DNA from: Bacillota bacterium
Lineage (GTDB): Bacteria; Bacillota; Sulfobacillia; UBA3575; DUQP01
Assembly: GCA_012837735.1 (NCBI GenBank)
Contig: DUQP01000007.1
Coordinates: 1-59,086, forward strand
DNA: 59,086 nucleotides
Reading direction: 5' to 3'
Shown: positions 1 through 59,086 of the stretch, one piece after another
Layout: every line of letters begins with the position of its first letter
Position numbering within the stretch: position 1 is the stretch's first letter
Translations under genes and position numbers: made by a program
Notes under the pieces: model-generated
Told to the model about the DNA's origin: nothing
Databases searched by the model: none
Seen by the model: only the letters and a program-made list of their open reading frames with translations

Positions 1-1
1 C

Positions 2-934
2 ATGAGCGGCCTGGCTGCTCCGGAACCTGGTTCCGAACGTACGGTCGTCTTTCAGGTCACACCTGGTGCCACTGCAGGGGGAATTGCCCAGGACTTGGCC
101 GAGGAACGTTTAATCCGCAATCAGGCGCTTTTTGTCGCTTTGGCCAGGTATCGCGGTGTCCAGAACAGCCTGCAGGCTGGAGAGTATTTGCTTGGGCCAA
201 GCATGTCAGCAAATGATATCCTGACGCGGTTGGTAAGAGGCGCAGTGATGACATACCCGGTTACGATTCCAGAAGGCTATACCGTGGAAGAGATTGCCGC
301 CCGGCTAGCAGCGGAGGGGATTTGCGGTAAAGAAGAGTTTTTGGCGGCCGCCAGGCAGAGCGATCTAATCAGTTATCTGCCGGCGGAAGCGGATTTGATC
401 GACCCTTTAGAAGGTTACCTGTTCCCGGACACCTATCACTTCCTGCGCGATATGGACCCCAATCAGGTTCTCCAGGTAATGTGGGAACGTTTCGAAGCGG
501 CGTTTAAGGCAGAATATGTGGCCCGAGCGGAGGAAATCGGGCTTACCATACATGAGACGGTGACCCTGGCTTCAATTGTGGAGAAGGAAGTCATGACGGA
601 TTCCGAGCGGCCTTTAGTAGCGGCTGTCTACCACAACCGTTTACGGATTGGTATGAAACTGGATGCGGACCCCACGTTGAAATATGCTTTAGAAGACCGC
701 AACCGGCCTCTGTATCATTCCGATAAAGAGATGGATTCCCCTTATAATACTTATCGCCGGGCCGGATTACCCCCGGGACCGATTTGCAGCCCGGGGGAGG
801 CATCCCTGGTAGCCGCTTTGTACCCGGCAGACGTACCCTATTTATATTTCGTATCACGCAATGACGGCACCCACGATTTCAGTGAGACATATGCGGAACA
901 CCTGATCAAGGTCAACCGTTATCAACCTGGCTAG
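2..934 (+). CDS. mltG: Endolytic murein transglycosylase MltG (5' end cut)
   Basis: Membrane-anchored lytic transglycosylase that cleaves nascent peptidoglycan strands and so sets glycan length during elongation. The readable 310 residues contain the YceG/MltG fold. The family motif SIVEKE lies at about residues 191-196 and carries the catalytic Glu, and the segment DADPTLKYAL follows at about 221-230. The family normally starts with one transmembrane helix; it is missing here, so the true start lies left of the window and the ATG at position 2 is probably internal. The last 23 bases overlap the end of the convergent M20 peptidase gene. Confidence 0.93.
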   Translation: MSGLAAPEPGSERTVVFQVTPGATAGGIAQDLAEERLIRNQALFVALARYRGVQNSLQAGEYLLGPSMSANDILTRLVRGAVMTYPVTIPEGYTVEEIAARLAAEGICGKEEFLAAARQSDLISYLPAEADLIDPLEGYLFPDTYHFLRDMDPNQVLQVMWERFEAAFKAEYVARAEEIGLTIHETVTLASIVEKEVMTDSERPLVAAVYHNRLRIGMKLDADPTLKYALEDRNRPLYHSDKEMDSPYNTYRRAGLPPGPICSPGEASLVAALYPADVPYLYFVSRNDGTHDFSETYAEHLIKVNRYQPG

Positions 935-2039
935 TGACCAGTTGGTAAACCAACCGGGCGGCTTGCACCAGCTCCGGGATGGCAAGGTATTCATCTGTCG
1001 TGTGCACCCTGTGCATCCCGCAGCCGAGCGTCACGGTGGGGATGCCTGCCGCGTTTAAAACGTTACTATCACTACCACCGCCGCTGGCGGTGGTCTGCAT
1101 TTCCAAGCCCGTTTTGGCCATGGCGGCCTGTAGCAATGTCAACAGGGGGTGCTGCAAAGGGATGTGGAACGCCTCATAGGCGCGTTCGATCTGAATTTTG
1201 GCCACGGCCTGGTTGGCCAATGCGGCGGCTGTGAAGCTTTGTGCGATCTTCTGGGTTACCTCGGCCAGTTTTTGGGGGTCATGGCTACGCGCTTCTCCTT
1301 CGATCGTGACCAGGTCGGGCACGATATTTGTGGCCTGGCCTCCGTGGATCACACCGATGTTGGCGGTGGTCTCCTCATCCAAGCGGCCAAGCGGGAGGCT
1401 GGCGATCGCTTGTGCGGCGGTTTGAATGGCATTAATGCCCTCTTCGGGATGGACCCCGGCATGGGCCGCTTTACCGAGCACTGTGATTGTGAAAGAGTCC
1501 TGGGCTGGTCCGGCAATCACCACTTCCTGTGGGTTACCGCCGTCAAACGTAAAGCCATACTTCGCCGTCAGTTGTCCTTGGGCCACCGCATATTTTACGC
1601 CCAACAATCCCACTTCTTCGCAGACCGTGAATAAAACCTCCAATGGTGGATGGGGCAAGTCGTATTCCATCACTGCGCGGATCCCAGCCAGAATGGCACA
1701 CAGCCCGGCTCCATCATCTGCCCCCAGGACCGTTTCCCCGGCGCTGACAATCAGGTCGTCTTCCCGGCGGGGTTCAATCCCATTAGCCGGTGTTACCACA
1801 TCCATGTGCGCGCAAAACAGCAAGGTCGTAGAACCTTGCCCTGGCCAACGGGCCAGCAGGTTGCCGCCGTCTCCTCCTGTGCTGGTGGCGGCACCGTCTT
1901 CCATTACAGTTGCCCCCAGCTCTTGCAGGCGCCGGCGTAAAAAGCGGGCCGCCGCCGCTTCCCGGCGGGAAGGACGGTCTATCCGCGTCAAGGCGATGAA
2001 ATCATCTAATAGACGTTCTTGGTCTATCAAGCCGTTCAC
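912..2039 (-). CDS. M20 family metallopeptidase, PepT-like
   Basis: A 375-residue zinc aminopeptidase/tripeptidase-like enzyme of the M20 family, probably cytosolic. Metal ligands are visible: H78 and D80 in CAHMDVV, D108 in GADDGAG, the general base and ligand pair E141-E142 in CEEVGLLG, D166 in FDGG, and a C-terminal His in the MHRVHTTDE segment. A dimerisation domain lies between about residues 180 and 290. The start overlaps the hisC stop by 4 bases, so the two genes are translationally coupled and share the T-box control upstream of hisC. Substrate specificity (tripeptide or another acyl-amino acid) cannot be read from sequence. Confidence 0.88.
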   Translation of the reverse strand: MNGLIDQERLLDDFIALTRIDRPSRREAAAARFLRRRLQELGATVMEDGAATSTGGDGGNLLARWPGQGSTTLLFCAHMDVVTPANGIEPRREDDLIVSAGETVLGADDGAGLCAILAGIRAVMEYDLPHPPLEVLFTVCEEVGLLGVKYAVAQGQLTAKYGFTFDGGNPQEVVIAGPAQDSFTITVLGKAAHAGVHPEEGINAIQTAAQAIASLPLGRLDEETTANIGVIHGGQATNIVPDLVTIEGEARSHDPQKLAEVTQKIAQSFTAAALANQAVAKIQIERAYEAFHIPLQHPLLTLLQAAMAKTGLEMQTTASGGGSDSNVLNAAGIPTVTLGCGMHRVHTTDEYLAIPELVQAARLVYQLVTSQVDNG

Positions 2040-3208
2040 TCCTTGCCGCTGTAATCATATTTCCTCCGGCAGTCCGCCAGCACCTGTGCTAGTGCTTCCA
2101 ACAGCATTTCATTTTGTCCCGGAGTGCCGACGCTGATGCGCAAATATGTCGGCAGGCCAAACCCTTGACAGGGGCGCACGATTATGCCCTGCCTTAGTAG
2201 TCCCTCGAATACTTCCGGGGCCGGGTAGCCAGTATCGACTAACAGAAAGTTGGCCTCTCCCGGCACTACTTTTACCCCCATTTCCGTCAACCCGCCGGTC
2301 AAATAGGTCCGGCCCTGACGGGCGGCAATCCGGCTTGCCTGGGCATGCTCTTTGTCCGAGAGGGCGGCCAGAGCGGCGGCCTGGGCCAGACTGTTCGCGT
2401 TGAAAGGATTGCGCACCCGCTGCAAATAATCAATCGCCGCCGGGCTGCCGATTCCGTAGCCGATGCGGAGACCGGCTAGACCATACACTTTCGAGAAAGT
2501 GCGCAAAAGCAGGATGCGATGGCCGGCCTTGACATAATCCAAGCCATCTGGGTAATCGGGCCGATCGACGAATTCGCCATAGGCTTCATCAAGAATCAGT
2601 AAAGCCTGAGCGGGCAGCATCTCCAGTAATTGTTCTAATTGGGACCTTGTCAGGATGGTGCCGGTTGGGTTGTTCGGACTGGCTAGACAAACCAAACGTG
2701 TGGCGGGGCTGAGCACTTGCTGTAAATCAGCCAGACCATATTGAAAATCCCGCATCGGCAGGCTGAAGTGGTTTGCCCCCATGATGTGGGCTGCCCAACC
2801 ATATTGGGTGAAACCGGGTTGCCATGATATGACCTCGTCACCCGGGTTCAAAAACACCTCTGCTATCAATTTAATCAGTTCATCGGAACCGTTGCCGACG
2901 ATCACCTGGTCCATGTGCACACCCAATAATTTGGCCAGGCCATGACGCAGGTCGTATGACGACCCATCCGGATACATATGTAATTGTCCGGCGGCTTCCG
3001 CCAAGGCTCGCAGAGCAACGGGAGAGGGGCCGAGAGCGTTTTCGTTCGAAGCGAGCTTAATGACTTCCGTTAATCCGTATTTTCGTTTTACTTCACTGAC
3101 CGGCATGCCGGGCTGATACGGAGTGAGGTGAGTCACCGCGTCACGTACCAGGGCTTCATCCGGCCAGTCACTACAGTTTTTTAATTGTGCCATGGCCGAC
3201 GTTTGCAT
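2036..3208 (-). CDS. hisC: Histidinol-phosphate aminotransferase family (HisC/AroJ type)
   Basis: PLP-dependent class I/II aminotransferase of 390 residues. Conserved blocks include ASNENALGPSP near the N-terminus, SPNNPTGT in the middle, LDEAYGEF, and the PLP-binding Lys of TFSKVYGLAGLRIGYG at about residue 240. HisC-family enzymes make histidinol phosphate from imidazole-acetol phosphate, and many also serve tyrosine and phenylalanine synthesis. No other his gene is nearby, so the aromatic role is possible. The start is the ATG at 3208 because AGGAGGT lies 7 bases upstream; a longer in-frame reading to 3298 would run through the T-box terminator and is rejected. First gene of a two-gene unit with the M20 peptidase. 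Confidence 0.88.
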   Translation of the reverse strand: MQTSAMAQLKNCSDWPDEALVRDAVTHLTPYQPGMPVSEVKRKYGLTEVIKLASNENALGPSPVALRALAEAAGQLHMYPDGSSYDLRHGLAKLLGVHMDQVIVGNGSDELIKLIAEVFLNPGDEVISWQPGFTQYGWAAHIMGANHFSLPMRDFQYGLADLQQVLSPATRLVCLASPNNPTGTILTRSQLEQLLEMLPAQALLILDEAYGEFVDRPDYPDGLDYVKAGHRILLLRTFSKVYGLAGLRIGYGIGSPAAIDYLQRVRNPFNANSLAQAAALAALSDKEHAQASRIAARQGRTYLTGGLTEMGVKVVPGEANFLLVDTGYPAPEVFEGLLRQGIIVRPCQGFGLPTYLRISVGTPGQNEMLLEALAQVLADCRRKYDYSGKE

Positions 3209-3242
3209 CTCACATACCTCCTGTGGCTGGGTCCCTGAAAAC

Positions 3243-3280
3243 CGAAAAAAAAGATCCCGTCCCCAATAAGGGACGGGATC
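3243..3280 (-). terminator. T-box-regulated intrinsic terminator
   Basis: Perfect 11-bp inverted repeat (GATCCCGTCCC with GGGACGGGATC) around a short TTATTGG-type loop, followed on the minus strand by eight T. It sits between the T-box core and the hisC ribosome-binding site, as expected for the termination arm of a T-box. Confidence 0.9.
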
Positions 3281-3556
3281 GAATTCCCGTGGTACCACCC
3301 TAATGATCTCGTCACGAGACCACTCATATCGGGTACGGGCCGCGTCTGACGGCTTGATACCCGCTTCCTTTTTAACGGGGGAAGAACCCGGCGCAGCCTA
3401 CTTGACCCGAATGGGGTTTTCAGCCTGCGGTTCAGAAGGGAACTTCAACCGGCCTTGCCATGGGGGAGCTTGCAGTCCCTGGCACCCCCTCCCTGTAAAG
3501 GCGCTGGGCGGTCTACTTTCCTTCATCATAACCTTTCAGAGCCCAGAGGTTTTTTA
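3243..3556 (-). promoter_or_regulatory. T-box riboswitch leader of hisC
   Basis: Read on the minus strand, the leader contains the T-box core AGGGTGGTACCACGGG (3284-3299), which binds the uncharged tRNA acceptor end. The core is followed at once by a terminator hairpin with a U-run. Further 5' a GATGAAGGAAAGTAGA segment resembles the conserved base of Stem I. Uncharged tRNA would favour the antiterminator and switch on hisC and the peptidase. Several triplets in Stem I could be the specifier and I could not assign it with confidence, so the amino acid sensed (His, or an aromatic) is open. Confidence 0.9.
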
Positions 3557-3565
3557 TTAAATCAT

Positions 3566-3594
3566 ATCCTATCACAACTTCTTCCCGGAAGCAA
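3566..3594 (-). promoter_or_regulatory. Candidate sigma-A promoter for the T-box/hisC transcript
   Basis: On the minus strand TTGCTT (3594-3589) and TAGGAT (3571-3566) are separated by exactly 17 bases. The start would fall a few bases before the T-box Stem I. It lies in the short gap after larA, so hisC need not depend on larA transcription. Confidence 0.5.
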
Positions 3595-3608
3595 GGGCAA
3601 AATTTTCT

Positions 3609-4898
3609 CTACTGCATCACCGGGAAGGCTGTGGCAGCATCCGGCATCACATAGGTGCGCGGACTATTACCCAGTTTTGCGTAGGCCAATTGCAAGGCTT
3701 CCTCGATACTGTTCACCGGCGTCATGCCCATAATCATAACGTCGTCGTCCGGCAGTTCGCTGAGCAAGATAATGTTGTATTTTGCGGCTGTTACCGTGGC
3801 CAAAAAGCCGACCCATTTGCCGATATCGTAGTCTTCGCTCAGATTGCGGTGCCGCGCCACGTTGTCCGGGTAACCGGTAATGAATTGCTGCAAAAGCGGA
3901 TGGCCGAATGATTCCGGTGATTTTGTGAGCAGGATCATCGTGCCACCGGGCTTCAATGTGCGGGCCGCGTTATACATCGACTTGGTCGACTGATAAAAAT
4001 TCAGATCCTTCGGGAAACCGCCGCAGGAGGCGATCACCAAATCGGCCTGTTCCTGGATGTAGACGTTGAAGAATTCATCCACGGTCTTTGTCCCGTCAAC
4101 ATGGGCTGCGATCGGATGGCCGGCGACCACCCGCCCAATCTTGCCATCCGGATTCATAACGGTGTTGACGAGGAAGTCCGGATTGACGATTTGACCGTAA
4201 GCGATGATTTCCTCATAAAAGGGGTTGCCGGCCATTTTGCCCGCAATCGTATCATCATTGAGACCGCCGCCGTCCTCTGGACTGATTGAACAGGCGTGGT
4301 GTGTCATCACGGCGCGGTATGAGGAAACCCCTGGCATGATACTCTTCATGCCGCCCCCGTAGCCAGCCAGGAAGTGGTGCACGATCCCTCCGGTCAGGAT
4401 AACCCGGTCGGCCTCATGGACCAGTTTGTTGATCTCCACCGGCGTGCCGGCGGCAGTTTCACCGATATGAACCATCTCACTCTTCCTGGCGTGATGTTCT
4501 ACCACCCGCACGCGTTCCAAGATGGCGGGCGTGACCAATTTGGCATGCTCGGCCCGGGTTTGCTCCCGATGCGTGCCAACGGCCATTACAACTGTGATAT
4601 CCTGATCCGGGACTCCAATCCTGTTCAGTTCATCCACAATCACGGGCACGAACTGATCACTGCGGCACCAGTACCTGGTTAAGTCGCTGACCAGGATGGC
4701 AACTGTCTCCCCTGGTGTGACGATTTCGTCCAAGCGCGGCGAATCGATCGGATTAGCCAGCGCTGTGCGTACGGCAGCGGGGATATCCGTGATGGCGGGA
4801 AAAGATTTGCCTGTCAAAACGGCAATTAGGTTTTCTTCTGGAACGCAAACAGGGATTTTATCTTCACCATATTTAAGTTCAAAACATCGCTCTCCCAA
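3609..4898 (-). CDS. larA: Nickel-dependent lactate racemase family protein (LarA-like)
   Basis: A 429-residue member of the LarA family, which racemises lactate or related 2-hydroxy acids with the nickel-pincer (NPN) cofactor bound to a Lys. Family signatures are present: AVGTHREQ with the first His, the VHHFLAGYGGGMKSIMPG segment with a catalytic His and the cofactor-binding Lys, and THHA directly after. The start is a TTG at 4898, since GGGAGGT lies 8 bases upstream and no better start is in frame. The cofactor-building genes larB, larC and larE are not in the window. Many LarA homologues act on 2-hydroxy acids other than lactate, so the substrate is uncertain. Confidence 0.85.
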   Translation of the reverse strand: MGERCFELKYGEDKIPVCVPEENLIAVLTGKSFPAITDIPAAVRTALANPIDSPRLDEIVTPGETVAILVSDLTRYWCRSDQFVPVIVDELNRIGVPDQDITVVMAVGTHREQTRAEHAKLVTPAILERVRVVEHHARKSEMVHIGETAAGTPVEINKLVHEADRVILTGGIVHHFLAGYGGGMKSIMPGVSSYRAVMTHHACSISPEDGGGLNDDTIAGKMAGNPFYEEIIAYGQIVNPDFLVNTVMNPDGKIGRVVAGHPIAAHVDGTKTVDEFFNVYIQEQADLVIASCGGFPKDLNFYQSTKSMYNAARTLKPGGTMILLTKSPESFGHPLLQQFITGYPDNVARHRNLSEDYDIGKWVGFLATVTAAKYNIILLSELPDDDVMIMGMTPVNSIEEALQLAYAKLGNSPRTYVMPDAATAFPVMQ

Positions 4899-5292
4899 TG
4901 GATCTAACCTCCCTTACACAATGAATATACACAATAATTATAATTTAAAGAGGGGAGGAACATTCTCCTGCTTAGCCTAAAAACATGCCTAAGAGAATCT
5001 GGGAATAAAAATATTCACCCTTTCTAGCTGTTACAGCAGGAAATAACGCGTTTTTGTCTAATGAAGCCTTTTAACACTTAACGCTTGAAAGCGCCTGGAA
5101 AACCAGAATTTACAGTAAACGGTTCCTCATAGGTTGTTTTCTTATTATTATTCCGAACTACGGTTGCCAGGTGCAGCACAAAAGGAGGTGAGGTAACGAA
5201 GTCGGGTGCAGGGGGAGAACGGGTGAGTTTTTTATATTAAGGACGTTTTTCCGGGTTATCGGGAGTCAAGTGTGAAGGGGGTATATTTTTTT
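4899..5292. other. Divergent intergenic region between larA and the liv operon
   Basis: About 390 bases, AT-richer than the surroundings, with no convincing ORF. It must hold the promoters for larA (leftward) and the ABC importer (rightward). A TATAAT sequence occurs on the larA side (4936-4941) but has no good -35 partner at the right distance. AAAGGAGGTGAGGTAA at about 5180 looks like a ribosome-binding site that leads only to an immediate stop. No riboswitch was recognised. Confidence 0.4.
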
Positions 5293-6444
5293 ATGAAACG
5301 TTGGACGGCAATTTTGCTGGCTTGTGTTTTTGTAATGACACTCATGGCCGGTTGTGGTGGCGGAGACAATGAACCGGTCACGACTGGTGAGGAAATCAAA
5401 ATCGGTGCCATTTTCCCATTGACCGGTGATGTTTCCACTTTCGGTCAGTCGACATTAAATTCTGTCATGCTGGCGACCAAAGAGTGGAACGAACGGGGTG
5501 GTATCGATGGCAAAATGATTAAATTGGTCAGCGAGGATGACAAAAACGACCCGACCGAGTCCGCCAATGCGGCCTTGAAGCTGATTAACCAGGATGGCGT
5601 GGTCGCCTTGATTGGTTCTGTGACCAGCAAGTGCACACTGTCTGTGGCGCCGATTGCGCAGCAGAACGGCTTGCCGATGATCACTCCCACTTCCACGAAT
5701 GAGCAGGTCACTGAGCAGGGCGATTTCATCTTCCGTTCTTGCTTCATCGACCCGTTCCAGGGCCAAGTGATGGCTAAGTTTGCTTGGGACGAGCTCGGTG
5801 CCCAAAAAGCAGCCGTACTGTTTGACCTTTCCAACGATTATACTAAGGGTCTGGCTGAGGCCTTCCAGTCTGCCTTCACCACCCTTGGTGGGGAAATCGT
5901 GGCCTCCGAAACATATGCTTTTGGCGATCAGGATTTCAATGCCCAGTTGACAAAGATCAAGGGTGTGGAGCCGGATGTGTTGTTCCTGCCCGACTATTAC
6001 AGCACTGTTGGTTTGATCATGAAGCAGGCCCGTGAGCTGGGTCTGGAAGCCACCTTCCTGGGCGGCGACGGTTGGGATTCCCCTGAGTTGGTCCCGATCG
6101 CTGGCGATGCCGCTGAGGGTGGCTACTTCAGCAACCACTATTCACCTGAGAGCGAAGACCCAGTGGCTGTGGCCTTCTTGCAGGCATATCAGGCCGAATA
6201 TGGTGCGGTGCCGGATGCCCTCGGCTCCCTGGCGTATGATGCCGCCCACCTGCTTTTCAATGCCATTGACCAGGCCGACAGCACTGAGCCGGCCGCCATC
6301 CGGGATGCCCTGGCCAACACTGAGGGCTTCCACGGCGTTTCCGGTGAATATCGCTTCGATGAAAACCGCAACCCGATCAAGTCTGCTGCTATCATTACGA
6401 TCAAGGATGGCAAGCAGTCTTTCGTGGGTATGGTTGCTCCGTAA
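5293..6444 (+). CDS. livJ: ABC importer substrate-binding lipoprotein, LivJ/LivK type
   Basis: Extracellular binding protein of a hydrophobic/branched-chain amino-acid-type ABC importer. It begins with a lipoprotein signal peptide: KR, a hydrophobic stretch, then the lipobox LMAGC. The mature part opens with EIKIGAIFPLTGDVSTFGQ, the standard Peripla_BP_6 start. Length (about 383 residues) is normal. I chose the ATG at 5293 because the signal peptide then has the usual shape; a GTG at 5272 would add seven residues. It heads a five-gene operon. Ligand class is inferred from family; amides, urea or other amino acids are alternatives. Confidence 0.9.
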   Translation: MKRWTAILLACVFVMTLMAGCGGGDNEPVTTGEEIKIGAIFPLTGDVSTFGQSTLNSVMLATKEWNERGGIDGKMIKLVSEDDKNDPTESANAALKLINQDGVVALIGSVTSKCTLSVAPIAQQNGLPMITPTSTNEQVTEQGDFIFRSCFIDPFQGQVMAKFAWDELGAQKAAVLFDLSNDYTKGLAEAFQSAFTTLGGEIVASETYAFGDQDFNAQLTKIKGVEPDVLFLPDYYSTVGLIMKQARELGLEATFLGGDGWDSPELVPIAGDAAEGGYFSNHYSPESEDPVAVAFLQAYQAEYGAVPDALGSLAYDAAHLLFNAIDQADSTEPAAIRDALANTEGFHGVSGEYRFDENRNPIKSAAIITIKDGKQSFVGMVAP

Positions 6445-6471
6445 AAACGGGGAAAATCTTAGGCTCGCGCA

Positions 6472-6503
6472 GGGTGGGGAAGAATTATTCCCCACCCTTC
6501 ACG
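6472..6503 (+). terminator. Hairpin between binding protein and permease (likely attenuator)
   Basis: Ten-base perfect inverted repeat GGGTGGGGAA / TTCCCCACCC with a six-base loop and no proper T-run. Such hairpins after the binding-protein gene commonly protect its mRNA or reduce read-through so that the binding protein exceeds the membrane parts. Confidence 0.6.
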
Positions 6504-6533
6504 AATTCTTGACCGGGGAAGAGGAGTGAAGAT

Positions 6534-7409
6534 ATGGAGTTCCTGCAACAGTTGATCAACGGCCTCCAACTGGGCAGTATCTACGCCTTGATCGCCCTGG
6601 GCTATACCATGGTGTATGGTATCGTTAAACTAATTAACTTCGCGCACGGCGATATCTACATGATAGGTGCCTATATCGGCTTCTTCGCGGTCGGTTTCAT
6701 GGGACCACAGTTCATCCCGGCCTTGATACTGGCTATGGTTGGATGCGCTATTTTAGGATTTATTATTGAACGCTTCGCCTACCGACCTCTGCGTGGTAAA
6801 CCCCGGATCGCGGCCTTGACTACGGCGTTGGGCGTGTCTTTGTTGCTGGAGAACTTAGTGCGCAAGTTCATCGGCCCGAACTACATCGCTTACCCGACTC
6901 TGGTGAAATCCACCACTATTTATATCGGGGGATTGCAGATTTCGAACATCAAGCTGATCGTTTTATCGGTCGCTTTGATCATGATGTTCGGTCTGCAATT
7001 CATCGTTTTGAAAACGAGGACCGGCAAGGCCATGCGGGCTGCCTCTCAGGATCTCGATGCGGCGCGTTTAATGGGGATTGACGTGAACGCAGTCATTTCC
7101 TATACTTTCATGATTGGATCCGCTTTGGCGGCTACCGCGGGCATCTTGGTAGGGGTGGCCTATCCACGCATCGATCCCTACATGGGTATCCTGCCTGGTC
7201 TGAAGGCATTTGTGGCGGCTGTCTTGGGAGGCATCGGCAGCATCCCCGGCGCTATGGTGGGTGGTCTGGTGATGGGGACAGCTGAGACCATGGTATTGGG
7301 CTTTGGCAAATCCACCTTCCGTGATGCAATTGCGTTCACTATTCTGATTATCGTGCTGCTGGTGAAGCCGACCGGGATTATGGGCAGCAAGGTTAACGAG
7401 AAAGTGTAG
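6534..7409 (+). CDS. livH: ABC importer permease, LivH type
   Basis: A 291-residue integral membrane subunit of the BPD_transp_2 family. It begins with LQQLINGLQLGSIYALIALGYTM, the usual LivH opening, and carries the GIDVNAVISYTFMIGSALAATAGIL region that contacts the ATPase. Hydrophobic segments cover most of its length. It pairs with the next gene to form the transmembrane channel. Confidence 0.93.
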   Translation: MEFLQQLINGLQLGSIYALIALGYTMVYGIVKLINFAHGDIYMIGAYIGFFAVGFMGPQFIPALILAMVGCAILGFIIERFAYRPLRGKPRIAALTTALGVSLLLENLVRKFIGPNYIAYPTLVKSTTIYIGGLQISNIKLIVLSVALIMMFGLQFIVLKTRTGKAMRAASQDLDAARLMGIDVNAVISYTFMIGSALAATAGILVGVAYPRIDPYMGILPGLKAFVAAVLGGIGSIPGAMVGGLVMGTAETMVLGFGKSTFRDAIAFTILIIVLLVKPTGIMGSKVNEKV

Positions 7410-7419
7410 GTGAGAGAGG

Positions 7420-8427
7420 GTGAACGAACAGGCTAGGGCGCAGAAAAAACCTTTCCCAGTTGCCAGGATAGCTGGTGTCAGTTTCGTCATAGTCACCCTC
7501 TGGGCGTTGGCGGTGTTGGTAATTGGCGGAAACGCTTATTATGAACAGATTCTAACATTGGTTTGCATTAATATCATGATGGTCGTTGGTCTGAATTTGA
7601 TCAACGGTTTTACTGGTATGCTGTCCATTGGCCACGCCGGCTTCATGTCTGTGGGGGCATATATTGCGGCTTTTATGACCCGATTCTATGGATTAAACTT
7701 CCATTGCGCTTTATTGGTCGGCGGGCTGGCTGCCTGTCTGGTCGGGGTTGTCGTTGGTTTGCCCACATTACGTTTGCGGGGCGATTATTTGGCGATCGCG
7801 ACCTTGGGGTTTGGTGAAATTATTCGCGTCATTATCATTAATATTGAAAAGGTCGGTGGTCCGCGCGGGTTCGTCGGGATTCCTCCCCAGACCACCTTTT
7901 TAATCACATACATCTGGGCGGCCGCTACGGTCTTGTTCATCATGCATTTCATGAATTCCACTTATGGCCGAGCCTGTCTGGCTGTGCGGGAGGACGAGAT
8001 CGCCGCGGAAGCGATGGGGGTCAACACGACATACTACAAAGTGTTGGCTTTTTGTATTGGTTCATTTTTTGCCGGGGTGGCGGGAGGCCTGTTGGCGCAC
8101 AAGCTGACATTCCTGCACCCGATGAGTTTCGGTTTCCTGAAATCGGTTGAGTATTTGATTATGGTGGTGATCGGCGGATACGGCAGCATCACTGGTTCCG
8201 TGTTGGCCGCCGGTTTCCTGACGATTCTGTCCGAAGTTTTGCGCACTGTCCAGGAGTGGCGCATGATTGCCTACTCCGTCCTGTTGATAGCCTTGATGTT
8301 GACCAGGCCGGAAGGCTTGTTGGGCGGTATCGAATTCACATTTGCCGGCCTGCGCCGCTTGCGCGGCGGCGCCTGGCTGAAACGGTTCCAGAGGAATAAT
8401 GGACAGGCGAGGGGGGAGAGCCAGTGA
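7420..8427 (+). CDS. livM: ABC importer permease, LivM type
   Basis: A 335-residue second permease. The family core LNLINGFTGMLSIGHAGFMSVGAY lies near residue 50-73, and GPRGFVGIP with the cytoplasmic loop REDEIAAEAMGVN follows. The start is GTG at 7420, preceded by GAGAGAGG. The stop overlaps the start of livG by 4 bases, so translation is coupled. Confidence 0.92.
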   Translation: MNEQARAQKKPFPVARIAGVSFVIVTLWALAVLVIGGNAYYEQILTLVCINIMMVVGLNLINGFTGMLSIGHAGFMSVGAYIAAFMTRFYGLNFHCALLVGGLAACLVGVVVGLPTLRLRGDYLAIATLGFGEIIRVIIINIEKVGGPRGFVGIPPQTTFLITYIWAAATVLFIMHFMNSTYGRACLAVREDEIAAEAMGVNTTYYKVLAFCIGSFFAGVAGGLLAHKLTFLHPMSFGFLKSVEYLIMVVIGGYGSITGSVLAAGFLTILSEVLRTVQEWRMIAYSVLLIALMLTRPEGLLGGIEFTFAGLRRLRGGAWLKRFQRNNGQARGESQ

Positions 8428-9206
8428 CACTGTTGCGTTGCAAAAACTTGGGCATGCGCTTTGGTGGGCTACAGGCGGTCAGCGATTTTAACCTCGACCT
8501 GGAACAAGGCGAGTTGGTAGGGATCATCGGCCCGAACGGGGCGGGCAAGACAACGGTGTTCAATTTGTTAACAGGTGTCTATGTGCCTACGTCAGGTACG
8601 ATCGAACTGCTTGATAACGACAGGCAAGTGGTTCTGAATGGCAAAAAGCCTTACCATATCACGCAACTGGGTGTGGCGCGGACATTCCAAAACATCCGTC
8701 TATTCAATGAACTATCCGTGTTGGATAATGTCCGTATCGCCTATCATTTTAATGTTAAATATAACTTACCAAGCGCAATTTTGCGGCTCCCCTCTTTTCA
8801 CAAAGAGGAAAAAGAGGTGCTGGAAAAGGCAATCCGTTTCTTAGAAATCTTCGGTCTGGAGCATCGCCGACATGAGATGGCCAAAAATCTCCCTTATGGA
8901 GAGCAACGGCGTCTGGAGATCGCCCGGGCTTTGGCCGCGCAACCGAAGTTGTTGTTGTTGGACGAGCCGGCGGCCGGGATGAATCCGAACGAGACACAGC
9001 AACTGATGGAACTGATTCGTTGGATCCGCCGGGAATTCGATTTGACGATCCTTTTGATTGAACACCATATGGAGGTTGTGATGGGGGTCTGCGATTGGAT
9101 CGTGGTACTGGATTACGGGGTCACCATCGCCAAGGGGACCGCAACAGAGATTCGCAACAATCCAAAGGTAATCGAAGCCTACCTGGGTGAGGAGGCGGTG
9201 GTCTGA
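8424..9206 (+). CDS. livG: ABC importer ATPase, LivG type
   Basis: A 260-residue nucleotide-binding subunit. Walker A is GPNGAGKTT (near residue 33), the signature region reads NLPYGEQRRLEIARAL in place of a strict LSGGQ as is normal for LivG, and Walker B is LLLLDEPAAGMNP. The branched-chain family tail VIEAYLG closes the protein. GTG start at 8424; the stop overlaps the next start by one base. Confidence 0.94.
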   Translation: MTLLRCKNLGMRFGGLQAVSDFNLDLEQGELVGIIGPNGAGKTTVFNLLTGVYVPTSGTIELLDNDRQVVLNGKKPYHITQLGVARTFQNIRLFNELSVLDNVRIAYHFNVKYNLPSAILRLPSFHKEEKEVLEKAIRFLEIFGLEHRRHEMAKNLPYGEQRRLEIARALAAQPKLLLLDEPAAGMNPNETQQLMELIRWIRREFDLTILLIEHHMEVVMGVCDWIVVLDYGVTIAKGTATEIRNNPKVIEAYLGEEAVV

Positions 9207-9922
9207 TGGCAGAAACGTTGTTGCAGGTGGAAGATCTAAATGTGCACTACGGAGCCATCCATGCCATCAAGGGGATCTCCTTCCACGTCCAGCGCGGTGA
9301 GATTGTGACTTTGATTGGGGCCAACGGGGCCGGTAAGAGTACTACTTTGCGAGCTGTGTCAGGGCTGTTGCGTCCCTCCCACGGCAAGATCTTTTTCGCC
9401 GGGGCCGACATCACAGGCCTGGCGCCGCACAAAATAGTAGCGCGCGGAATCAGCCAGGTGCCGGAGGGGCGTCGGATTTTTCCGGAAATGACCGTGCTGG
9501 AAAACTTAGAACTCGGTGCTTATACTCGCCGTGACCGGGCGGAGATCAAGCGCAATTTGGAACGAATTTATGGCCGGTTTCCACGATTGAAGGAGCGCTC
9601 CCGCCAGGTGGCCGGCACCCTCAGTGGTGGTGAACAGCAGATGCTGGCGATTGGCCGGTGTTTGATGTCCGAGCCGGAGTTGATGTTGTTAGATGAACCG
9701 TCCATGGGCCTGGCGCCCATTCTGGTGCGGGAAATATTTTCCATCATTGAGGAGATTAATGACGCCGGAACCACCATTTTATTGGTTGAGCAGAATGCTA
9801 ATATGGCGCTGTCGATTGCCAACCGGGCCTACGTGCTGGAAACGGGCACCATTACGCTATCCGGGGCGGCAAAAGAACTGGCGCACAATGAGCGGGTTAA
9901 GAAGGCCTATCTTGGGGCTTGA
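9206..9922 (+). CDS. livF: ABC importer ATPase, LivF type
   Basis: A 238-residue second nucleotide-binding subunit with Walker A GANGAGKST, the LivF hallmark QVPEGRRIFPEMTVLENL, signature LSGGEQQMLAIGR and Walker B LMLLDEPSMGLAP. Its ATG shares one base with the livG stop. It is the last gene of the operon and an intrinsic terminator follows ten bases downstream. Confidence 0.95.
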   Translation: MAETLLQVEDLNVHYGAIHAIKGISFHVQRGEIVTLIGANGAGKSTTLRAVSGLLRPSHGKIFFAGADITGLAPHKIVARGISQVPEGRRIFPEMTVLENLELGAYTRRDRAEIKRNLERIYGRFPRLKERSRQVAGTLSGGEQQMLAIGRCLMSEPELMLLDEPSMGLAPILVREIFSIIEEINDAGTTILLVEQNANMALSIANRAYVLETGTITLSGAAKELAHNERVKKAYLGA

Positions 9923-9931
9923 GCCAGAATG

Positions 9932-9957
9932 GCCTCCGCTTGGGCGGAGGCTTTTTT
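9932..9957 (+). terminator. Intrinsic terminator of the liv operon
   Basis: Perfect 8-bp stem GCCTCCGC / GCGGAGGC with a TTGG loop and six T directly after. Confidence 0.93.
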
Positions 9958-10022
9958 GTGGAGGAAAGCAGGCCTGGTGGGCAAAATAGCCAGTGTTCAG
10001 GTCATAAAGGGAGGAATGGGGT

Positions 10023-10550
10023 TTGCTAAGAGCGCTATTCGATCTGGCGATCGCCTGCGGCCGGGTGGGTTTGCTCGGTTATGGCGGCGGGCCGGCCTCG
10101 ATCCCCTTAATGGAGGTTGAGGCCGTCGATAATTACGGTTGGGTGACTACGGAAGAGTTCATTAACGTGTTGGCCATGGGGAACGCTCTACCCGGTCCAA
10201 TCCTACCCAAAATGGCCGGTTATATCGGTTTCAAGGTGGCCGGTTGGGCAGGCGCATTTGTGGCTTTGGGCGCCACAATTCTGCCCACATTTTTTGCGAT
10301 GGTGCTCCTTTTCAATGTCTATTGGCAATTCCGGGACTTGCCGCATGTACAGGGGATGATAAAAGCGGTGCGGCCGCTGGTGATCGTCCTGCTTGGCCTG
10401 TTGATTTATGATATGTGGCCGAAAGCAATCACTTCTTGGCAGCTGGCCTTGATCGGGATTGTGGGGTTAGGGCTGATTAAATTCGCAAATGTGCATCCAG
10501 CCATCGTAGTGGTGGGAACGCTGGTGTTTGGGGCTTTTTTTCTCCATTAA
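10023..10550 (+). CDS. chrA: Half-size chromate transporter (CHR domain) protein
   Basis: A 175-residue membrane protein with one CHR domain. The signature is visible: LGYGGGPASIPLMEVEAV near the N-terminus and GNALPGPILPKMAGYIG in the middle, followed by four hydrophobic segments. Full-length ChrA exporters have two such domains, and short ones usually come as adjacent pairs with opposite topology. Here only one half is present and no partner lies on either side. The start is TTG at 10023 because GGGAGG precedes it by eight bases; the ATG at 10017 is in another frame. Chromate as substrate is a family label, not shown here. Confidence 0.82.
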   Translation: MLRALFDLAIACGRVGLLGYGGGPASIPLMEVEAVDNYGWVTTEEFINVLAMGNALPGPILPKMAGYIGFKVAGWAGAFVALGATILPTFFAMVLLFNVYWQFRDLPHVQGMIKAVRPLVIVLLGLLIYDMWPKAITSWQLALIGIVGLGLIKFANVHPAIVVVGTLVFGAFFLH

Positions 10551-10580
10551 TACTGTCATTAGAACGGCCAAAAATTACCC

Positions 10581-10610
10581 TTTACAGAAGAAGCGCAATT
10601 ATGATATGCT
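10581..10610 (+). promoter_or_regulatory. Candidate promoter of a small RNA
   Basis: TTTACA (10581-10586) and TATGCT (10605-10610) with an 18-base spacer, in a region without a protein gene and upstream of a hairpin and a strong terminator. Confidence 0.4.
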
Positions 10611-10616
10611 CTCAAT

Positions 10617-10878
10617 GGTCCTGGACAAGAACCGACATAATTCGGTTCCTGACCAAACAATATTGCAGGGGCCAATCATTATTTGGTTCTAGCAATTAAT
10701 GCACTGGAAACGGGAGCAATGATTGTCATTAGATTAGCCGTAATAATAGCAACAGCAGGTTTGCGTTCAGGAGTAGCAAAAACAGATTTGCCCAACCATA
10801 GCTGATATCAGTTGCACTCATTTCATAATACCCGGCCCCTGCGCAGGGCAAGCAAGGGATTCTTGCTTGCCCTTTTTT
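10617..10878 (+). ncRNA. Candidate small RNA between the chromate transporter and the acetyltransferase
   Basis: The stretch after 10550 has no convincing protein gene but has a possible promoter, a structured 5' end and a terminator. The 5' end folds as GAACCGA / TCGGTTC around a CATAAT loop (10629-10648), enclosed by GGTC / GACC. The 3' end is the strong hairpin at 10846-10872 plus six T. The last 60 bases are antisense to the 3' end of the GNAT gene. A 28-codon ORF after CGGGAG (about 10720) is possible but unconvincing. It could equally be a long 3' UTR of the chromate transporter gene. Confidence 0.3.
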
Positions 10879-11423
10879 GTTGGCATTGCTTGATATTGAG
10901 CTCTCAAAAGGCCGAAAAAAGCCAAATCCTCATATTGACCCCATTTCCAGACGTGCTGAGGAAAAGTGCCCTCGTATTTTAACCCTGCCTTACACAGCAC
11001 CTGGATTGAGGCCGGGTTTTTTGTCATTGCCGCCGCCCAGATTCTATTCAGCTGCAGTTCCTCGAAGCCAAATGCAATCAGTGCTCCGGCAGCTTCTGTG
11101 GTGTAACCGTGATTCCAATAAGGCACTCCCAACCAGTATGATAATTCCGCCCGCCGGTGCTCTCGATCGACGCGCAACATGGCTGTTCCCGCCAACTCGT
11201 TTTCTGCGCGCAAGGCGATCGCAAATATGTAGGCTTCACCTTTGGCTGCGCGGGCGGCATGGGAGGCGATCCATGCTAAAGCGTCCTGTTCAGAAAAGGG
11301 GTGTGGGACGATCAAAGTAGTGGCGGCGATTTCTTTGGCGCCAAACAGTGTTGCCGCCCGCGGGGCATCGGCGGCATGAAACGGCCTTAAGATCAGTCGG
11401 TCGGTCTTGAGAGTGGGGATCAT
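10818..11423 (-). CDS. GNAT family N-acetyltransferase (RimJ/RimL type)
   Basis: A 201-residue acetyl-CoA-dependent N-acetyltransferase. It starts with IPTLKTDRLILRPF, the typical RimJ/L opening, has the acetyl-CoA binding region around YWNHGYTTEAAGALIAFGFEEL and the closing NPASIQVLCKAGLKYEG. The substrate, a protein N-terminus or small amine, is unknown. The start at 11423 has AGGGAGGG eight bases upstream. The last 26 or so residues lie beyond the usual family end and are encoded by the opposing terminator hairpin. It follows the permease gene by 18 bases and is probably co-transcribed. Confidence 0.86.
   Translation of the reverse strand: MIPTLKTDRLILRPFHAADAPRAATLFGAKEIAATTLIVPHPFSEQDALAWIASHAARAAKGEAYIFAIALRAENELAGTAMLRVDREHRRAELSYWLGVPYWNHGYTTEAAGALIAFGFEELQLNRIWAAAMTKNPASIQVLCKAGLKYEGTFPQHVWKWGQYEDLAFFGLLRAQYQAMPTKKGKQESLACPAQGPGIMK
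10846..10878 (+). terminator. Strong intrinsic terminator
   Basis: Perfect 11-bp stem GGGCAAGCAAG / CTTGCTTGCCC, loop GGATT, then six T on the plus strand. It ends plus-strand transcription coming from the chromate transporter side and lies inside the 3' coding end of the opposing GNAT gene. Confidence 0.92.
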
Positions 11424-11441
11424 CTTGCACACCCTCCCTGT

Positions 11442-12812
11442 TTAGGCAAATCGGGCCAAGCAGTTGAGAATCAAAATGGCAAGAGTGAGAAATGCCAGGC
11501 TGTAAGGCCAGTTCCAGCATGTACCGACGCGAATTGGGTCGCTCTGGACCTGGCCGGCCATGATCATGGTCGAGGCAGCGAAAGGAGCACAGGATAGTGA
11601 GGCGGAACCGCCGGCCATCAGAGCGAGAGAAATGATGTAAGTTGGCAGATCTGCCAGCATCCCGGCCGTCAGTCCGGGCAGGATCAGGACGACTGCCAAT
11701 ACCGGATCGATGCCCACGTAACCAAGCAGGCAGATCAAGATCGGTAGGCCGGTCAAAATGCTGATGGAAAACTGGTCAAGCAGACCCAGGAAAGCGTTAA
11801 ATAAATCCAAACCAAGGCCGGTGCTGAACAGGGCTGCGGATAGAAACCCGGTGCTCATCAGCAAGGAGAGAATCCCGGATTGGCGGGGGATCTGCCCCTG
11901 CAGGAACTTCCAGGCGCGACCGGGCAATTCGGTGATGTTACCGGTCAAAGTATACCCCAGCGCCGTTAGGGCGACTGCCGCCAGCGGAACGACGTTGATG
12001 ACGCCCAAATCAGTGTAGGTATCGCCAAGCAGTACCACAGCCAGGAAGACCACCAACAAGAACAAGAATTCCAGCGCGCGGTTGGGCGGTACGCCGGTTT
12101 CTTCCTCCTGACCGTTAGCCAGCAGTGGGGCGTGCCACAGGGGCCTGGCTAAGAAGAACAGGTAAGCGGATGCCACCAGAATGCTGACTGCAGCCAGCAA
12201 GAACCCGTACAGGGCAATTTCCTGCCAACGGGTGCCGATGCTTAACGACATCGCCACCAAAACCCAACTTGGCGACCAAAGTCCCGCGCTGCTACAACCC
12301 TGTAATATGGAAACGGTCAACAGCCGCTGTCTGAGACCGCTCTCATCTCCTTCCGCCACTTTCTCCACCAAGTGATATATGAGCGGCAGGCAACCAACCA
12401 ATAGCATAGCGGACACCAGATTCGAAAGAACGGCTAAAGCTGACAAGAAAAACGGCGGTCTTTTCAGGTAACGGGTGGCTAAGCCGAGCAAAGCATACAC
12501 ATACCCGCGCAGATCAAACAGGACCCCCAAAACAGGCACTAACATCAATGTGCCGACCATCATATTCAATTGGCGAAAGCCATCAAATAGCGGAGTACCG
12601 GTAAATGGACGCAGAAAAAAAATGATTGCCCCGGTGCTCATGATCGCCAGGGCGTAGTAGCGTTGGTTCTGGCGGGTCAACAAGATGCCAACCAAGAACA
12701 TGGCCATCGCCAGCAGAGACTGCGTCCAACCAAGCACGGCAGCACCCGCGATTAGTTCAATATAGTGCACCAATATCAATGCTAAGACTATGCCGGTAAA
12801 TACCGCTCTCAC
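11442..12812 (-). CDS. Polytopic membrane protein, probable ion-transporter-superfamily permease
   Basis: A 456-residue protein with roughly a dozen hydrophobic segments separated by short loops and a hydrophilic break near the middle (around NGQEEETGVPPNR). This two-half layout, with polar Gly/Ser/Pro-rich stretches such as QGCSSAGLWSPSW and MAGGSASLSCAPFAAS that resemble re-entrant hairpins, recalls the ArsB/NhaD/citrate ion-transporter superfamily. I do not recognise a specific family. GTG start at 12812 with GAGGGGG upstream. It precedes the GNAT gene in the same direction. Confidence 0.6.
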   Translation of the reverse strand: MRAVFTGIVLALILVHYIELIAGAAVLGWTQSLLAMAMFLVGILLTRQNQRYYALAIMSTGAIIFFLRPFTGTPLFDGFRQLNMMVGTLMLVPVLGVLFDLRGYVYALLGLATRYLKRPPFFLSALAVLSNLVSAMLLVGCLPLIYHLVEKVAEGDESGLRQRLLTVSILQGCSSAGLWSPSWVLVAMSLSIGTRWQEIALYGFLLAAVSILVASAYLFFLARPLWHAPLLANGQEEETGVPPNRALEFLFLLVVFLAVVLLGDTYTDLGVINVVPLAAVALTALGYTLTGNITELPGRAWKFLQGQIPRQSGILSLLMSTGFLSAALFSTGLGLDLFNAFLGLLDQFSISILTGLPILICLLGYVGIDPVLAVVLILPGLTAGMLADLPTYIISLALMAGGSASLSCAPFAASTMIMAGQVQSDPIRVGTCWNWPYSLAFLTLAILILNCLARFA

Positions 12813-13168
12813 GCTGGGGCCCCCTCTTTTGTCACAATATACAAATGATTGGCTAGAGTGGGCGATTATCCTGCCAAGGATATTTATGCCAAAGCTTGTC
12901 TTGGGATGTTTTGTGCCGACTGGCGGGTGATAAAACTCTCGTGGACAGAAAGAGACTCACTCCGTAAGATGTTTTTTCAGTAGATGAAAATTTACTTCAA
13001 ACAGCAGGAATTGAAAATGGCGTGGCATATTACTGTAATGGCTTAGAGCTAATAGTCCATTATCTTGCGACAGGGGAGGGATACGGCAGCTGGTGAATGA
13101 TTATCCCACGCTCGGGAGCGTGCGCGCTGTTTAGCGAACGGGTATGATTTCCTGAGCGGGGGTACAGA
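12813..13168. other. Divergent intergenic region upstream of gdh
   Basis: About 350 bases without a convincing gene, holding the promoters of the leftward permease and rightward gdh. A short hairpin, CACGCT / AGCGTG around a CGGG loop, lies near 13110-13126. No known riboswitch was recognised. An eight-codon upstream ORF begins at its right edge. Confidence 0.35.
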
Positions 13169-13195
13169 ATGAATTCGGAAAAGAAAAGGGGGTGA
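13169..13195 (+). CDS. Possible eight-codon upstream ORF of gdh
   Basis: ATG followed by codons for NSEKKRG and a TGA, preceded at six bases by GGGGG. Its stop falls inside the ribosome-binding site of gdh, a layout that could couple translation. It may be coincidence; nothing beyond position and the ribosome-binding site supports it. Confidence 0.2.
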   Translation: MNSEKKRG

Positions 13196-13200
13196 AGGGT

Positions 13201-14454
13201 TTGAGTGAGATACTCAATCCTTTCCACACGGTCCAAAAACAGATTAAAGACGCCTGCCAGCGGTTAGGGCTGGATGATGGTGTCTATGAAATCCTAAAGC
13301 AACCCCAGCAGGTGATGACCGTCGCCGTCCCGGTGAAAATGGACGACGGTTCGGTACGCACATTTATCGGCTACCGGTCATTGCATACAAATGTGATTGG
13401 TCCTGGCAAGGGGGGTATTCGCTTCCATCCCAATGTGACTTTGGACGAGGTTATGGCCCTCTCCATGTGGATGACTTTTAAATGTGGAGTGGTGGGGATT
13501 CCCTACGGAGGCGCCAAAGGCGGTTTGGCGATCCAGCCGCGCGAGTTTTCGCAAGGAGAGTTGGAAAGGCTTAGCCGCGGTTTCATCCAGGCTTTAGAAC
13601 CCGTCATTGGACCGGAGAAGGATATTCCGGCTCCCGATGTCTATACAAATGCCCAGGTGATGGCCTGGTTCATGGACGAATTCAGCCGCCTGAAAGGCTA
13701 TTACTCTCCCGGGGTGGTTACGGGTAAGCCGGTCAGCATCGGCGGCTCGGTGGGCCGGAATGAGGCTACGGCGCGGGGTTGTATGTATGCTATCCGGGAA
13801 GCAGCGCGGGATGTTGGGCTTCCGCTGGCAGGAGCGCGGGTCGCAGTGCAAGGCTTTGGCAATCTGGGCACACATGTCTGTCGCTTGCTTACCGAACTTG
13901 GTTGCGTGATCGTGGGCGTGAGCGACTCCCAGGGCGGGGTTGCCGATCCGGACGGCTTGGATGTGGCGGCGCTGATCAGGCATAAAGAAGAGCAGGGAAC
14001 GGTGGCCAGTTTCCGACCGGGCGATCCGATCGGGAGCGCCGACGTTTTGGAATTGGATTGCGATATACTGATTCCGGCCGCACTGGAAAATGTGTTGACA
14101 GAGCAAAATGCTGGCCGGGTCAAGGCCCGGATCGTGGCAGAAGGGGCAAATGGTCCCACCACCATTGCTGCCGACAATATCCTGACTGCCAATGGCGTGA
14201 CGGTGGTGCCGGATATCCTGGCTTCCGCCGGCGGTGTGGTCGTTTCATATTTTGAATGGGTCCAAAACTTCTCCCAGTTTTATTGGACGGAGGATGAGGT
14301 GCGGGAGCGTTTGGAACAGATCATGGTGGCTGCTTACCGCAATATCGTCCGTTTGCAGAGCCAGTATGATGTGACCATGCGTGCGGCCGCTTATTTGGTG
14401 GCGGTGGAGCGATTGGCGGAAGCAATGCGCCTGCGTGGTTGGGTGGGGCGCTAA
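13201..14454 (+). CDS. gdhA: Glutamate dehydrogenase (Glu/Leu/Phe/Val dehydrogenase family)
   Basis: A 417-residue cytosolic enzyme that interconverts glutamate with 2-oxoglutarate and ammonia. The substrate-binding segments GPGKGGIRFHPNV and VVGIPYGGAKGG contain the catalytic lysines. The Rossmann motif VAVQGFGNLGTH binds the dinucleotide, and the acidic/polar residue after the second strand (VGVSDSQGG) hints at NAD preference. I chose the TTG at 13201 (then SEILNPF) because GGGGGTG lies six bases upstream; a GTG at 13192 overlaps its own ribosome-binding site. Homologues at this length are often catabolic. It is followed by two genes of amide and glutamyl chemistry. Confidence 0.93.
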   Translation: MSEILNPFHTVQKQIKDACQRLGLDDGVYEILKQPQQVMTVAVPVKMDDGSVRTFIGYRSLHTNVIGPGKGGIRFHPNVTLDEVMALSMWMTFKCGVVGIPYGGAKGGLAIQPREFSQGELERLSRGFIQALEPVIGPEKDIPAPDVYTNAQVMAWFMDEFSRLKGYYSPGVVTGKPVSIGGSVGRNEATARGCMYAIREAARDVGLPLAGARVAVQGFGNLGTHVCRLLTELGCVIVGVSDSQGGVADPDGLDVAALIRHKEEQGTVASFRPGDPIGSADVLELDCDILIPAALENVLTEQNAGRVKARIVAEGANGPTTIAADNILTANGVTVVPDILASAGGVVVSYFEWVQNFSQFYWTEDEVRERLEQIMVAAYRNIVRLQSQYDVTMRAAAYLVAVERLAEAMRLRGWVGR

Positions 14455-14490
14455 GTTGCAGGAAGTAGAAAGGGAAATGAAGAAGAAGGC

Positions 14491-14520
14491 GGCGCAGATG
14501 GACATCTGCGCCGTTTGCTA
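14491..14520 (+). terminator. Hairpin after gdh
   Basis: Perfect 9-bp stem GGCGCAGAT / ATCTGCGCC with a GGAC loop, followed by only a broken T-run (GTTTGCTAGTTT). A weak terminator or processing site between gdh and the next gene. Confidence 0.5.
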
Positions 14521-14540
14521 GTTTCCGGGGAGGTGGCGAT

Positions 14541-15374
14541 GTGCGGTTTTTGGCGGCAGCGATCCAGATGAATTCGGGTGGTGACAAGCAGGCTAACATA
14601 GACAAGGCCCTGCAGTTGATTGCCGCTGCGGCCCGGCAAGGGGCCCGGTTGATAGCTCTGCCGGAATATTTCAGCTTTCTTGGCAGCGATGATGAGCGCC
14701 AAAATGTCAGCGAACCAATTCCCGGCGGTCCCACGGTGGGTCGGTTAGCGCAAGCAGCCCGGCAACACGGGGTGGTTTTGCATGGTGGTACCATCCTGGA
14801 GGGTGACCCCTTGGTCGCCCCGCGCGTCTATAACACCAGTGTTGTGCTGGATGAACAGGGTCGGTACTTGGGGAGCTATCGCAAGATTCACCTGTTTGAT
14901 GTCAATATCCCGGGACAGGTGGAAAGCTGTGAATCATACACGCTGGCGCCGGGAGCAAAGGCCGTGGTACTGGATAGCTCGTTCGCTAAGTTGGGTCTAA
15001 CGATCTGCTACGATTTGCGTTTTCCGGAGCTTTTCCGGACCCTGGCTTTGCGGGGAGCCGAGGTGATTTTTGTGCCCGCGGCATTCAGCCTTTTTACCGG
15101 CAAGGATCACTGGGAGCCGCTCTTGCGGTCCCGGGCAATCGAAAATCAGGTCTATATCATCGCGCCGGCTCAAACCGGCTGCGATCCGGTGGGGCGCCTT
15201 TATTTCGGCGGCAGTATGATTATTGATCCCTGGGGGACAGTTGTGGCGCAAGCCCCTGCCGGGGAAGGTTTTGCTCTCGGTATGATCGAACTGGAAAAAA
15301 TAGGAAATGTGCAGCGGCAGGTGCCCTGTCGGGCTCACCGCCGGTTGGATGCCTACGACCTGGGGAGGGAATAG
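14541..15374 (+). CDS. Carbon-nitrogen hydrolase, Nit/omega-amidase-like
   Basis: A 277-residue nitrilase-superfamily amidase. The catalytic triad is E42 (LPEYF), K115 (YRKIHLFD) and C156 (TICYDLRFPE). The IHLFDV and CYDLRFPE signatures are those of the Nit1/Nit2 branch, which hydrolyses omega-amides such as 2-oxoglutaramate or deaminated glutathione. GTG start at 14541 with GGGGAGG upstream. Between a glutamate dehydrogenase and a gamma-glutamyltransferase-like gene, a role in repairing or recycling glutamine/glutathione-derived amides is a fair inference. Confidence 0.88.
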   Translation: MRFLAAAIQMNSGGDKQANIDKALQLIAAAARQGARLIALPEYFSFLGSDDERQNVSEPIPGGPTVGRLAQAARQHGVVLHGGTILEGDPLVAPRVYNTSVVLDEQGRYLGSYRKIHLFDVNIPGQVESCESYTLAPGAKAVVLDSSFAKLGLTICYDLRFPELFRTLALRGAEVIFVPAAFSLFTGKDHWEPLLRSRAIENQVYIIAPAQTGCDPVGRLYFGGSMIIDPWGTVVAQAPAGEGFALGMIELEKIGNVQRQVPCRAHRRLDAYDLGRE

Positions 15375-15375
15375 C

Positions 15376-16953
15376 GTGCAATTGGTGATGGGAACAGGCG
15401 GGATGGTGGCCGCCGCTCATCCTTTGGCCGCTGAGGCTGGCTTAGCGGTCTTGCGGGCGGGCGGGAATGCGGTCGATGCGGCGATCACGACCAATGCTGT
15501 CCTGAATGTGACGCAGCCCGATATGTGTGGGATTGGTGGCGATTTTTTCGCTCTCATTCATGTCCCGGGCGGTGAAACGGTGTTTTTAAACGGGAGCGGA
15601 CGCGCTCCGGCGGCGGCTTCGCCAGAGGCCTTTGCGGAACGCTGCTTGCAGACGATCCCCCTGCGCGGCCTGTTGCCGGTGACGGTCCCGGGTTGTGTTG
15701 ATGCCTGGGATGCGGCCAGGCAGCGTTTCGGAACCTGGGGGTGGGAAGATCTCTTGGTCCCAGCGATTCGTTATGCACGGGAAGGGTTCCCTGTCAGCGC
15801 GCGGTTGGCAGCGGCAATTGAAAAGGCAGTTGATTTGCTCACGGAGCACCCAGCCACGGCGCGCATCTATTTCCAGCGCGGTCGAGCGCCCCGCCCGGGC
15901 GAGCTGTTGGTGCAGCGGGATCTGGGTGAAAGCTTACAGGCAATCGCCAACGGTGGGCGGGACGTGTTTTATCAAGGGGCATTGGCCGCGGCGTTATCTG
16001 CCTACTGTCAACAAGGGGAGGGCCTGTTGACAATTCATGACTTACAAAACCACCGCTCACAGTGGGGTCAGCCGGTGGAGACGGAATACCGCGGTTATCG
16101 CATCCTCCAGACACCCCCCAATACTCAGGGTGTGGCGGTGCTGTTGTTGTTCAATTTGATGGCCGAATTTGATTTAGCCGGCCGGGATCCTGCAGATCCC
16201 GAGCGGGTGCACTGGATGGTGGAGGCCACACGAATTGCTCTTGCGGAGCGTAACCGGTATTTGACAGATCCGGATTTCGTGCCGGTCCCGGACATGACCG
16301 GCAAGGATTATGCCGATAGGCTGCGCCGGCGGATCACAGAAATGGCCGCCAAAAGTAAAACGGTGCCTTGTGAGCCGGGCGATACTACATATTTCGCGGT
16401 GGTCGATGAACAGGGGATGGTCGTTTCCGGGATCCAGAGCATTTTCCAGCCGTGGGGCTGTGGTCAAGTGGTGCCTGGGACGGGGATCTTCTTACAAAAC
16501 CGCGGTTCCTATTTTTCTTTGCAACCTCAGCATGTGAACGTTTTGCAGCCAGGTAAGCGCACCGCCCACACATTATGTGCCTCGCTTATCATGCACCATG
16601 ACGAGCCGTTCCTGGTGTTTGGCACAATGGGCGGCGATGGTCAAGCACAAACTCATCTGCAGGTAATCAGCAATGTGTTGGATGGAGGGATGGACATTCA
16701 AGAGGCCATTTCGGCGCCGCGTTGGTTTCATGGTCGGCGCGATTTCGGGCTCGGTCCGGAGGGGCTATGGTTGGAGGGCCGGTTTCCGTCGGCCCTGGTA
16801 ACGGCTTTGCAAGCCCGCGGCCACCAGGTCGGGGTGGTGGAGGACTACAGCGAGATGATGGGCCATGCCCAGGGGATCATGATCAAGCCGCCCGGCGGGA
16901 CCCGCTTTGGGGCTGCCGACCCGCGCGGGGATGGCTACGTGGCGGCCTACTGA
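15376..16953 (+). CDS. Gamma-glutamyltransferase family protein, YwrD-like
   Basis: A 525-residue Ntn-hydrolase of the GGT family. The autocatalytic nucleophile is T337 in GDTTYFAVVD, where classic GGT has TTH, and the glycine-rich substrate loop FGTMGGDGQAQTH is clear. There is no signal peptide, unlike secreted GGTs. Length, lack of a secretion signal and an altered lid region fit the YwrD branch, which may hydrolyse gamma-glutamyl compounds or act as an acylase. GTG start at 15376, two bases after the upstream stop, with GGGAGGG as ribosome-binding site. Probably an operon with the Nit gene. Confidence 0.86.
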   Translation: MQLVMGTGGMVAAAHPLAAEAGLAVLRAGGNAVDAAITTNAVLNVTQPDMCGIGGDFFALIHVPGGETVFLNGSGRAPAAASPEAFAERCLQTIPLRGLLPVTVPGCVDAWDAARQRFGTWGWEDLLVPAIRYAREGFPVSARLAAAIEKAVDLLTEHPATARIYFQRGRAPRPGELLVQRDLGESLQAIANGGRDVFYQGALAAALSAYCQQGEGLLTIHDLQNHRSQWGQPVETEYRGYRILQTPPNTQGVAVLLLFNLMAEFDLAGRDPADPERVHWMVEATRIALAERNRYLTDPDFVPVPDMTGKDYADRLRRRITEMAAKSKTVPCEPGDTTYFAVVDEQGMVVSGIQSIFQPWGCGQVVPGTGIFLQNRGSYFSLQPQHVNVLQPGKRTAHTLCASLIMHHDEPFLVFGTMGGDGQAQTHLQVISNVLDGGMDIQEAISAPRWFHGRRDFGLGPEGLWLEGRFPSALVTALQARGHQVGVVEDYSEMMGHAQGIMIKPPGGTRFGAADPRGDGYVAAY

Positions 16954-17026
16954 GGCATCATTGTGCACCTCACTCCCATAAGTTACATAAGATGCGGGTA
17001 GAAACAATGGGAAGGAGGTTTTTCGC

Positions 17027-17548
17027 TTGTCTGATCATACAGGTCGTCGCCCCAAGCATCCACCTCGTCCGGAGCCACCGCGTGACCCATGCCCACCACG
17101 GGATCCATGTCCACCGCGGGATCCTTGTCCAGGTTATCCCGATTATCCCGGTTGGCCCGGGTGGGGATACCCCGGTTACCCGAATTATCCGGGTTGGCCA
17201 GGATATCCTGGCTATGGCACAGGTGGTCCGGAAGGATATGGTCCGACTCGCCCCGGTTACCCTGACTGTGCACCATATCCCGGTCATCCTGGTTGTTCTG
17301 GTCCCGGCTATCCCGGCTATCATGTATCGCCGCATGAGGTCCTACGGCGTGTGCAGCCGGCTGTCAGGTACGGGCTGGCGGAGCTAGCAGCAGGTGCCCC
17401 CCCTCGTCATGTCCTCGCTGAGGTGGCGTCCATTTCTTATTTAATGGGGATGGGCTTCCGCTATGAAGAAGCTCTCCGGATGGTTGAGATGTGGGAAGAT
17501 AGAGGGTTCTTGCGCAGCGAGGAAAGTGAAGAAACGACTGAAAAGTGA
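17027..17548 (+). CDS. Pro/Gly/Tyr-rich protein with a helical C-terminal domain
   Basis: A 173-residue protein of unknown function. Residues 1-100 are low-complexity: basic and Pro-rich at first, then three RDPCPP-type units, then about a dozen PGYP / PGWP repeats with five cysteines in all. Residues 100-163 form a soluble, probably helical domain (from HVSPHEVLRR to EDRGFLR). The tail is acidic. No signal peptide. The start is TTG at 17027, with GAAGGAGG seven bases upstream. PGY-rich segments occur in spore-coat, exosporium and phase-separating proteins; a coat role in a possible spore former is a guess. Confidence 0.75.
   Translation: MSDHTGRRPKHPPRPEPPRDPCPPRDPCPPRDPCPGYPDYPGWPGWGYPGYPNYPGWPGYPGYGTGGPEGYGPTRPGYPDCAPYPGHPGCSGPGYPGYHVSPHEVLRRVQPAVRYGLAELAAGAPPRHVLAEVASISYLMGMGFRYEEALRMVEMWEDRGFLRSEESEETTEK
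17081..17134 (+). repeat. Three tandem 18-bp repeats encoding RDPCPP units
   Basis: Three consecutive 18-bp units beginning at 17081, 17099 and 17117, each starting CG-GA-CC and differing at a few positions. They encode six residues each inside the Pro/Gly/Tyr-rich gene. Confidence 0.8.
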
Positions 17549-17576
17549 TCCCCGCCAGCAAGGGAATAATTGCATG

Positions 17577-17604
17577 GAACCCGGCAAATGCCGGGTTCTC
17601 TTCT
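17577..17604 (+). terminator. Terminator after the Pro/Gly/Tyr-rich gene
   Basis: Perfect 9-bp stem GAACCCGGC / GCCGGGTTC with an AAAT loop followed by TCTTCT. It lies between convergent genes and could serve both, though the T-rich side is on the plus strand. Confidence 0.7.
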
Positions 17605-17632
17605 GGGCAGGAATAAGTTTGGCTTTGCGGAA

Positions 17633-18124
17633 TTATCTATGTGTTGCCAATTGCCGCCGGGGCAGCAAACGAGCCACGGCGAGCGTGATCAGACTGTCAG
17701 CGGTGTGGTGCAACAGGGTGCCGAAGCCAATCACCCACAGTGCAAACGAGAGCGGGAAGCCAAACGGTAATACCACCAACGCTTCGCTCAGGCCGTGCAG
17801 GGGGGCGGTGGCTGCCAAAACAGCGGGCAAGGATGTGCCGCGCCGGATCAATAACGCTCCTGCCAGCCCGACGATGATGTGGGTGGCGGCGCGAGCGCCG
17901 ACGATCGGTCCCAACTTGATCAGAAAACCCAATGCCGAGCCGGCCCCAACCATGAAGGCAGCCAGGGGACTGACCAGCATGGAAAGAAAGAGCGGCACAT
18001 GGGAGGCTAGCGTAGCTGAAAAAGGGGGTATGAAAACACCCAAGTAACCGCCGAATGCCAGTGGGATTAGCAATGCCAGGGCTGTCAAGAGAGCCCCGTA
18101 GATTACCTCGCGGGTCTTAGGCAT
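17633..18124 (-). CDS. niaX: ECF transporter S component, niacin (NiaX-like)
   Basis: A 163-residue membrane protein with about five to six hydrophobic segments, the substrate-binding subunit of an energy-coupling-factor importer. The opening GALLTALALLIPLAFGG and the IPPFSATLASHVPLFLSM segment are characteristic of the NiaX niacin family. The shared EcfA/EcfA'/EcfT energising module is not in this window, as is usual for group II ECF systems. Start ATG 18124 with AAAGGAGG upstream. A palindrome overlapping its promoter and a niaR gene nearby support niacin as substrate. Confidence 0.8.
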   Translation of the reverse strand: MPKTREVIYGALLTALALLIPLAFGGYLGVFIPPFSATLASHVPLFLSMLVSPLAAFMVGAGSALGFLIKLGPIVGARAATHIIVGLAGALLIRRGTSLPAVLAATAPLHGLSEALVVLPFGFPLSFALWVIGFGTLLHHTADSLITLAVARLLPRRQLATHR

Positions 18125-18153
18125 TTGTTTGCCTCCTTTTTTTCGGTGCCTTC

Positions 18154-18183
18154 ATTATATTGACTAAACAGATGTCTTGTCAA
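18154..18183 (-). promoter_or_regulatory. Promoter of niaX
   Basis: On the minus strand TTGACA (18183-18178), an 18-base spacer, then a perfect TATAAT (18159-18154). Located 30 bases before the niaX start codon. Confidence 0.8.
18161..18182. promoter_or_regulatory. Candidate NiaR operator
   Basis: A perfectly symmetrical half-site arrangement: TGAC-TAA-ACA-GA-TGT-CTT-GTCA, where TGAC pairs with GTCA and ACA with TGT about the central GA. It fills the space from the -35 box to just before the -10 box of niaX, so a bound repressor would block polymerase. NiaR is the known nicotinate-responsive repressor of niaX-type genes. The same site lies upstream of the divergent nitrilase. Confidence 0.65.
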
Positions 18184-18217
18184 CAAAAAACCAGATTACA
18201 GCAAAGGAGCGATCGAG

Positions 18218-19222
18218 ATGGTAAAACGCCTGGAGAAATTCAAAGTATCTTTGGTACAGGCCGAGCCGGTGATGTTTAACGCCCAGGCCACAGTGGACAA
18301 GGTCTGCCGCCTGACGGCTGAGGCGGCGGCCGAGGGCGCGAAGCTGATTCTGTTTCCGGAGGCTTTCATCCCCGCTTATCCCTGGGGGCTGACGTTCGGC
18401 GCCTCAGTGGGCCGGCGGACATTTGAAGGCCGTATGGCTTTTGCTCGTTACTGGCAGAATGCGATCGATGTGCCTGGTCCCGAGACGAAGCAGATGGGGG
18501 AAGCAGCCCGCAAGGCCGGTGCTTATCTCGTGGTGGGCGTGATCGAGCGCGACAGCACATTTAGCCGCGGTACGGTGTTTTGTACGGTATTGTTCTTCGG
18601 ACCGGATGGCACATTGCTCGGCAAGCATCGTAAACTGAAGCCAACTGGTTCCGAGCGTTTGATTTGGGGCGAAGGGGACGGCAGCACGATGCCGGTCTTT
18701 GACACAGAACTGGGCCGGATCGGATCTTTGATTTGCTGGGAGAACTACATGCCTCTGGCCCGTACAGCGATGTATGCTAAGGGGGTTGAGCTTTATCTGG
18801 CCCCAACTGCTGATTCCCGCGATACGTGGCAGGCCACCATCCGGCATATTGCCTGCGAAGGCCGCTGTTTCGTACTTTCTTGCTGCCAGTTTGCTCGTAA
18901 CCAGTATCCGGAGGAATTGGAGGTACGTGATGAGGCGAACGATTTCCCGGAGATCCTTTCGCGCGGCGGCAGCGCCATCGTTTCGCCGCTCGGGGATTAC
19001 GTGGCCGGCCCGTTGTTCGGTGAGGAGGGCATCTTGACGGCTGAAATTGACTTGACGCTGGTGGCGGCTGGTAAATATGACTTCGATGTCACGGGACATT
19101 ATGCTAGACCGGATGTCTTCCAGCTGTTTGTGAATGAGGAACCGCTCCAAACTGTTTACACATACAGCAAGGAGTGGGAGATGGATTACGATGATGATTA
19201 TGATGAGGATGATGATGAATAA
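18218..19222 (+). CDS. Nitrilase
   Basis: A 334-residue nitrilase (EC 3.5.5.1-like), which hydrolyses an organic nitrile to its acid and ammonia. Catalytic residues are E48 (FPEAF), K139 (HRKLKPT) and C173 (LICWENYMPL). The HRKLKPTGSERLIWGEGDG block marks true nitrilases rather than amidases. The last 12 residues are almost all Asp/Glu/Tyr. ATG 18218 with AAAGGAG upstream. It diverges from niaX across only 93 bases containing the NiaR-type palindrome, so a pyridine nitrile as substrate is an attractive but unproven idea. Confidence 0.9.
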   Translation: MVKRLEKFKVSLVQAEPVMFNAQATVDKVCRLTAEAAAEGAKLILFPEAFIPAYPWGLTFGASVGRRTFEGRMAFARYWQNAIDVPGPETKQMGEAARKAGAYLVVGVIERDSTFSRGTVFCTVLFFGPDGTLLGKHRKLKPTGSERLIWGEGDGSTMPVFDTELGRIGSLICWENYMPLARTAMYAKGVELYLAPTADSRDTWQATIRHIACEGRCFVLSCCQFARNQYPEELEVRDEANDFPEILSRGGSAIVSPLGDYVAGPLFGEEGILTAEIDLTLVAAGKYDFDVTGHYARPDVFQLFVNEEPLQTVYTYSKEWEMDYDDDYDEDDDE

Positions 19223-19229
19223 ATGAGTA

Positions 19230-19260
19230 GAGCCCCGGTGAACGCCGGGGCTCAATTTTT
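19230..19260 (+). terminator. Intrinsic terminator of the nitrilase gene
   Basis: Perfect 9-bp stem GAGCCCCGG / CCGGGGCTC with a TGAACG loop, then AATTTTT. Confidence 0.92.
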
Positions 19261-19310
19261 GGTTAATCGGCAAACTGCCTCTTAATACCGGTGCACACTG
19301 GCATAATCAC

Positions 19311-19581
19311 TTATACAAATGCCCCCAAAACCAGATCTACTGCGGTGCGGAATGTGTGCATTGCGCTTGTTTTTCCCGAAACAGCGTTCTGAGCGGTAAG
19401 ACGAGAATTCTCTCCTTGGCATCCCGTCTTGTTTTGTTGCCAATCGGCCTCCAAAGCGTGCAAAATTGGGTACAACGTGCCTAAGCTTGAACACACCGCG
19501 GGAGCGTTTGTCTATCATTTGGTACCCATACCTCGGTTCTTGTTCCAGTCGACTCAATATGAGTGTTACCGTACTGGATAG
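19311..19581 (-). pseudogene. Decayed PadR-family regulator
   Basis: On the minus strand one frame reads TLILSRLEQEPRYGYQMID..GVFKL and, after a shift of frame near 19490, another reads SSLGTLYPILHALEADWQQ. Joined, they match the winged-helix core of PadR regulators (LLEQEPRYGYQMI ... GVFKLSEGTLYPILHALEADG). A few bases are missing between the two parts, there is no proper start codon, and the C-terminal half is not recognisable. The flanks up to 19783 hold nothing else I can identify. Confidence 0.7.
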
Positions 19582-19783
19582 CCAATGTGGAACTTGTGGT
19601 CAATGCTGGGTGAGAGATATGGAACAAAATGGCCGGCGATTTCGTCTTAGATGGAATCAAAAACAAGAAATTTTTCCTTGGATTGATCAGCGCAGGAGGT
19701 AGAGTCGAAAAAATGGCGGCTACCAAAGCCGGGATGTGTCGGCAGGTATTTTCCTGGTCGAAACGGGTAGGGGTGACTGAAAA

Positions 19784-20809
19784 ATGAAACAGTGGGGTTT
19801 GCTATGTTTACCGTTAGCGCTATGTGTTTCATTGTCGGCCTGCGCGCCACCTGCTGAGGATGTCGACCTGACCATCGCTGTCCCGCGCGTCATCCAGGAT
19901 GTGGTGGCCGGGCAGGAATTCCCCAGCAATGAAGCCAGGGCGGAAATGGCCGAGCGGATCGCCAGGTGGGGTTTTCCTGTTTTGCGTGATAACGAGAATA
20001 TGTTGAACTATCAGCGACTGGAGGAATTCTGCGCTGATGTTGCTGCTGGCAAAGACGGCTCTGTGACAGTGTTTTATTATCCGTGGTCTTATATTACTGC
20101 AATCAGTCTTGTCGCCCAAGATGGGGAACTAACTTGTGTTTACACCCAGTATACCGCTGCCGGCGTCCAGGGGCAGGATTCGTTGCCCATAGCCGAATTC
20201 ACTTTCACCGAAAGGGGCAATTTGCTGTTTCGTTTCGAGGAAACTAATTATTGGGTTGGATTTCGTGTCTTGCCATTGAGCCCGCAAAGCCGCGCTTATT
20301 ACCGGGATTATATCGAGCCGGTCACTGTTTTCACCCAGGGCCCACTGAATGTGAACTGGGACACCACGAATTTCAGCGCTTTGAATTGGGATTGGATATT
20401 TCAACGCTTGTGGCAAGTGGAAACAGGCAGCGCGATGGTGGACCCAGCATCACCATACTATGTTCGGGTGGAGCAGGGTTTTGACAGGGCGGTACTGCCG
20501 GCTCAGCTCGTGGAGGATATTTTGCAAAAATATTTTCCGGTTAGTAGGGCAGAATTGCGGCGTATGGATGCCTATGACGCCAAAATAAACACCTACTCCT
20601 TCACGGGCTTTAACGGTGGGGGCTATTCGCCTACCCTGGAGGTGTCAAAATGGCAGGAGCACGCTGATGGCAGCCTGACATTATGGATTGACCATGTGGC
20701 ATTGGAATACGGCCAGGAATTGGCGGCCCAAAGCATTTTGACGGTGTTGCCGGCCGGGGATGGTAGGTGCAAATATCTTTCCAATCAGTATCAGAGCTTC
20801 CGGTCGTGA
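19784..20809 (+). CDS. Lipoprotein of unknown function
   Basis: A 341-residue predicted lipoprotein. The signal peptide ends in the lipobox SLSAC with Cys at residue 20. The mature protein is mixed alpha/beta with many aromatic residues (for example YYPWSYITAISL, NWDWIFQRLW), suggesting a beta-rich extracytoplasmic domain. I recognise no family. A ribosome-binding site AGGGGTG precedes the ATG. It converges on the superoxide dismutase-like gene, with ten bases between the stops. Confidence 0.75.
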   Translation: MKQWGLLCLPLALCVSLSACAPPAEDVDLTIAVPRVIQDVVAGQEFPSNEARAEMAERIARWGFPVLRDNENMLNYQRLEEFCADVAAGKDGSVTVFYYPWSYITAISLVAQDGELTCVYTQYTAAGVQGQDSLPIAEFTFTERGNLLFRFEETNYWVGFRVLPLSPQSRAYYRDYIEPVTVFTQGPLNVNWDTTNFSALNWDWIFQRLWQVETGSAMVDPASPYYVRVEQGFDRAVLPAQLVEDILQKYFPVSRAELRRMDAYDAKINTYSFTGFNGGGYSPTLEVSKWQEHADGSLTLWIDHVALEYGQELAAQSILTVLPAGDGRCKYLSNQYQSFRS

Positions 20810-20819
20810 ACAGTTGGTG

Positions 20820-21422
20820 TTAGGCCATTGCGCTGTATTGGTAACGTTCCATCACCACCGGCCAGTTGATGTTTTGCATGAAGGCATCGATGTATGGGGC
20901 GCGGTGCGCATCGTAATCAATGAAGTAGGCATGCTCATACACATCGATAATCAGCAGGATGGGAGCGCTGGCCACGATACCGACGTTATGGGCATCGAAC
21001 AGGTAGTTATGCAGGCACTTATCGCGATAGTCATAACACAGGGCTCCCCAACCGCGGGAAGCGGCGGCTACCGCTCGAAAATCCTGCTCCCAGGCTTGGT
21101 AGGAGCCAAAGTCTTTTTCAATGGCCCGTAACAAAGGTGGTGGTGGAGCAGTAGGGCAGGGGGTTAAATTTGTAAAATACAGTTCGTGCAAAACTGCTCC
21201 GTCAACATTATATGTTTCTGCCACCTTCAGGGAGCGGAATTCTGTATAGCGTGGATTTTGATTTTCCCGTGTCACATTTGTTAGTTGGGAGCGAATTTCA
21301 TTGGCGGTCTGAACGTAGCCGCGATAGAGGATATCAAAGTGTTGGCGGATCTGGTTTGGTGAGATGCCCTTCAGGTTGAGCAGGGTCGGGTTGAGCGGGA
21401 TGGGCACAATCAGTTCACACAT
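20820..21422 (-). CDS. Fe/Mn superoxide dismutase family protein
   Basis: A 200-residue member of the Fe/Mn superoxide dismutase family, cytosolic. The four metal ligands are all present: H28 (QHFD), H79 (VLHELYF), D160 and H164 (DVYEHAY). The N-terminal helical part is divergent from classical SOD, and a Pro-rich insert (TAPPPP) lies at about residues 91-96. The ATG at 21422 is chosen because GGCAGGTG lies six bases upstream; a GTG at 21431 has no such site. Dismutation of superoxide is the likely activity, but this divergent subgroup is less studied. Confidence 0.85.
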   Translation of the reverse strand: MCELIVPIPLNPTLLNLKGISPNQIRQHFDILYRGYVQTANEIRSQLTNVTRENQNPRYTEFRSLKVAETYNVDGAVLHELYFTNLTPCPTAPPPPLLRAIEKDFGSYQAWEQDFRAVAAASRGWGALCYDYRDKCLHNYLFDAHNVGIVASAPILLIIDVYEHAYFIDYDAHRAPYIDAFMQNINWPVVMERYQYSAMA

Positions 21423-21465
21423 GTCAGACACCTGCCGGAAATGAATTGATGCCCATATATTATGT

Positions 21466-21490
21466 AACTGGCACCTGAATGGTGCCGGTT
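21466..21490 (-). terminator. Hairpin at the end of niaR
   Basis: Ten-base stem with one mismatch (AACCGGCACC / GGTGCCAGTT) around an ATTCA loop, starting at the niaR stop codon. No T-run, so its strength as a terminator is doubtful. Confidence 0.45.
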
Positions 21491-22004
21491 ACTCGCCCAA
21501 TAACAGGCCGCGGTCTGCCAATTCCTGACGGATCCGGTCCAAGTCGTCCGATTTGCGCACTGCGACGGTATGTAAGTGGACTCCGTCCGTCAACGATGAG
21601 AGGAGGCGAGCATCGCCTTTTTCCAGATCGGCCAGGAAGGCGTCCACATCTCGCCGGCAGGTCAGGTGCAGGGAACCAGTGATCTGCCCATAAATGGGGT
21701 GCTCAACGATTACGTCCACCACTTCGCCACCCAGATCGACGATCGTGTATAGCTCTTCTTGCACCCGCGCCATTCCGTGTTGGCAGGCAATCGTGCCTGT
21801 TTGACCGGGGTAATGGCGGTTAATGGTATAGCCGCGTGGCGTGGCAATGATCTCCTCTCCTGCGGCGCGGAGGACGGCGATGTCTTGCACGATTACCTGT
21901 CTTGTGACCCCCAACTCTGCTGCCAGTTCGCCACCGGTTTTGGGGCCGAACGCATTGGCGAGAAGGTCCCGCAGGCGCGCGCGCCGTTGGGTAGTGGTCA
22001 GCAT
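21489..22004 (-). CDS. niaR: Transcriptional repressor of niacin genes, NiaR
   Basis: A 171-residue regulator with an N-terminal helix-turn-helix (HTH_11, about residues 8-60, including GGELAAELGVTRQVIVQDIAVL) and a C-terminal 3H domain. The ligand/metal histidines are visible: H76 (CQHGM), H102 (EHPIYGQ) and the H143/H145 pair (GVHLHTV). NiaR binds nicotinate and represses NAD synthesis and niacin uptake genes. A matching palindrome lies before niaX about 3.8 kb away; no such palindrome precedes niaR itself. Start ATG 22004, with AGGGGGTG just upstream. Confidence 0.9.
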   Translation of the reverse strand: MLTTTQRRARLRDLLANAFGPKTGGELAAELGVTRQVIVQDIAVLRAAGEEIIATPRGYTINRHYPGQTGTIACQHGMARVQEELYTIVDLGGEVVDVIVEHPIYGQITGSLHLTCRRDVDAFLADLEKGDARLLSSLTDGVHLHTVAVRKSDDLDRIRQELADRGLLLGE

Positions 22005-22076
22005 AAGCACCCCCTTATCATTCCTCCCTTCTATTTTAACAGGAATGCGGGGGCTTGACCAGAAAATGGGGAAGGC

Positions 22077-22526
22077 TCATTCTGCCCCTTGCATGGAGAT
22101 GGTGATGTGAAATGACTTGTCTTCATCCTGGGCGGCACATAAAGCTTGCAAACCGGCGAATAAAGAGGCCAATTCACGGCTTTTGCAACGGCCATTGAAT
22201 CCCACCGATAGCCCGGTGCCCGGCGCTGCCCCAAGGATCAGCGCGTTCACGGTATCGCTTTCTTTCAGTTTGCGCATACTGCGAGTGGCGGTCTCTTCTG
22301 ACATATAGACTTCGCCCCGGCGGCTTTTCTTGACTCCCAGGCGGTAGCGCAAATTGCGTATCTGCCATTGGGAAAGCCCGAACAGGTTGCCGATCTCTTC
22401 ATCATTTTTCCCAGCGGCGGCCAGATCCGCCAGGCGCCGCTGCTGTTCCACCCTTGGTAGCTGCAGCAGGTCCGGCACCTCTTTGGTACTATCCTCTTGT
22501 TGCAATACCAATACTTCCTCACTCAT
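22077..22526 (-). CDS. Helix-turn-helix protein of unknown function
   Basis: A 149-residue protein. Residues about 32-66 (LADLAAAGKNDEEIGNLFGL to RYRLGV) look like a helix-turn-helix of the type that reads DNA in Myb/sigma-region-4-like proteins. The C-terminal half (NALILGAAPGTGLSVGFNGR and a Cys/Asp-rich end) is not recognised. The ATG at 22526 is preceded at eight bases by AAAAGGAGG and is preferred. An in-frame extension upstream to 22739 has no ribosome-binding site. Probably transcribed alone, just before niaR. Confidence 0.6.
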   Translation of the reverse strand: MSEEVLVLQQEDSTKEVPDLLQLPRVEQQRRLADLAAAGKNDEEIGNLFGLSQWQIRNLRYRLGVKKSRRGEVYMSEETATRSMRKLKESDTVNALILGAAPGTGLSVGFNGRCKSRELASLFAGLQALCAAQDEDKSFHITISMQGAE

Positions 22527-22787
22527 TAAACCATCCTCCTTTTCCCCCCTGAGCAGGTTGCCGGGGCCGGCGGTGGCATCCGCCAGGTCTTCTAGCCGGT
22601 AGCATGTCACCGGGCCGGACAGTGACTGGCGCTGGCGACCGGCACCGCGCAATTCAGAGGGCATGATGATCTTTTTGGGTCGCTTTTTTCCCACCAAAGC
22701 TGTTTCCTCCCCGCACGGGTCTACAGCTATAATGTCCATTTACGCGTTGTTATATTAGTATTAGAACAACTTTCTCAGTATGTATGC

Positions 22788-22816
22788 AAAAAAAGCCCCC
22801 GTTGTGCAGCGGGGGC
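22788..22816 (-). terminator. Intrinsic terminator of ilvD
   Basis: GCCCCCG / CGGGGGC stem with an eight-base loop. On the minus strand it is followed by seven T. The plus strand also has a T-run, so it can act in both directions. Confidence 0.9.
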
Positions 22817-22831
22817 TTTTTCCGGGAGTGG

Positions 22832-24508
22832 TTACTCAAGTTCGTGGCGGATGATAGCACCTTTGTCAGCGGATTCGGCCAGGCGCGAATACAGAGCCAA
22901 GTAACCGCGTTTGAACTTCGGCTCCGGTCGCTTCCATTTGGCGAGGCGGGCTTGGATTTCCTCATCCGATACGTGGAGCTCCAACTTGCGATTCGGTATA
23001 TCAATAGTGATTAAATCGCCATCCTGCACGATCGCCAAAGGCCCGCCTTCCGCGGCTTCCGGAGAGACGTGGCCGACAAAACAACCGTTGTTCGTGCCTG
23101 AGAAGCGGCCGTCCGTCACCAGGGCGGTTTTCAGGGCTAACCCGCGCCCATACAGGAGTTTCATAGCGATATACATTTCCCGCATCCCCGGGCCCCCCTT
23201 CGGACCCTCGTAGCGAATTACCACAACTTCGCCCTCTTGGACCTTGCCATCCAGGATGGCCTGGTTGGCATCTTCCTCACAGTCAAAGCAATGTGCTTTA
23301 CCGGTAAATGTGCGCATGGACGGGTGAATGGCGGCCGGTTTCGTGATGCCGGTATTCGGTGCCAGGTTGCCACGCAGGAAAGCCAAACCACCTTGTTTGT
23401 CCCACGGATCAGCTAAGGTGCGAATGATGTCGGGATTCTTAATCTCGGCTTTGGCCACGTTATCGGCGATCGTCTTGCCGTTTACCGTCATGGCATCCTG
23501 GTGTAACAGCGGCAGGATCTGCTTCATGGTCGCCTGCACGCCACCGGCAGCGTGGAAGTCCGGCACATTCGGCGCTGCCGCCGGATACATCCTGGCTACG
23601 TGCGGAGTAGTGCGATTCAGTTCTTCGAACAAGTCCGTGTCTATTTCCAGGCCGGCTTCATAGGCGATGGCCGGCATGTGCAATGCGGCGTTCGTGGAAC
23701 CGCCGATCGCGGTGGAGAGACGAATGGCGTTCTCCAGCCCTTTTTGATTGATAATCTGGCGTGCCGTCAAGCCTTCATGAACCATCTCGACGATCCGCCG
23801 GCCAGAAGCCTGGGCAGCCCGCAAGCGGCCCGCATGGGTGGCCGGGATGGTGCCAGCGCCGGGCAGGGTCATGCCGAGCGCTTCAGCGATACAACACATC
23901 GTGTTGGCGGTTCCCAGGAAGGCGCAAGAACCACAGCTGGGGCCGGCGCAGTCTTCCAGTTTGTCATATTCCTCTTGGCTGATCTTGCCGGCTTTTAACA
24001 TGCCGAGCGCTTCCGTGACAGAAGTCATATCGGCAGCGCGGCCGTCGAATTCGCATCCGCCCTCCATCGGGCCGCCGACCACCATAATGGCCGGGATATC
24101 CAGGCGGGCAGCTGCCATCAGCATGCCAGGAACCATTTTGTCGCAGGAGGCCAGCAAGACCACTGCGTCCAAACGGTGTGCGCCGATGATCATCTCAATG
24201 TCGTTGGCAACCAAGTCGCGGGTGGGCAGGATATAGTGCATCCCGTCGTGTCCCTGGGCGATCCCATCACAGGCAGCTATGACGCCGAATTCAACCGGCG
24301 TGCCACCGGCCTGGAAAATGCCCTGTTTGACATATTCTGAGACATGGTTCAAGTTATAGTGTCCAGGCACCGTGCGAGCCCAGGAGTTGGCGATCCCGAT
24401 TAGCGGCCTGGAAAGATCATAATCGCTGTAACCCATGGACTTGTACAGGGCACGCTGCAGGGACCATTCGGGCTTTTGCAGGATGTCTTTGCTCCGCCAG
24501 CTGCTCAT
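22832..24508 (-). CDS. ilvD: Dihydroxy-acid dehydratase
   Basis: A 558-residue enzyme of valine, isoleucine and pantothenate synthesis. It converts 2,3-dihydroxy-isovalerate and its homologue to the 2-oxo acids using an Fe-S cluster. Family blocks are intact: LLASCDKMVPGMLMAAARL, the cluster-region DCAGPSCGSCAFLGTANTM, and the C-terminal VTDGRFSGTNNGCFVGHVSPEAAEGGPL. Full length; the start has AGGAGG upstream. No other ilv gene and no T-box are seen next to it. Confidence 0.96.
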   Translation of the reverse strand: MSSWRSKDILQKPEWSLQRALYKSMGYSDYDLSRPLIGIANSWARTVPGHYNLNHVSEYVKQGIFQAGGTPVEFGVIAACDGIAQGHDGMHYILPTRDLVANDIEMIIGAHRLDAVVLLASCDKMVPGMLMAAARLDIPAIMVVGGPMEGGCEFDGRAADMTSVTEALGMLKAGKISQEEYDKLEDCAGPSCGSCAFLGTANTMCCIAEALGMTLPGAGTIPATHAGRLRAAQASGRRIVEMVHEGLTARQIINQKGLENAIRLSTAIGGSTNAALHMPAIAYEAGLEIDTDLFEELNRTTPHVARMYPAAAPNVPDFHAAGGVQATMKQILPLLHQDAMTVNGKTIADNVAKAEIKNPDIIRTLADPWDKQGGLAFLRGNLAPNTGITKPAAIHPSMRTFTGKAHCFDCEEDANQAILDGKVQEGEVVVIRYEGPKGGPGMREMYIAMKLLYGRGLALKTALVTDGRFSGTNNGCFVGHVSPEAAEGGPLAIVQDGDLITIDIPNRKLELHVSDEEIQARLAKWKRPEPKFKRGYLALYSRLAESADKGAIIRHELE

Positions 24509-24705
24509 TGTTCATTCCTCCTTTGTGAATTTGTAATTGACGAACGGGCCTTTACCTCCGTATTCAACGCTCTGCAGGGTTATCCTGCCGTTGGTTTTTG
24601 CTATCGGGATTTTGCGCTTCCCAGTCCGGTAGCACCGGCCTGGCCCGGATTTGCAGGCCGCGGCATAAGATAGGGCAGGCAAAGCTGTCCGGGAGGTTGG
24701 TGCCT

Positions 24706-25641
24706 ATGAAGACGGGCTTGAGATACCGTGGGCTGCAGCGGCCACGGGTGGGCTTAGCGCTGGGAGGCGGCGGCCTGCGTGGGGCCGCCCATGTCGGTGT
24801 GCTGGAAGTCTTGCGGGATGAGGAAATCAAAGTTGATGCGCTGGCGGGGAGCAGCGCCGGGGCACTGGTAGCAGCGTTGTATGGGGCGGGTTTCCGCGGT
24901 CCGCAATTTAGGAGGTTAGTGCGGGATTTGCGGCAAAGCGATGTGGTGGATAGTACCGTCAACCTGCAAACAGCCCTCTTAATGCTGTTCAAGATCGTGG
25001 CCGATTACCTGCATGTGCCCTTAGCCCGTTTATTACAGGGACCACAGGGTTTGGTGCGCGGGGAACTGATTGAGCGGATGGTGGGGAGATTGTGTGGCGG
25101 TCGCGGTTTCGCCCAACTCTCACCCCCGGTGCTGGTGGTGGCCGCTGACCTACATACTGGTCAAGAAGTAATTTTTGGTGATCGCCCCTCTTTGGCGAGA
25201 CTGTCCAACAGTGAGGACAGGGCTTTGTTGCCAGATGTGCCGCTGGAGGCGGCTGTGCGGGCGTCGATCTCCATTCCGGGTATATTCGTGCCTCGCCAGA
25301 TCCAGAACCGGAAGTTGGTGGACGGAGGGGTGGCCACGAACGTACCGGCAAATGTCCTGCACGATTTGGGTATGGATATCGTGTTGGCGGTGGATCTGGG
25401 TTATTCCGCTCAGGCTGATCGGAATATTGACAATGTGGTGGAAATCCTCCTGCAATCGGTTGATATCATTGGGCAACGCGGTACGGAGGCGATCTTGGCG
25501 CAATACGCCCATTGTGTGATCCGTCCGCAGATCGATGGCATTCCCTTGACAGAACTGCACCGCTTGGAAGGCTGTATAGAAAAAGGCCGCCACGCCGCCC
25601 GGCAGGCTCTGCCGGAGATCCGCCGCCTGTTAAACGGATAG
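24706..25641 (+). CDS. Patatin-like phospholipase
   Basis: A 311-residue cytosolic or membrane-associated acyl hydrolase of the patatin/RssA-YchK type. The oxyanion motif GGGGLRGAAH is at residues 20-29, nucleophile S50 in GSSAG, and the dyad partner D206 in LVDGGVATNVP. The start ATG 24706 has GGGAGG nine bases upstream; upstream in-frame residues look non-coding. Diverges from ilvD. An intrinsic terminator follows. Confidence 0.9.
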   Translation: MKTGLRYRGLQRPRVGLALGGGGLRGAAHVGVLEVLRDEEIKVDALAGSSAGALVAALYGAGFRGPQFRRLVRDLRQSDVVDSTVNLQTALLMLFKIVADYLHVPLARLLQGPQGLVRGELIERMVGRLCGGRGFAQLSPPVLVVAADLHTGQEVIFGDRPSLARLSNSEDRALLPDVPLEAAVRASISIPGIFVPRQIQNRKLVDGGVATNVPANVLHDLGMDIVLAVDLGYSAQADRNIDNVVEILLQSVDIIGQRGTEAILAQYAHCVIRPQIDGIPLTELHRLEGCIEKGRHAARQALPEIRRLLNG

Positions 25642-25662
25642 GATTTTGTTCATAATGTTCAC

Positions 25663-25690
25663 CCGCCTAGCAAAAGGCGGTCTTTTTTTT
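25663..25690 (+). terminator. Intrinsic terminator after the patatin gene
   Basis: Six-base stem CCGCCT / AGGCGG with an AGCAAA loop and a run of eight T. Confidence 0.85.
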
Positions 25691-25733
25691 CTTACATCAT
25701 GATCATTATGTTCGTTTGTGTTGGTTACTGGTT

Positions 25734-25785
25734 GTCCGGCATATTTTTTGGGCAGTAGGTGGCTTTTGGGGGTGATGTGCCGGAC
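25734..25785 (+). promoter_or_regulatory. Spaced inverted repeat before the ferredoxin/tct operon
   Basis: Perfect 8-bp arms GTCCGGCA (25734-25741) and TGCCGGAC (25778-25785) separated by 36 bases. It lies 50-100 bases before the first gene of the operon and is a possible binding site for the CitB-type regulator encoded nearby. A second copy was not found upstream of the convergent operon. Confidence 0.35.
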
Positions 25786-25834
25786 GGATTGTGGTGCAGG
25801 GCGGACATGTTAGGGAGAAGGGAGAGGAAGGACT

Positions 25835-26551
25835 TTGCTGGTTGATCAGGACCTCTGTATCGGCTGTGGTGAGTGTGTGCCCTACTGCCCGGTGGGGGCT
25901 ATTTCCATGCAGGGCGATCTAGCGGTGATCGACTTCGATGAATGTGTGGAGTGCGCCAACTGTCAGCGTTGTGCGCCTTGTCCAACGGAGGCGTTTGTGC
26001 AGCAAGAGCTTGTTTGGCCGCGGGTGATTCGCAGCATCATGAGCAATGTGTTGGTGGTGGCTCCCAACACTGGCATTCCCGGTCGGGGCACCGAGGAAAT
26101 GAAGACGAACGATGTTACAGGCCGTTTCAAACGTGGATGGCTGGGGGTCGGCATCGAAATGGGCCGTCCCATTGTGGGAGCGCGCTTCCGGGACGTTCAG
26201 AAAGTGGCGATGGCGGTGGCAGAACTGGGGGTAGAGTTCGAGGCCATGAACCCGGTGACTGCTGTCATGGCAGACCCGCGCACAGGGAAGATGAACCCGG
26301 AAATCTTAGATGAAAAGGTCTACTCGGCGATCATCGAATTTGCCATCCCGGAAGACAAGTTTCCAGATTTAATGACAATAGTGGAGCGGGTGTCAGAAGA
26401 AGTGGACACCGTGTTTAGTCTGGAAATATCGGCGCGCTGCCTGCCTGGTGGGGATTTGGCGACCACGCCCTTGCTGGAAAAGTATGGGTGTTGGGCCGCC
26501 CCGAATGGCAAGACTTGTCTTGGTCTGGGCAAACCGCCGGCAAAGGAGTGA
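25835..26551 (+). CDS. Ferredoxin-domain protein with a C-terminal ACT-like region
   Basis: A 238-residue protein. Residues 8-18 hold a standard CxxCxxCxxxCP iron-sulphur motif (CIGCGECVPYCP). The second motif is unusual: five cysteines at 37, 40, 43, 46 and 49, each three apart, ending in CP. Residues about 60-215 appear to form a beta-alpha-beta repeat reminiscent of two ACT-type modules, with a conserved-looking RGTEEMKTNDVTGRFKRG linker. I do not recognise the family. TTG start at 25835 after GAGAGGAAGG. First gene of an operon with a Cys-rich protein and a tripartite carboxylate transporter; a redox or sensing role is inferred. Confidence 0.7.
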   Translation: MLVDQDLCIGCGECVPYCPVGAISMQGDLAVIDFDECVECANCQRCAPCPTEAFVQQELVWPRVIRSIMSNVLVVAPNTGIPGRGTEEMKTNDVTGRFKRGWLGVGIEMGRPIVGARFRDVQKVAMAVAELGVEFEAMNPVTAVMADPRTGKMNPEILDEKVYSAIIEFAIPEDKFPDLMTIVERVSEEVDTVFSLEISARCLPGGDLATTPLLEKYGCWAAPNGKTCLGLGKPPAKE

Positions 26552-26557
26552 GCGGCC

Positions 26558-27190
26558 GTGACACATACCCTGCATCGCGTCGGCAGTGAGGAGAGTTTGG
26601 CCAAGGATTACGTTTTTCTGATTATGCCCTCGACAGGAATCAATGTGGAGGGTTCCGGCCCTAAAATGCAGCGGTTTTTGGAAAAAGCATTGCAGTTGGG
26701 AGCAATCAAGGTCGGAGATGGAAAGGGTGGGAACCATTATTTGCAGGGAATCTCAGTTGAGGAGATGATTGCGCGGGTCCAGGACCATGCTGTCTGTCAC
26801 GTGGTTTTTTACGACCGGGCTAAAGCGGTCGCCATGATGCAATGGCTGCGGGAAGCGGACCTGGGGCTGTCAGTGGTTTGTTCCGGATTATTGGATGAGG
26901 TGCATAGTTGTTGCCGGGAGGCCGGGATTGAACGCCACACTGTGGAGCATTCGCTTGGTCGCTGGGGTCGCACCGACCTCTTGCCGGAAGGTGGGGTGCT
27001 GGAACTGAACACGATGTGTGGGCACGGCATGGTAACGGTGGGGCTGATTGAAAAAATGGTGGATGAGGTACGCAAAGGCCGTTTGACGGCCACAGAAGCA
27101 GCGGAAAAATTGTTTGTCCCCTGTGTCTGCGGGGTATTCAACACGGCCCGGGCGGCTGAGATCCTGACGGATTTGGCTGACCGGTCTTAA
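26558..27190 (+). CDS. Cys-rich protein of unknown function linked to a carboxylate transporter
   Basis: A 210-residue soluble protein. It opens with a beta-strand-like stretch (DYVFLIMPSTGINVEGSGPKM) and has cysteine groups in VCSGLLDEVHSCC, NTMCGHG and VPCVCGVFNTARA, which could bind metal or a cluster. No family recognised. GTG start at 26558, six bases after the ferredoxin-protein stop, so the two are surely co-transcribed and probably function together. The next gene, tctC, begins 14 bases later. Confidence 0.7.
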   Translation: MTHTLHRVGSEESLAKDYVFLIMPSTGINVEGSGPKMQRFLEKALQLGAIKVGDGKGGNHYLQGISVEEMIARVQDHAVCHVVFYDRAKAVAMMQWLREADLGLSVVCSGLLDEVHSCCREAGIERHTVEHSLGRWGRTDLLPEGGVLELNTMCGHGMVTVGLIEKMVDEVRKGRLTATEAAEKLFVPCVCGVFNTARAAEILTDLADRS

Positions 27191-27204
27191 GAAGGGAGTT
27201 GGAG

Positions 27205-28203
27205 ATGGTGAAGCGCTATTTTGTATGGGCGATCTTGGTGTTGTTTACCGGCGGCCTGTTGCTGACGGGTTGTGGAGGTCAGCAGGCGACCCCCCAAACG
27301 GAAACGGAGTGGCCGCAGGGACCAGTGGAGTTGGTGGTGCCCTGGGCGGCCGGTGGTGGCAGTGACCGGATGGCGCGCATGATCAACGATATAATCCAGA
27401 AAAACAATCTCATGACGGAGCCGATGATGATCTTGAACAAGCCCGGTGGTGAGGGACAGATCGGCGAAGCTTATTTATTGAACAAACCAGGTGATCCACA
27501 CGCATTCTGTACGGTGGCATCTGGTCAAATTTCCATTCCGCTCAGCGGTCAAGGGGATATCAAAGTGACGCAGTTTACGCCAGTCGCTCAGGTGGCGGCG
27601 GACGTGGAGCTGTTGGTTGTCAGGAACGATTCCCCCTACGAAACGATGGCAGATTTAGTGGCAGCCGCCCAAGCGGCGGAAATGCCCCTCAAGTCGGGCG
27701 GCACGGCCACTGCTTCTGAAGACCACATTTGTAACGCGCTTTTGTGCCGGGCGGCCGGGATCGAACTGAACTACATCCCCTTCTCGGGCGGTGGAGAGGT
27801 CATGACAAACTTGTTGGGCGGCCACATTGACGTGGCCTGGGCTAACCCCAGCGAGTGCATGAGTCAATTGGAAGGCGGTCTGGCGCGTGCTTTGGCGGTC
27901 AGCACCACCGAGCGGCTGGAACTGAAACCAGATCTACCCACATTCCAGGAGTTGGGCTATGATTTCACATTCTATCAGCTGCGCGGAATCGTCGGTTCCC
28001 CGGATATGCCAGCCCAAGCCGTGCAGGGGATGATTGAGGTACTGCGACAGGTGGTGGAAACAGAACAGTGGCAAAAAGACTATATTGAAGCGAATATGTT
28101 GGTTCCCATCTTTCTTGCTGGTGATGATTTCACCGCCGCTGTGATCCAGCAAGAGCAAGAATTCGCGGAAGCCCTGGCGATGATGGGCCTTTACAAAGAG
28201 TAA
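27205..28203 (+). CDS. tctC: Tripartite tricarboxylate transporter substrate-binding lipoprotein
   Basis: A 332-residue Bug/TctC-family binding protein exported as a lipoprotein (lipobox LLTGC at about residues 21-25). The mature part begins WPQGPVELVVPWAAGGGSDRMAR, the classic family start, and has NKPGGEGQIG next. These proteins bind carboxylates such as citrate, tartrate or aromatic acids. The ATG at 27205 is chosen because GGGAG lies six bases upstream; a TTG at 27199 is too close to it. Confidence 0.93.
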   Translation: MVKRYFVWAILVLFTGGLLLTGCGGQQATPQTETEWPQGPVELVVPWAAGGGSDRMARMINDIIQKNNLMTEPMMILNKPGGEGQIGEAYLLNKPGDPHAFCTVASGQISIPLSGQGDIKVTQFTPVAQVAADVELLVVRNDSPYETMADLVAAAQAAEMPLKSGGTATASEDHICNALLCRAAGIELNYIPFSGGGEVMTNLLGGHIDVAWANPSECMSQLEGGLARALAVSTTERLELKPDLPTFQELGYDFTFYQLRGIVGSPDMPAQAVQGMIEVLRQVVETEQWQKDYIEANMLVPIFLAGDDFTAAVIQQEQEFAEALAMMGLYKE

Positions 28204-28268
28204 TGTGGAGTAGGGCGGGGCAACCCGCCCTACAAACAGCCTCTGCCCAGCGTAAGGGGGAATGGGCT

Positions 28269-28718
28269 ATGAAAAAGGGAGATCTCATCGGTGGTGTCAT
28301 CTCAGTCCTGTTCGGCCTGGTGGTGGTGTTTGAAGCTAGCAAGTTACCATATTGGGGTGCCCAGGGGTTTGGACCCGGCTTTGTGCCTCTCTGGTCCGGT
28401 GTGGTGATAATCGTTGGGGGTCTGCTCCTTTTCGGGGCGGCCTGGCGCATGCCGGCCGATCCTCCCGTAACGCCGGATCCGGCCGGCAAAATGCGCCTGT
28501 TGTTGACCGCCGGAACGGTAGTGGTGGCAGCTTTATTGATGCCGTACCTGGGTTTTGCCGTGTCGATGTTTTTGCTGGTGGCGGTACTGGTGCGCGGTTT
28601 GGGAAAACACAGTTGGTTGGTGGTGGGGATTTCCTCCTTTTTGACCGCGGCCGCGGTTTATCTGGTGTTTGTGCGTTGGCTGATGGTACCCCTGCCGGCG
28701 GGGATGCTGGGGCTGTGA
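28269..28718 (+). CDS. tctB: Tripartite tricarboxylate transporter small subunit
   Basis: A 149-residue membrane protein with four hydrophobic segments and the TctB-typical start KKGDLIGGVISVLFGLVVV, including the LPYWGAQGFGPGFVPLW loop. It pairs with TctA in the membrane. The ATG at 28269 follows AAGGGGG; the reading frame upstream of it (from 28203) is not used. Confidence 0.9.
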   Translation: MKKGDLIGGVISVLFGLVVVFEASKLPYWGAQGFGPGFVPLWSGVVIIVGGLLLFGAAWRMPADPPVTPDPAGKMRLLLTAGTVVVAALLMPYLGFAVSMFLLVAVLVRGLGKHSWLVVGISSFLTAAAVYLVFVRWLMVPLPAGMLGL

Positions 28719-28740
28719 AGCTGGGAAGGAGTGCAGCCTG

Positions 28741-30255
28741 ATGATGGAGACCTTTGGTAATCTATTGATGGGTTTTTCGATCGCCCTATCCCCAGTCAAC
28801 CTCTTGTTCGCTGCACTGGGGGTGGTTTTGGGCACGATCATCGGCGCTTTGCCCGGTATCGGCTCTGTGACCGGTGTGGCTGTCCTGTTGCCGATCACAT
28901 TTGGGATGGATCCCACCGCGGCGATCATCATGCTATGCGGGATCTACTACGGTGCCATGTACGGGGGGACGATCAGCTCGGTCTTAATCAATACCCCCGG
29001 CGATGCAGCCACCGTGATGACAACAATTGATGGTCACCAGATGGCGCGCCAGGGTCGCGCCGGACCAGCGTTTGCCGTCTCGGCCACCGGTTCTTTCGTG
29101 GCCGGCACCTTCGGGGTGTTGATGTTAACGCTGGCCGGGCCAGCCCTGGCCAAATGGGGCCTGCAGTTTGGACCGCCGGAGTTTTTTGCGCTGATGGTAC
29201 TGGCCATCTTGAGTTTGGCCGGCCTGGCCGGTTCCTCGCCGGTGAAGGGGATCATCATGGGTGCCCTCGGGTTGATGTTGTCCACGGTTGGTTTGGATAT
29301 CGTGCATGGTACGCTGCGCTTCACTTATGGTAGTGTACAGATGATGAACGGGATCGACTTTTTGCCGGTGGCGATCGGGATGTTCGGTATGGGTGAAGTC
29401 CTGGTGCAAATGGAGAAAATGGAGCGGTTTGATCTGCTCGAAACAAAGTTCCGGTTGCGCGATCTTTTGCCGACCGCTCAGGACTGGGTCCGTAGCCGCT
29501 GGGCGATCGTACGCGGCACCCTGATTGGGTTTGTGATTGGCGTCTTGCCGGGAGCCGGTGCCACGATCGCTTCCTTTCTCGCTTATGCCACGGAGAAGCG
29601 CTGCTCCCGTCATCCGGAAGAGTTCGGTCGGGGAGCGATTGAGGGGGTGGCCGGTCCGGAGTCGGCGAACAATGCCGCTTCGGCTGGGGCTTTGGTGCCG
29701 ATGATGACGCTCGGGATTCCGGGTTCTGGCACCACAGCGGTTTTGTTGGGGGCTTTCATGATGTATGGGTTGCAGCCGGGGCCGCTCTTGTTCAAGAACC
29801 ACCCGGATTTCGCCTGGGCCCTGATCGCCAGCATGTACATTGGCAACATCATGCTGGTGGTGTTGAATACCGCCTTTATCCCCACATTTGTCAGTGTCTT
29901 GAGGATGCCCCAGACGATCATGATGCCGGGCATCCTGGTATTGACGGTGGTCGGTGCCTATAGTTTAAGCAACAGCATGGCGGATGTCTGGATCATGATC
30001 ATCTTTGGCGTGATCGGTTATTTGGTGAAGGTGTATGGATACCCGCTGGCCCCCCTCATCATCGGGCTGGTTTTGGGTCCGCTCACCGAGGTCAACCTGG
30101 CCCGCAGTCTGATGATGTCGCAGGGATCGTTCGCTATTTTCATGGAGCGCCCGCTGTCCATGGTGCTGTTGCTGGCCAGCCTGGTTGCCATCATTATTCC
30201 CCTGGCAAGGCAGCTGATGGGCAGACAAAGGAGCCATTCCGGGGTATCCGCTTAG
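28741..30255 (+). CDS. tctA: Tripartite tricarboxylate transporter large permease subunit
   Basis: A 504-residue permease with about 11-12 hydrophobic segments. TctA signatures are clear: IGALPGIGSVTGVAVLLPITFG, GIYYGAMYGGTISSVLINTPGD and the repeat-half motif GVLPGAGATIASFLAY, with PESANNAASAGALVPMMTLGIPGSG later. It uses the ion gradient to move the carboxylate delivered by TctC. AAGGAG precedes the ATG. The stop overlaps the stop of the opposing response regulator gene by four bases. Confidence 0.95.
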   Translation: MMETFGNLLMGFSIALSPVNLLFAALGVVLGTIIGALPGIGSVTGVAVLLPITFGMDPTAAIIMLCGIYYGAMYGGTISSVLINTPGDAATVMTTIDGHQMARQGRAGPAFAVSATGSFVAGTFGVLMLTLAGPALAKWGLQFGPPEFFALMVLAILSLAGLAGSSPVKGIIMGALGLMLSTVGLDIVHGTLRFTYGSVQMMNGIDFLPVAIGMFGMGEVLVQMEKMERFDLLETKFRLRDLLPTAQDWVRSRWAIVRGTLIGFVIGVLPGAGATIASFLAYATEKRCSRHPEEFGRGAIEGVAGPESANNAASAGALVPMMTLGIPGSGTTAVLLGAFMMYGLQPGPLLFKNHPDFAWALIASMYIGNIMLVVLNTAFIPTFVSVLRMPQTIMMPGILVLTVVGAYSLSNSMADVWIMIIFGVIGYLVKVYGYPLAPLIIGLVLGPLTEVNLARSLMMSQGSFAIFMERPLSMVLLLASLVAIIIPLARQLMGRQRSHSGVSA

Positions 30256-30941
30256 ACCAGGCGATACATTCTTCTGGGCCGTCCGACCGATCCATAGCAT
30301 TGTTCCACCGTGACAGCCCCTGTCCGGGCCAGGTAGTCCAGATAGCGGTGGGCGGTGATACGCGCAATACCAAGGGCCATAGCCGCTTCCTGCGCTGAGA
30401 TGGGAGCGGCTTGCCCTTCCATCAAGGCCAGCACCCGGTCCAGTGTCAGGCGATCCAGTCCCTTCGGTAGTTCCTCGTCCGGGAGTACCATGGGCTGTGG
30501 TCGTTCCCCGCCGTTTGTCAAGCGATCCAATGCCACCTGGTCCAACTGTTGTTTTCCTTTCAGTTGGCGGCGCCGTTCCTGAAAGGAATTCAGGGCTTGG
30601 GCCAGCCGCTCAAAGCTGAACGGTTTTATGATGTAATCCACCGCTCCGCAACGCAGGGCATTGCAGATTGTATCGGTGTCCTGGGCGGCGGTGATGAATA
30701 TCACATCACAGTCTACCGCAGCGGTCCGTAAACGCTGAATCAACTCCCGCCCGTTCATGATCGGCATGTAGACATCCAAAAGTACCAGATCCGGTTTCAT
30801 GCGCCGAATGGCCTGGAACGATTCTTCGCCATTGCCGGCTGTGCCGATTACGCGAAATCCCGGCACTTGTTCTGTGAAGCGGCGATTGATGTGTGCCACC
30901 ATCGGATCGTCCTCAACGATAAAAACCCGGATGTCGTCCAT
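30252..30941 (-). CDS. Response regulator, CitB/DcuR family
   Basis: A 229-residue two-component regulator. The receiver domain (1-120) has the acidic pocket E10-D11-D12, phospho-acceptor D56 (LLDVYMP), T84 region ITAAQ and K106 in IKPFS. The C-terminal domain carries a helix-turn-helix (SAQEAAMALGIARITAHRYLDYL), as in regulators of C4-dicarboxylate and citrate genes. It follows the kinase gene by three bases. Its probable target is the convergent tct operon and its own operon. Confidence 0.92.
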   Translation of the reverse strand: MDDIRVFIVEDDPMVAHINRRFTEQVPGFRVIGTAGNGEESFQAIRRMKPDLVLLDVYMPIMNGRELIQRLRTAAVDCDVIFITAAQDTDTICNALRCGAVDYIIKPFSFERLAQALNSFQERRRQLKGKQQLDQVALDRLTNGGERPQPMVLPDEELPKGLDRLTLDRVLALMEGQAAPISAQEAAMALGIARITAHRYLDYLARTGAVTVEQCYGSVGRPRRMYRLV

Positions 30942-30944
30942 AAA

Positions 30945-32564
30945 TTACCCTCCTGTCGTCTCCCAGATCGGAATGGAGACCGTGAATTCGCACCCGCCGC
31001 CGGGCGGTGTGGTGATGCTGATGCTTCCGCCCGCCCCCTGGACCGCACGTTGCACCAAAAACAGCCCCAACCCGCAGTGCCGTTCCTTGCTAGTGACACC
31101 GCGTTCAAAAACCAGTGCCTGGAGCGCCGGCGCGATCCCCGGCCCGTTATCCCGCACTTTAACCACCAGCGCATCTGCCTCCTCAAACAGAGCCAACCAG
31201 ACGCGGTGACCTCCTGGCTGTCCCTCCACCGCCTCGATGGCGTTTTGCAGCAAATTGCCCAATACAACTGCCATCTCATTGCTTTGAAAGTGGCGTGGCA
31301 AATCTGCCAGATGGGAGGCCGGGTCAATCTCCAATGCCACCCCGCGCTCACGCGCTTCGCTGATTTTGCCCAGGATTAACCCGGCAGTGGCCGGGTCCTG
31401 CACGCGTTTGGTGAGGAAGCTGACGGCGTCCTGCTGCGCTTTGACGGTTTTTGAGATGTAGGCTAAAGCCTGATCATGCAGGCCAAGCTGGAGCAGGCCG
31501 GAGACCGTGTGTAGGCGGTTGATGAACTCGTGCTTTTGGGACCGCAAAGCTTCCGCCAACCGCTTCACTCCGGTCAATTCTTCTGCTAGCCTGGCCACGG
31601 CAGTTTTTTCCCGGAACGAAGCCACTGCTCCCACCACTTCGCCATCAACCACGATTGGCAGGCGGTTCGTCACGATCGATGTCTCGCCGATCAGCTGCTC
31701 GCAGTCGTATTCTCCCTGCCCGCTGCGCAAGAGCTGTGGCAGGCGGGTGTTTGGGATGGCCTCGGTCACCGGCCTGCCCACCAGGGGCTGTCCGCCGGCG
31801 ATGATGCGGCGCGCCTCATCATTAGCCAATACGATTTTTTCATCTCTGTCGATCGCCACGATCCCTTCGCGTACAGAGGAAAGGATTGCTTCCCGCTGTT
31901 GCAGGAGGGTGGCGATCTGCCGCGGCTCCAACCCAAAAATGGTCCGTTTGATACTCTGTGCCAGGGCAACCGCTCCTGCTATCCCGAGCAACAAGGCTCC
32001 TCCACTGGCCAAGCACAACGAGCGCTGTACTCTGCTAATCTCAGCGGTGAGAGTGTTTTGCCAAATGGCCACCCCGACCACGCCAAGCTGTTGACCGGTG
32101 CGGGCGTAAATTGGTGTAAAGGCGTACAGGGTAGGCTCATCACCGCGTGCGGAACGGGTGATGACATCATGACCGGCCAGAGCTTTTTGCACCCCAGCTT
32201 CCTGAAATGGCTTGTGTAAGCGGCTCGGGTTGGGGTGGGCATAGCAAGTGCCGTCCTGCCCGAGAATGATTACCAGCTCGGCCGCCGTGCGGCTGCGGAT
32301 TCCTTGTCCCAAAGGTTGCAGGACAAGAGCCGGATTTTGCATGACAAATGCCTCCCGCACTTGCGGTGAGTCCGCGATCGTATGCGCCAGGTCTAGTAGG
32401 TGGGTCCTGATCCGCTCTTCGTTTAACCGATTCACAACCGTGTAAGCATAACCGCCGACGATCGACAGGGCGACCAATAATACAGCCACTACTAATAATA
32501 CAATCATAGCCCGCAAAGAAATGTGCAATCGTTGCCGTCGCCGCGGTGTGTCTGCCGGTAGCAT
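30945..32564 (-). CDS. Sensor histidine kinase, CitA/DcuS family
   Basis: A 539-residue membrane kinase. Transmembrane helix 1 (about 19-43), an extracytoplasmic PDC/CitA-type sensor domain (44-180), helix 2 (about 182-205), a PAS domain (about 220-325), then the HPK core. The phospho-accepting His is H345 in SQKHEFINRLHTVSGLL, the SpoOB-like box of this family. The ATPase part has NLLQNAIEAV, DNGPGI and GLGLFLV. It detects an external carboxylate in known relatives. Its ATG is three bases after the pdxA2 stop with no clear ribosome-binding site, so translation depends on coupling. Confidence 0.93.
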   Translation of the reverse strand: MLPADTPRRRQRLHISLRAMIVLLVVAVLLVALSIVGGYAYTVVNRLNEERIRTHLLDLAHTIADSPQVREAFVMQNPALVLQPLGQGIRSRTAAELVIILGQDGTCYAHPNPSRLHKPFQEAGVQKALAGHDVITRSARGDEPTLYAFTPIYARTGQQLGVVGVAIWQNTLTAEISRVQRSLCLASGGALLLGIAGAVALAQSIKRTIFGLEPRQIATLLQQREAILSSVREGIVAIDRDEKIVLANDEARRIIAGGQPLVGRPVTEAIPNTRLPQLLRSGQGEYDCEQLIGETSIVTNRLPIVVDGEVVGAVASFREKTAVARLAEELTGVKRLAEALRSQKHEFINRLHTVSGLLQLGLHDQALAYISKTVKAQQDAVSFLTKRVQDPATAGLILGKISEARERGVALEIDPASHLADLPRHFQSNEMAVVLGNLLQNAIEAVEGQPGGHRVWLALFEEADALVVKVRDNGPGIAPALQALVFERGVTSKERHCGLGLFLVQRAVQGAGGSISITTPPGGGCEFTVSIPIWETTGG

Positions 32565-32566
32565 GG

Positions 32567-33610
32567 CTATGTGAGGGCGTGCCGCGGTGGCAGGCCTCTG
32601 GCGCCGGCCAACCGGGCCGCTAGGTAAATGGCTTCCAACATCGGTCCCGGATTTGCCCGGCCCGCCCCGGCGATGTCAAAAGCGGTACCGTGACAAGGGG
32701 TGGTGATCGGGTAGGGGAAACCCCCTTGTACTGTCACCCCACTATTAAACCCAAGCAGTTTCATGGCGATCTGGCCCTGGTCGTGATACATGGTGATTAC
32801 CGCATCCAGATCCCGTTTTAACCGCCGGAAAATGGTGTCTGCCGGGTACGGTCCGCGGGCGTCAATGCCGTCCTGGCGGGCTTGCGTGATGGCAGGAAGA
32901 ATCACATCCTGTTCCTCATGACCGAATATGCCGCCCTCTCCGCCATGGGGGTTGAGGGCCGCCACACCTAGGCGGGGCTTAGTGATGCCAGCTTTGCGCA
33001 AAGTTTGGTCAGCCAACCGGATTGCTGCCCCGACCCGCTCTTCATCAATGCTGTCTGCCACCTCCCGTAAGGGGATGTGGGAGGTGACGCGGGTCGTCCA
33101 AATGCCATCTGTGTAGTTGATCTCCCCATATGTACCCTGCCAGCCGCTCTTTTTGCTCAGCCAGTGGGCAAATAAGCGCAGTTCGTCCCCGTGCTGGTTA
33201 CCGCCCAAATACATGGCTTGTTTGTTCAAAGGAGCATAAACCAAAGCATCCGCCTGTTTGGCCACCAACATGTCCAAAGCGGTCTCCAATTGTTTCATCA
33301 CAACGCTGCCACACAGGGCGCTTTCTTTGCCCAGCTGGTAGTCAGCGGGGTCTATGTCCTTCGTATCCCATAGGGCCAATTCACCGCTAAAAAAGGGCAC
33401 ACTGCGGGGATCGCAGTAACGATGGATGGGAAAGGGAGTATTGGCACCGGCGATCGCAGCCCCTTGAGCTAGCACCCGTTTATCCATGATCAAAAATGGC
33501 CGGCAGCAGATTAAAATATGGTGCCGGAGCCGATATATCAGTTTGGCAATCAGTTCCGGACCGATCCCGCTGGGATCGCCGGCCAGGACCAAAAGGCGGG
33601 GTTTTTTCAT
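32567..33610 (-). CDS. pdxA2: 4-hydroxythreonine-4-phosphate dehydrogenase family protein (PdxA2 type)
   Basis: A 347-residue NAD- and metal-dependent oxidative decarboxylase. Conserved blocks: GDPSGIGPE, APLNKQAM, NPHGGEGGIFG, the metal-binding HDQGQIAMK and TPCHGTAFDIAGAG. PdxA proper acts in vitamin B6 synthesis, while PdxA2 paralogues oxidise phosphorylated sugar acids such as 4-phospho-D-threonate or -erythronate. Its operon with a carboxylate-sensing two-component system and next to a carboxylate transporter favours the catabolic role. The DUF1537 kinase that usually supplies the phosphorylated substrate is not in the window. Ribosome-binding site AAGGAGG. Confidence 0.88.
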   Translation of the reverse strand: MKKPRLLVLAGDPSGIGPELIAKLIYRLRHHILICCRPFLIMDKRVLAQGAAIAGANTPFPIHRYCDPRSVPFFSGELALWDTKDIDPADYQLGKESALCGSVVMKQLETALDMLVAKQADALVYAPLNKQAMYLGGNQHGDELRLFAHWLSKKSGWQGTYGEINYTDGIWTTRVTSHIPLREVADSIDEERVGAAIRLADQTLRKAGITKPRLGVAALNPHGGEGGIFGHEEQDVILPAITQARQDGIDARGPYPADTIFRRLKRDLDAVITMYHDQGQIAMKLLGFNSGVTVQGGFPYPITTPCHGTAFDIAGAGRANPGPMLEAIYLAARLAGARGLPPRHALT

Positions 33611-33753
33611 CGTTTTTGGCCTCCTTGTGGGGGTTAGGGATTCCTTCTAAGAAAACGTATTAAGTAAACTCCCTGCTTATGACCGCAACATCAGCAGCAG
33701 ACAGCAGGTAAATGGAAAAATATGTCGAATGGCAGAATCTGGAGGAGATGGGG

Positions 33754-35067
33754 ATGTGGAAACGCTTCTTGGTGGCTTTCCTGCTGGCAACGATCGCGGT
33801 TGTGCCCTGTCTGCCGGTGCAAGGCGTGCCGGTGTTTATCCCTGCTCCGCCACCTGATGACCATGGCCAGAACGCCTGGCCGGTCTATGACATTCAAGCC
33901 TGCTACGATCCCGGCTCGGGCCTTATCAGGGGCGATCTTCTGTTGGCCGGCCAAGGCCAACTGACGCAATTCAATATACCTGCCAATGCGCCGTACGGAG
34001 CCGGCGCCCATCTGACGGTGCAAGGGGTCTGGTGCGATGGCCAGCCCGTGCCTTGGGATTTGCAGGGAGATTGCCTTCAAGTCACATCGGAAGAGACACA
34101 ATATACCAAAATACTGCATATCTCATTTCAGACCCAAGTGCCCCAAAAGGCCAACCGCCTTGGCTGTACGGGCGAGACGAGCGTGTTGGCGGGTTGGTAT
34201 CCGCTTTTGTCCCCGGCTGGGGCCAGGGTAGCAGAAGTTCCATACGGTGAACCCTATTTTGCCGAGGCAGCCATCTACCGCGTGCAACTGACGGTTCCCT
34301 GTGGGTACCAGGTCGTGGCCGGATCGTCCCTGACCGGTGTCGGGCATGATGGTGATACCCGGACATGGCATTTCCACAGTCAGCATCCGATCAGGGAGTT
34401 TGCTTGTGTGGTGAGCAAGGACTGGCAAGTGACGGAGACAAGAGCAGGCCACGTTCGTCTGCGGGCATACGCTGATCAGGCCCGCACCGCCTCTCTGGCC
34501 ACCGCAAAAAAAGCCCTGTCCTTTTTCCAAACCATCTATGGTAGTTATCCATACGAATATTTGCATTTAGTCTGGGTGCCGCTCGGTGATTTGGCGGGGA
34601 TGGAGTATCCGGGTTTGATTCTATTGAATTCCACCCGGGTTACCGACCCGCAGGTGGTGGTGCATGAGGTGGCGCACCAGTGGTGGTATAACCTGGTCGG
34701 CAGCGACAGTTGCCGGGAGGCCTGGATCGATGAGGGCCTGGCAGAATACAGTACCCGCCTGTTTTTTGGGGGGCATGCCCTGGCTGGTGCCGGACCTGCA
34801 CCGATCAATCTCTCCCTGGAGGAATACAAAAATAGGGCTGCTTACCGGCTGGTTGTCTATCGGAGCGGGCTGGCATTTTGGTGTCAGGCTGAACAGGCTT
34901 GCGGAAGGCAGGGGCTACAGGATGTTTTGCGGGCTTTGCAAGAGCGGTATCGCTTTCAAATAGTGCGCGGAGAGGAGGTCCTAGAGTACCTGCGGCAGTA
35001 TGGGTTGCCTGCTGAGGTGGAGATGAAGTTCTTTCCCGTCAGTGAGGCAGAGGCTGATTTAAGGTAG
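33754..35067 (+). CDS. Secreted M1-type zinc metallopeptidase
   Basis: A 437-residue gluzincin of the M1 aminopeptidase fold. The zinc site is H304-E305-H308 (HEVAHQWWYN) with E327 nineteen residues on (EAWIDEGLAEYS), and GMEYPG (282-287) matches the exopeptidase substrate loop. A Sec signal peptide spans about residues 1-24. The C-terminal helical domain of full M1 enzymes is missing, so the protein is about half their size. The ATG at 33754 has GGAGG eight bases upstream and gives the signal peptide; an earlier ATG at 33712 does not. Divergent from pdxA2. Confidence 0.87.
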   Translation: MWKRFLVAFLLATIAVVPCLPVQGVPVFIPAPPPDDHGQNAWPVYDIQACYDPGSGLIRGDLLLAGQGQLTQFNIPANAPYGAGAHLTVQGVWCDGQPVPWDLQGDCLQVTSEETQYTKILHISFQTQVPQKANRLGCTGETSVLAGWYPLLSPAGARVAEVPYGEPYFAEAAIYRVQLTVPCGYQVVAGSSLTGVGHDGDTRTWHFHSQHPIREFACVVSKDWQVTETRAGHVRLRAYADQARTASLATAKKALSFFQTIYGSYPYEYLHLVWVPLGDLAGMEYPGLILLNSTRVTDPQVVVHEVAHQWWYNLVGSDSCREAWIDEGLAEYSTRLFFGGHALAGAGPAPINLSLEEYKNRAAYRLVVYRSGLAFWCQAEQACGRQGLQDVLRALQERYRFQIVRGEEVLEYLRQYGLPAEVEMKFFPVSEAEADLR

Positions 35068-35093
35068 TGATACAAGCTGAATTTTTTGGCCTA

Positions 35094-35120
35094 TAAAGTT
35101 TCGTACCATATTGTCGATAG
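35094..35120 (+). promoter_or_regulatory. Sigma-28 (SigD) promoter of the flgM operon
   Basis: TAAAGTTT (35094-35101), an 11-base spacer and GTCGATAG (35113-35120), which matches the flagellar sigma-28 consensus TAAAGTTT-N11-GCCGATAA at 14 of 16 positions. It lies about 40 bases before flgM and just after the peptidase stop. Confidence 0.9.
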
Positions 35121-35158
35121 CCTTACTGTAGAGGGAAAGTGAGCGGGGGTGGCAGAGG

Positions 35159-35422
35159 ATGAAAATCACGGGTAGCGGCCCGGTGGAATGGCAGCGCATC
35201 CAGGACACATACCGGCGCACCCAACGAGAACCCAGGGCTGCTGCTGGAGACCGGGCGGAAATTTCCGCCCAGGGACGATTGTTGGCCAAGCTGCACAGTG
35301 AAGCCATGGCTGACGGGATGAGGACAGAAAAAACAGCCGCCCTGAAAGCACAAATAGAGGCCGGTACCTATCATGTCTCCACGGACCAGCTTGTGGCAGC
35401 GATCATGAAGGAGATCGGCTAA
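35159..35422 (+). CDS. flgM: Anti-sigma-28 factor FlgM
   Basis: An 87-residue protein that holds flagellar sigma-28 inactive until it is exported through the finished hook. The C-terminal half has the FlgM features: AEISAQGRLLAKLHSEA, then IEAGTYHVSTDQLVAAIMKEI. It is driven by the sigma-28 promoter just upstream, so it provides negative feedback. The stop shares one base with the flgN start. Confidence 0.9.
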   Translation: MKITGSGPVEWQRIQDTYRRTQREPRAAAGDRAEISAQGRLLAKLHSEAMADGMRTEKTAALKAQIEAGTYHVSTDQLVAAIMKEIG

Positions 35423-35796
35423 TGCGGGGCCTGGCGGAGATTTTACAGGAAGAATTGGATACCGTGCAAAACCTGCGTGATGTGGCGGTTAGGGAGCGGA
35501 ATGCCCTGCGCATTGATGATCTGGAGGGCATCACGGCTGCCACCGCCGCCAAGGAAAGATTAGCGCGGCGGTTGGGTGAATTGGAGCGGGAACGACAGCA
35601 AGCCGTGGAGGCTTTGCATGGAGAAACAGAAGCAGTGGCCGAATTGAAGGAGCGTTTGCAGGGAGCAGTGGCCCAACTGAAAGACCTCAGCACTACAAAC
35701 CTGCTCTTAACCCGGCAGTTATTGCACTATGTGCGCAAGGTGTTGTTATTACTGGATCCTGAGCAAATGAGCGGCAGGTTCGACCGCACTGTCTAG
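35422..35796 (+). CDS. flgN: Flagellar export chaperone FlgN
   Basis: A 124-residue, almost wholly helical, charged protein. The coiled-coil pattern and C-terminal LLLTRQLLHYVRKVLLLL helix fit FlgN, which holds the hook-filament junction proteins FlgK and FlgL before export. It sits directly before those two genes, in the usual order. Start at TAATG overlap with flgM. Confidence 0.88.
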   Translation: MRGLAEILQEELDTVQNLRDVAVRERNALRIDDLEGITAATAAKERLARRLGELERERQQAVEALHGETEAVAELKERLQGAVAQLKDLSTTNLLLTRQLLHYVRKVLLLLDPEQMSGRFDRTV

Positions 35797-35807
35797 GAGG
35801 TGGGGGA

Positions 35808-37349
35808 ATGGCGGGCACCTTTTTTGGTTTTTACACTGCCCTGCGGGGCATGATGGCCCAGCGGCACGGCGTTTACACCACCAGCCATAATGTGGCGAAC
35901 GCCAACACGGAGGGGTTTTCCCGCCAGCGGGTTGTGTTGGAGGCCACCCCTGCCTATCCCGTGCCGGCCCTGAATGAACCCGGTGGCACGGGCTGGCAGA
36001 TCGGCACCGGTGTCAATGTGCAGGAGACCACACGCGTGCGGGATCGTTTTTTGGATGGTCAGATCCGCCGTGAGAGCGGTATCCTTGGCCAGTGGGACGA
36101 GGTGCAGGATGTGCTCGGTAACGTCGAGGTGGTATTCAACGAACCGAATGACCATGGCCTGAATGCCCTGTTCGCTAAGTTCTGGGGGGCCTGGCAGGAG
36201 CTAGCTATGTATGGGGAGAGCTCGCCGGTGCGCACCAATGTGGTCGAGTTCGGTAAGTCGTTGGCCGAAGCCCTCAACCACAGCGCTCGACAACTGGTTG
36301 CCATCCAGGCCGACATCGATACCGCGATTGCGATCAACGCCCAGGAGATTAACTCCATGGCTAAGCAAATAGCGGCCTTGAACAGGCAGATCAAGAACAT
36401 CACTCTCGCTGGCGATGCCCCGAACGATCTGCTTGATCGGAGAGATTTGTTGCTGGACAGACTGAGCGAGTTCGTCGACTGCCAGGTGGCGGAACACAGC
36501 GTGCTGGTAAATGGGCAAATGGTGTCCGATGGACAAGTGCGGGTGCTGGTGGATGGCCGGGCTCTGGTAGACATCGATGCTGCTGGTGACAGCTTCGGGA
36601 ACGAAGTGGCAGTGGGCGAGACAGGTGAAGAACCCTGGCAACTATATTGGGCGGGTGATCCGGCACCGAGGACGGAGATCGCTCCCGGACAGGGGCGGAT
36701 AGCCGGTTTGCAGCAAGCCCGGGCCAGTGTGCAGGAATACCGGGACCGCCTGGATGTGTTGGCCAGGGGTTTGGCGGAAAACATCAACGCCCTGCACCGG
36801 GGCGGATACGACCTCCACGGGCAGCCAGTGGATAGCGACGGACTGGCGGACACTGATGCCTGTGAAAATTACTTTGTCGCCCTGGGCGACCCGCCTGGTT
36901 TAGGTGATATTAGCCAGGCCGGCATCACCGCCGCCAATATCGGAGTCAACCTGAACCTGGTAAATGACGTCAGCAGGCTGGCGGCGGCCGCTACAGGCAG
37001 TGGCCAGGGTGAGGCGGGCAATGCCCTGAAGATTGCCCAATTAAAAGACCAACTGCTGGAGGTCGGTGGTGGCACCATGACTCCGGCCACCAGTGGCGTT
37101 ACCCTGGACGACTACTACCGGAACATGATCGCCCGCCTGGGAGTGGAAGCGGCCGAGGCGGAGCGGATGACGGAAAACCAGACTGTGCTGGTTGATCAGC
37201 TCACATGGCGCAAGCAATCCGTTGCCGGGGTCTCATTGGATGAAGAGATGGGGTTGATGCTGCAATACCAGCGCGGTTATGAAGCATCGGCCAGGATGAT
37301 TACTACATTGAATGAGATGTTAGAGACAATCATCCACCGATTGGGATAG
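35808..37349 (+). CDS. flgK: Flagellar hook-associated protein 1 (FlgK)
   Basis: A 513-residue hook-filament junction protein. The N-terminus has the rod/hook signature SHNVANANTEGFSRQRV, and the C-terminus ends in the axial heptad region (GVSLDEEMGLMLQYQRGYEASARMITTLNEMLETII). Both ends pack in the filament core and the middle forms the outer domain. Exported by the flagellar type III system. Confidence 0.97.
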   Translation: MAGTFFGFYTALRGMMAQRHGVYTTSHNVANANTEGFSRQRVVLEATPAYPVPALNEPGGTGWQIGTGVNVQETTRVRDRFLDGQIRRESGILGQWDEVQDVLGNVEVVFNEPNDHGLNALFAKFWGAWQELAMYGESSPVRTNVVEFGKSLAEALNHSARQLVAIQADIDTAIAINAQEINSMAKQIAALNRQIKNITLAGDAPNDLLDRRDLLLDRLSEFVDCQVAEHSVLVNGQMVSDGQVRVLVDGRALVDIDAAGDSFGNEVAVGETGEEPWQLYWAGDPAPRTEIAPGQGRIAGLQQARASVQEYRDRLDVLARGLAENINALHRGGYDLHGQPVDSDGLADTDACENYFVALGDPPGLGDISQAGITAANIGVNLNLVNDVSRLAAAATGSGQGEAGNALKIAQLKDQLLEVGGGTMTPATSGVTLDDYYRNMIARLGVEAAEAERMTENQTVLVDQLTWRKQSVAGVSLDEEMGLMLQYQRGYEASARMITTLNEMLETIIHRLG

Positions 37350-37359
37350 GGGGATAACG

Positions 37360-38271
37360 ATGCGGATCACCAACCAAATGCTTTACCGCGGAGTGGTCAG
37401 GCGAATTAATGAAAACCTGTCCCGCATGGCACACTACCAGGAACAGATGGCCACCGGCCAATCCGTTAACAGGCCTTCCGATGATCCCGGGGCGGTGGCA
37501 CGCCTGTTGACACTACAGACTGTCTTGGCAGAGAACGAACAGTATCGGCATAACATGGAAAACGCCCAGGGGTGGGTGGATGCTTCGGAGAGGGCGTTGG
37601 CACTGGCCACGGATACTCTGCAGCGCGCCAGGGAGTTGGCAGTCAGCGGGGCGAACGGCAGCATGCCGGATACATCATTAAGAGCCCTGGCGATGGAGGT
37701 AGAGGAGCTGAATAACGAATTATTAGAAACGGCCAATCTATCTTACGGTGGGCGATTCCTGTTTGGCGGGGGTTTGACCACGACGGCTCCGTTTGCCAGG
37801 GCTGGCAGCGTGATATATAACGGTGATACGGAGGACCTGGATTGGGAGGTCGCTCCCGGGGTGACGATGACGGTGAATGTGCACGGGCAGGAAGCGTTTA
37901 TGAGCGCCGTGGATGCTGATGGGGACGGCGTGCGCGAAATGAGCATTTTTCAACTACTGGATGACCTACAAGCGGCCCTGTTCAGTGGTGACCAGGCGTC
38001 TGTAGAGGCCAATATTGATGAGTTTGAAGCGGCAATCGACCACCTGTTGGATGTGCGGGCCACCCTGGGCGCCCGCAGCAACCGGTTGACGATGGCGATT
38101 GGACGACTGGATGACACTCAGATCAGCCTCACAAGTACCATTTCGCGCCTGGGAGATATCGATTTGGCGGAAATCGTCGCCATTTACAAGAACCAGGAAA
38201 GCGTTTACCGGGCGGCGCTGTCGACCGGAGCCATGGTGTTGCAGCCCAGTTTAATCGACTACCTGAGGTGA
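37360..38271 (+). CDS. flgL: Flagellar hook-associated protein 3 (FlgL)
   Basis: A 303-residue junction protein. It opens RITNQMLYRGVVRRINENLSRM with the NRPSDDPGAVARLLTLQ flagellin-like motif, and closes with the helical YKNQESVYRAALSTGAMVLQPSLIDYL. Last gene of the flgM unit; a hairpin with a T-rich tail follows. Confidence 0.95.
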   Translation: MRITNQMLYRGVVRRINENLSRMAHYQEQMATGQSVNRPSDDPGAVARLLTLQTVLAENEQYRHNMENAQGWVDASERALALATDTLQRARELAVSGANGSMPDTSLRALAMEVEELNNELLETANLSYGGRFLFGGGLTTTAPFARAGSVIYNGDTEDLDWEVAPGVTMTVNVHGQEAFMSAVDADGDGVREMSIFQLLDDLQAALFSGDQASVEANIDEFEAAIDHLLDVRATLGARSNRLTMAIGRLDDTQISLTSTISRLGDIDLAEIVAIYKNQESVYRAALSTGAMVLQPSLIDYLR

Positions 38272-38309
38272 AAAGAATATCCCAATATAAATAAAAAAAA
38301 TATCCCGGG

Positions 38310-38335
38310 AGCGCCCGCCAGGGCGCTTTCCTATT
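38310..38335 (+). terminator. Terminator after flgL
   Basis: Perfect 7-bp stem AGCGCCC / GGGCGCT with a GCCA loop and a T-rich tail (TTCCTATTT). Confidence 0.75.
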
Positions 38336-38359
38336 TGGAAAAAATTATCAACTAGGTCT

Positions 38360-38386
38360 TCAGGGTCTGGATTAACAGCCGATACA
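38360..38386 (+). promoter_or_regulatory. Probable sigma-28 promoter of the flagellin gene
   Basis: The -10 element GCCGATAC (38379-38386) is nearly perfect. Eleven bases before it, TTCAGGGT (38360-38367) matches the -35 element only partly. Position, about 180 bases before the flagellin start and after a terminator, supports it. Confidence 0.6.
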
Positions 38387-38412
38387 TTAAGTAAGCGGAA
38401 AGAGAAGGGAGG

Positions 38413-38559
38413 TTGCTGAGGAACGAGGTCCGGAATTCAACTCATGGTGCTAATAGCGGCCATGTTTGGCAGCTGCGCGAAGCGGAACGCAACAGCCTGA
38501 AGCGCCGGCAGGACCTAGTTACAGGCAACCTCACCGCAAGACCAAAGAGAAGGGGGTAG
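38413..38559 (+). CDS. Possible 48-residue ORF in the flagellin leader
   Basis: A TTG-started frame runs without stops from 38413 to a TAG at 38557-38559, which falls inside the flagellin ribosome-binding site. The peptide is basic (segments QLREAERNSLKRRQ and TARPKRRG). GGGAGG precedes the TTG but with almost no spacing, so the start is poor. It may simply be a long untranslated leader. Confidence 0.25.
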   Translation: MLRNEVRNSTHGANSGHVWQLREAERNSLKRRQDLVTGNLTARPKRRG

Positions 38560-38564
38560 AAAAC

Positions 38565-39920
38565 ATGCGTATCAACCACAACATTGCGGCCCTGAACACA
38601 TTCCGGCAGTTGACTGCCAACACCGTCGGGGCCAACAAGTCGCTGGAGAAACTATCATCGGGTTTGCGCATCAATCGCGCTGGGGACGATGCCGCTGGCC
38701 TGGCCATTTCGGAAAAGATGCGGGGTCAGATCCGCTGTCTGGAGATGGCTTCCAAGAACGCCCAGGATGGCATCTCGTTGATTCAGACTGCGGAAGGTGC
38801 CCTGACGGAGTGCCACAGTATCTTGAACCGGATGCGCGAGTTGGCGGTGCAGGCCTCCAACGATACCAACACGGCGGAAGACCGGGCTCAGCTCCAGCAG
38901 GAGATCGACCAGCTGGTGGATGAGATCGACCGGATTGCCAACACCACCGAATTCAACACCAAGAAATTGTTGAACGGGAACATCGGCGTCAGCATCAGCG
39001 ATGCTTCCGTGCTCAGCAAGGTCGACATGACCGCCGATACCAAGAATGGCACATACGTGATCACCCTGGCTGGTGCCACCCTCGGTACTCAGGCCACCAC
39101 GGGCGTAGAACCCACTGATGCTAGCGGTCTGGCCCAGGGCACGGGTACGGTGACTGTGAACGGGGTGGACTTTGCGGTCGACACCACCACTAAGCTGGCG
39201 GACCTGGCCGCTGAAATTACGAACAAAGTGGAGGGCGTAGAAGCGGTCTATGACAGCACCCTGAACACATTCGAGATCCGGACCTTGGATGTGGGGGCGG
39301 ATCAGACCCTGACCGTCCAGGCCAGCAGCGCCAACTTGATTAACACGGAAGACTGGACAACTGCGGTCAGTGCTACCGGCACAAACATCTCCGGTGTGGA
39401 TGTGGACGGGATGGGCGCGGACACGAACGTGGCCTATGACGGCAACAAAGTGATGGTAATGGCGGGCAACGCCAAGGGCTTGGAATTTGTCGTCACCAAT
39501 ACCGCAGACGTCACGATTACAGTCGGCGGCTCCCTGAATTTCCACATCGGCGCCAATGAAGGCCAGACCATGAACGTGACAATCAACGCCATGGATGCCC
39601 AGAACCTGGGTGTGGCGGCATTGGATGTCACCACAACACTGGGGGCGGAAGACGCCATTGCTACAATTGATTCTGCTGTGCAGGAAGTTTCGGCAGCCCG
39701 TTCCAAACTCGGCGCTTACCAGAACCGCCTGGAGCACACCATCAACAACCTGGGAGCGGCCTCCGAGAACCTGACCACTGCTGAATCCCGGATCCGGGAC
39801 GTGGATATGGCGAAAGAAATGATGGAGTTCACCAAGTACAACATCTTGCAGCAGGCCGCCACTGCGATGCTGGCGCAAGCCAACATGCAGCCGCAGTCTG
39901 TATTGCAGCTGTTGCAATAG
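38565..39920 (+). CDS. hag: Flagellin
   Basis: A 451-residue filament protein. The N-terminal D0/D1 region (1-150) has MRINHNIAALNTFRQL, LSSGLRINRAGDDAAGLAISEKM and LNRMRELAVQASNDTN; the C-terminal D1/D0 region ends with AQANMQPQSVLQLLQ. The middle (about 165-365) is a variable outer domain with a flagellin IN-like motif (TVTVNGVDFAVD). The ATG at 38565 follows GAGAAGGGGG; an in-frame upstream extension is rejected. Likely exported with help from FliS. No fliW or csrA gene is next to it. Confidence 0.97.
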   Translation: MRINHNIAALNTFRQLTANTVGANKSLEKLSSGLRINRAGDDAAGLAISEKMRGQIRCLEMASKNAQDGISLIQTAEGALTECHSILNRMRELAVQASNDTNTAEDRAQLQQEIDQLVDEIDRIANTTEFNTKKLLNGNIGVSISDASVLSKVDMTADTKNGTYVITLAGATLGTQATTGVEPTDASGLAQGTGTVTVNGVDFAVDTTTKLADLAAEITNKVEGVEAVYDSTLNTFEIRTLDVGADQTLTVQASSANLINTEDWTTAVSATGTNISGVDVDGMGADTNVAYDGNKVMVMAGNAKGLEFVVTNTADVTITVGGSLNFHIGANEGQTMNVTINAMDAQNLGVAALDVTTTLGAEDAIATIDSAVQEVSAARSKLGAYQNRLEHTINNLGAASENLTTAESRIRDVDMAKEMMEFTKYNILQQAATAMLAQANMQPQSVLQLLQ

Positions 39921-39926
39921 ATTACC

Positions 39927-39950
39927 GGGAGGTCCCTTTTAGGGTCTCCC
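39927..39950 (+). terminator. Hairpin after flagellin
   Basis: Imperfect stem GGGAGGTCCC / GGGTCTCCC with one bulge and a TTTTA loop, six bases after the stop. No T-run, so it may slow decay of the abundant flagellin mRNA rather than stop transcription fully. Confidence 0.45.
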
Positions 39951-40038
39951 TAATCACACAGGTCTTCCCGCCGGCCCGGCAGGGTTAGCACCCCTTTCCC
40001 ACCGGGTCGGCCGGGATGACTTTAATGAGGTGACGAGG

Positions 40039-41589
40039 ATGCAGAACCTGCGCGTGGGCGGCTTGGCCTCCGGCATCGACACCGATGCCATCGTGCGTGA
40101 CCTGATGCAGGTGGCACGCGCTCCGGTCGATCGCTTGTACAGGCAAAAGCAGCTCTTGAGCTGGCAACAAGAGGACTACCGGGAAATCAACAAGGCGTTG
40201 CTGGCGTTCCGGGACACCGTCTTCGCCATGCGTCTGCAATCCACATATCTGACCAAAATCGCCGCCAGCAGCGACCCGCAGGCGGTGGCCGTGACAGCCG
40301 CAGCCAACGCCCAGGAAGGCGTCTACCAGCTTGGGGTGCGCCGCCTGGCTACCGGCATCACATTAGTTAGCGCCTGGAAATTGGGCGAAGAAACGGGGGC
40401 AGACGGTCGCATCGTACCGCTCTCAGAACAGTTCGGTCTCGCTGCTGACCAGGCCATCACATTTACTTTACAGGGAAAGGCCAGAGATGGCTTGGGTGGA
40501 TACAAAAGCGTCACGATTGACTGTCTGGCCGGAGAGGCAACCATTTATGACCTTGTGCAACAGATTAATCAATCTGAGCTGGGATTGCAGGCATCATATG
40601 ATGCGCAATATAACCGCTTCGCCATCACCAGCTCTGGCACCGGTGAGAGCCAGCGCTTATTTGTGCAGGCCGACGCGAGCGGTTTTTTAAACTCATGCCT
40701 GGGGCTTAGTTTAGTCCAGGGTGATACTGTGAGCGGTCAAAACGCAGAGTTTAGCCTGGCCGGCAGCGTTTTTGAAAGCGAGAGCAATGACTGCCAGCTA
40801 CTGGGCCTTTCTTTCACCCTAAAAAACGCACCGGCTAACTGGGCCCCAGGTGATGAGGAGTTGGCGGTGACGGTGCAGGTGGGATGGGATGGCGAGGGCG
40901 TGGCGGAGCAGATCGAGAGTTTTGTGCAGGCTTATAACGATCTGCTGGCAAAGATCAACGCCGCTTTAGCCGAAGAGCGCTACTCAGACTACCCGCCCTT
41001 GACGGAAAAAGAAAAAGAGGGTATGACAGAACGCCAAATCGAGCTGTGGGAAGAAAAAGCCCGCAGCGGTCTTTTAAAAGGTGACATGATAGTCGGGCGG
41101 ATCGCCCATCAGCTGCGGGCGGCCATGGGGGCACTTGTGGAGGGGCTCGGCAGTTATCGCAATCTGGCTGCCCTGGGGATCACCACCAGCAGCTACGATA
41201 AGGGTGGCATCCTGCACGTGGACGGGGATCGCCTGCGGGCGGCGGTAGCCAAGGACCCGCAGGCGGTAATGGCACTGTTTACTCAGCAGGCCGGCCCCAC
41301 AGAAGCCCAGGGCGTAGCACAGCGTGTGTATGAGGTCGTGAACAGGGGAATCGGCGATTTGTCGGCAGTGGGCGGGCGGGAAAGCAGCTTTTCACTTCTG
41401 GACAACAGCTATCTGGGTCGCCGGTTACGCGAACTGGACGAAAAGATCGAGCGTTGGGAAGACCGCTTGGTCAAGATCGAGGACCGTTATTGGCGAGAGT
41501 TCACAGTAATGGAGCAGGCAATCAGCCGCATGAACGCCCAAAGCGCCTGGCTCAGCCAGCAGTTCAACGTCTGGTGGGGGGGAATCTAA
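40039..41589 (+). CDS. fliD: Flagellar filament cap protein FliD
   Basis: A 516-residue cap protein (HAP2) that inserts flagellin at the filament tip. The N-terminus NLRVGGLASGIDTDAIVRDLMQVARAPVD is diagnostic, and the C-terminal helices (LDEKIERWEDRLVKIEDRYWREFTVMEQAISRMNAQSAWLSQQF) are typical. The ATG at 40039 has AGGTG upstream; the GTG at 40030 does not. Confidence 0.96.
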   Translation: MQNLRVGGLASGIDTDAIVRDLMQVARAPVDRLYRQKQLLSWQQEDYREINKALLAFRDTVFAMRLQSTYLTKIAASSDPQAVAVTAAANAQEGVYQLGVRRLATGITLVSAWKLGEETGADGRIVPLSEQFGLAADQAITFTLQGKARDGLGGYKSVTIDCLAGEATIYDLVQQINQSELGLQASYDAQYNRFAITSSGTGESQRLFVQADASGFLNSCLGLSLVQGDTVSGQNAEFSLAGSVFESESNDCQLLGLSFTLKNAPANWAPGDEELAVTVQVGWDGEGVAEQIESFVQAYNDLLAKINAALAEERYSDYPPLTEKEKEGMTERQIELWEEKARSGLLKGDMIVGRIAHQLRAAMGALVEGLGSYRNLAALGITTSSYDKGGILHVDGDRLRAAVAKDPQAVMALFTQQAGPTEAQGVAQRVYEVVNRGIGDLSAVGGRESSFSLLDNSYLGRRLRELDEKIERWEDRLVKIEDRYWREFTVMEQAISRMNAQSAWLSQQFNVWWGGI

Positions 41590-41976
41590 GTGACAGCGCA
41601 TCCATACCAAGCATACAAACAAAACGCTGTTTTCACAGCCGGGCCGGCGCAATTGACTCTGATGTTGTTTGATGGGGCTTTGCGACATCTGTCCTGGGCG
41701 CAAGAGGCGATGGCGAACCGGGATGCACAAAGGGCCCACGGGGCTCTTTGCCGGGCCCAGGAGATTATTGCCCACCTGCGCAATAACCTGGATGGGCACT
41801 ACCCGATTAGCCGGCAGCTGGACGCTCTCTATGAATTTTGCCTGCGGCGGCTAGTCGAAGCGAACGTGCGCAAAGATGAGACCGCCGTCCAGGAAGTGAC
41901 AGAGCTGATCGGGGATTTGCGCGGGGCCTGGCGGGACGCTCTGGTCAGGGCAGGGGGAGATAGCCATGGGGGATAG
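41590..41976 (+). CDS. fliS: Flagellin export chaperone FliS
   Basis: A 128-residue four-helix chaperone that binds the flagellin C-terminus. It begins YQAYKQNAVFTAGPAQLTLMLFDGALRHL, the FliS hallmark. GTG start directly after the fliD stop. The end overlaps the next gene by 11 bases. Confidence 0.95.
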   Translation: MTAHPYQAYKQNAVFTAGPAQLTLMLFDGALRHLSWAQEAMANRDAQRAHGALCRAQEIIAHLRNNLDGHYPISRQLDALYEFCLRRLVEANVRKDETAVQEVTELIGDLRGAWRDALVRAGGDSHGG

Positions 41977-42358
41977 GTTGTCCCTACTAAAAAAGGCCTG
42001 TGCACACTGGCAGGCCTTTTATGATGCCACGGCGGCGATCGGACGGGCCTTGCAAGAAGAAAATACCCGCCAGCTGTTGCCCCTGCTGGCCCGCCGGGCG
42101 GAGCATCAGCAGGCGCTTGCCCTCTTGCCTCCCTTGGGGAACAACACAGAACCGGATTGTCCTCAGGCGACTATTTTGCAAAAAACGATCCGGGATTTGG
42201 TTAAGACCGCCCAGCGTGTCGATCAGGTCAACCGCAGGCTGTTATGTGACCAGTATCAGCGCCGGCAACGGGAGATTGCCGCATTGCCGGCCAAGCGCCA
42301 AGCACTGCAAAGGTACGCGGGCAAAGACCTGGGTATTTTTGTCGATCACAGCCGCTGA
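41966..42358 (+). CDS. fliT: FliT-like flagellar chaperone
   Basis: A 130-residue, helical, Gln/Arg-rich protein placed directly after fliS, where fliT is found in many bacteria. Sequence similarity to FliT is weak by eye: mostly the length, predicted all-helical content and position. FliT holds FliD before export. GGGGGAG precedes the ATG. Confidence 0.65.
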   Translation: MGDRLSLLKKACAHWQAFYDATAAIGRALQEENTRQLLPLLARRAEHQQALALLPPLGNNTEPDCPQATILQKTIRDLVKTAQRVDQVNRRLLCDQYQRRQREIAALPAKRQALQRYAGKDLGIFVDHSR

Positions 42359-42478
42359 CTCCGGCGGACGCCCGATTAAGGCAATCTAGAAAATAAAGGG
42401 AAAAAATGAGATTTTTTTAACATCAGGCATTCCGTCTTGCAGGAATTTATTGTATTCTAGAGGAAAGGATTGTATGGA

Positions 42479-42829
42479 ATGCGGATAGAGAGCGCCGAGC
42501 GGGGAATACAAACCTCTGACAAACGCTGGGAGCCTGTGACAGCCAGCAGGGAGACTTTGCCGGCGGGCGAACGCCGCCCGCACCCAGGACAAGCCCTGGC
42601 AGAGCAGACTGCCGATCTGGCGACATGTACTGAGCGGCTGAATAAAACGGCCGAAGCATGCGATATCAAGCTGCGTTTCAAGTTGGAACACAGCAGCGGC
42701 AAATTGTTCGTATATGTGGTGGACGTGGAAGAGGGACGTGTGATCCGCCGCATACCCCCCGAGAGCTTGCTGGAAGCGGCGGCGCGGGTGGAGAAGATGG
42801 TAGGGCTAATTCTTGATATATTTATTTGA
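42479..42829 (+). CDS. flaG: FlaG family protein
   Basis: A 116-residue protein with an unstructured N-terminal 50 residues and the FlaG core KLRFKLEHSSGKLFVYVVDVEEGRVIRRIPPE at the C-terminal half. FlaG influences filament length in some bacteria. In most genomes it precedes fliD; here it comes after fliT. The ATG at 42479 is preferred, with GAGGAAAGG ten bases upstream; a TTG at 42470 is an alternative. Confidence 0.88.
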   Translation: MRIESAERGIQTSDKRWEPVTASRETLPAGERRPHPGQALAEQTADLATCTERLNKTAEACDIKLRFKLEHSSGKLFVYVVDVEEGRVIRRIPPESLLEAAARVEKMVGLILDIFI

Positions 42830-42861
42830 GTAAGGCCGAAACAGGAAGGAGGGGAGCCAGC

Positions 42862-43050
42862 ATGGAGCTACCAATCGCCATCAGTAAGATCTCCAGCCGC
42901 GGTCAGATCGTCATCCCCAAGAATGTGCGCGAAAAACTTTCTTTGGACGTCGGTGACTACGTGACGGTGGAAGTACGTGATGATTCAATTATCTTGCGCC
43001 ATTTGCCCTTGGAGCATATGCGTGATGAAACAGGGCTGAGGGTGGGTTAA
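42862..43050 (+). CDS. AbrB/SpoVT-type DNA-binding protein
   Basis: A 62-residue protein consisting of one swapped-hairpin AbrB domain (AISKISSRGQIVIPKNVREKLSLDVGDYVTVEV). Such proteins are dimeric transition-state regulators, or antitoxin-like DNA binders. No toxin gene is beside it. AAGGAGG precedes the ATG at 42862. It is the last gene before the terminator, so it is expressed with the late flagellar genes and may regulate them. Confidence 0.88.
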   Translation: MELPIAISKISSRGQIVIPKNVREKLSLDVGDYVTVEVRDDSIILRHLPLEHMRDETGLRVG

Positions 43051-43124
43051 TGGACCTGCCAGAGCGATAGATAAAATAACTTATTAAAGAGCGGAAATAA
43101 AGGATAGGTGTTCCTGGTAGTTTC

Positions 43125-43158
43125 GGCATAGCCAAACAGGCTATGCCATTTTTATTTT
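43125..43158 (+). terminator. Terminator of the late flagellar block
   Basis: Perfect 9-bp stem GGCATAGCC / GGCTATGCC, loop AAACA, then ATTTTTATTTT. It separates the late genes from the flgB operon. Confidence 0.95.
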
Positions 43159-43258
43159 GGTGTTTGGATTTTTTTGGAGAAAAAGGAGGATATTGGCGGA
43201 TAGTGTTGAACAATGCAAGATAATCTTACTTCCTTATTTTGCATCAGGAGGGATCACG

Positions 43259-43651
43259 GTGCTGAACTCCGGTGCCATCTACCTGTTGGAAAGGGCTTTA
43301 GACGCCGCTGCCGTTCGCCAGCGTACCATTGCCCATAACATAGCGAACGTCAACACGCCGGGCTTCAAGCGCTCACAAATCTCTTTTGGAGAGGAATTGC
43401 GGGCCCGGTTGCGGTCCGGGATCAGTTTGCAGCGCACCCATCCCCTTCATCTGCCCATGGGGGGTAACGAATTGGCGATCACCATCAGCCAGGATAACAG
43501 CACAGGTATGCGTTCGGACGGCAATAACGTTGATATCGATCGCGAGATGGTGGAGCTGGCGCAAAACAGTCTGGACTACCAGTTTGCTACCAATCAGTTG
43601 AGCGGACGCCTTGATATGTTCCGGTATGTGATCAATGAAGGGAGGCGTTAA
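43259..43651 (+). CDS. flgB: Flagellar basal-body rod protein FlgB
   Basis: A 130-residue proximal rod protein. The rod signature RQRTIAHNIANVNTPGFKRSQISF is near the start, and DREMVELAQNSLDYQFATNQLSGRLDMFRYVI closes it. The GTG at 43259 has AGGAGGG five to six bases upstream; an in-frame TTG at 43193 behind a strong AAAGGAGG would add 22 residues and cannot be fully ruled out. First gene of the large early flagellar operon. Confidence 0.95.
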   Translation: MLNSGAIYLLERALDAAAVRQRTIAHNIANVNTPGFKRSQISFGEELRARLRSGISLQRTHPLHLPMGGNELAITISQDNSTGMRSDGNNVDIDREMVELAQNSLDYQFATNQLSGRLDMFRYVINEGRR

Positions 43652-43653
43652 AG

Positions 43654-44073
43654 ATGGAACTGTTGCCGGCTATGTCGATTGCCGCTTCCGGTTTGACGGC
43701 GGAGAGAATGCGCCTGGACATCATCGCCAACAATTTGGCTAATGTCCACACCACTCGCACGGCCGCGGGCGGCCCGTACCGCCGGCAGGTGCCGGTGTTT
43801 GCTGAGCGTCTGCAGGAGGCTCTGCGCCGGGAGCAAGCTCCTGGGTTGGGAGTGCAGGTGGCGGCGATCGTGCAAGATGCTACACCACCGCAATTGATTT
43901 ATGACCCGGCGCACCCAGATGCCAATGGTGAGGGTTATGTGGCGATGCCGAATGTGAATGTGGTGATGGAAATGGTGGACATGATTACCGCCACGCGCGC
44001 CTATGAAGCGAACGTAACCGTCTTGAACGCCGCTAAGGCCATGACATTGCAGGCTTTGCAGATTGGTCGTTAG
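43654..44073 (+). CDS. flgC: Flagellar basal-body rod protein FlgC
   Basis: A 139-residue rod protein. It has MSIAASGLTAERMRLDIIANNLANVHTTRTAAGGPYRRQ and the end MVDMITATRAYEANVTVLNAAKAMTLQALQIGR, both standard. It begins two bases after flgB. Confidence 0.96.
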   Translation: MELLPAMSIAASGLTAERMRLDIIANNLANVHTTRTAAGGPYRRQVPVFAERLQEALRREQAPGLGVQVAAIVQDATPPQLIYDPAHPDANGEGYVAMPNVNVVMEMVDMITATRAYEANVTVLNAAKAMTLQALQIGR

Positions 44074-44084
44074 GGGGAGTCTGG

Positions 44085-44378
44085 ATGCCAATCACACCAG
44101 TGTCCTTGTTGCTGCCAAACCTGCCTGCCGGGGAAAGGACCACGGCGGCCGAGTTAGGGGAGTCGTTTGCGCAATTGCTGCGGGAACAGGTGCATAGGCT
44201 GAATGCCCTGCAACAGCGCGCAGATGTGATGGCGCAGAGTTATATCGTCGATAAGTCGGTCAATGTGCACCAGGTGATGCTGGCTTTGGAGGAGGCCAGT
44301 CTTTCCTTGCAACTGGCCGTGCAGGTGCGTAACAAGGTGGTCGAAGCCTATCAGGAGATCGCGCGCATGCAGCTTTAG
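44085..44378 (+). CDS. fliE: Flagellar hook-basal body protein FliE
   Basis: A 97-residue protein that joins the MS ring to the rod. The C-terminal helix SVNVHQVMLALEEASLSLQLAVQVRNKVVEAYQEIARMQL is the FliE signature. Confidence 0.95.
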   Translation: MPITPVSLLLPNLPAGERTTAAELGESFAQLLREQVHRLNALQQRADVMAQSYIVDKSVNVHQVMLALEEASLSLQLAVQVRNKVVEAYQEIARMQL

Positions 44379-44393
44379 GCCTGGAGGACTCAT

Positions 44394-45902
44394 ATGGATG
44401 TGAAACAGCTGATTGCCAAATGCACAGCTTTCTGGCACGGCCTGCCTGGCCGCCGCCGCCACCTGTTAGTGGTCGGACTGGTGGTTGTATTGGTTGCGGG
44501 GGGATTTTTCGTCCAGTGGCTACTCAACCCGCGGTTGGCACCATTGTTTACGGACCTGCCGGAACAGGATGCGGCTGCCGTGGTCACCAGGCTGCGGGAA
44601 CTGGGGGTGCCCTACCGCCTGGGCGGGGAGGGGACGACCGTCTTGGTACCGCGCAACAGGGTATATGAATTGCGCTTGGATATGGCCGCCGCCGGTGCCC
44701 TGCAAAGCGGGGAAGGGTTTGAGCTGTTCGATCGGCAGCGCTTGGGGATGACTGATTTTGAGCGCAACCTGGGTTACCAGCGCGCTCTGCAGGAGGAGCT
44801 GCGCCGCACTATCGTCTCCTTGGAAGAAGTGGAGGATGCGCGTGTGCATTTGGTAATCCCCACCCCGAGTGTGTTTTTACAGGAACAGAACCCGCCCAGC
44901 GCCGGGGTGATGCTGCAACTGAGACCAATGGCAAAGCTGCAGCCACCGCAGGTACAGGGGATTATGGAGTTGGTGGCAGCCAGTGTGGCCGGATTAGAAA
45001 AAGAACAAATTCGCATTATCGATATCTATGGCAACGTGTTAAGCGCCGGCTTGGATGACGGGGATACCCTGGTAGGGGGCCTGCAGCAGCGCCAGTTGGA
45101 GCTGAAGCGACGCTATGAACTGGATTTGGAAAACCGGCTTGGCACCATGCTGACGCGCATCCTTGGTCCCGGGCAGGCGGTGGCTATGGTGACAGTTGAC
45201 ATGGATTTCACGGAACAGGAGATTACGGCCATGGATTATGGCGAGGGTTCCGTGGTCAGCGAGCACGTGCAAAGGGAAGAGGGTACCAGTGGGGCGGGCG
45301 CCACTGGGCCGGCCGGCACCACTCCCAACACCGAACCACCTATTTACCAGGTCTATCAGCCGGCTTCCGGCACATACAACCGTTCGGAAGAAATCCATAA
45401 CTACCAGGTCGACTACACCCAGACTAGTACCAGGATGTTGCCTGGACGCGTGACGCGCCTATCGACCGCCGTGGCGGTGAATGGCCCAGTCAATCCGGAG
45501 TTGGCCGCCCAGGTGCAAGAGGTGGTCAGTGCGGCAGTCGGCTACCAGCCGGAACGGGGCGATCAGATCACCGTGCATAGCATGGCATTTGAAACGGGCT
45601 GGCTGGACGGCTGGGAAGATCAACCACAGCCTTCGCCCTGGTACATGTTCTGGCAGGACGAGCCCCTGTGGGCGGCTGTCGGAGCGGGAGTATTGCTGCT
45701 GTTGCTGTTACTGGCCATCAGGCGCCGGCGGCAGGCGGCGGCGCCGCTCGCGGTACCGATTGAACCTCTGGCGCTCTCTGACGACCTGGGCGGGAGCGAA
45801 TTCCCCGGCGAACGGAGTAAGCGCGAACAAGTGCGGGAGATCATCCGCCAGCGCCCGCAGGATGCCAGCGTCCTGGTGAAAGCCTGGATTATGGAGAACT
45901 AG
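44394..45902 (+). CDS. fliF: Flagellar MS-ring protein FliF
   Basis: A 502-residue ring protein with one transmembrane helix near residues 22-44 and a second near 420-440. Between them lie the ring-building domains (DFERNLGYQRALQEELRRTI, VHLVIP). The C-terminal tail (EQVREIIRQRPQDASVLVKAWI) binds FliG. Length is typical. Confidence 0.96.
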   Translation: MDVKQLIAKCTAFWHGLPGRRRHLLVVGLVVVLVAGGFFVQWLLNPRLAPLFTDLPEQDAAAVVTRLRELGVPYRLGGEGTTVLVPRNRVYELRLDMAAAGALQSGEGFELFDRQRLGMTDFERNLGYQRALQEELRRTIVSLEEVEDARVHLVIPTPSVFLQEQNPPSAGVMLQLRPMAKLQPPQVQGIMELVAASVAGLEKEQIRIIDIYGNVLSAGLDDGDTLVGGLQQRQLELKRRYELDLENRLGTMLTRILGPGQAVAMVTVDMDFTEQEITAMDYGEGSVVSEHVQREEGTSGAGATGPAGTTPNTEPPIYQVYQPASGTYNRSEEIHNYQVDYTQTSTRMLPGRVTRLSTAVAVNGPVNPELAAQVQEVVSAAVGYQPERGDQITVHSMAFETGWLDGWEDQPQPSPWYMFWQDEPLWAAVGAGVLLLLLLLAIRRRRQAAAPLAVPIEPLALSDDLGGSEFPGERSKREQVREIIRQRPQDASVLVKAWIMEN

Positions 45903-45913
45903 GGGTGGTGCCA

Positions 45914-46918
45914 GTGGCAGAACAACTGAGCGGTTTGGAAAAGGCATCGCTCTTTTTGATTACGGTTGGTCCGGAGACTTCGGCGCAAATCATGCGGCAT
46001 CTGTCGCAAGATGAGATCGAGCGGGTCACCCTGCAGATCGCCAACACCGCCACCGTTGATCCGGCTACGCAGGCCAAGGTGATCGATGAGTTCCTAGAGC
46101 TCAGTGAAGCGCAATCCTACTTATTGCAAGGCGGCATCAAATATGCGCGCGAGATCCTGGAAAAGACCCTGGGTGCTCAACGGGCGGCGGAGGTAATGAA
46201 AAAACTGTTGGCGACCACTAAAGTGCGGCCGTTTAGCACGGTGCGCAAGACGGACCCGGCCCAACTGGTGAACTTCATTCAGAACGAGCATCCGCAGACG
46301 ATCGCATTGGTGCTGGCCTATCTGGATTCGGAACAAGCCTCAGTGGTATTGGGGAGCCTGCCCAGCAAACTGCAGGCGGATGTGGCCAGGAGGATTGCCT
46401 TGATGGAACGGGCCGCCCCGGAGACGGTGCGGGAGCTGGAGCGCGTATTGGAGCAGCGCCTGTCCACATTAGTGGACCAGGATTTTGCAGCTGCCGGCGG
46501 CGTGAAAACGGTGGTGGACATTCTGAACAGAGCCGATCGCAGCACGGAGCGCCTGATCCTGGCCTCGCTGGAGGAAGAAGATCCAGAATTGGCCGAGGAA
46601 ATCCGCAAGCGGATGTTCATCTTCGAGGACATCCTTACGCTCGATGATATATCTATTCGCCGGGTGCTGCGGGAGATCGATTTTCAGGACCTGGCCCTGG
46701 CATTGAAGGCCGCCAGCGACGAGGTGGCTAACCGCATCTTCCGCAACCTGTCACGACGGGCTGGCGAGATGTTGCGGGAAGACATCGAGTATATGGGGCC
46801 GGCCCGGCTACGGGATGTGGAGGAGGCGCAACAACGGGTGGTGCAGGTGATCCGGCGTTTGGATGAGGCCGGCGAGATCATCATCGCGCGGGGGGGTGAG
46901 GATGCGATTGTGGGCTAA
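45914..46918 (+). CDS. fliG: Flagellar motor switch protein FliG
   Basis: A 334-residue rotor protein that transmits torque from the stator. It begins AEQLSGLEKASLFLITVGPE, has the EHPQ motif (NEHPQTIALVLAYL), and its C-terminal domain carries the charged torque helix (LREIDFQDLALALKAASDEV). I start at the GTG at 45914, which has AGGGGTGG upstream; GTG at 45905 would add three residues. Confidence 0.96.
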   Translation: MAEQLSGLEKASLFLITVGPETSAQIMRHLSQDEIERVTLQIANTATVDPATQAKVIDEFLELSEAQSYLLQGGIKYAREILEKTLGAQRAAEVMKKLLATTKVRPFSTVRKTDPAQLVNFIQNEHPQTIALVLAYLDSEQASVVLGSLPSKLQADVARRIALMERAAPETVRELERVLEQRLSTLVDQDFAAAGGVKTVVDILNRADRSTERLILASLEEEDPELAEEIRKRMFIFEDILTLDDISIRRVLREIDFQDLALALKAASDEVANRIFRNLSRRAGEMLREDIEYMGPARLRDVEEAQQRVVQVIRRLDEAGEIIIARGGEDAIVG

Positions 46919-47633
46919 AGTCTGGAAAAAAATAGAACAAGAACAAGGGATACGCCAGATCCCCGTGCGCTCCCTGCAACAAAACAATATATTGGAACAC
47001 CCGGCCGCCCAGGCGATCATTTCTGCGGCGCAGGACCGGGCGGCGGCTATTTTAGAGGAGGTCCAGCAAGAGGCGTTAGTGATTAAGGAAGGGGCGGTGG
47101 AGGCGCAACTGGCGGCGGTTGAACAAGGCCGGGCCGCTGGGGCAGCGCAGGGCTACAAGGAAGGGAAAGCACAAGCGGAAGCCGAGGTGGCGGAATTACG
47201 CCGGGAGGCCAAGGAGTTGCGCGAGCAGGCCGAGCAAGTTTTGGCGGAAGCAAAGAGCGTTTTCCAGGAAAGCGTTGCTCAGGCTGAGGATGCCATCATC
47301 GAGCTGGCTCTCACGGTGGCCGCCAGGGTGATCGGCGATGAGGTGGCGGAGCGACCGGAGATCGTGGCCAGGACAGCCCGTCAAGCGATCAGGCGGGTGG
47401 CGAGCGGCCAGGCCTATACAATCTTCGCTCATCCCGCGGCTGCCCAACTATTGCATGAACAGCGCGCCGAATTGCTGGCGGAAGCCCCGCCAGGAGCGCG
47501 CCTGCAGGTGATCGCCGACCCGCAGCTTGCTCCAGGCGCTTGCCGGGTGGAAACGGAACGGGGCTTCGTTGATGCCGGCGTCGACACCCAGCTACAAGCG
47601 GTGCGCGCCCTTCTGCGGGGTGAGGCGGTGTGA
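46902..47633 (+). CDS. fliH: Flagellar assembly protein FliH
   Basis: A 243-residue regulator of the FliI ATPase, part of the export stalk. The long Ala/Glu/Gln-rich helix (about 40-125, with GAAQGYKEGKAQAEAEVAELR) and the C-terminal domain (IIELALTVAARVIGDEV) match FliH. The ATG at 46902 follows GGGGTGAGG and lies inside the end of fliG. Confidence 0.92.
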   Translation: MRLWAKVWKKIEQEQGIRQIPVRSLQQNNILEHPAAQAIISAAQDRAAAILEEVQQEALVIKEGAVEAQLAAVEQGRAAGAAQGYKEGKAQAEAEVAELRREAKELREQAEQVLAEAKSVFQESVAQAEDAIIELALTVAARVIGDEVAERPEIVARTARQAIRRVASGQAYTIFAHPAAAQLLHEQRAELLAEAPPGARLQVIADPQLAPGACRVETERGFVDAGVDTQLQAVRALLRGEAV

Positions 47634-48949
47634 ATATGCCGGCTTTTGATCCCGCTCCTTGGCAGGGGAAGATCGCACAAGCGGACCTTTGGCAATGCGG
47701 TGGCAAAGTGACGCAGGTGATTGGCCTGACGGTGGAGGCCTGCGGTTTGCGAGCGGCGGTTGGCGAGATCTGCCATATCCATAACAATGGAGCGCCACCG
47801 ATCGTGGCCGAAGTGGTCGGGTTCAAAGCAGACGCCACCCTGCTGATGCCCCTGGGTGATCTGGTCGGCGTAGGGCCGGGTTGCCGGGTGGTGGCCACAG
47901 GTGGCGAGCAGTTGATTCCGGTCGGGCCACAGCTGTTAGGCCGGGTGGTGGATGGGTTGGGCAGACCGTTGGATGGGAGGACATTACCCAATGTGACATG
48001 GCGCGCCGCCAGCAGTTCTCCTCCCAACCCAATGCAGAGGCAACGCATTACAGAAGTGTTGGCCACCGGCGTGAAGGCGATCGATGCCCTGCTGACGTGC
48101 GGCTGTGGGCAACGGTTAGGGATCTTCGCCGGCAGCGGGGTGGGCAAAAGCACGTTGTTGGGGATGATTGCCCGCCACAGCACGGCCGATGTAAATGTGA
48201 TCGCTCTTGTGGGAGAACGGGGGCGCGAAGTGCGCGAGTTCATCGAAGGCGACCTCGGTGAGGCAGGGCTGAAACGTTCGGTGGTGGTGGCGGCTACCTC
48301 TGATCAACCGGCATTGGTGCGCATTAAAGGGGCCCAGACGGCAACTGCGATCGCAGAAAGTTTTCGCGATCAGGGCCAGGATGTGCTGTTGATGATGGAT
48401 TCGCTAACCAGGTTTGCGCTGGCACAGCGCGAGGTGGGTCTGGCGATCGGCGAACCCCCCACCACGCGCGGCTACCCCCCCTCTGTATTTGCCGCTTTGC
48501 CAAAACTGGTGGAGCGGGTGGGGACGGCCGAACGGGGTTCCATCACGGGCCTGTATACGGTCCTGGTGGAGGGTGATGACTTAAACGAACCGGTGGCAGA
48601 CGCGGTACGCGGGTTGCTGGACGGGCACATTGTGCTGACGCGCGACCTGGCATCTATGAACCATTTTCCGGCCATCGATGTGTTGGCCAGCGTGAGCCGT
48701 CTGATGCCGGACATCACATCGGCCGAGCAGCTGGAATTGGCCAACCATTTGCGGTCTCTTTTGGCCGCTTACCGGGAAGCGGCCGACCTGATCGAGATCG
48801 GCGCTTATCAGGCCGGGTCCAATCCGCGCGTGGACGCTGCCTGCCGCCATTATGATGCCATCAATTCCTTCCTGCGTCAGGGCGAGGATGAATATTACGG
48901 TTTGCGGGAAACGCTGATTCAATTGGAAAGCTTGTTTGAGGAGGAGTAG
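47630..48949 (+). CDS. fliI: Flagellum-specific ATPase FliI
   Basis: A 439-residue hexameric ATPase that energises flagellar export. Walker A GSGVGKST is at residues 168-175, Walker B region DVLLMMDSLTRFALAQREVGL at about 251-271, and the GRSP/ GYPPSVFAALPKLVERVG block follows. GTG start overlapping the fliH stop by four bases. Confidence 0.97.
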   Translation: MNMPAFDPAPWQGKIAQADLWQCGGKVTQVIGLTVEACGLRAAVGEICHIHNNGAPPIVAEVVGFKADATLLMPLGDLVGVGPGCRVVATGGEQLIPVGPQLLGRVVDGLGRPLDGRTLPNVTWRAASSSPPNPMQRQRITEVLATGVKAIDALLTCGCGQRLGIFAGSGVGKSTLLGMIARHSTADVNVIALVGERGREVREFIEGDLGEAGLKRSVVVAATSDQPALVRIKGAQTATAIAESFRDQGQDVLLMMDSLTRFALAQREVGLAIGEPPTTRGYPPSVFAALPKLVERVGTAERGSITGLYTVLVEGDDLNEPVADAVRGLLDGHIVLTRDLASMNHFPAIDVLASVSRLMPDITSAEQLELANHLRSLLAAYREAADLIEIGAYQAGSNPRVDAACRHYDAINSFLRQGEDEYYGLRETLIQLESLFEEE

Positions 48950-48952
48950 CAG

Positions 48953-49390
48953 GTGGGTTTTCAATTCAGTTTGGAAAAAGTCCGTTCCTACAAAGGACAA
49001 ATCGAAAAACAGCGCAAGGCCGAACTGAGCGCCGCCCGTCACAGGCAAGCCCAGGAACAGGCCCACCTGACACATTACCGCCAGGCGCGCGCCGATGGCC
49101 CGGTTGCGCTGGGAGCTTTAACGGCAGCCGATTTGCTCCAGGACGCTGCTTTCTGTGAAGCATTGGATGAGCGGATCGCCAAATGGCGGGGGCGCGTGCA
49201 ACAAGCTGAAAAAGTAGTGCGCCAGCGTCAGGGTGAGACCCAAAGTGCCATGCAAGAACGCAAGGCGCTGGACAGGTTGCGGGATAAAAAGCTAGCCGAC
49301 TATCGTTATCAGCAAGCGCGACGACAGCAGCATGAGACCGATGAGGTGGCCGGTTTGCGCCACCAGCGGAAAGGTGGGAACGACTGGTGA
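48953..49390 (+). CDS. fliJ: Flagellar protein FliJ
   Basis: A 145-residue coiled-coil protein (about 10-130 helical) that forms the central stalk of the export ATPase. It begins GFQFSLEKVRSYKGQIEKQ, as usual for FliJ, and lies between fliI and fliK. GTG start. Confidence 0.9.
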   Translation: MGFQFSLEKVRSYKGQIEKQRKAELSAARHRQAQEQAHLTHYRQARADGPVALGALTAADLLQDAAFCEALDERIAKWRGRVQQAEKVVRQRQGETQSAMQERKALDRLRDKKLADYRYQQARRQQHETDEVAGLRHQRKGGNDW

Positions 49391-50451
49391 TGGTTGTATC
49401 GCCGCTTGCTAAGGTGAGCGGTGGGAAAAATTTTCACTTATCAACGGCCGGGGAGGACTTCAGTGAGTGTCTGATGGCGATTCTGAGCGCCTTGGGGAAC
49501 CAGGCCGTGGTGCCGGAAGGGATGATCGATCTGCTGCAACCTGCAGTCCAACCGACCGGGGCAGTCTGCCGACCCATACCCTGCGAACCCTGGCCAGTGG
49601 AGCAGACGACCGCAGGCGATCAGCCGTTAACTGCAGGGTCTGATGAGCAAAATGAGCCGCGCCCGGGAAATGCCCCGACGCTGGTTAAGCCTGTTTTGCC
49701 GGTGGCAGTAATGGGAGAGGAAAAAATCCTGCCTGATTGGAAAGCCCGTGGGGAAAGCCGCCAGGTGGCAGTGATGGGAGAGGAAAAAATCCCGTTCCAG
49801 CCGCCTCCTGGCAAGGCAGCCAAAATTGAAACGGCATCCCACCCTGATCTGCCCCGCGAGCAAGAGACGGCCGGAGCGCCTGAATTGGTAGAGACGGCAA
49901 GACATGGGAGCGATTGCAACTGGCAGCGTCCGGTCTTGCCACCGGCTGTTCAGGCGTGGGAAGCGGCGGAGCGAGTGGCGGAAAGGGAAAGTGCTGCTGA
50001 AACGGGCGGCAGCTCAGTTCCGGGGGCTGGAGTGGCAGGCACAGAGCGGGGAAATGTCCTGCCGCAGGCGGTCATGATAACGCCGGCGGGAGCTAGCCGG
50101 GCGGTGGCAACCGCTATCGAGACGGCCCGCCTGGCGCAAAAGACCGGGGTAGGTGAGCTGCAGCTGCAGTTGGAACCGCCCCATCTGGGCAAAGTGCAGT
50201 TGCGGGCGGCGGTCAACGGCGGGCAATTAACTTTGCGCTTAGTGGTGGAGACGGAAGGGGCTTGGCATTCCTTGCAGGCCTTGTGGCCGCAGATGCAGCA
50301 GGCGGCCGATGCCCAGGGGTTGCGTTTGGATCAAGTGCAAATAATTGTGGTCGGCCCGGAACAAGCACGGGCAGAGGGGGGCGAACGCCACAAACGGCGC
50401 CATAAGCAACGCCAGGAGGCAGCGGTCTACCGGTTGGACTACCTGGCTTAG
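49390..50451 (+). CDS. fliK: Flagellar hook-length control protein FliK
   Basis: A 353-residue secreted ruler protein. The first two thirds are poorly conserved and Pro/Glu/Ala-rich; the C-terminal Flg_hook domain (about 245-335) has GVGELQLQLEPPHLGKVQLRAAV and a conserved WPQMQQAADAQGLRLDQV. An internal in-frame duplication lies at about residues 104-134. The ATG overlaps the fliJ stop (TGATG); the GTG immediately before it is an alternative start. Confidence 0.9.
   Translation: MVVSPLAKVSGGKNFHLSTAGEDFSECLMAILSALGNQAVVPEGMIDLLQPAVQPTGAVCRPIPCEPWPVEQTTAGDQPLTAGSDEQNEPRPGNAPTLVKPVLPVAVMGEEKILPDWKARGESRQVAVMGEEKIPFQPPPGKAAKIETASHPDLPREQETAGAPELVETARHGSDCNWQRPVLPPAVQAWEAAERVAERESAAETGGSSVPGAGVAGTERGNVLPQAVMITPAGASRAVATAIETARLAQKTGVGELQLQLEPPHLGKVQLRAAVNGGQLTLRLVVETEGAWHSLQALWPQMQQAADAQGLRLDQVQIIVVGPEQARAEGGERHKRRHKQRQEAAVYRLDYLA
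49701..49792 (+). repeat. Direct repeat inside fliK
   Basis: Two 29-base copies (49701-49729 and 49764-49792) with one mismatch, 63 bases apart, both in the fliK frame and both encoding VAVMGEEKI. They mark a recent duplication in the ruler region. Confidence 0.9.
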
Positions 50452-50466
50452 AGGGAGGAGCAGGTG

Positions 50467-50856
50467 ATGCAAGTTAACAGTGTGACGAGCGCGGGGAGCG
50501 CAGCCGTGGGCGAGGCACAAGTAGGGCGGGACACATTTTTGCAGCTCTTGGCGGCACAGTTGCGTTATCAGGATCCACTCAAGCCGCTGGACAATAGCGA
50601 ATTCATGGTGCAGCTGGCCCAATTCAGCGCCTTGGAACAAATGCAGGCGGTGCGCGTCGGGGTGGATCTGGTGCGGGAGGGACTGGAGGGACTACTGTGG
50701 TTGCAGGCGGTGGAGTTGTTGGGCAAAGAGGTGGCGTGGCAGGGCGGGTCCGGTCACGTGGAGCGGGTCAGTTGGACGACTGACGGTGTTTCTCTACAGA
50801 TCGGCGGGCATGAGGTGCCTTTGGTAGCCGTAACGGCGATTGGATTAACGGATTAA
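50467..50856 (+). CDS. flgD: Flagellar hook capping protein FlgD
   Basis: A 129-residue scaffold that caps the growing hook. The conserved block GRDTFLQLLAAQLRYQDPLKPLDNSEFMVQLAQFSALEQM is intact. The protein is short, with the SH3-like/fibronectin part reduced to about 50 residues, as in other Firmicutes. ATG 50467 with GGGAGGAG upstream. Confidence 0.95.
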   Translation: MQVNSVTSAGSAAVGEAQVGRDTFLQLLAAQLRYQDPLKPLDNSEFMVQLAQFSALEQMQAVRVGVDLVREGLEGLLWLQAVELLGKEVAWQGGSGHVERVSWTTDGVSLQIGGHEVPLVAVTAIGLTD

Positions 50857-50869
50857 GGAGGGATGGCAA

Positions 50870-51697
50870 ATGTTGAGATCGCTCTATTCAGGAGTATCGG
50901 GTCTGCGCACACATCAGTTACGGATGGACGTATTAGGTGACAATGTGGCGAACGTGAATACGACTGGTTTCAAGCGCGCTTCGGCCACGTTTAAAGATGT
51001 CTTCTACCAGGTATTGCGCGGTGGCTCGGAGAGCACTGCCGATTTGGGTGGTACCAACCCACAACAGATCGGTCTCGGGGTAGCCCTGGACGGGGTGGAG
51101 GTGGTGCACACGCAAGGGGGTGCGGCTGCCACCGGCAAAGGGACAGATTTGATGATCCAGGGGGATGGGTTTTTCCGCGTCAGCCCGGATGACGGTGACA
51201 CGATCTTTTATACGCGGGCCGGTGCCTTTCATTTCGACAATGAGGGGTTCTTGGTGAATGGGGATGGGATGAAGGTGCTAGATGCGGATGATGATCCGAT
51301 CGAGATCGCCGACATGGCCGATCCCGCTACTATGCCCCAGAGCGTCTCTATCGACAAGCTGGGTTATGTGCATTTCGTGGACAGCACAGGGGCAATTCAA
51401 ACCCTGGCCGAACCGATCAGCCTGGCCAAGTTTTCTAACCCGTCCGGGTTGGAAAAGTGCGGGCACAACCTTTACGCTGAGACGGCCGCTTCCGGAGCGC
51501 CAAGTAATGATTTACGCCCAGGGCAGGGTGCTTTGGCCAATTCTACTTTGATCCCTGGTTCCCTGGAGATGTCCAATGTGGACCTGGCGCAGGAGTTCAC
51601 GGATATGATTATCACGGAGCGCGGCTTCCAGGCCAACGCCCGCACCATCACAACCTCCGATGAGATGCTCCAGGAGTTGGTCAACCTGAAGCGCTGA
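50870..51697 (+). CDS. flgE: Flagellar hook protein FlgE (short form)
   Basis: A 275-residue hook protein. The N-terminus MLRSLYSGVSGLRTHQLRMDVLGDNVANVNTTGFKR and the C-terminus VDLAQEFTDMIITERGFQANARTITTSDEMLQELVNL fit the FlgE/FlgG family. The position between flgD and motA argues for the hook, although the length is close to the rod protein FlgG because the outer domains are small. Confidence 0.88.
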   Translation: MLRSLYSGVSGLRTHQLRMDVLGDNVANVNTTGFKRASATFKDVFYQVLRGGSESTADLGGTNPQQIGLGVALDGVEVVHTQGGAAATGKGTDLMIQGDGFFRVSPDDGDTIFYTRAGAFHFDNEGFLVNGDGMKVLDADDDPIEIADMADPATMPQSVSIDKLGYVHFVDSTGAIQTLAEPISLAKFSNPSGLEKCGHNLYAETAASGAPSNDLRPGQGALANSTLIPGSLEMSNVDLAQEFTDMIITERGFQANARTITTSDEMLQELVNLKR

Positions 51698-51711
51698 CAG
51701 GAGGTGAGAGC

Positions 51712-52515
51712 TTGCGACGGTTGGATGTCATGACAGTGCTGGGGCTGATCGCCGGGGTGATGATGATTATTTCTGCCCTGGTGTTAGGAGGCAGTTGCCG
51801 CTATTTCTGGAGTTTTCCTTCCTTGTTAGTAACGGTGGGGGGCTCCTTAGCGGCCACCCTGATCAATTTCACATGGCGCGATGTGCGCAATGCTCTGACC
51901 ACGGTGCGGCTGGCTTTCGTGACCGAACTGTGGGACCCATACCAATTGGTCGGGTTATTCGGCGAGCTGAGCAGGAGAGCGCGCCGGGAAGGGCTGCTGG
52001 TGCTGGAGGAGGAGACGGAACGCCTTGAGGACTCCTTTTTCGCAAAGGGCATCCAGCTCATGGCTGATGCCATGGAGCCGCAGGCGATCCGCGATATTCT
52101 GCAGACCGACCTGGATTATATGGTGCATCGCCATGAGCTCGGGCAGAGCTTTTTCAGCACCTGGGGCAACCTGGCGCCTTCTTTCGGGTTGATCGGGACA
52201 TTGATTGGATTGTTGCAGATGTTGGCCACGCTGGAAAACCCGGACACCCTGGGGCCAAGCATGGCTTTAGCTTTGGTGACGACATTTTACGGGGCGGTGT
52301 TGGCTTACCTGATTTTGTTGCCTTTGGCTGGCAAGCTGCGCTTGCGCAGTGAGCAGGAACAACTCTTGCACCACATGATGCTGGAGGGGATTTTGGCTAT
52401 CCAGGCTGGACTGAACCCGCGCATTGTGGAGGAACGGATGCGCGCATTCCTGTCACCAAAGGTGCTGGCCGCCATGCCGGAAGAGGAAGCGGTGGCAGAA
52501 GCGGGCGGGAGGTGA
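51712..52515 (+). CDS. motA: Flagellar motor stator protein MotA
   Basis: A 267-residue stator subunit with four transmembrane helices (about 8-28, 33-52, 145-165, 178-200) and a charged cytoplasmic loop (RRARREGLLVLEEETERLED). Conserved prolines are in the LAPSFGLIGTLIGLL region. TTG start at 51712 behind GGAGGTGAGAG. Confidence 0.95.
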   Translation: MRRLDVMTVLGLIAGVMMIISALVLGGSCRYFWSFPSLLVTVGGSLAATLINFTWRDVRNALTTVRLAFVTELWDPYQLVGLFGELSRRARREGLLVLEEETERLEDSFFAKGIQLMADAMEPQAIRDILQTDLDYMVHRHELGQSFFSTWGNLAPSFGLIGTLIGLLQMLATLENPDTLGPSMALALVTTFYGAVLAYLILLPLAGKLRLRSEQEQLLHHMMLEGILAIQAGLNPRIVEERMRAFLSPKVLAAMPEEEAVAEAGGR

Positions 52516-52520
52516 GAGCA

Positions 52521-53270
52521 TTGCGCAGACGGCGCCGGGAGGAATCCCCAGTCTGGCTAATCACATATTCCGACTTAATGACATTGCTGTTGGTCTTTTT
52601 CGTTTTTCTGCTTTCCTTTTCGACTGTCAATGAGGACAAGTTTCGCCAGTTCATCGCCTCCTATCAAGGTCTGGGGATCTTACCGGGCGGCATGGCGCCC
52701 ATCACCAGCCAGGACCCGGCGCCTTTGGATAGCGCCAGCGGTGATACAGCCGCTCAGCAAGCCGCTCTGGAACATGCCCGGCAATTGATGGCCGCTTACC
52801 AGCGTGTGCAAGATTTCTTAGTGGACAATGAGCTCAGCTCTTTAGTACAAGTGCGCTATCAAGAGGCCGGCATCGCCCTGGATATCAAGGAACGCATCTT
52901 GTTCGATTCCGGGCAGGCGGATTTGAAAGCGGAAGCGCGCGGGCTTTTGCAGACTCTGTCTGGTTTGCTGCGGGACATTCCGAACGAGGTGCGGGTGGAG
53001 GGGCATACCGATAACCGGCCCATCCATACGGTGCGCTTTCCGACGAATTGGGAATTGTCCACAGCCCGGGCGGCCCGGGTGGTGCGCTATTTCACTGAGG
53101 AATTAGGCCTGCCACCAGAGCGCTTCGTGGCGATCGGATATGGGGAACACCGGCCCCTGTTTCCAAACGATACTCCCGCGCATATGGCGGCGAACCGGCG
53201 CGTGGTATTGTTGATTGGTATTGAGCAAGACCATTACAACCCGGAGGTGGAACACATTGTCGCAGAATGA
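52521..53270 (+). CDS. motB: Flagellar motor stator protein MotB
   Basis: A 249-residue stator subunit. After a basic N-terminus, the single transmembrane helix carries the proton-binding D18 (WLITYSDLMTLLLVFFVF). The C-terminal OmpA-like domain (VEGHTDNRPI ... NWELSTARAARVVRYF) anchors it to peptidoglycan. The TTG at 52521 is chosen because the same GGAGGTGAGAG ribosome-binding site as for motA stands before it; a GTG at 52512 is possible. Confidence 0.95.
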   Translation: MRRRRREESPVWLITYSDLMTLLLVFFVFLLSFSTVNEDKFRQFIASYQGLGILPGGMAPITSQDPAPLDSASGDTAAQQAALEHARQLMAAYQRVQDFLVDNELSSLVQVRYQEAGIALDIKERILFDSGQADLKAEARGLLQTLSGLLRDIPNEVRVEGHTDNRPIHTVRFPTNWELSTARAARVVRYFTEELGLPPERFVAIGYGEHRPLFPNDTPAHMAANRRVVLLIGIEQDHYNPEVEHIVAE

Positions 53271-53700
53271 GATCGTAGTCGCAGATAAAAAACGGGGGCG
53301 GGCGAGGATCTGGCTGGGTGTGGCCACCGGCCTATTGATTGTGGTCTTAGCTGGCGGTTATTTTTTGTCGGGCAGCCATCCAGGCCTGGCCGGGCGGTCT
53401 GCACTCAGCACCCAGCGCTGGGAAATGAGGGATGTGATTGTGAACCTGAGTGATCCTGGCCTACACCGCTATCTGCGCGCTGAGATCACGCTGGAATATA
53501 ATTCCCCCAATCTGACTGCCGAGTTGGAAAAAAACGCCTACCGGGTGCGGGATGCGGTGATCGAGGTGCTGCGCGGCAAAACAACCGCTGATCTGCAGAA
53601 CGCGACCGCACTAAAAGGGGAGCTGCTGGAGGCGGTGAATGCCCAGCTGCAACAGGGCCGAATCGATGCGCTTTATTTCGGCGAGCTGATCATTCAATAA
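53257..53700 (+). CDS. fliL: Flagellar basal-body associated protein FliL
   Basis: A 147-residue single-pass membrane protein. One hydrophobic helix (about 16-36) is followed by the FliL domain (VIVNLSDPGLHRYLRAEITLEY). It stabilises the stator ring. TTG start at 53257 with GGAGGTGG six bases upstream, inside the end of motB. Confidence 0.92.
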   Translation: MSQNEIVVADKKRGRARIWLGVATGLLIVVLAGGYFLSGSHPGLAGRSALSTQRWEMRDVIVNLSDPGLHRYLRAEITLEYNSPNLTAELEKNAYRVRDAVIEVLRGKTTADLQNATALKGELLEAVNAQLQQGRIDALYFGELIIQ

Positions 53701-53714
53701 AAGGGGTGGCAGTG

Positions 53715-54059
53715 ATGGCGGAACCGCAGGTGGCAAAGGTCTGTTTCAGCCAGCTGGATGGTGGCCAGGTGGTCGGAGATACGATTGGTTGGACCGGTGT
53801 GGGCCGGGTATGGTTGTTGATCCAGGCCGTCTTGGGGGGCACGCGCTTGACTGTAAGGGACTTGCTGGAGTTGCAGGAGGGAACGGTCTTGCCCCTGGAT
53901 GTGCAGGTGGGGGGGCCTGCTCGGGTGCGCGTAAACGGGTTGCCCTTGGCGGAGGGCGAGGTCGTGGTGATCAACGACGCTTTCGGGGTGCGGTTATCGC
54001 GCCTGGCAATTGAGCCGACGGCGCAGAAAGATGAACAACGGGTCGGGGGTAAATCGTGA
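53715..54059 (+). CDS. fliN: Short single-SPOA motor switch protein (FliN-like)
   Basis: A 114-residue protein whose C-terminal part (about 50-100, LLELQEGTVLPLDVQVGGPARVRVNGLPLAEGEVVVINDAFGVRL) is a SPOA domain as in FliN, the lower C-ring protein. The N-terminal 45 residues are not recognised. It occupies the place where Firmicutes usually have fliM followed by fliY; neither is present. ATG 53715 with GGGGTGG upstream; an in-frame GTG at 53706 is the alternative. Confidence 0.85.
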   Translation: MAEPQVAKVCFSQLDGGQVVGDTIGWTGVGRVWLLIQAVLGGTRLTVRDLLELQEGTVLPLDVQVGGPARVRVNGLPLAEGEVVVINDAFGVRLSRLAIEPTAQKDEQRVGGKS

Positions 54060-54349
54060 GCGGGGAGATGTGGGGGGCGCTGGGGCGGATCTTGCTTTAT
54101 CTGCCCCTGGTGCTGCTGGTGTGTTACCTAACAGTGCGGTTCGGGCTGGCGCGTCTAAGCGGGACTGTGCACCGGAGCGGGGATTTGGTGCTGGTGGAAC
54201 GGCTTGCTTTTGGACCAAAGCAAGGCTTGGCGGTGGTGCGCTGCGGCAATAAACATTTCTTGATCGGGTTGGGTGAGGCGTCCCCGCGGCTTTTGGCAGA
54301 GCTGCCGGACTACCCGGATGTTTGGGGAGGCAGCGGGCATGGCAGTTAG
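54056..54349 (+). CDS. fliO: Flagellar biosynthetic protein FliO
   Basis: A 97-residue single-pass membrane protein (helix at about 10-30) with the FliO C-terminal pattern LVLVERLAFGPKQGLAVVRCGNKHFLIGLG. It helps assemble the FliP core. GTG start overlapping the fliN stop. Confidence 0.88.
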   Translation: MSGEMWGALGRILLYLPLVLLVCYLTVRFGLARLSGTVHRSGDLVLVERLAFGPKQGLAVVRCGNKHFLIGLGEASPRLLAELPDYPDVWGGSGHGS

Positions 54350-55094
54350 GTTAATGACGCAGAATGCCCTGTTGGCCGTGCTTGTGGCTGCAATGGGTCT
54401 CTTCCTGGCTACTCCGGCTGCGGCCGCGCCCTTGCCCGGTCTGGACTTGCCTGTGAGCGAAGATCCGCAGCAGGTGGTCGAGACGGTGCAGATCCTGCTG
54501 TTGCTAACCGTTCTGGCGCTGGTACCGGCCATCTTGTTATTGATGACCTCTTTTACGCGGATCGTGATCGTGCTTTCGTTCGTGCGTAGCGCCCTGGCTA
54601 CCCAACAGACCCCGCCGAACCAGGTCTTGATCGGGTTGGCCCTGTTCTTGACATTCTTTATCATGGCGCCGGTGGCGGGGCAGGTCAAAGCGGAGGCGGT
54701 TGATCCATATTTGGCCGGTCAGATCACCCAGGAGGAAGCATTGCGGGCCGGCGAGGGACCGGTGCGGGAGTTCTTGTACCGGCAGACGCGCGAAAAAGAC
54801 TTGGCCCTGTTCGTGCACATGGCTGGGTTGCCGCCGCCTGAAACGCGCGCCGATGTGCCGATGCATGTGATAGTGCCGGCTTTTGTAATCAGCGAGTTGA
54901 AGACCGCCTTTCAAATGGGCTTTATGATTTATATCCCGTTTTTGATCATTGATTTAGTGGTGGCCAGCACTTTGATGGCGATGGGGATGTTCATGGTGCC
55001 GCCGGTGATGATCTCGTTGCCGTTCAAGCTGATGCTGTTTGTACTGGTTGATGGTTGGCATTTGGTCGTGAAGTCTTTGTTGGAGAGCTTCTAA
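54339..55094 (+). CDS. fliP: Flagellar export gate protein FliP
   Basis: A 251-residue export-gate core protein with an N-terminal signal-like helix (cleaved in known FliP), followed by TSFTRIVIVLSFVRSALATQQTPPNQVLIGLALFLTFF and the C-terminal MGFMIYIPFLIIDLVVASTLMAMGM block. The ATG at 54339 has GGGGAGG eight bases upstream and lies within the end of fliO. Confidence 0.96.
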   Translation: MAVRLMTQNALLAVLVAAMGLFLATPAAAAPLPGLDLPVSEDPQQVVETVQILLLLTVLALVPAILLLMTSFTRIVIVLSFVRSALATQQTPPNQVLIGLALFLTFFIMAPVAGQVKAEAVDPYLAGQITQEEALRAGEGPVREFLYRQTREKDLALFVHMAGLPPPETRADVPMHVIVPAFVISELKTAFQMGFMIYIPFLIIDLVVASTLMAMGMFMVPPVMISLPFKLMLFVLVDGWHLVVKSLLESF

Positions 55095-55107
55095 AGGGGG
55101 TGGCGGT

Positions 55108-55377
55108 GTGACGCAGGAGTTCGTTCTTAATCTGGCGCAGGAGGCCCTGACCACCGCCTTACTGTTGGCTGCCCCCGTACTGGGGTTGAGTCTGCTGGTG
55201 GGCATTACCATCAGTCTCTTGCAGGCCACCACCCAGATCCAGGAACAGACCTTGACGTTCATCCCCAAGATTGTGGCGGTGATTGCCGGGGTGCTCCTGA
55301 TGGGGCGCTGGATGCTGAACACGCTCCTGGAGTTCACAACCGAGATCTTCCAGATGGTCGGGACGGTGGTGCGCTGA
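55108..55377 (+). CDS. fliQ: Flagellar export gate protein FliQ
   Basis: An 89-residue two-helix protein with the family pattern ALTTALLLAAPVLGLSLLVGITISLLQATTQIQEQTLTFIPK. GTG start; the stop shares one base with fliR. Confidence 0.95.
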   Translation: MTQEFVLNLAQEALTTALLLAAPVLGLSLLVGITISLLQATTQIQEQTLTFIPKIVAVIAGVLLMGRWMLNTLLEFTTEIFQMVGTVVR

Positions 55378-56123
55378 TGGGGACGCTTTGTTTGGCCATG
55401 GTGCGGATCACGGCTTTTTTCGTTACGGCACCCTTTTTTGGGGTCAAAAGCGCTCCCCTGTTGTTGAAGGCTGCCCTGGGCCTGTTAATAGCCGTTTTAT
55501 TCTGGCCTTTCCTGCCGCCAACAGAGCTATCCGGATGGGGGTTGATCCTGGCCGCTCTCAGCGAGTCGGTGCTGGGTCTGGCTCTGGGATATTTAGTCAG
55601 CCTGGTGTTCAGTGCCATCCAGATCGCCGGACAGCTGTTGGACGTGCAAATGGGTTTGGCGATGGCTGGTATCTTCGATCCTCAAAACGCTTTCCATACT
55701 ACTCTGGTCGGGCAGTTCTTATCAATTCTGGGTTTGTTGTTGTTTTTTCTGGTCGATGGCCATCATGTGTTGTTGTTGGGTTTGCAGGAGAGCTTTCAAC
55801 TCTTGCCGCCCGGCAAAATGGCGTTGGGGCTCCAGTTGGCCGGGGTGGCAGCCGAATTTTTCTGCCAGGCTTTCACACTGGCGGTGCGGGTCGCCTCGCC
55901 GGTGATTGCGGTGCTGGTGGTGGCGGACTTGGCTCTGAGTCTGGTGGCGCGCACTGTGCCACAGCTGAATGTGTTCATTCTTGGTTTTCCGCTCAAGGCC
56001 GGGTTAGGGATGATCGTCCTGCTGGCAATCCTGCCCTTGTTGGTGACCGCTTTCACGGGACTGTTTGGGCAGCTGGAGCAGGACCTACTGCTATTGTTGC
56101 GGGGGTGGGCTAATGATGTTTGA
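55377..56123 (+). CDS. fliR: Flagellar export gate protein FliR
   Basis: A 248-residue polytopic protein that completes the FliPQR gate. The QIAGQLLDVQMGLAMAGIFDPQ segment is diagnostic and several hydrophobic helices follow. Confidence 0.95.
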   Translation: MGTLCLAMVRITAFFVTAPFFGVKSAPLLLKAALGLLIAVLFWPFLPPTELSGWGLILAALSESVLGLALGYLVSLVFSAIQIAGQLLDVQMGLAMAGIFDPQNAFHTTLVGQFLSILGLLLFFLVDGHHVLLLGLQESFQLLPPGKMALGLQLAGVAAEFFCQAFTLAVRVASPVIAVLVVADLALSLVARTVPQLNVFILGFPLKAGLGMIVLLAILPLLVTAFTGLFGQLEQDLLLLLRGWANDV

Positions 56124-57177
56124 CCTGCAGCTGTTCGCAGAGAAGACTGAGGAAGCCACTCCGCACCGCCGCCAGGAGGTGCGGCGCAAGGGACAGGTAG
56201 CCAAGAGCAGTGACTTGAGTGCTGCTTTTGTGTTGCTGGCCGGGGCTTTGTATCTGTATTGGGGCCGGTACACATTTTTTTCAGCCTATAACGGGTTATT
56301 GCGTGATTGTCTGCTCACCCCGTCAGCAGAGCTCGACGCAGGCTCGTTCTTTGTCCTTGCGCAAGATGTGTTGGGACGCACCGCCCTTTTGTTGCTGCCG
56401 CTGTTGGCAATTTGCCTGGCGGTGGCTTTGGCCGCCAATCTGGCTCAGACCGGGTTTGTGTTTTCCACGCATCCCATCCAACCCAAACTTGAGCACTTGA
56501 ACCCTTTGCAAGGGGCGAGCAGACTATTCTCCCGGCGTGCTTTGATGCAGTTGGCCAAAGGACTGGCGAAGGTGGCGTTCGTCTCCCTGGCGGTGTGGAT
56601 CCTGGTGCGGGGGCGCCTGACGGAATTGATGCTGGCTATCGATATGGGTGTGGGAGAAATGATGGAACTGTTGGCCGGGTTGTTGTTCCAGGTTGCCCTG
56701 GTTGCTCTGGCGGTGTTTGTGGCGGTGGCCCTGGCGGACTATATATTTCAACGGAAAGATTTTGAGCGCAACATCCGCATGTCCAAGCAGGAACAACTGG
56801 AGGAACGCAAGCAGATGGAGGGCGACCCGTTAGTGCGTGCGCATCTGCGCCAGATGCAGCGCGATTTGGCCCGCCACCGTATGATGCATGCCGTGCCGGA
56901 GGCCAGTGTGGTGGTGACAAACCCGACGCAGGTGGCGGTCGCTTTGCGCTACCGCGGGGATGAGGGGGCACCGCGGGTGGTGGCGAAAGGGGTCGGGCAG
57001 ATTGCCGCCCGCATCCGGGAACTGGCTGAAGCCCACGGTGTACCGGTAGTGTCCGACCCGCCCACGGCCCGCGCCCTGTATCGGCAAGTGAAGATCGGGG
57101 CCGAGATCCCCTTGGCGCTCTATCAGGCGGTGGCAGAGATCCTGGCCCATATTTATCAACGGCAAGGACTGAGTTAG
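56113..57177 (+). CDS. flhB: Flagellar export switch protein FlhB
   Basis: A 354-residue protein with four transmembrane helices (within about 35-205) and a cytoplasmic autocleaving domain. It begins with the EKTEEATPHRRQEVRRKGQVAKSSDL export-signal region and the LQGASRLFSRRAL segment. The self-cleavage site reads N270-P271-T272-Q273 rather than the usual NPTH. The ATG at 56113 lies within the end of fliR; the earlier in-frame ATG is not supported. Confidence 0.95.
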   Translation: MMFDLQLFAEKTEEATPHRRQEVRRKGQVAKSSDLSAAFVLLAGALYLYWGRYTFFSAYNGLLRDCLLTPSAELDAGSFFVLAQDVLGRTALLLLPLLAICLAVALAANLAQTGFVFSTHPIQPKLEHLNPLQGASRLFSRRALMQLAKGLAKVAFVSLAVWILVRGRLTELMLAIDMGVGEMMELLAGLLFQVALVALAVFVAVALADYIFQRKDFERNIRMSKQEQLEERKQMEGDPLVRAHLRQMQRDLARHRMMHAVPEASVVVTNPTQVAVALRYRGDEGAPRVVAKGVGQIAARIRELAEAHGVPVVSDPPTARALYRQVKIGAEIPLALYQAVAEILAHIYQRQGLS

Positions 57178-57187
57178 GAGGGAGACG

Positions 57188-59086
57188 ATGTCGGCACACG
57201 GTGTGTTTTTGGGAACAATCCGTCGTCTGGGCGGCTATAAAGAAATTCTAATACCGGCCATGGTGCTGACGGTCGTCTTGCTATTGATTGTGCCGGTTAG
57301 CTCCGGGCTGTTGGATGTGTTGTTTTTCATCAGCATCAGCATCAGCCTAGCGATTCTCCTCACAACCATGTTCGTGTCGCGTGCGCTGGAATTTTCCGTT
57401 TTCCCCTCTTTGCTGCTGGTTGTGACGCTGTATCGGCTCGCTTTGAACATTTCTTCCACGCGCCTGATCTTGACGCGGGCGGAGGCCGGCCGGGTGATCG
57501 ACACATTCGGCGGGTACGTGGTGCAGGGCAATTACATTGTGGGTTTTATCATTTTTTTGATTATCACGATCGTGCAATTTATTGTAATCACGAATGGGGC
57601 CGGACGAGTGGCGGAGGTGGCGGCCCGCTTTACATTGGATGCCATGCCGGGCAAGCAGATGAGCATCGATGCCGACCTGAATGCCGGGCTGGTGAGCGAA
57701 CAGGAGGCGCGCCGGCTCAGACAGGAGCTGCAGCGCGAGATGGATTTCCACGGTGCCATGGACGGGGCCAGCAAGTTCGTGCGCGGGGATGCGATCGCCG
57801 GTTTAGTAATTACCGCGATCAATGTTCTGGCCGGGTTGGCAATTGGCGTCTGGCAACTGGGGTTGCCCTTTGATGAGGCCCTGCAGACATATACCCGTCT
57901 GACGATTGGTGATGGCCTGGTCAGCCAGGTGCCGGCCTTGTTGGTTTCGACCGGCACCGGTATTCTGATCACGCGCGCCGGCACCGAGACCAGTTTCGCC
58001 AGCGCAGTGGTCGGGCAGCTGACCGGTTACCCGCGCATCGGGATGCTGGTGGCGGCGGCGCTGGCTTTAGTCGGAATGATGCCGGGCATGCCGCATTTTA
58101 CTTTCCTGATCCTGGCGGGCGGGGTTGGTTACGCCGCCTGGGTCCTGGGGCAGGAAAAAGAGCAGCAGGTCAAACAGACGGAGGGAATTACGCTACCGAA
58201 AACACGCCCTCCGGAAAATGTCTTGTCATATTTCGAAATCGATCCCCTGGAGGTGGAGATCGGCTACGGCCTAATCCCGTTGGCGGATGAAGGGCAGGGT
58301 GGGGATTTACTGAATCGGCTGGCGGCGGTGCGGCGGCAGTGTGCGGCGGAAATGGGGATTTATGTGCGGCCGATCCGGGTGCGGGACAATCTGCAGTTGG
58401 CACCGGGGGAATACAGCTTTAAGCTGCGCGGGTTGGCGGTGGCTGGCGGTGAGCTGCAGCCAGAGAAACTATTGGCCATGAACCCGGCCGGAGATGAGGC
58501 GCCTCCCGGGGGCATTCCCACCCAGGAGCCGGCCTTTGGGCTGCCGGCTTGGTGGGTGGAGGAAGACAGCCGCCCGCAGTTGGAGGTGGCTGGTTTCATG
58601 GTGGTGGACGCCCCGGCTGTGCTGGTGACGCATCTGACGGAGTTCATCAAAGAGCATGCCAGCGAATTGCTTGGCCGGCAAGAGGTGCATGAGCTTCTGG
58701 AGCAGGTGAAGGGGACGCAGCCGGCCTTAGTGGAGGAGCTGGTGCCAGATTTGCTCAGTGTCGGCGAGCTACAGAAAGTCTTGGGCCGCTTGTTGGCAGA
58801 GGGGGTGCCGATCCGGGATCTGGTGACAATCCTGGAGGCATTGGCGGACGCTGCTCGCAGTGGACGCGATCTGGACCACCTGACGGGCGCCGCCCGAGCA
58901 GCTTTGCGGCGCACGATCAGCCGCCAGTATGCCCGGGATGGCAAACTAATCGCGATAACGTTGCACCCGGCTCTGGAAGAACGTCTGGTGTCTGCTTTGG
59001 AGCCTACGTCGCAGGGTCTCTTCCCGGCTGTGGCACCGGAAATGGCGCAGGCCCTATTGCAAAAGCTGGCCGCCGCCCTGGAGCGG
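57188..59086 (+). CDS. flhA: Flagellar export gate protein FlhA (3' end cut)
   Basis: The first 633 residues are present and the frame is open at the window edge; about 50-60 residues are missing. Eight hydrophobic segments fill the N-terminal half, with the FHIPEP-family signature RFTLDAMPGKQMSIDADLNAG at about 140-160. The cytoplasmic domain binds chaperone-substrate complexes. ATG 57188 with AGGAGGGAG upstream, ten bases after flhB. Confidence 0.96.
   Translation, partial: MSAHGVFLGTIRRLGGYKEILIPAMVLTVVLLLIVPVSSGLLDVLFFISISISLAILLTTMFVSRALEFSVFPSLLLVVTLYRLALNISSTRLILTRAEAGRVIDTFGGYVVQGNYIVGFIIFLIITIVQFIVITNGAGRVAEVAARFTLDAMPGKQMSIDADLNAGLVSEQEARRLRQELQREMDFHGAMDGASKFVRGDAIAGLVITAINVLAGLAIGVWQLGLPFDEALQTYTRLTIGDGLVSQVPALLVSTGTGILITRAGTETSFASAVVGQLTGYPRIGMLVAAALALVGMMPGMPHFTFLILAGGVGYAAWVLGQEKEQQVKQTEGITLPKTRPPENVLSYFEIDPLEVEIGYGLIPLADEGQGGDLLNRLAAVRRQCAAEMGIYVRPIRVRDNLQLAPGEYSFKLRGLAVAGGELQPEKLLAMNPAGDEAPPGGIPTQEPAFGLPAWWVEEDSRPQLEVAGFMVVDAPAVLVTHLTEFIKEHASELLGRQEVHELLEQVKGTQPALVEELVPDLLSVGELQKVLGRLLAEGVPIRDLVTILEALADAARSGRDLDHLTGAARAALRRTISRQYARDGKLIAITLHPALEERLVSALEPTSQGLFPAVAPEMAQALLQKLAAALER

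Follow-up and report, generated by a model that had tools for sequence, protein, structure and literature searches.

A proline-, glycine- and tyrosine-rich protein of a Bacillota bacterium, with a small helical domain found in spore formers, as a probable late component of the spore envelope

The window analyzed here, i.e. the whole 59,086-nucleotide stretch of a Bacillota contig, contains on its forward strand at 17027-17548 a 173-residue reading frame from the ORF list that begins with TTG, is preceded by a strong ribosome-binding site (GGAAGGAGG, 17010-17018, + strand), and carries in frame a C-terminal domain with homologues; it is a real gene. Farther upstream on the same strand lies a sigma-K-type promoter motif (16967-16994) consisting of the -35 AC at 16967-16968, a 17-nt spacer and the -10 element CATAAGAT(G) at 16986-16994, found by motif matching and of the same type as motifs 5' of homologues; no sigma-70-type promoter was matched in 16800-17800. 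The gene is followed at 17576-17599 (+ strand) by a 10-bp G+C-rich hairpin with a weak T tail, which by its folding (-20.1 kcal/mol for the 45-nt stretch, z -2.84) is a possible terminator, so that the gene may be transcribed alone; this hairpin is not among the entries of the terminator scan. The 5' neighbor is a gamma-glutamyltranspeptidase and the other neighbor, on the opposite strand, looks by eye like an integral membrane protein and has no Pfam match; these immediate neighbors give no clue to function. Two carbon-nitrogen hydrolases and the gamma-glutamyltranspeptidase surround the gene (14541-15374, 15379-16953 and 18218-19222).

The protein is divided into a low-complexity tail, residues 1-101 (17027-17329, + strand), and a helical domain in the C-terminal part (17330-17506, + strand). 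The tail is 66% Pro, Gly, Tyr, Trp or Met and consists of three RDPCP units at residues 19, 25 and 31 (RDPCPP twice, RDPCPG once) followed by 11 PG[YWH] units (7 PGY, 3 PGW and 1 PGH); residues 1-100 include 31 Pro, 20 Gly and 12 Tyr, and when these 100 residues were shuffled 20,000 times the PG[YWH] count averaged 1.18 and never exceeded 6, versus the 11 observed. Many of the repeat units use differing codons, which suggests that it is the protein repeat that has been maintained, as opposed to a recent duplication of DNA. The entire protein has 15 Tyr, 4 Trp and 5 Cys together with only 2 Lys and 1 Gln, and a hydropathy scan reveals no hydrophobic N-terminal segment or secretion signal, the top 19-residue mean being 0.76 at residue 128. 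A preliminary description of this DNA, which had pointed to RDPCPP and PGY/PGW repeats in the first 100 residues, a folded helical C-terminal domain and the absence of a secretion signal, is thus borne out in its anatomy by the repeat counts, the hydropathy scan, and the structure prediction and homologues that follow.

The AlphaFold2 model of residues 99-173 (mean pLDDT 87.6, pTM 0.74) shows a domain of ~58 residues with three main helices, at model residues 4-23, 28-43 and 48-61, and a short fourth helix at 67-74. The commonest core of the family is E-P-x-V-x-H-G, then a helix ending in L-x-G-x-G, then A-x-x-x-V-E-x-W-E. No match of weight was found among the solved structures searched (Foldseek best E 0.87, to a designed protein; VIA-align best Z 5.1). 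A weak likeness of the helix-GxG-helix part to RuvA domain III and UBA-like three-helix folds is below significance by profile (E 0.13), by Foldseek (E 3.1) and by VIA-align (Z 4.4 over 48 residues). No description of the domain was found among the titles and abstracts listed in literature searches.

The preliminary description had proposed a homologue search with the C-terminal domain alone, and had held that membership of this domain in a familiar enzyme or housekeeping family would speak against its reading. With the C-terminal 78 residues as query, 11 of 101 genomes, the domain's own among them, match at E<=0.01, and 0 Pfam or NCBIfam families were found at E<=10 with the whole protein and the C-terminal part searched separately; the domains of other members gave only sub-cut-off matches to the same libraries. 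The whole protein as query gave no match in a scan of genome contigs, and PHROGs gave none. Profile A1, built from 12 rows of the direct search, located the domain in 10 of 154 genomes of the class, and an evenly drawn set of 398 genomes of the phylum yielded 29 matching at E<=0.01, 20 of which, at E<=1e-4, were kept (18 of them new to A1). A 24-row profile returned the same 20/398 phylum and 10/154 class carriers; since some of the sequences in profiles A1 and A6 come from the searched genomes themselves, such repeat searches corroborate the list without being independent evidence for it. The nine phylum genomes that were dropped lay between E 1e-4 and 0.01 and none returned with the 24-row profile, several of these weak matches being by eye other proteins (two argininosuccinate-lyase-like, one sigma-54 activator-like). 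One further match (L012 in genome G068, E 0.005 over 27 aligned residues) was set aside because the profiles did not recover it and its genome has no SpoIVA match.

The domain occurs in several architectures, among which Pro/Gly/aromatic/Met-rich tails recur on either its N- or its C-terminal side. The tail precedes the domain in the window protein and in L010, L026-L030, L032-L035, L038, L040, L041 and L189 (from a Priestia megaterium plasmid), follows it with PGM, PGY or GK repeats in L003, L004, L006, L008 and L011, and is short and non-repetitive in L005, L007, L009 and L014; very short tails are seen in L189 (13 residues) and L033 (18 residues). In a table of 21 stand-alone proteins, from which the near-copies L027, L034 and L035 as well as L042 and L031 were excluded, the tails are 54-76% P/G/Y/W/M in 16 and 33-48% in the other five (L005, L007, L009, L014 and L040). 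The domain is also fused to rubrerythrin-like proteins, preceding that part in L013 (PF02915 1.8e-7) and following it in L036 (PF02915 1.2e-8) and, by sequence likeness, in L043. The order has thus been swapped between lineages, the match in L013 (G089:C34) lying at 1501-1698. A homologue with two in-frame TAG codons (L031/L151, G502:C192:7473-7652) may reflect a disrupted gene, an error in sequencing, or an alternative use of the TAG codon.

A third set of fusions places the domain after a cupin (L037, PF07883 3.7e-10; L039; L053). Two contigs of a viral collection (L054, L055) have the same arrangement together with a sigma-K-type motif and may be pieces of spore-former chromosomes binned as viral, or prophage flanks. 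The named cupin-fusion loci fetched were the best 80 of 166, mostly from Bacillus, Peribacillus, Sporosarcina, Lysinibacillus, Virgibacillus, Halobacillus and their kin, and the C-terminal domain is present in 77 of these 80 (76 by motif and L108 by eye; it was not read in L116, L129 and L133). The domain hardly varies among the 31 sequences aligned out of 73 distinct domain strings, and the full-length cupin model is poor (mean pLDDT 52). In 18 of the best 80 loci the cupin gene is adjoined, mostly on the opposite strand, by a gene of a single cluster with a Tyr/His/Pro-rich start, whose representative has a weak match (1.2e-5) to DUF2202, which we take to be ferritin-like. Records labelled Stenotrophomonas, Arthrobacter and Pseudomonas (L193, i.e. 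CP031730.1, L059 and L077) hold cupins of the Bacillaceae spore type and look mislabelled or contaminated; the three genes of L193 match those of the Lysinibacillus plasmid locus L192 in kind and order.

The window protein is apparently encoded by an endospore former, as judged from the genes of its own genome, which has a SpoIVA match of 6.9e-115 and a sigma-K that at 365 bits is over the model cut-off. Recurrence of the domain in spore-forming Bacillota is seen in the presence of SpoIVA in 20/20 confident phylum carriers and 10/10 class carriers; however, SpoIVA is so common (336/398 phylum and 137/154 class genomes; hypergeometric 0.03 and 0.30) that this co-occurrence is weak, nearly uninformative evidence. 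Because the domain is found in only 20/398 genomes and most spore formers are without it, it does not belong to the core of the coat.

We take the sigma-K -10 string to be CATANNNTA, spaced ~16-17 nt from the -35. The motif of the window gene, AC-N17-CATAAGATG, fits in the -35 and the first eight -10 positions and has as its last base G versus the A of that string, thus ending in TG versus TA. The sigma-K -35 element is reported to be AC and its -10 to be very similar to that of sigma-E (PMC3789822). After the motif was noticed at the window gene, other genes were searched within 120 nt upstream for AC-N15..18-CATANNNT. The full motif was found 5' of 17 of 30 domain genes (16/29 without the window gene) versus 0.57 expected from Markov shuffles, and CATANNNT alone 5' of 23/30 versus 3.4 expected. 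The 30 genes include the cupin and ferritin-like fusions L036, L037, L039, L053, L054, L055 and L013; L031/L151, L043 (below the E 1e-6 cut of this test) and L042 (no start codon) were not part of it. Among the 13/30 genes without the full motif as scored are L005, L009 and L053, whose starts are probably misplaced and which were counted as misses.

Motif-positive domain genes span at least 10 families, and the motif is found in only 2/90 neighboring genes of the relatives' loci versus 17/30 (Fisher 8e-11) and in 2/62 window genes, the gene at 17027-17548 not being among the two matches listed. Among the best 80 of 166 cupin-fusion loci the motif is present in 67 (2.7 expected) versus 25/553 neighbors (Fisher 1e-55). 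These Fisher values overstate significance because related genes are not independent, but the contrast in motif frequency between the domain or cupin genes and their neighbors in the same loci is large. An unplanned confirmation came from a plasmid gene of Priestia megaterium KF18, annotated only as hypothetical, whose product is 47% identical to the domain of the window protein over 55 residues; this gene was found after the promoter test and carries the full motif.

From this anatomy, the shared domain family, the sporulation genes of the hosts and the enrichment of sigma-K-type motifs, we judge it probable that the 17027-17548 protein is a structural component of the spore coat or an outer layer, that its gene is transcribed under sigma-K, and that it has a self-associating tail and a domain acting as an assembly module. 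Transcription by sigma-K RNA polymerase would occur late in the mother cell, and the protein would then join the spore shell, in the coat or an outer layer. The disordered Pro/Gly/Tyr/Trp tail would provide multivalent chains that self-associate by contacts between aromatic residues, with oxidized Tyr-Tyr or Cys-Cys bonds perhaps fixing them in place, and the compact C-terminal domain would bind itself or a coat partner and thereby place or oligomerize the protein in the layer. The guess of the preliminary description that such a protein belongs to the spore coat is supported in direction by strong indirect evidence (SpoIVA and sigma-K in the host, the motif, and the rubrerythrin-like and cupin fusions); location in the spore itself is what we infer from these.

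Cupins that have no such domain bear on a division of labor that we consider possible though on balance unlikely, namely that the tail alone is functional and the C-terminal domain is a folding or oligomerization cap or a remnant. Ten cupin loci were taken from plasmid records (10 of 20 matches listed, of 260 records with a match), and the domain is present in one of them (L190). Seven others (L191-L197, of which L192 and L193 are near-copies), from spore formers or look-alike records, are without it and yet have a Tyr-rich start in 7/7, CATANNNT in 7/7 and the full sigma-K motif in 5/7, so that the domain is not required in these cupins. The two from outside the endospore formers, Carnobacterium and Streptomyces, have neither tail nor motif (2/2). 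Thus in the fetched cupins it is the Tyr-rich tail, not the domain, that tracks sporulation, and the domain as a cause of sporulation expression was rejected because domain-less cupins of spore formers also bear the motif. The domain is accessory in cupins, yet the Bacillaceae fusions keep it nearly unchanged. This near-invariance, and its persistence beside very short tails (L189, L033) or non-repetitive ones (L005, L007, L009, L014), argue against a mere cap or remnant; selection apparently acts on the domain itself.

A sigma-K-dependent mother-cell protein could also act outside the shell, as a soluble storage protein, a chaperone, or a metal-handling partner of ferritin-like or cupin proteins. 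Fusion of the domain to rubrerythrin-like and cupin folds, which usually bind metal, agrees with such a role, and the promoter evidence addresses timing only; we nevertheless think it improbable, since tails of 54-76% P/G/Y/W/M in 16/21 stand-alone proteins, and in the window protein repeats far above shuffles, look structural, and the window protein is without an enzyme-family match. A vegetative or surface adhesive unrelated to sporulation is very improbable, for although PGY-type composition is also seen in adhesives and phase-separating proteins, no signal peptide is seen in the hydropathy scan, the sigma-K-type motif is common to homologues, and 16800-17800 has no sigma-70-type match.

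A structural role in the spore envelope is in keeping with several known spore proteins, the comparisons with YeeK and YhjR being of description. YeeK is a small Gly/Tyr-rich coat protein, and the window protein is likewise small and Gly/Tyr-rich. In Bacillus subtilis YeeK is reported to be a sigma-K-dependent inner coat protein that is cross-linked by Tgl (PMC6490927), i.e. a transglutaminase substrate; the window protein, by contrast, offers for such links no more than 1 Gln and 2 Lys. With so few of these residues transglutaminase links are unlikely, and this mode of cross-linking is disfavored. YhjR is ferritin-like, as are by description the rubrerythrin-like parts fused to the window domain's homologues in L013, L036 and L043; unlike YhjR, the window protein is without a ferritin-like domain. 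YhjR is reported as a sigma-K inner coat protein (PMC9484137) and is listed under spore coat (PMC3533761). In C. sordellii the outer spore proteins are reported to include a cupin protein and reverse rubrerythrins (PMC5927469), and this cupin is likened to the domain fusions by kind of protein alone. The Bacillaceae spore cupins share with the window protein the Tyr-rich N-terminal tail, the C-terminal domain (77/80) and the sigma-K motif (67/80), but differ in having a cupin between tail and domain and in having some relatives without the domain.

Low-complexity coat proteins are already known; what is new is a small domain that is absent from the searched family libraries and that occurs in several architectures with sigma-K-type motifs. 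Outside Bacillus and Clostridioides, coat proteins show little conservation and are difficult to recognize. A small domain that profiles can detect, that occurs with sigma-K-type motifs in organisms ranging from Symbiobacterium-like bacteria to Bacillaceae, and that adjoins low-complexity tails or ferritin and cupin folds offers a way to the late coat genes of uncultured spore formers. As a candidate assembly module common to these proteins it is also open to experiment. A more speculative extension, which we hold to be rather doubtful, is that the domain is an envelope assembly plug-in across Bacillota by which Tyr-rich tails (Symbiobacterium-like bacteria), cupins (Bacillaceae) and ferritin-like cargo would all dock on one coat partner.

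A candidate link to a superoxide dismutase gene of the window was also tried. The Fe/Mn enzyme (PF02777 by Pfam match; 20820-21431, - strand) is the only one of the genome, and its gene is preceded by a strong sigma-K-like motif, AC-N17-CATAATATA (21483-21456, - strand; motif match), 3.3 kb from the gene at 17027-17548. SodA is reported to assist tyrosine cross-linking (PMC3533761), and C. difficile sodA to be under sigma-G control (PMC3789822). Within 150 nt upstream the motif is present in 0/17 close homologues (42-50% identity), i.e. in 1/18 when the dismutase gene of the window is included, and in 0/12 distant homologues (30 loci fetched). The motif is thus unconserved, and the link of dismutase-assisted Tyr cross-linking was rejected and is not built on. 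Elsewhere in the window, at 28741-32564, genes for a TctA-like permease, a response regulator and an sCache/PAS/SpoOB-type sensor kinase lie together in an arrangement that by eye resembles control of carboxylate uptake, the kinase domains being recognized by Pfam.
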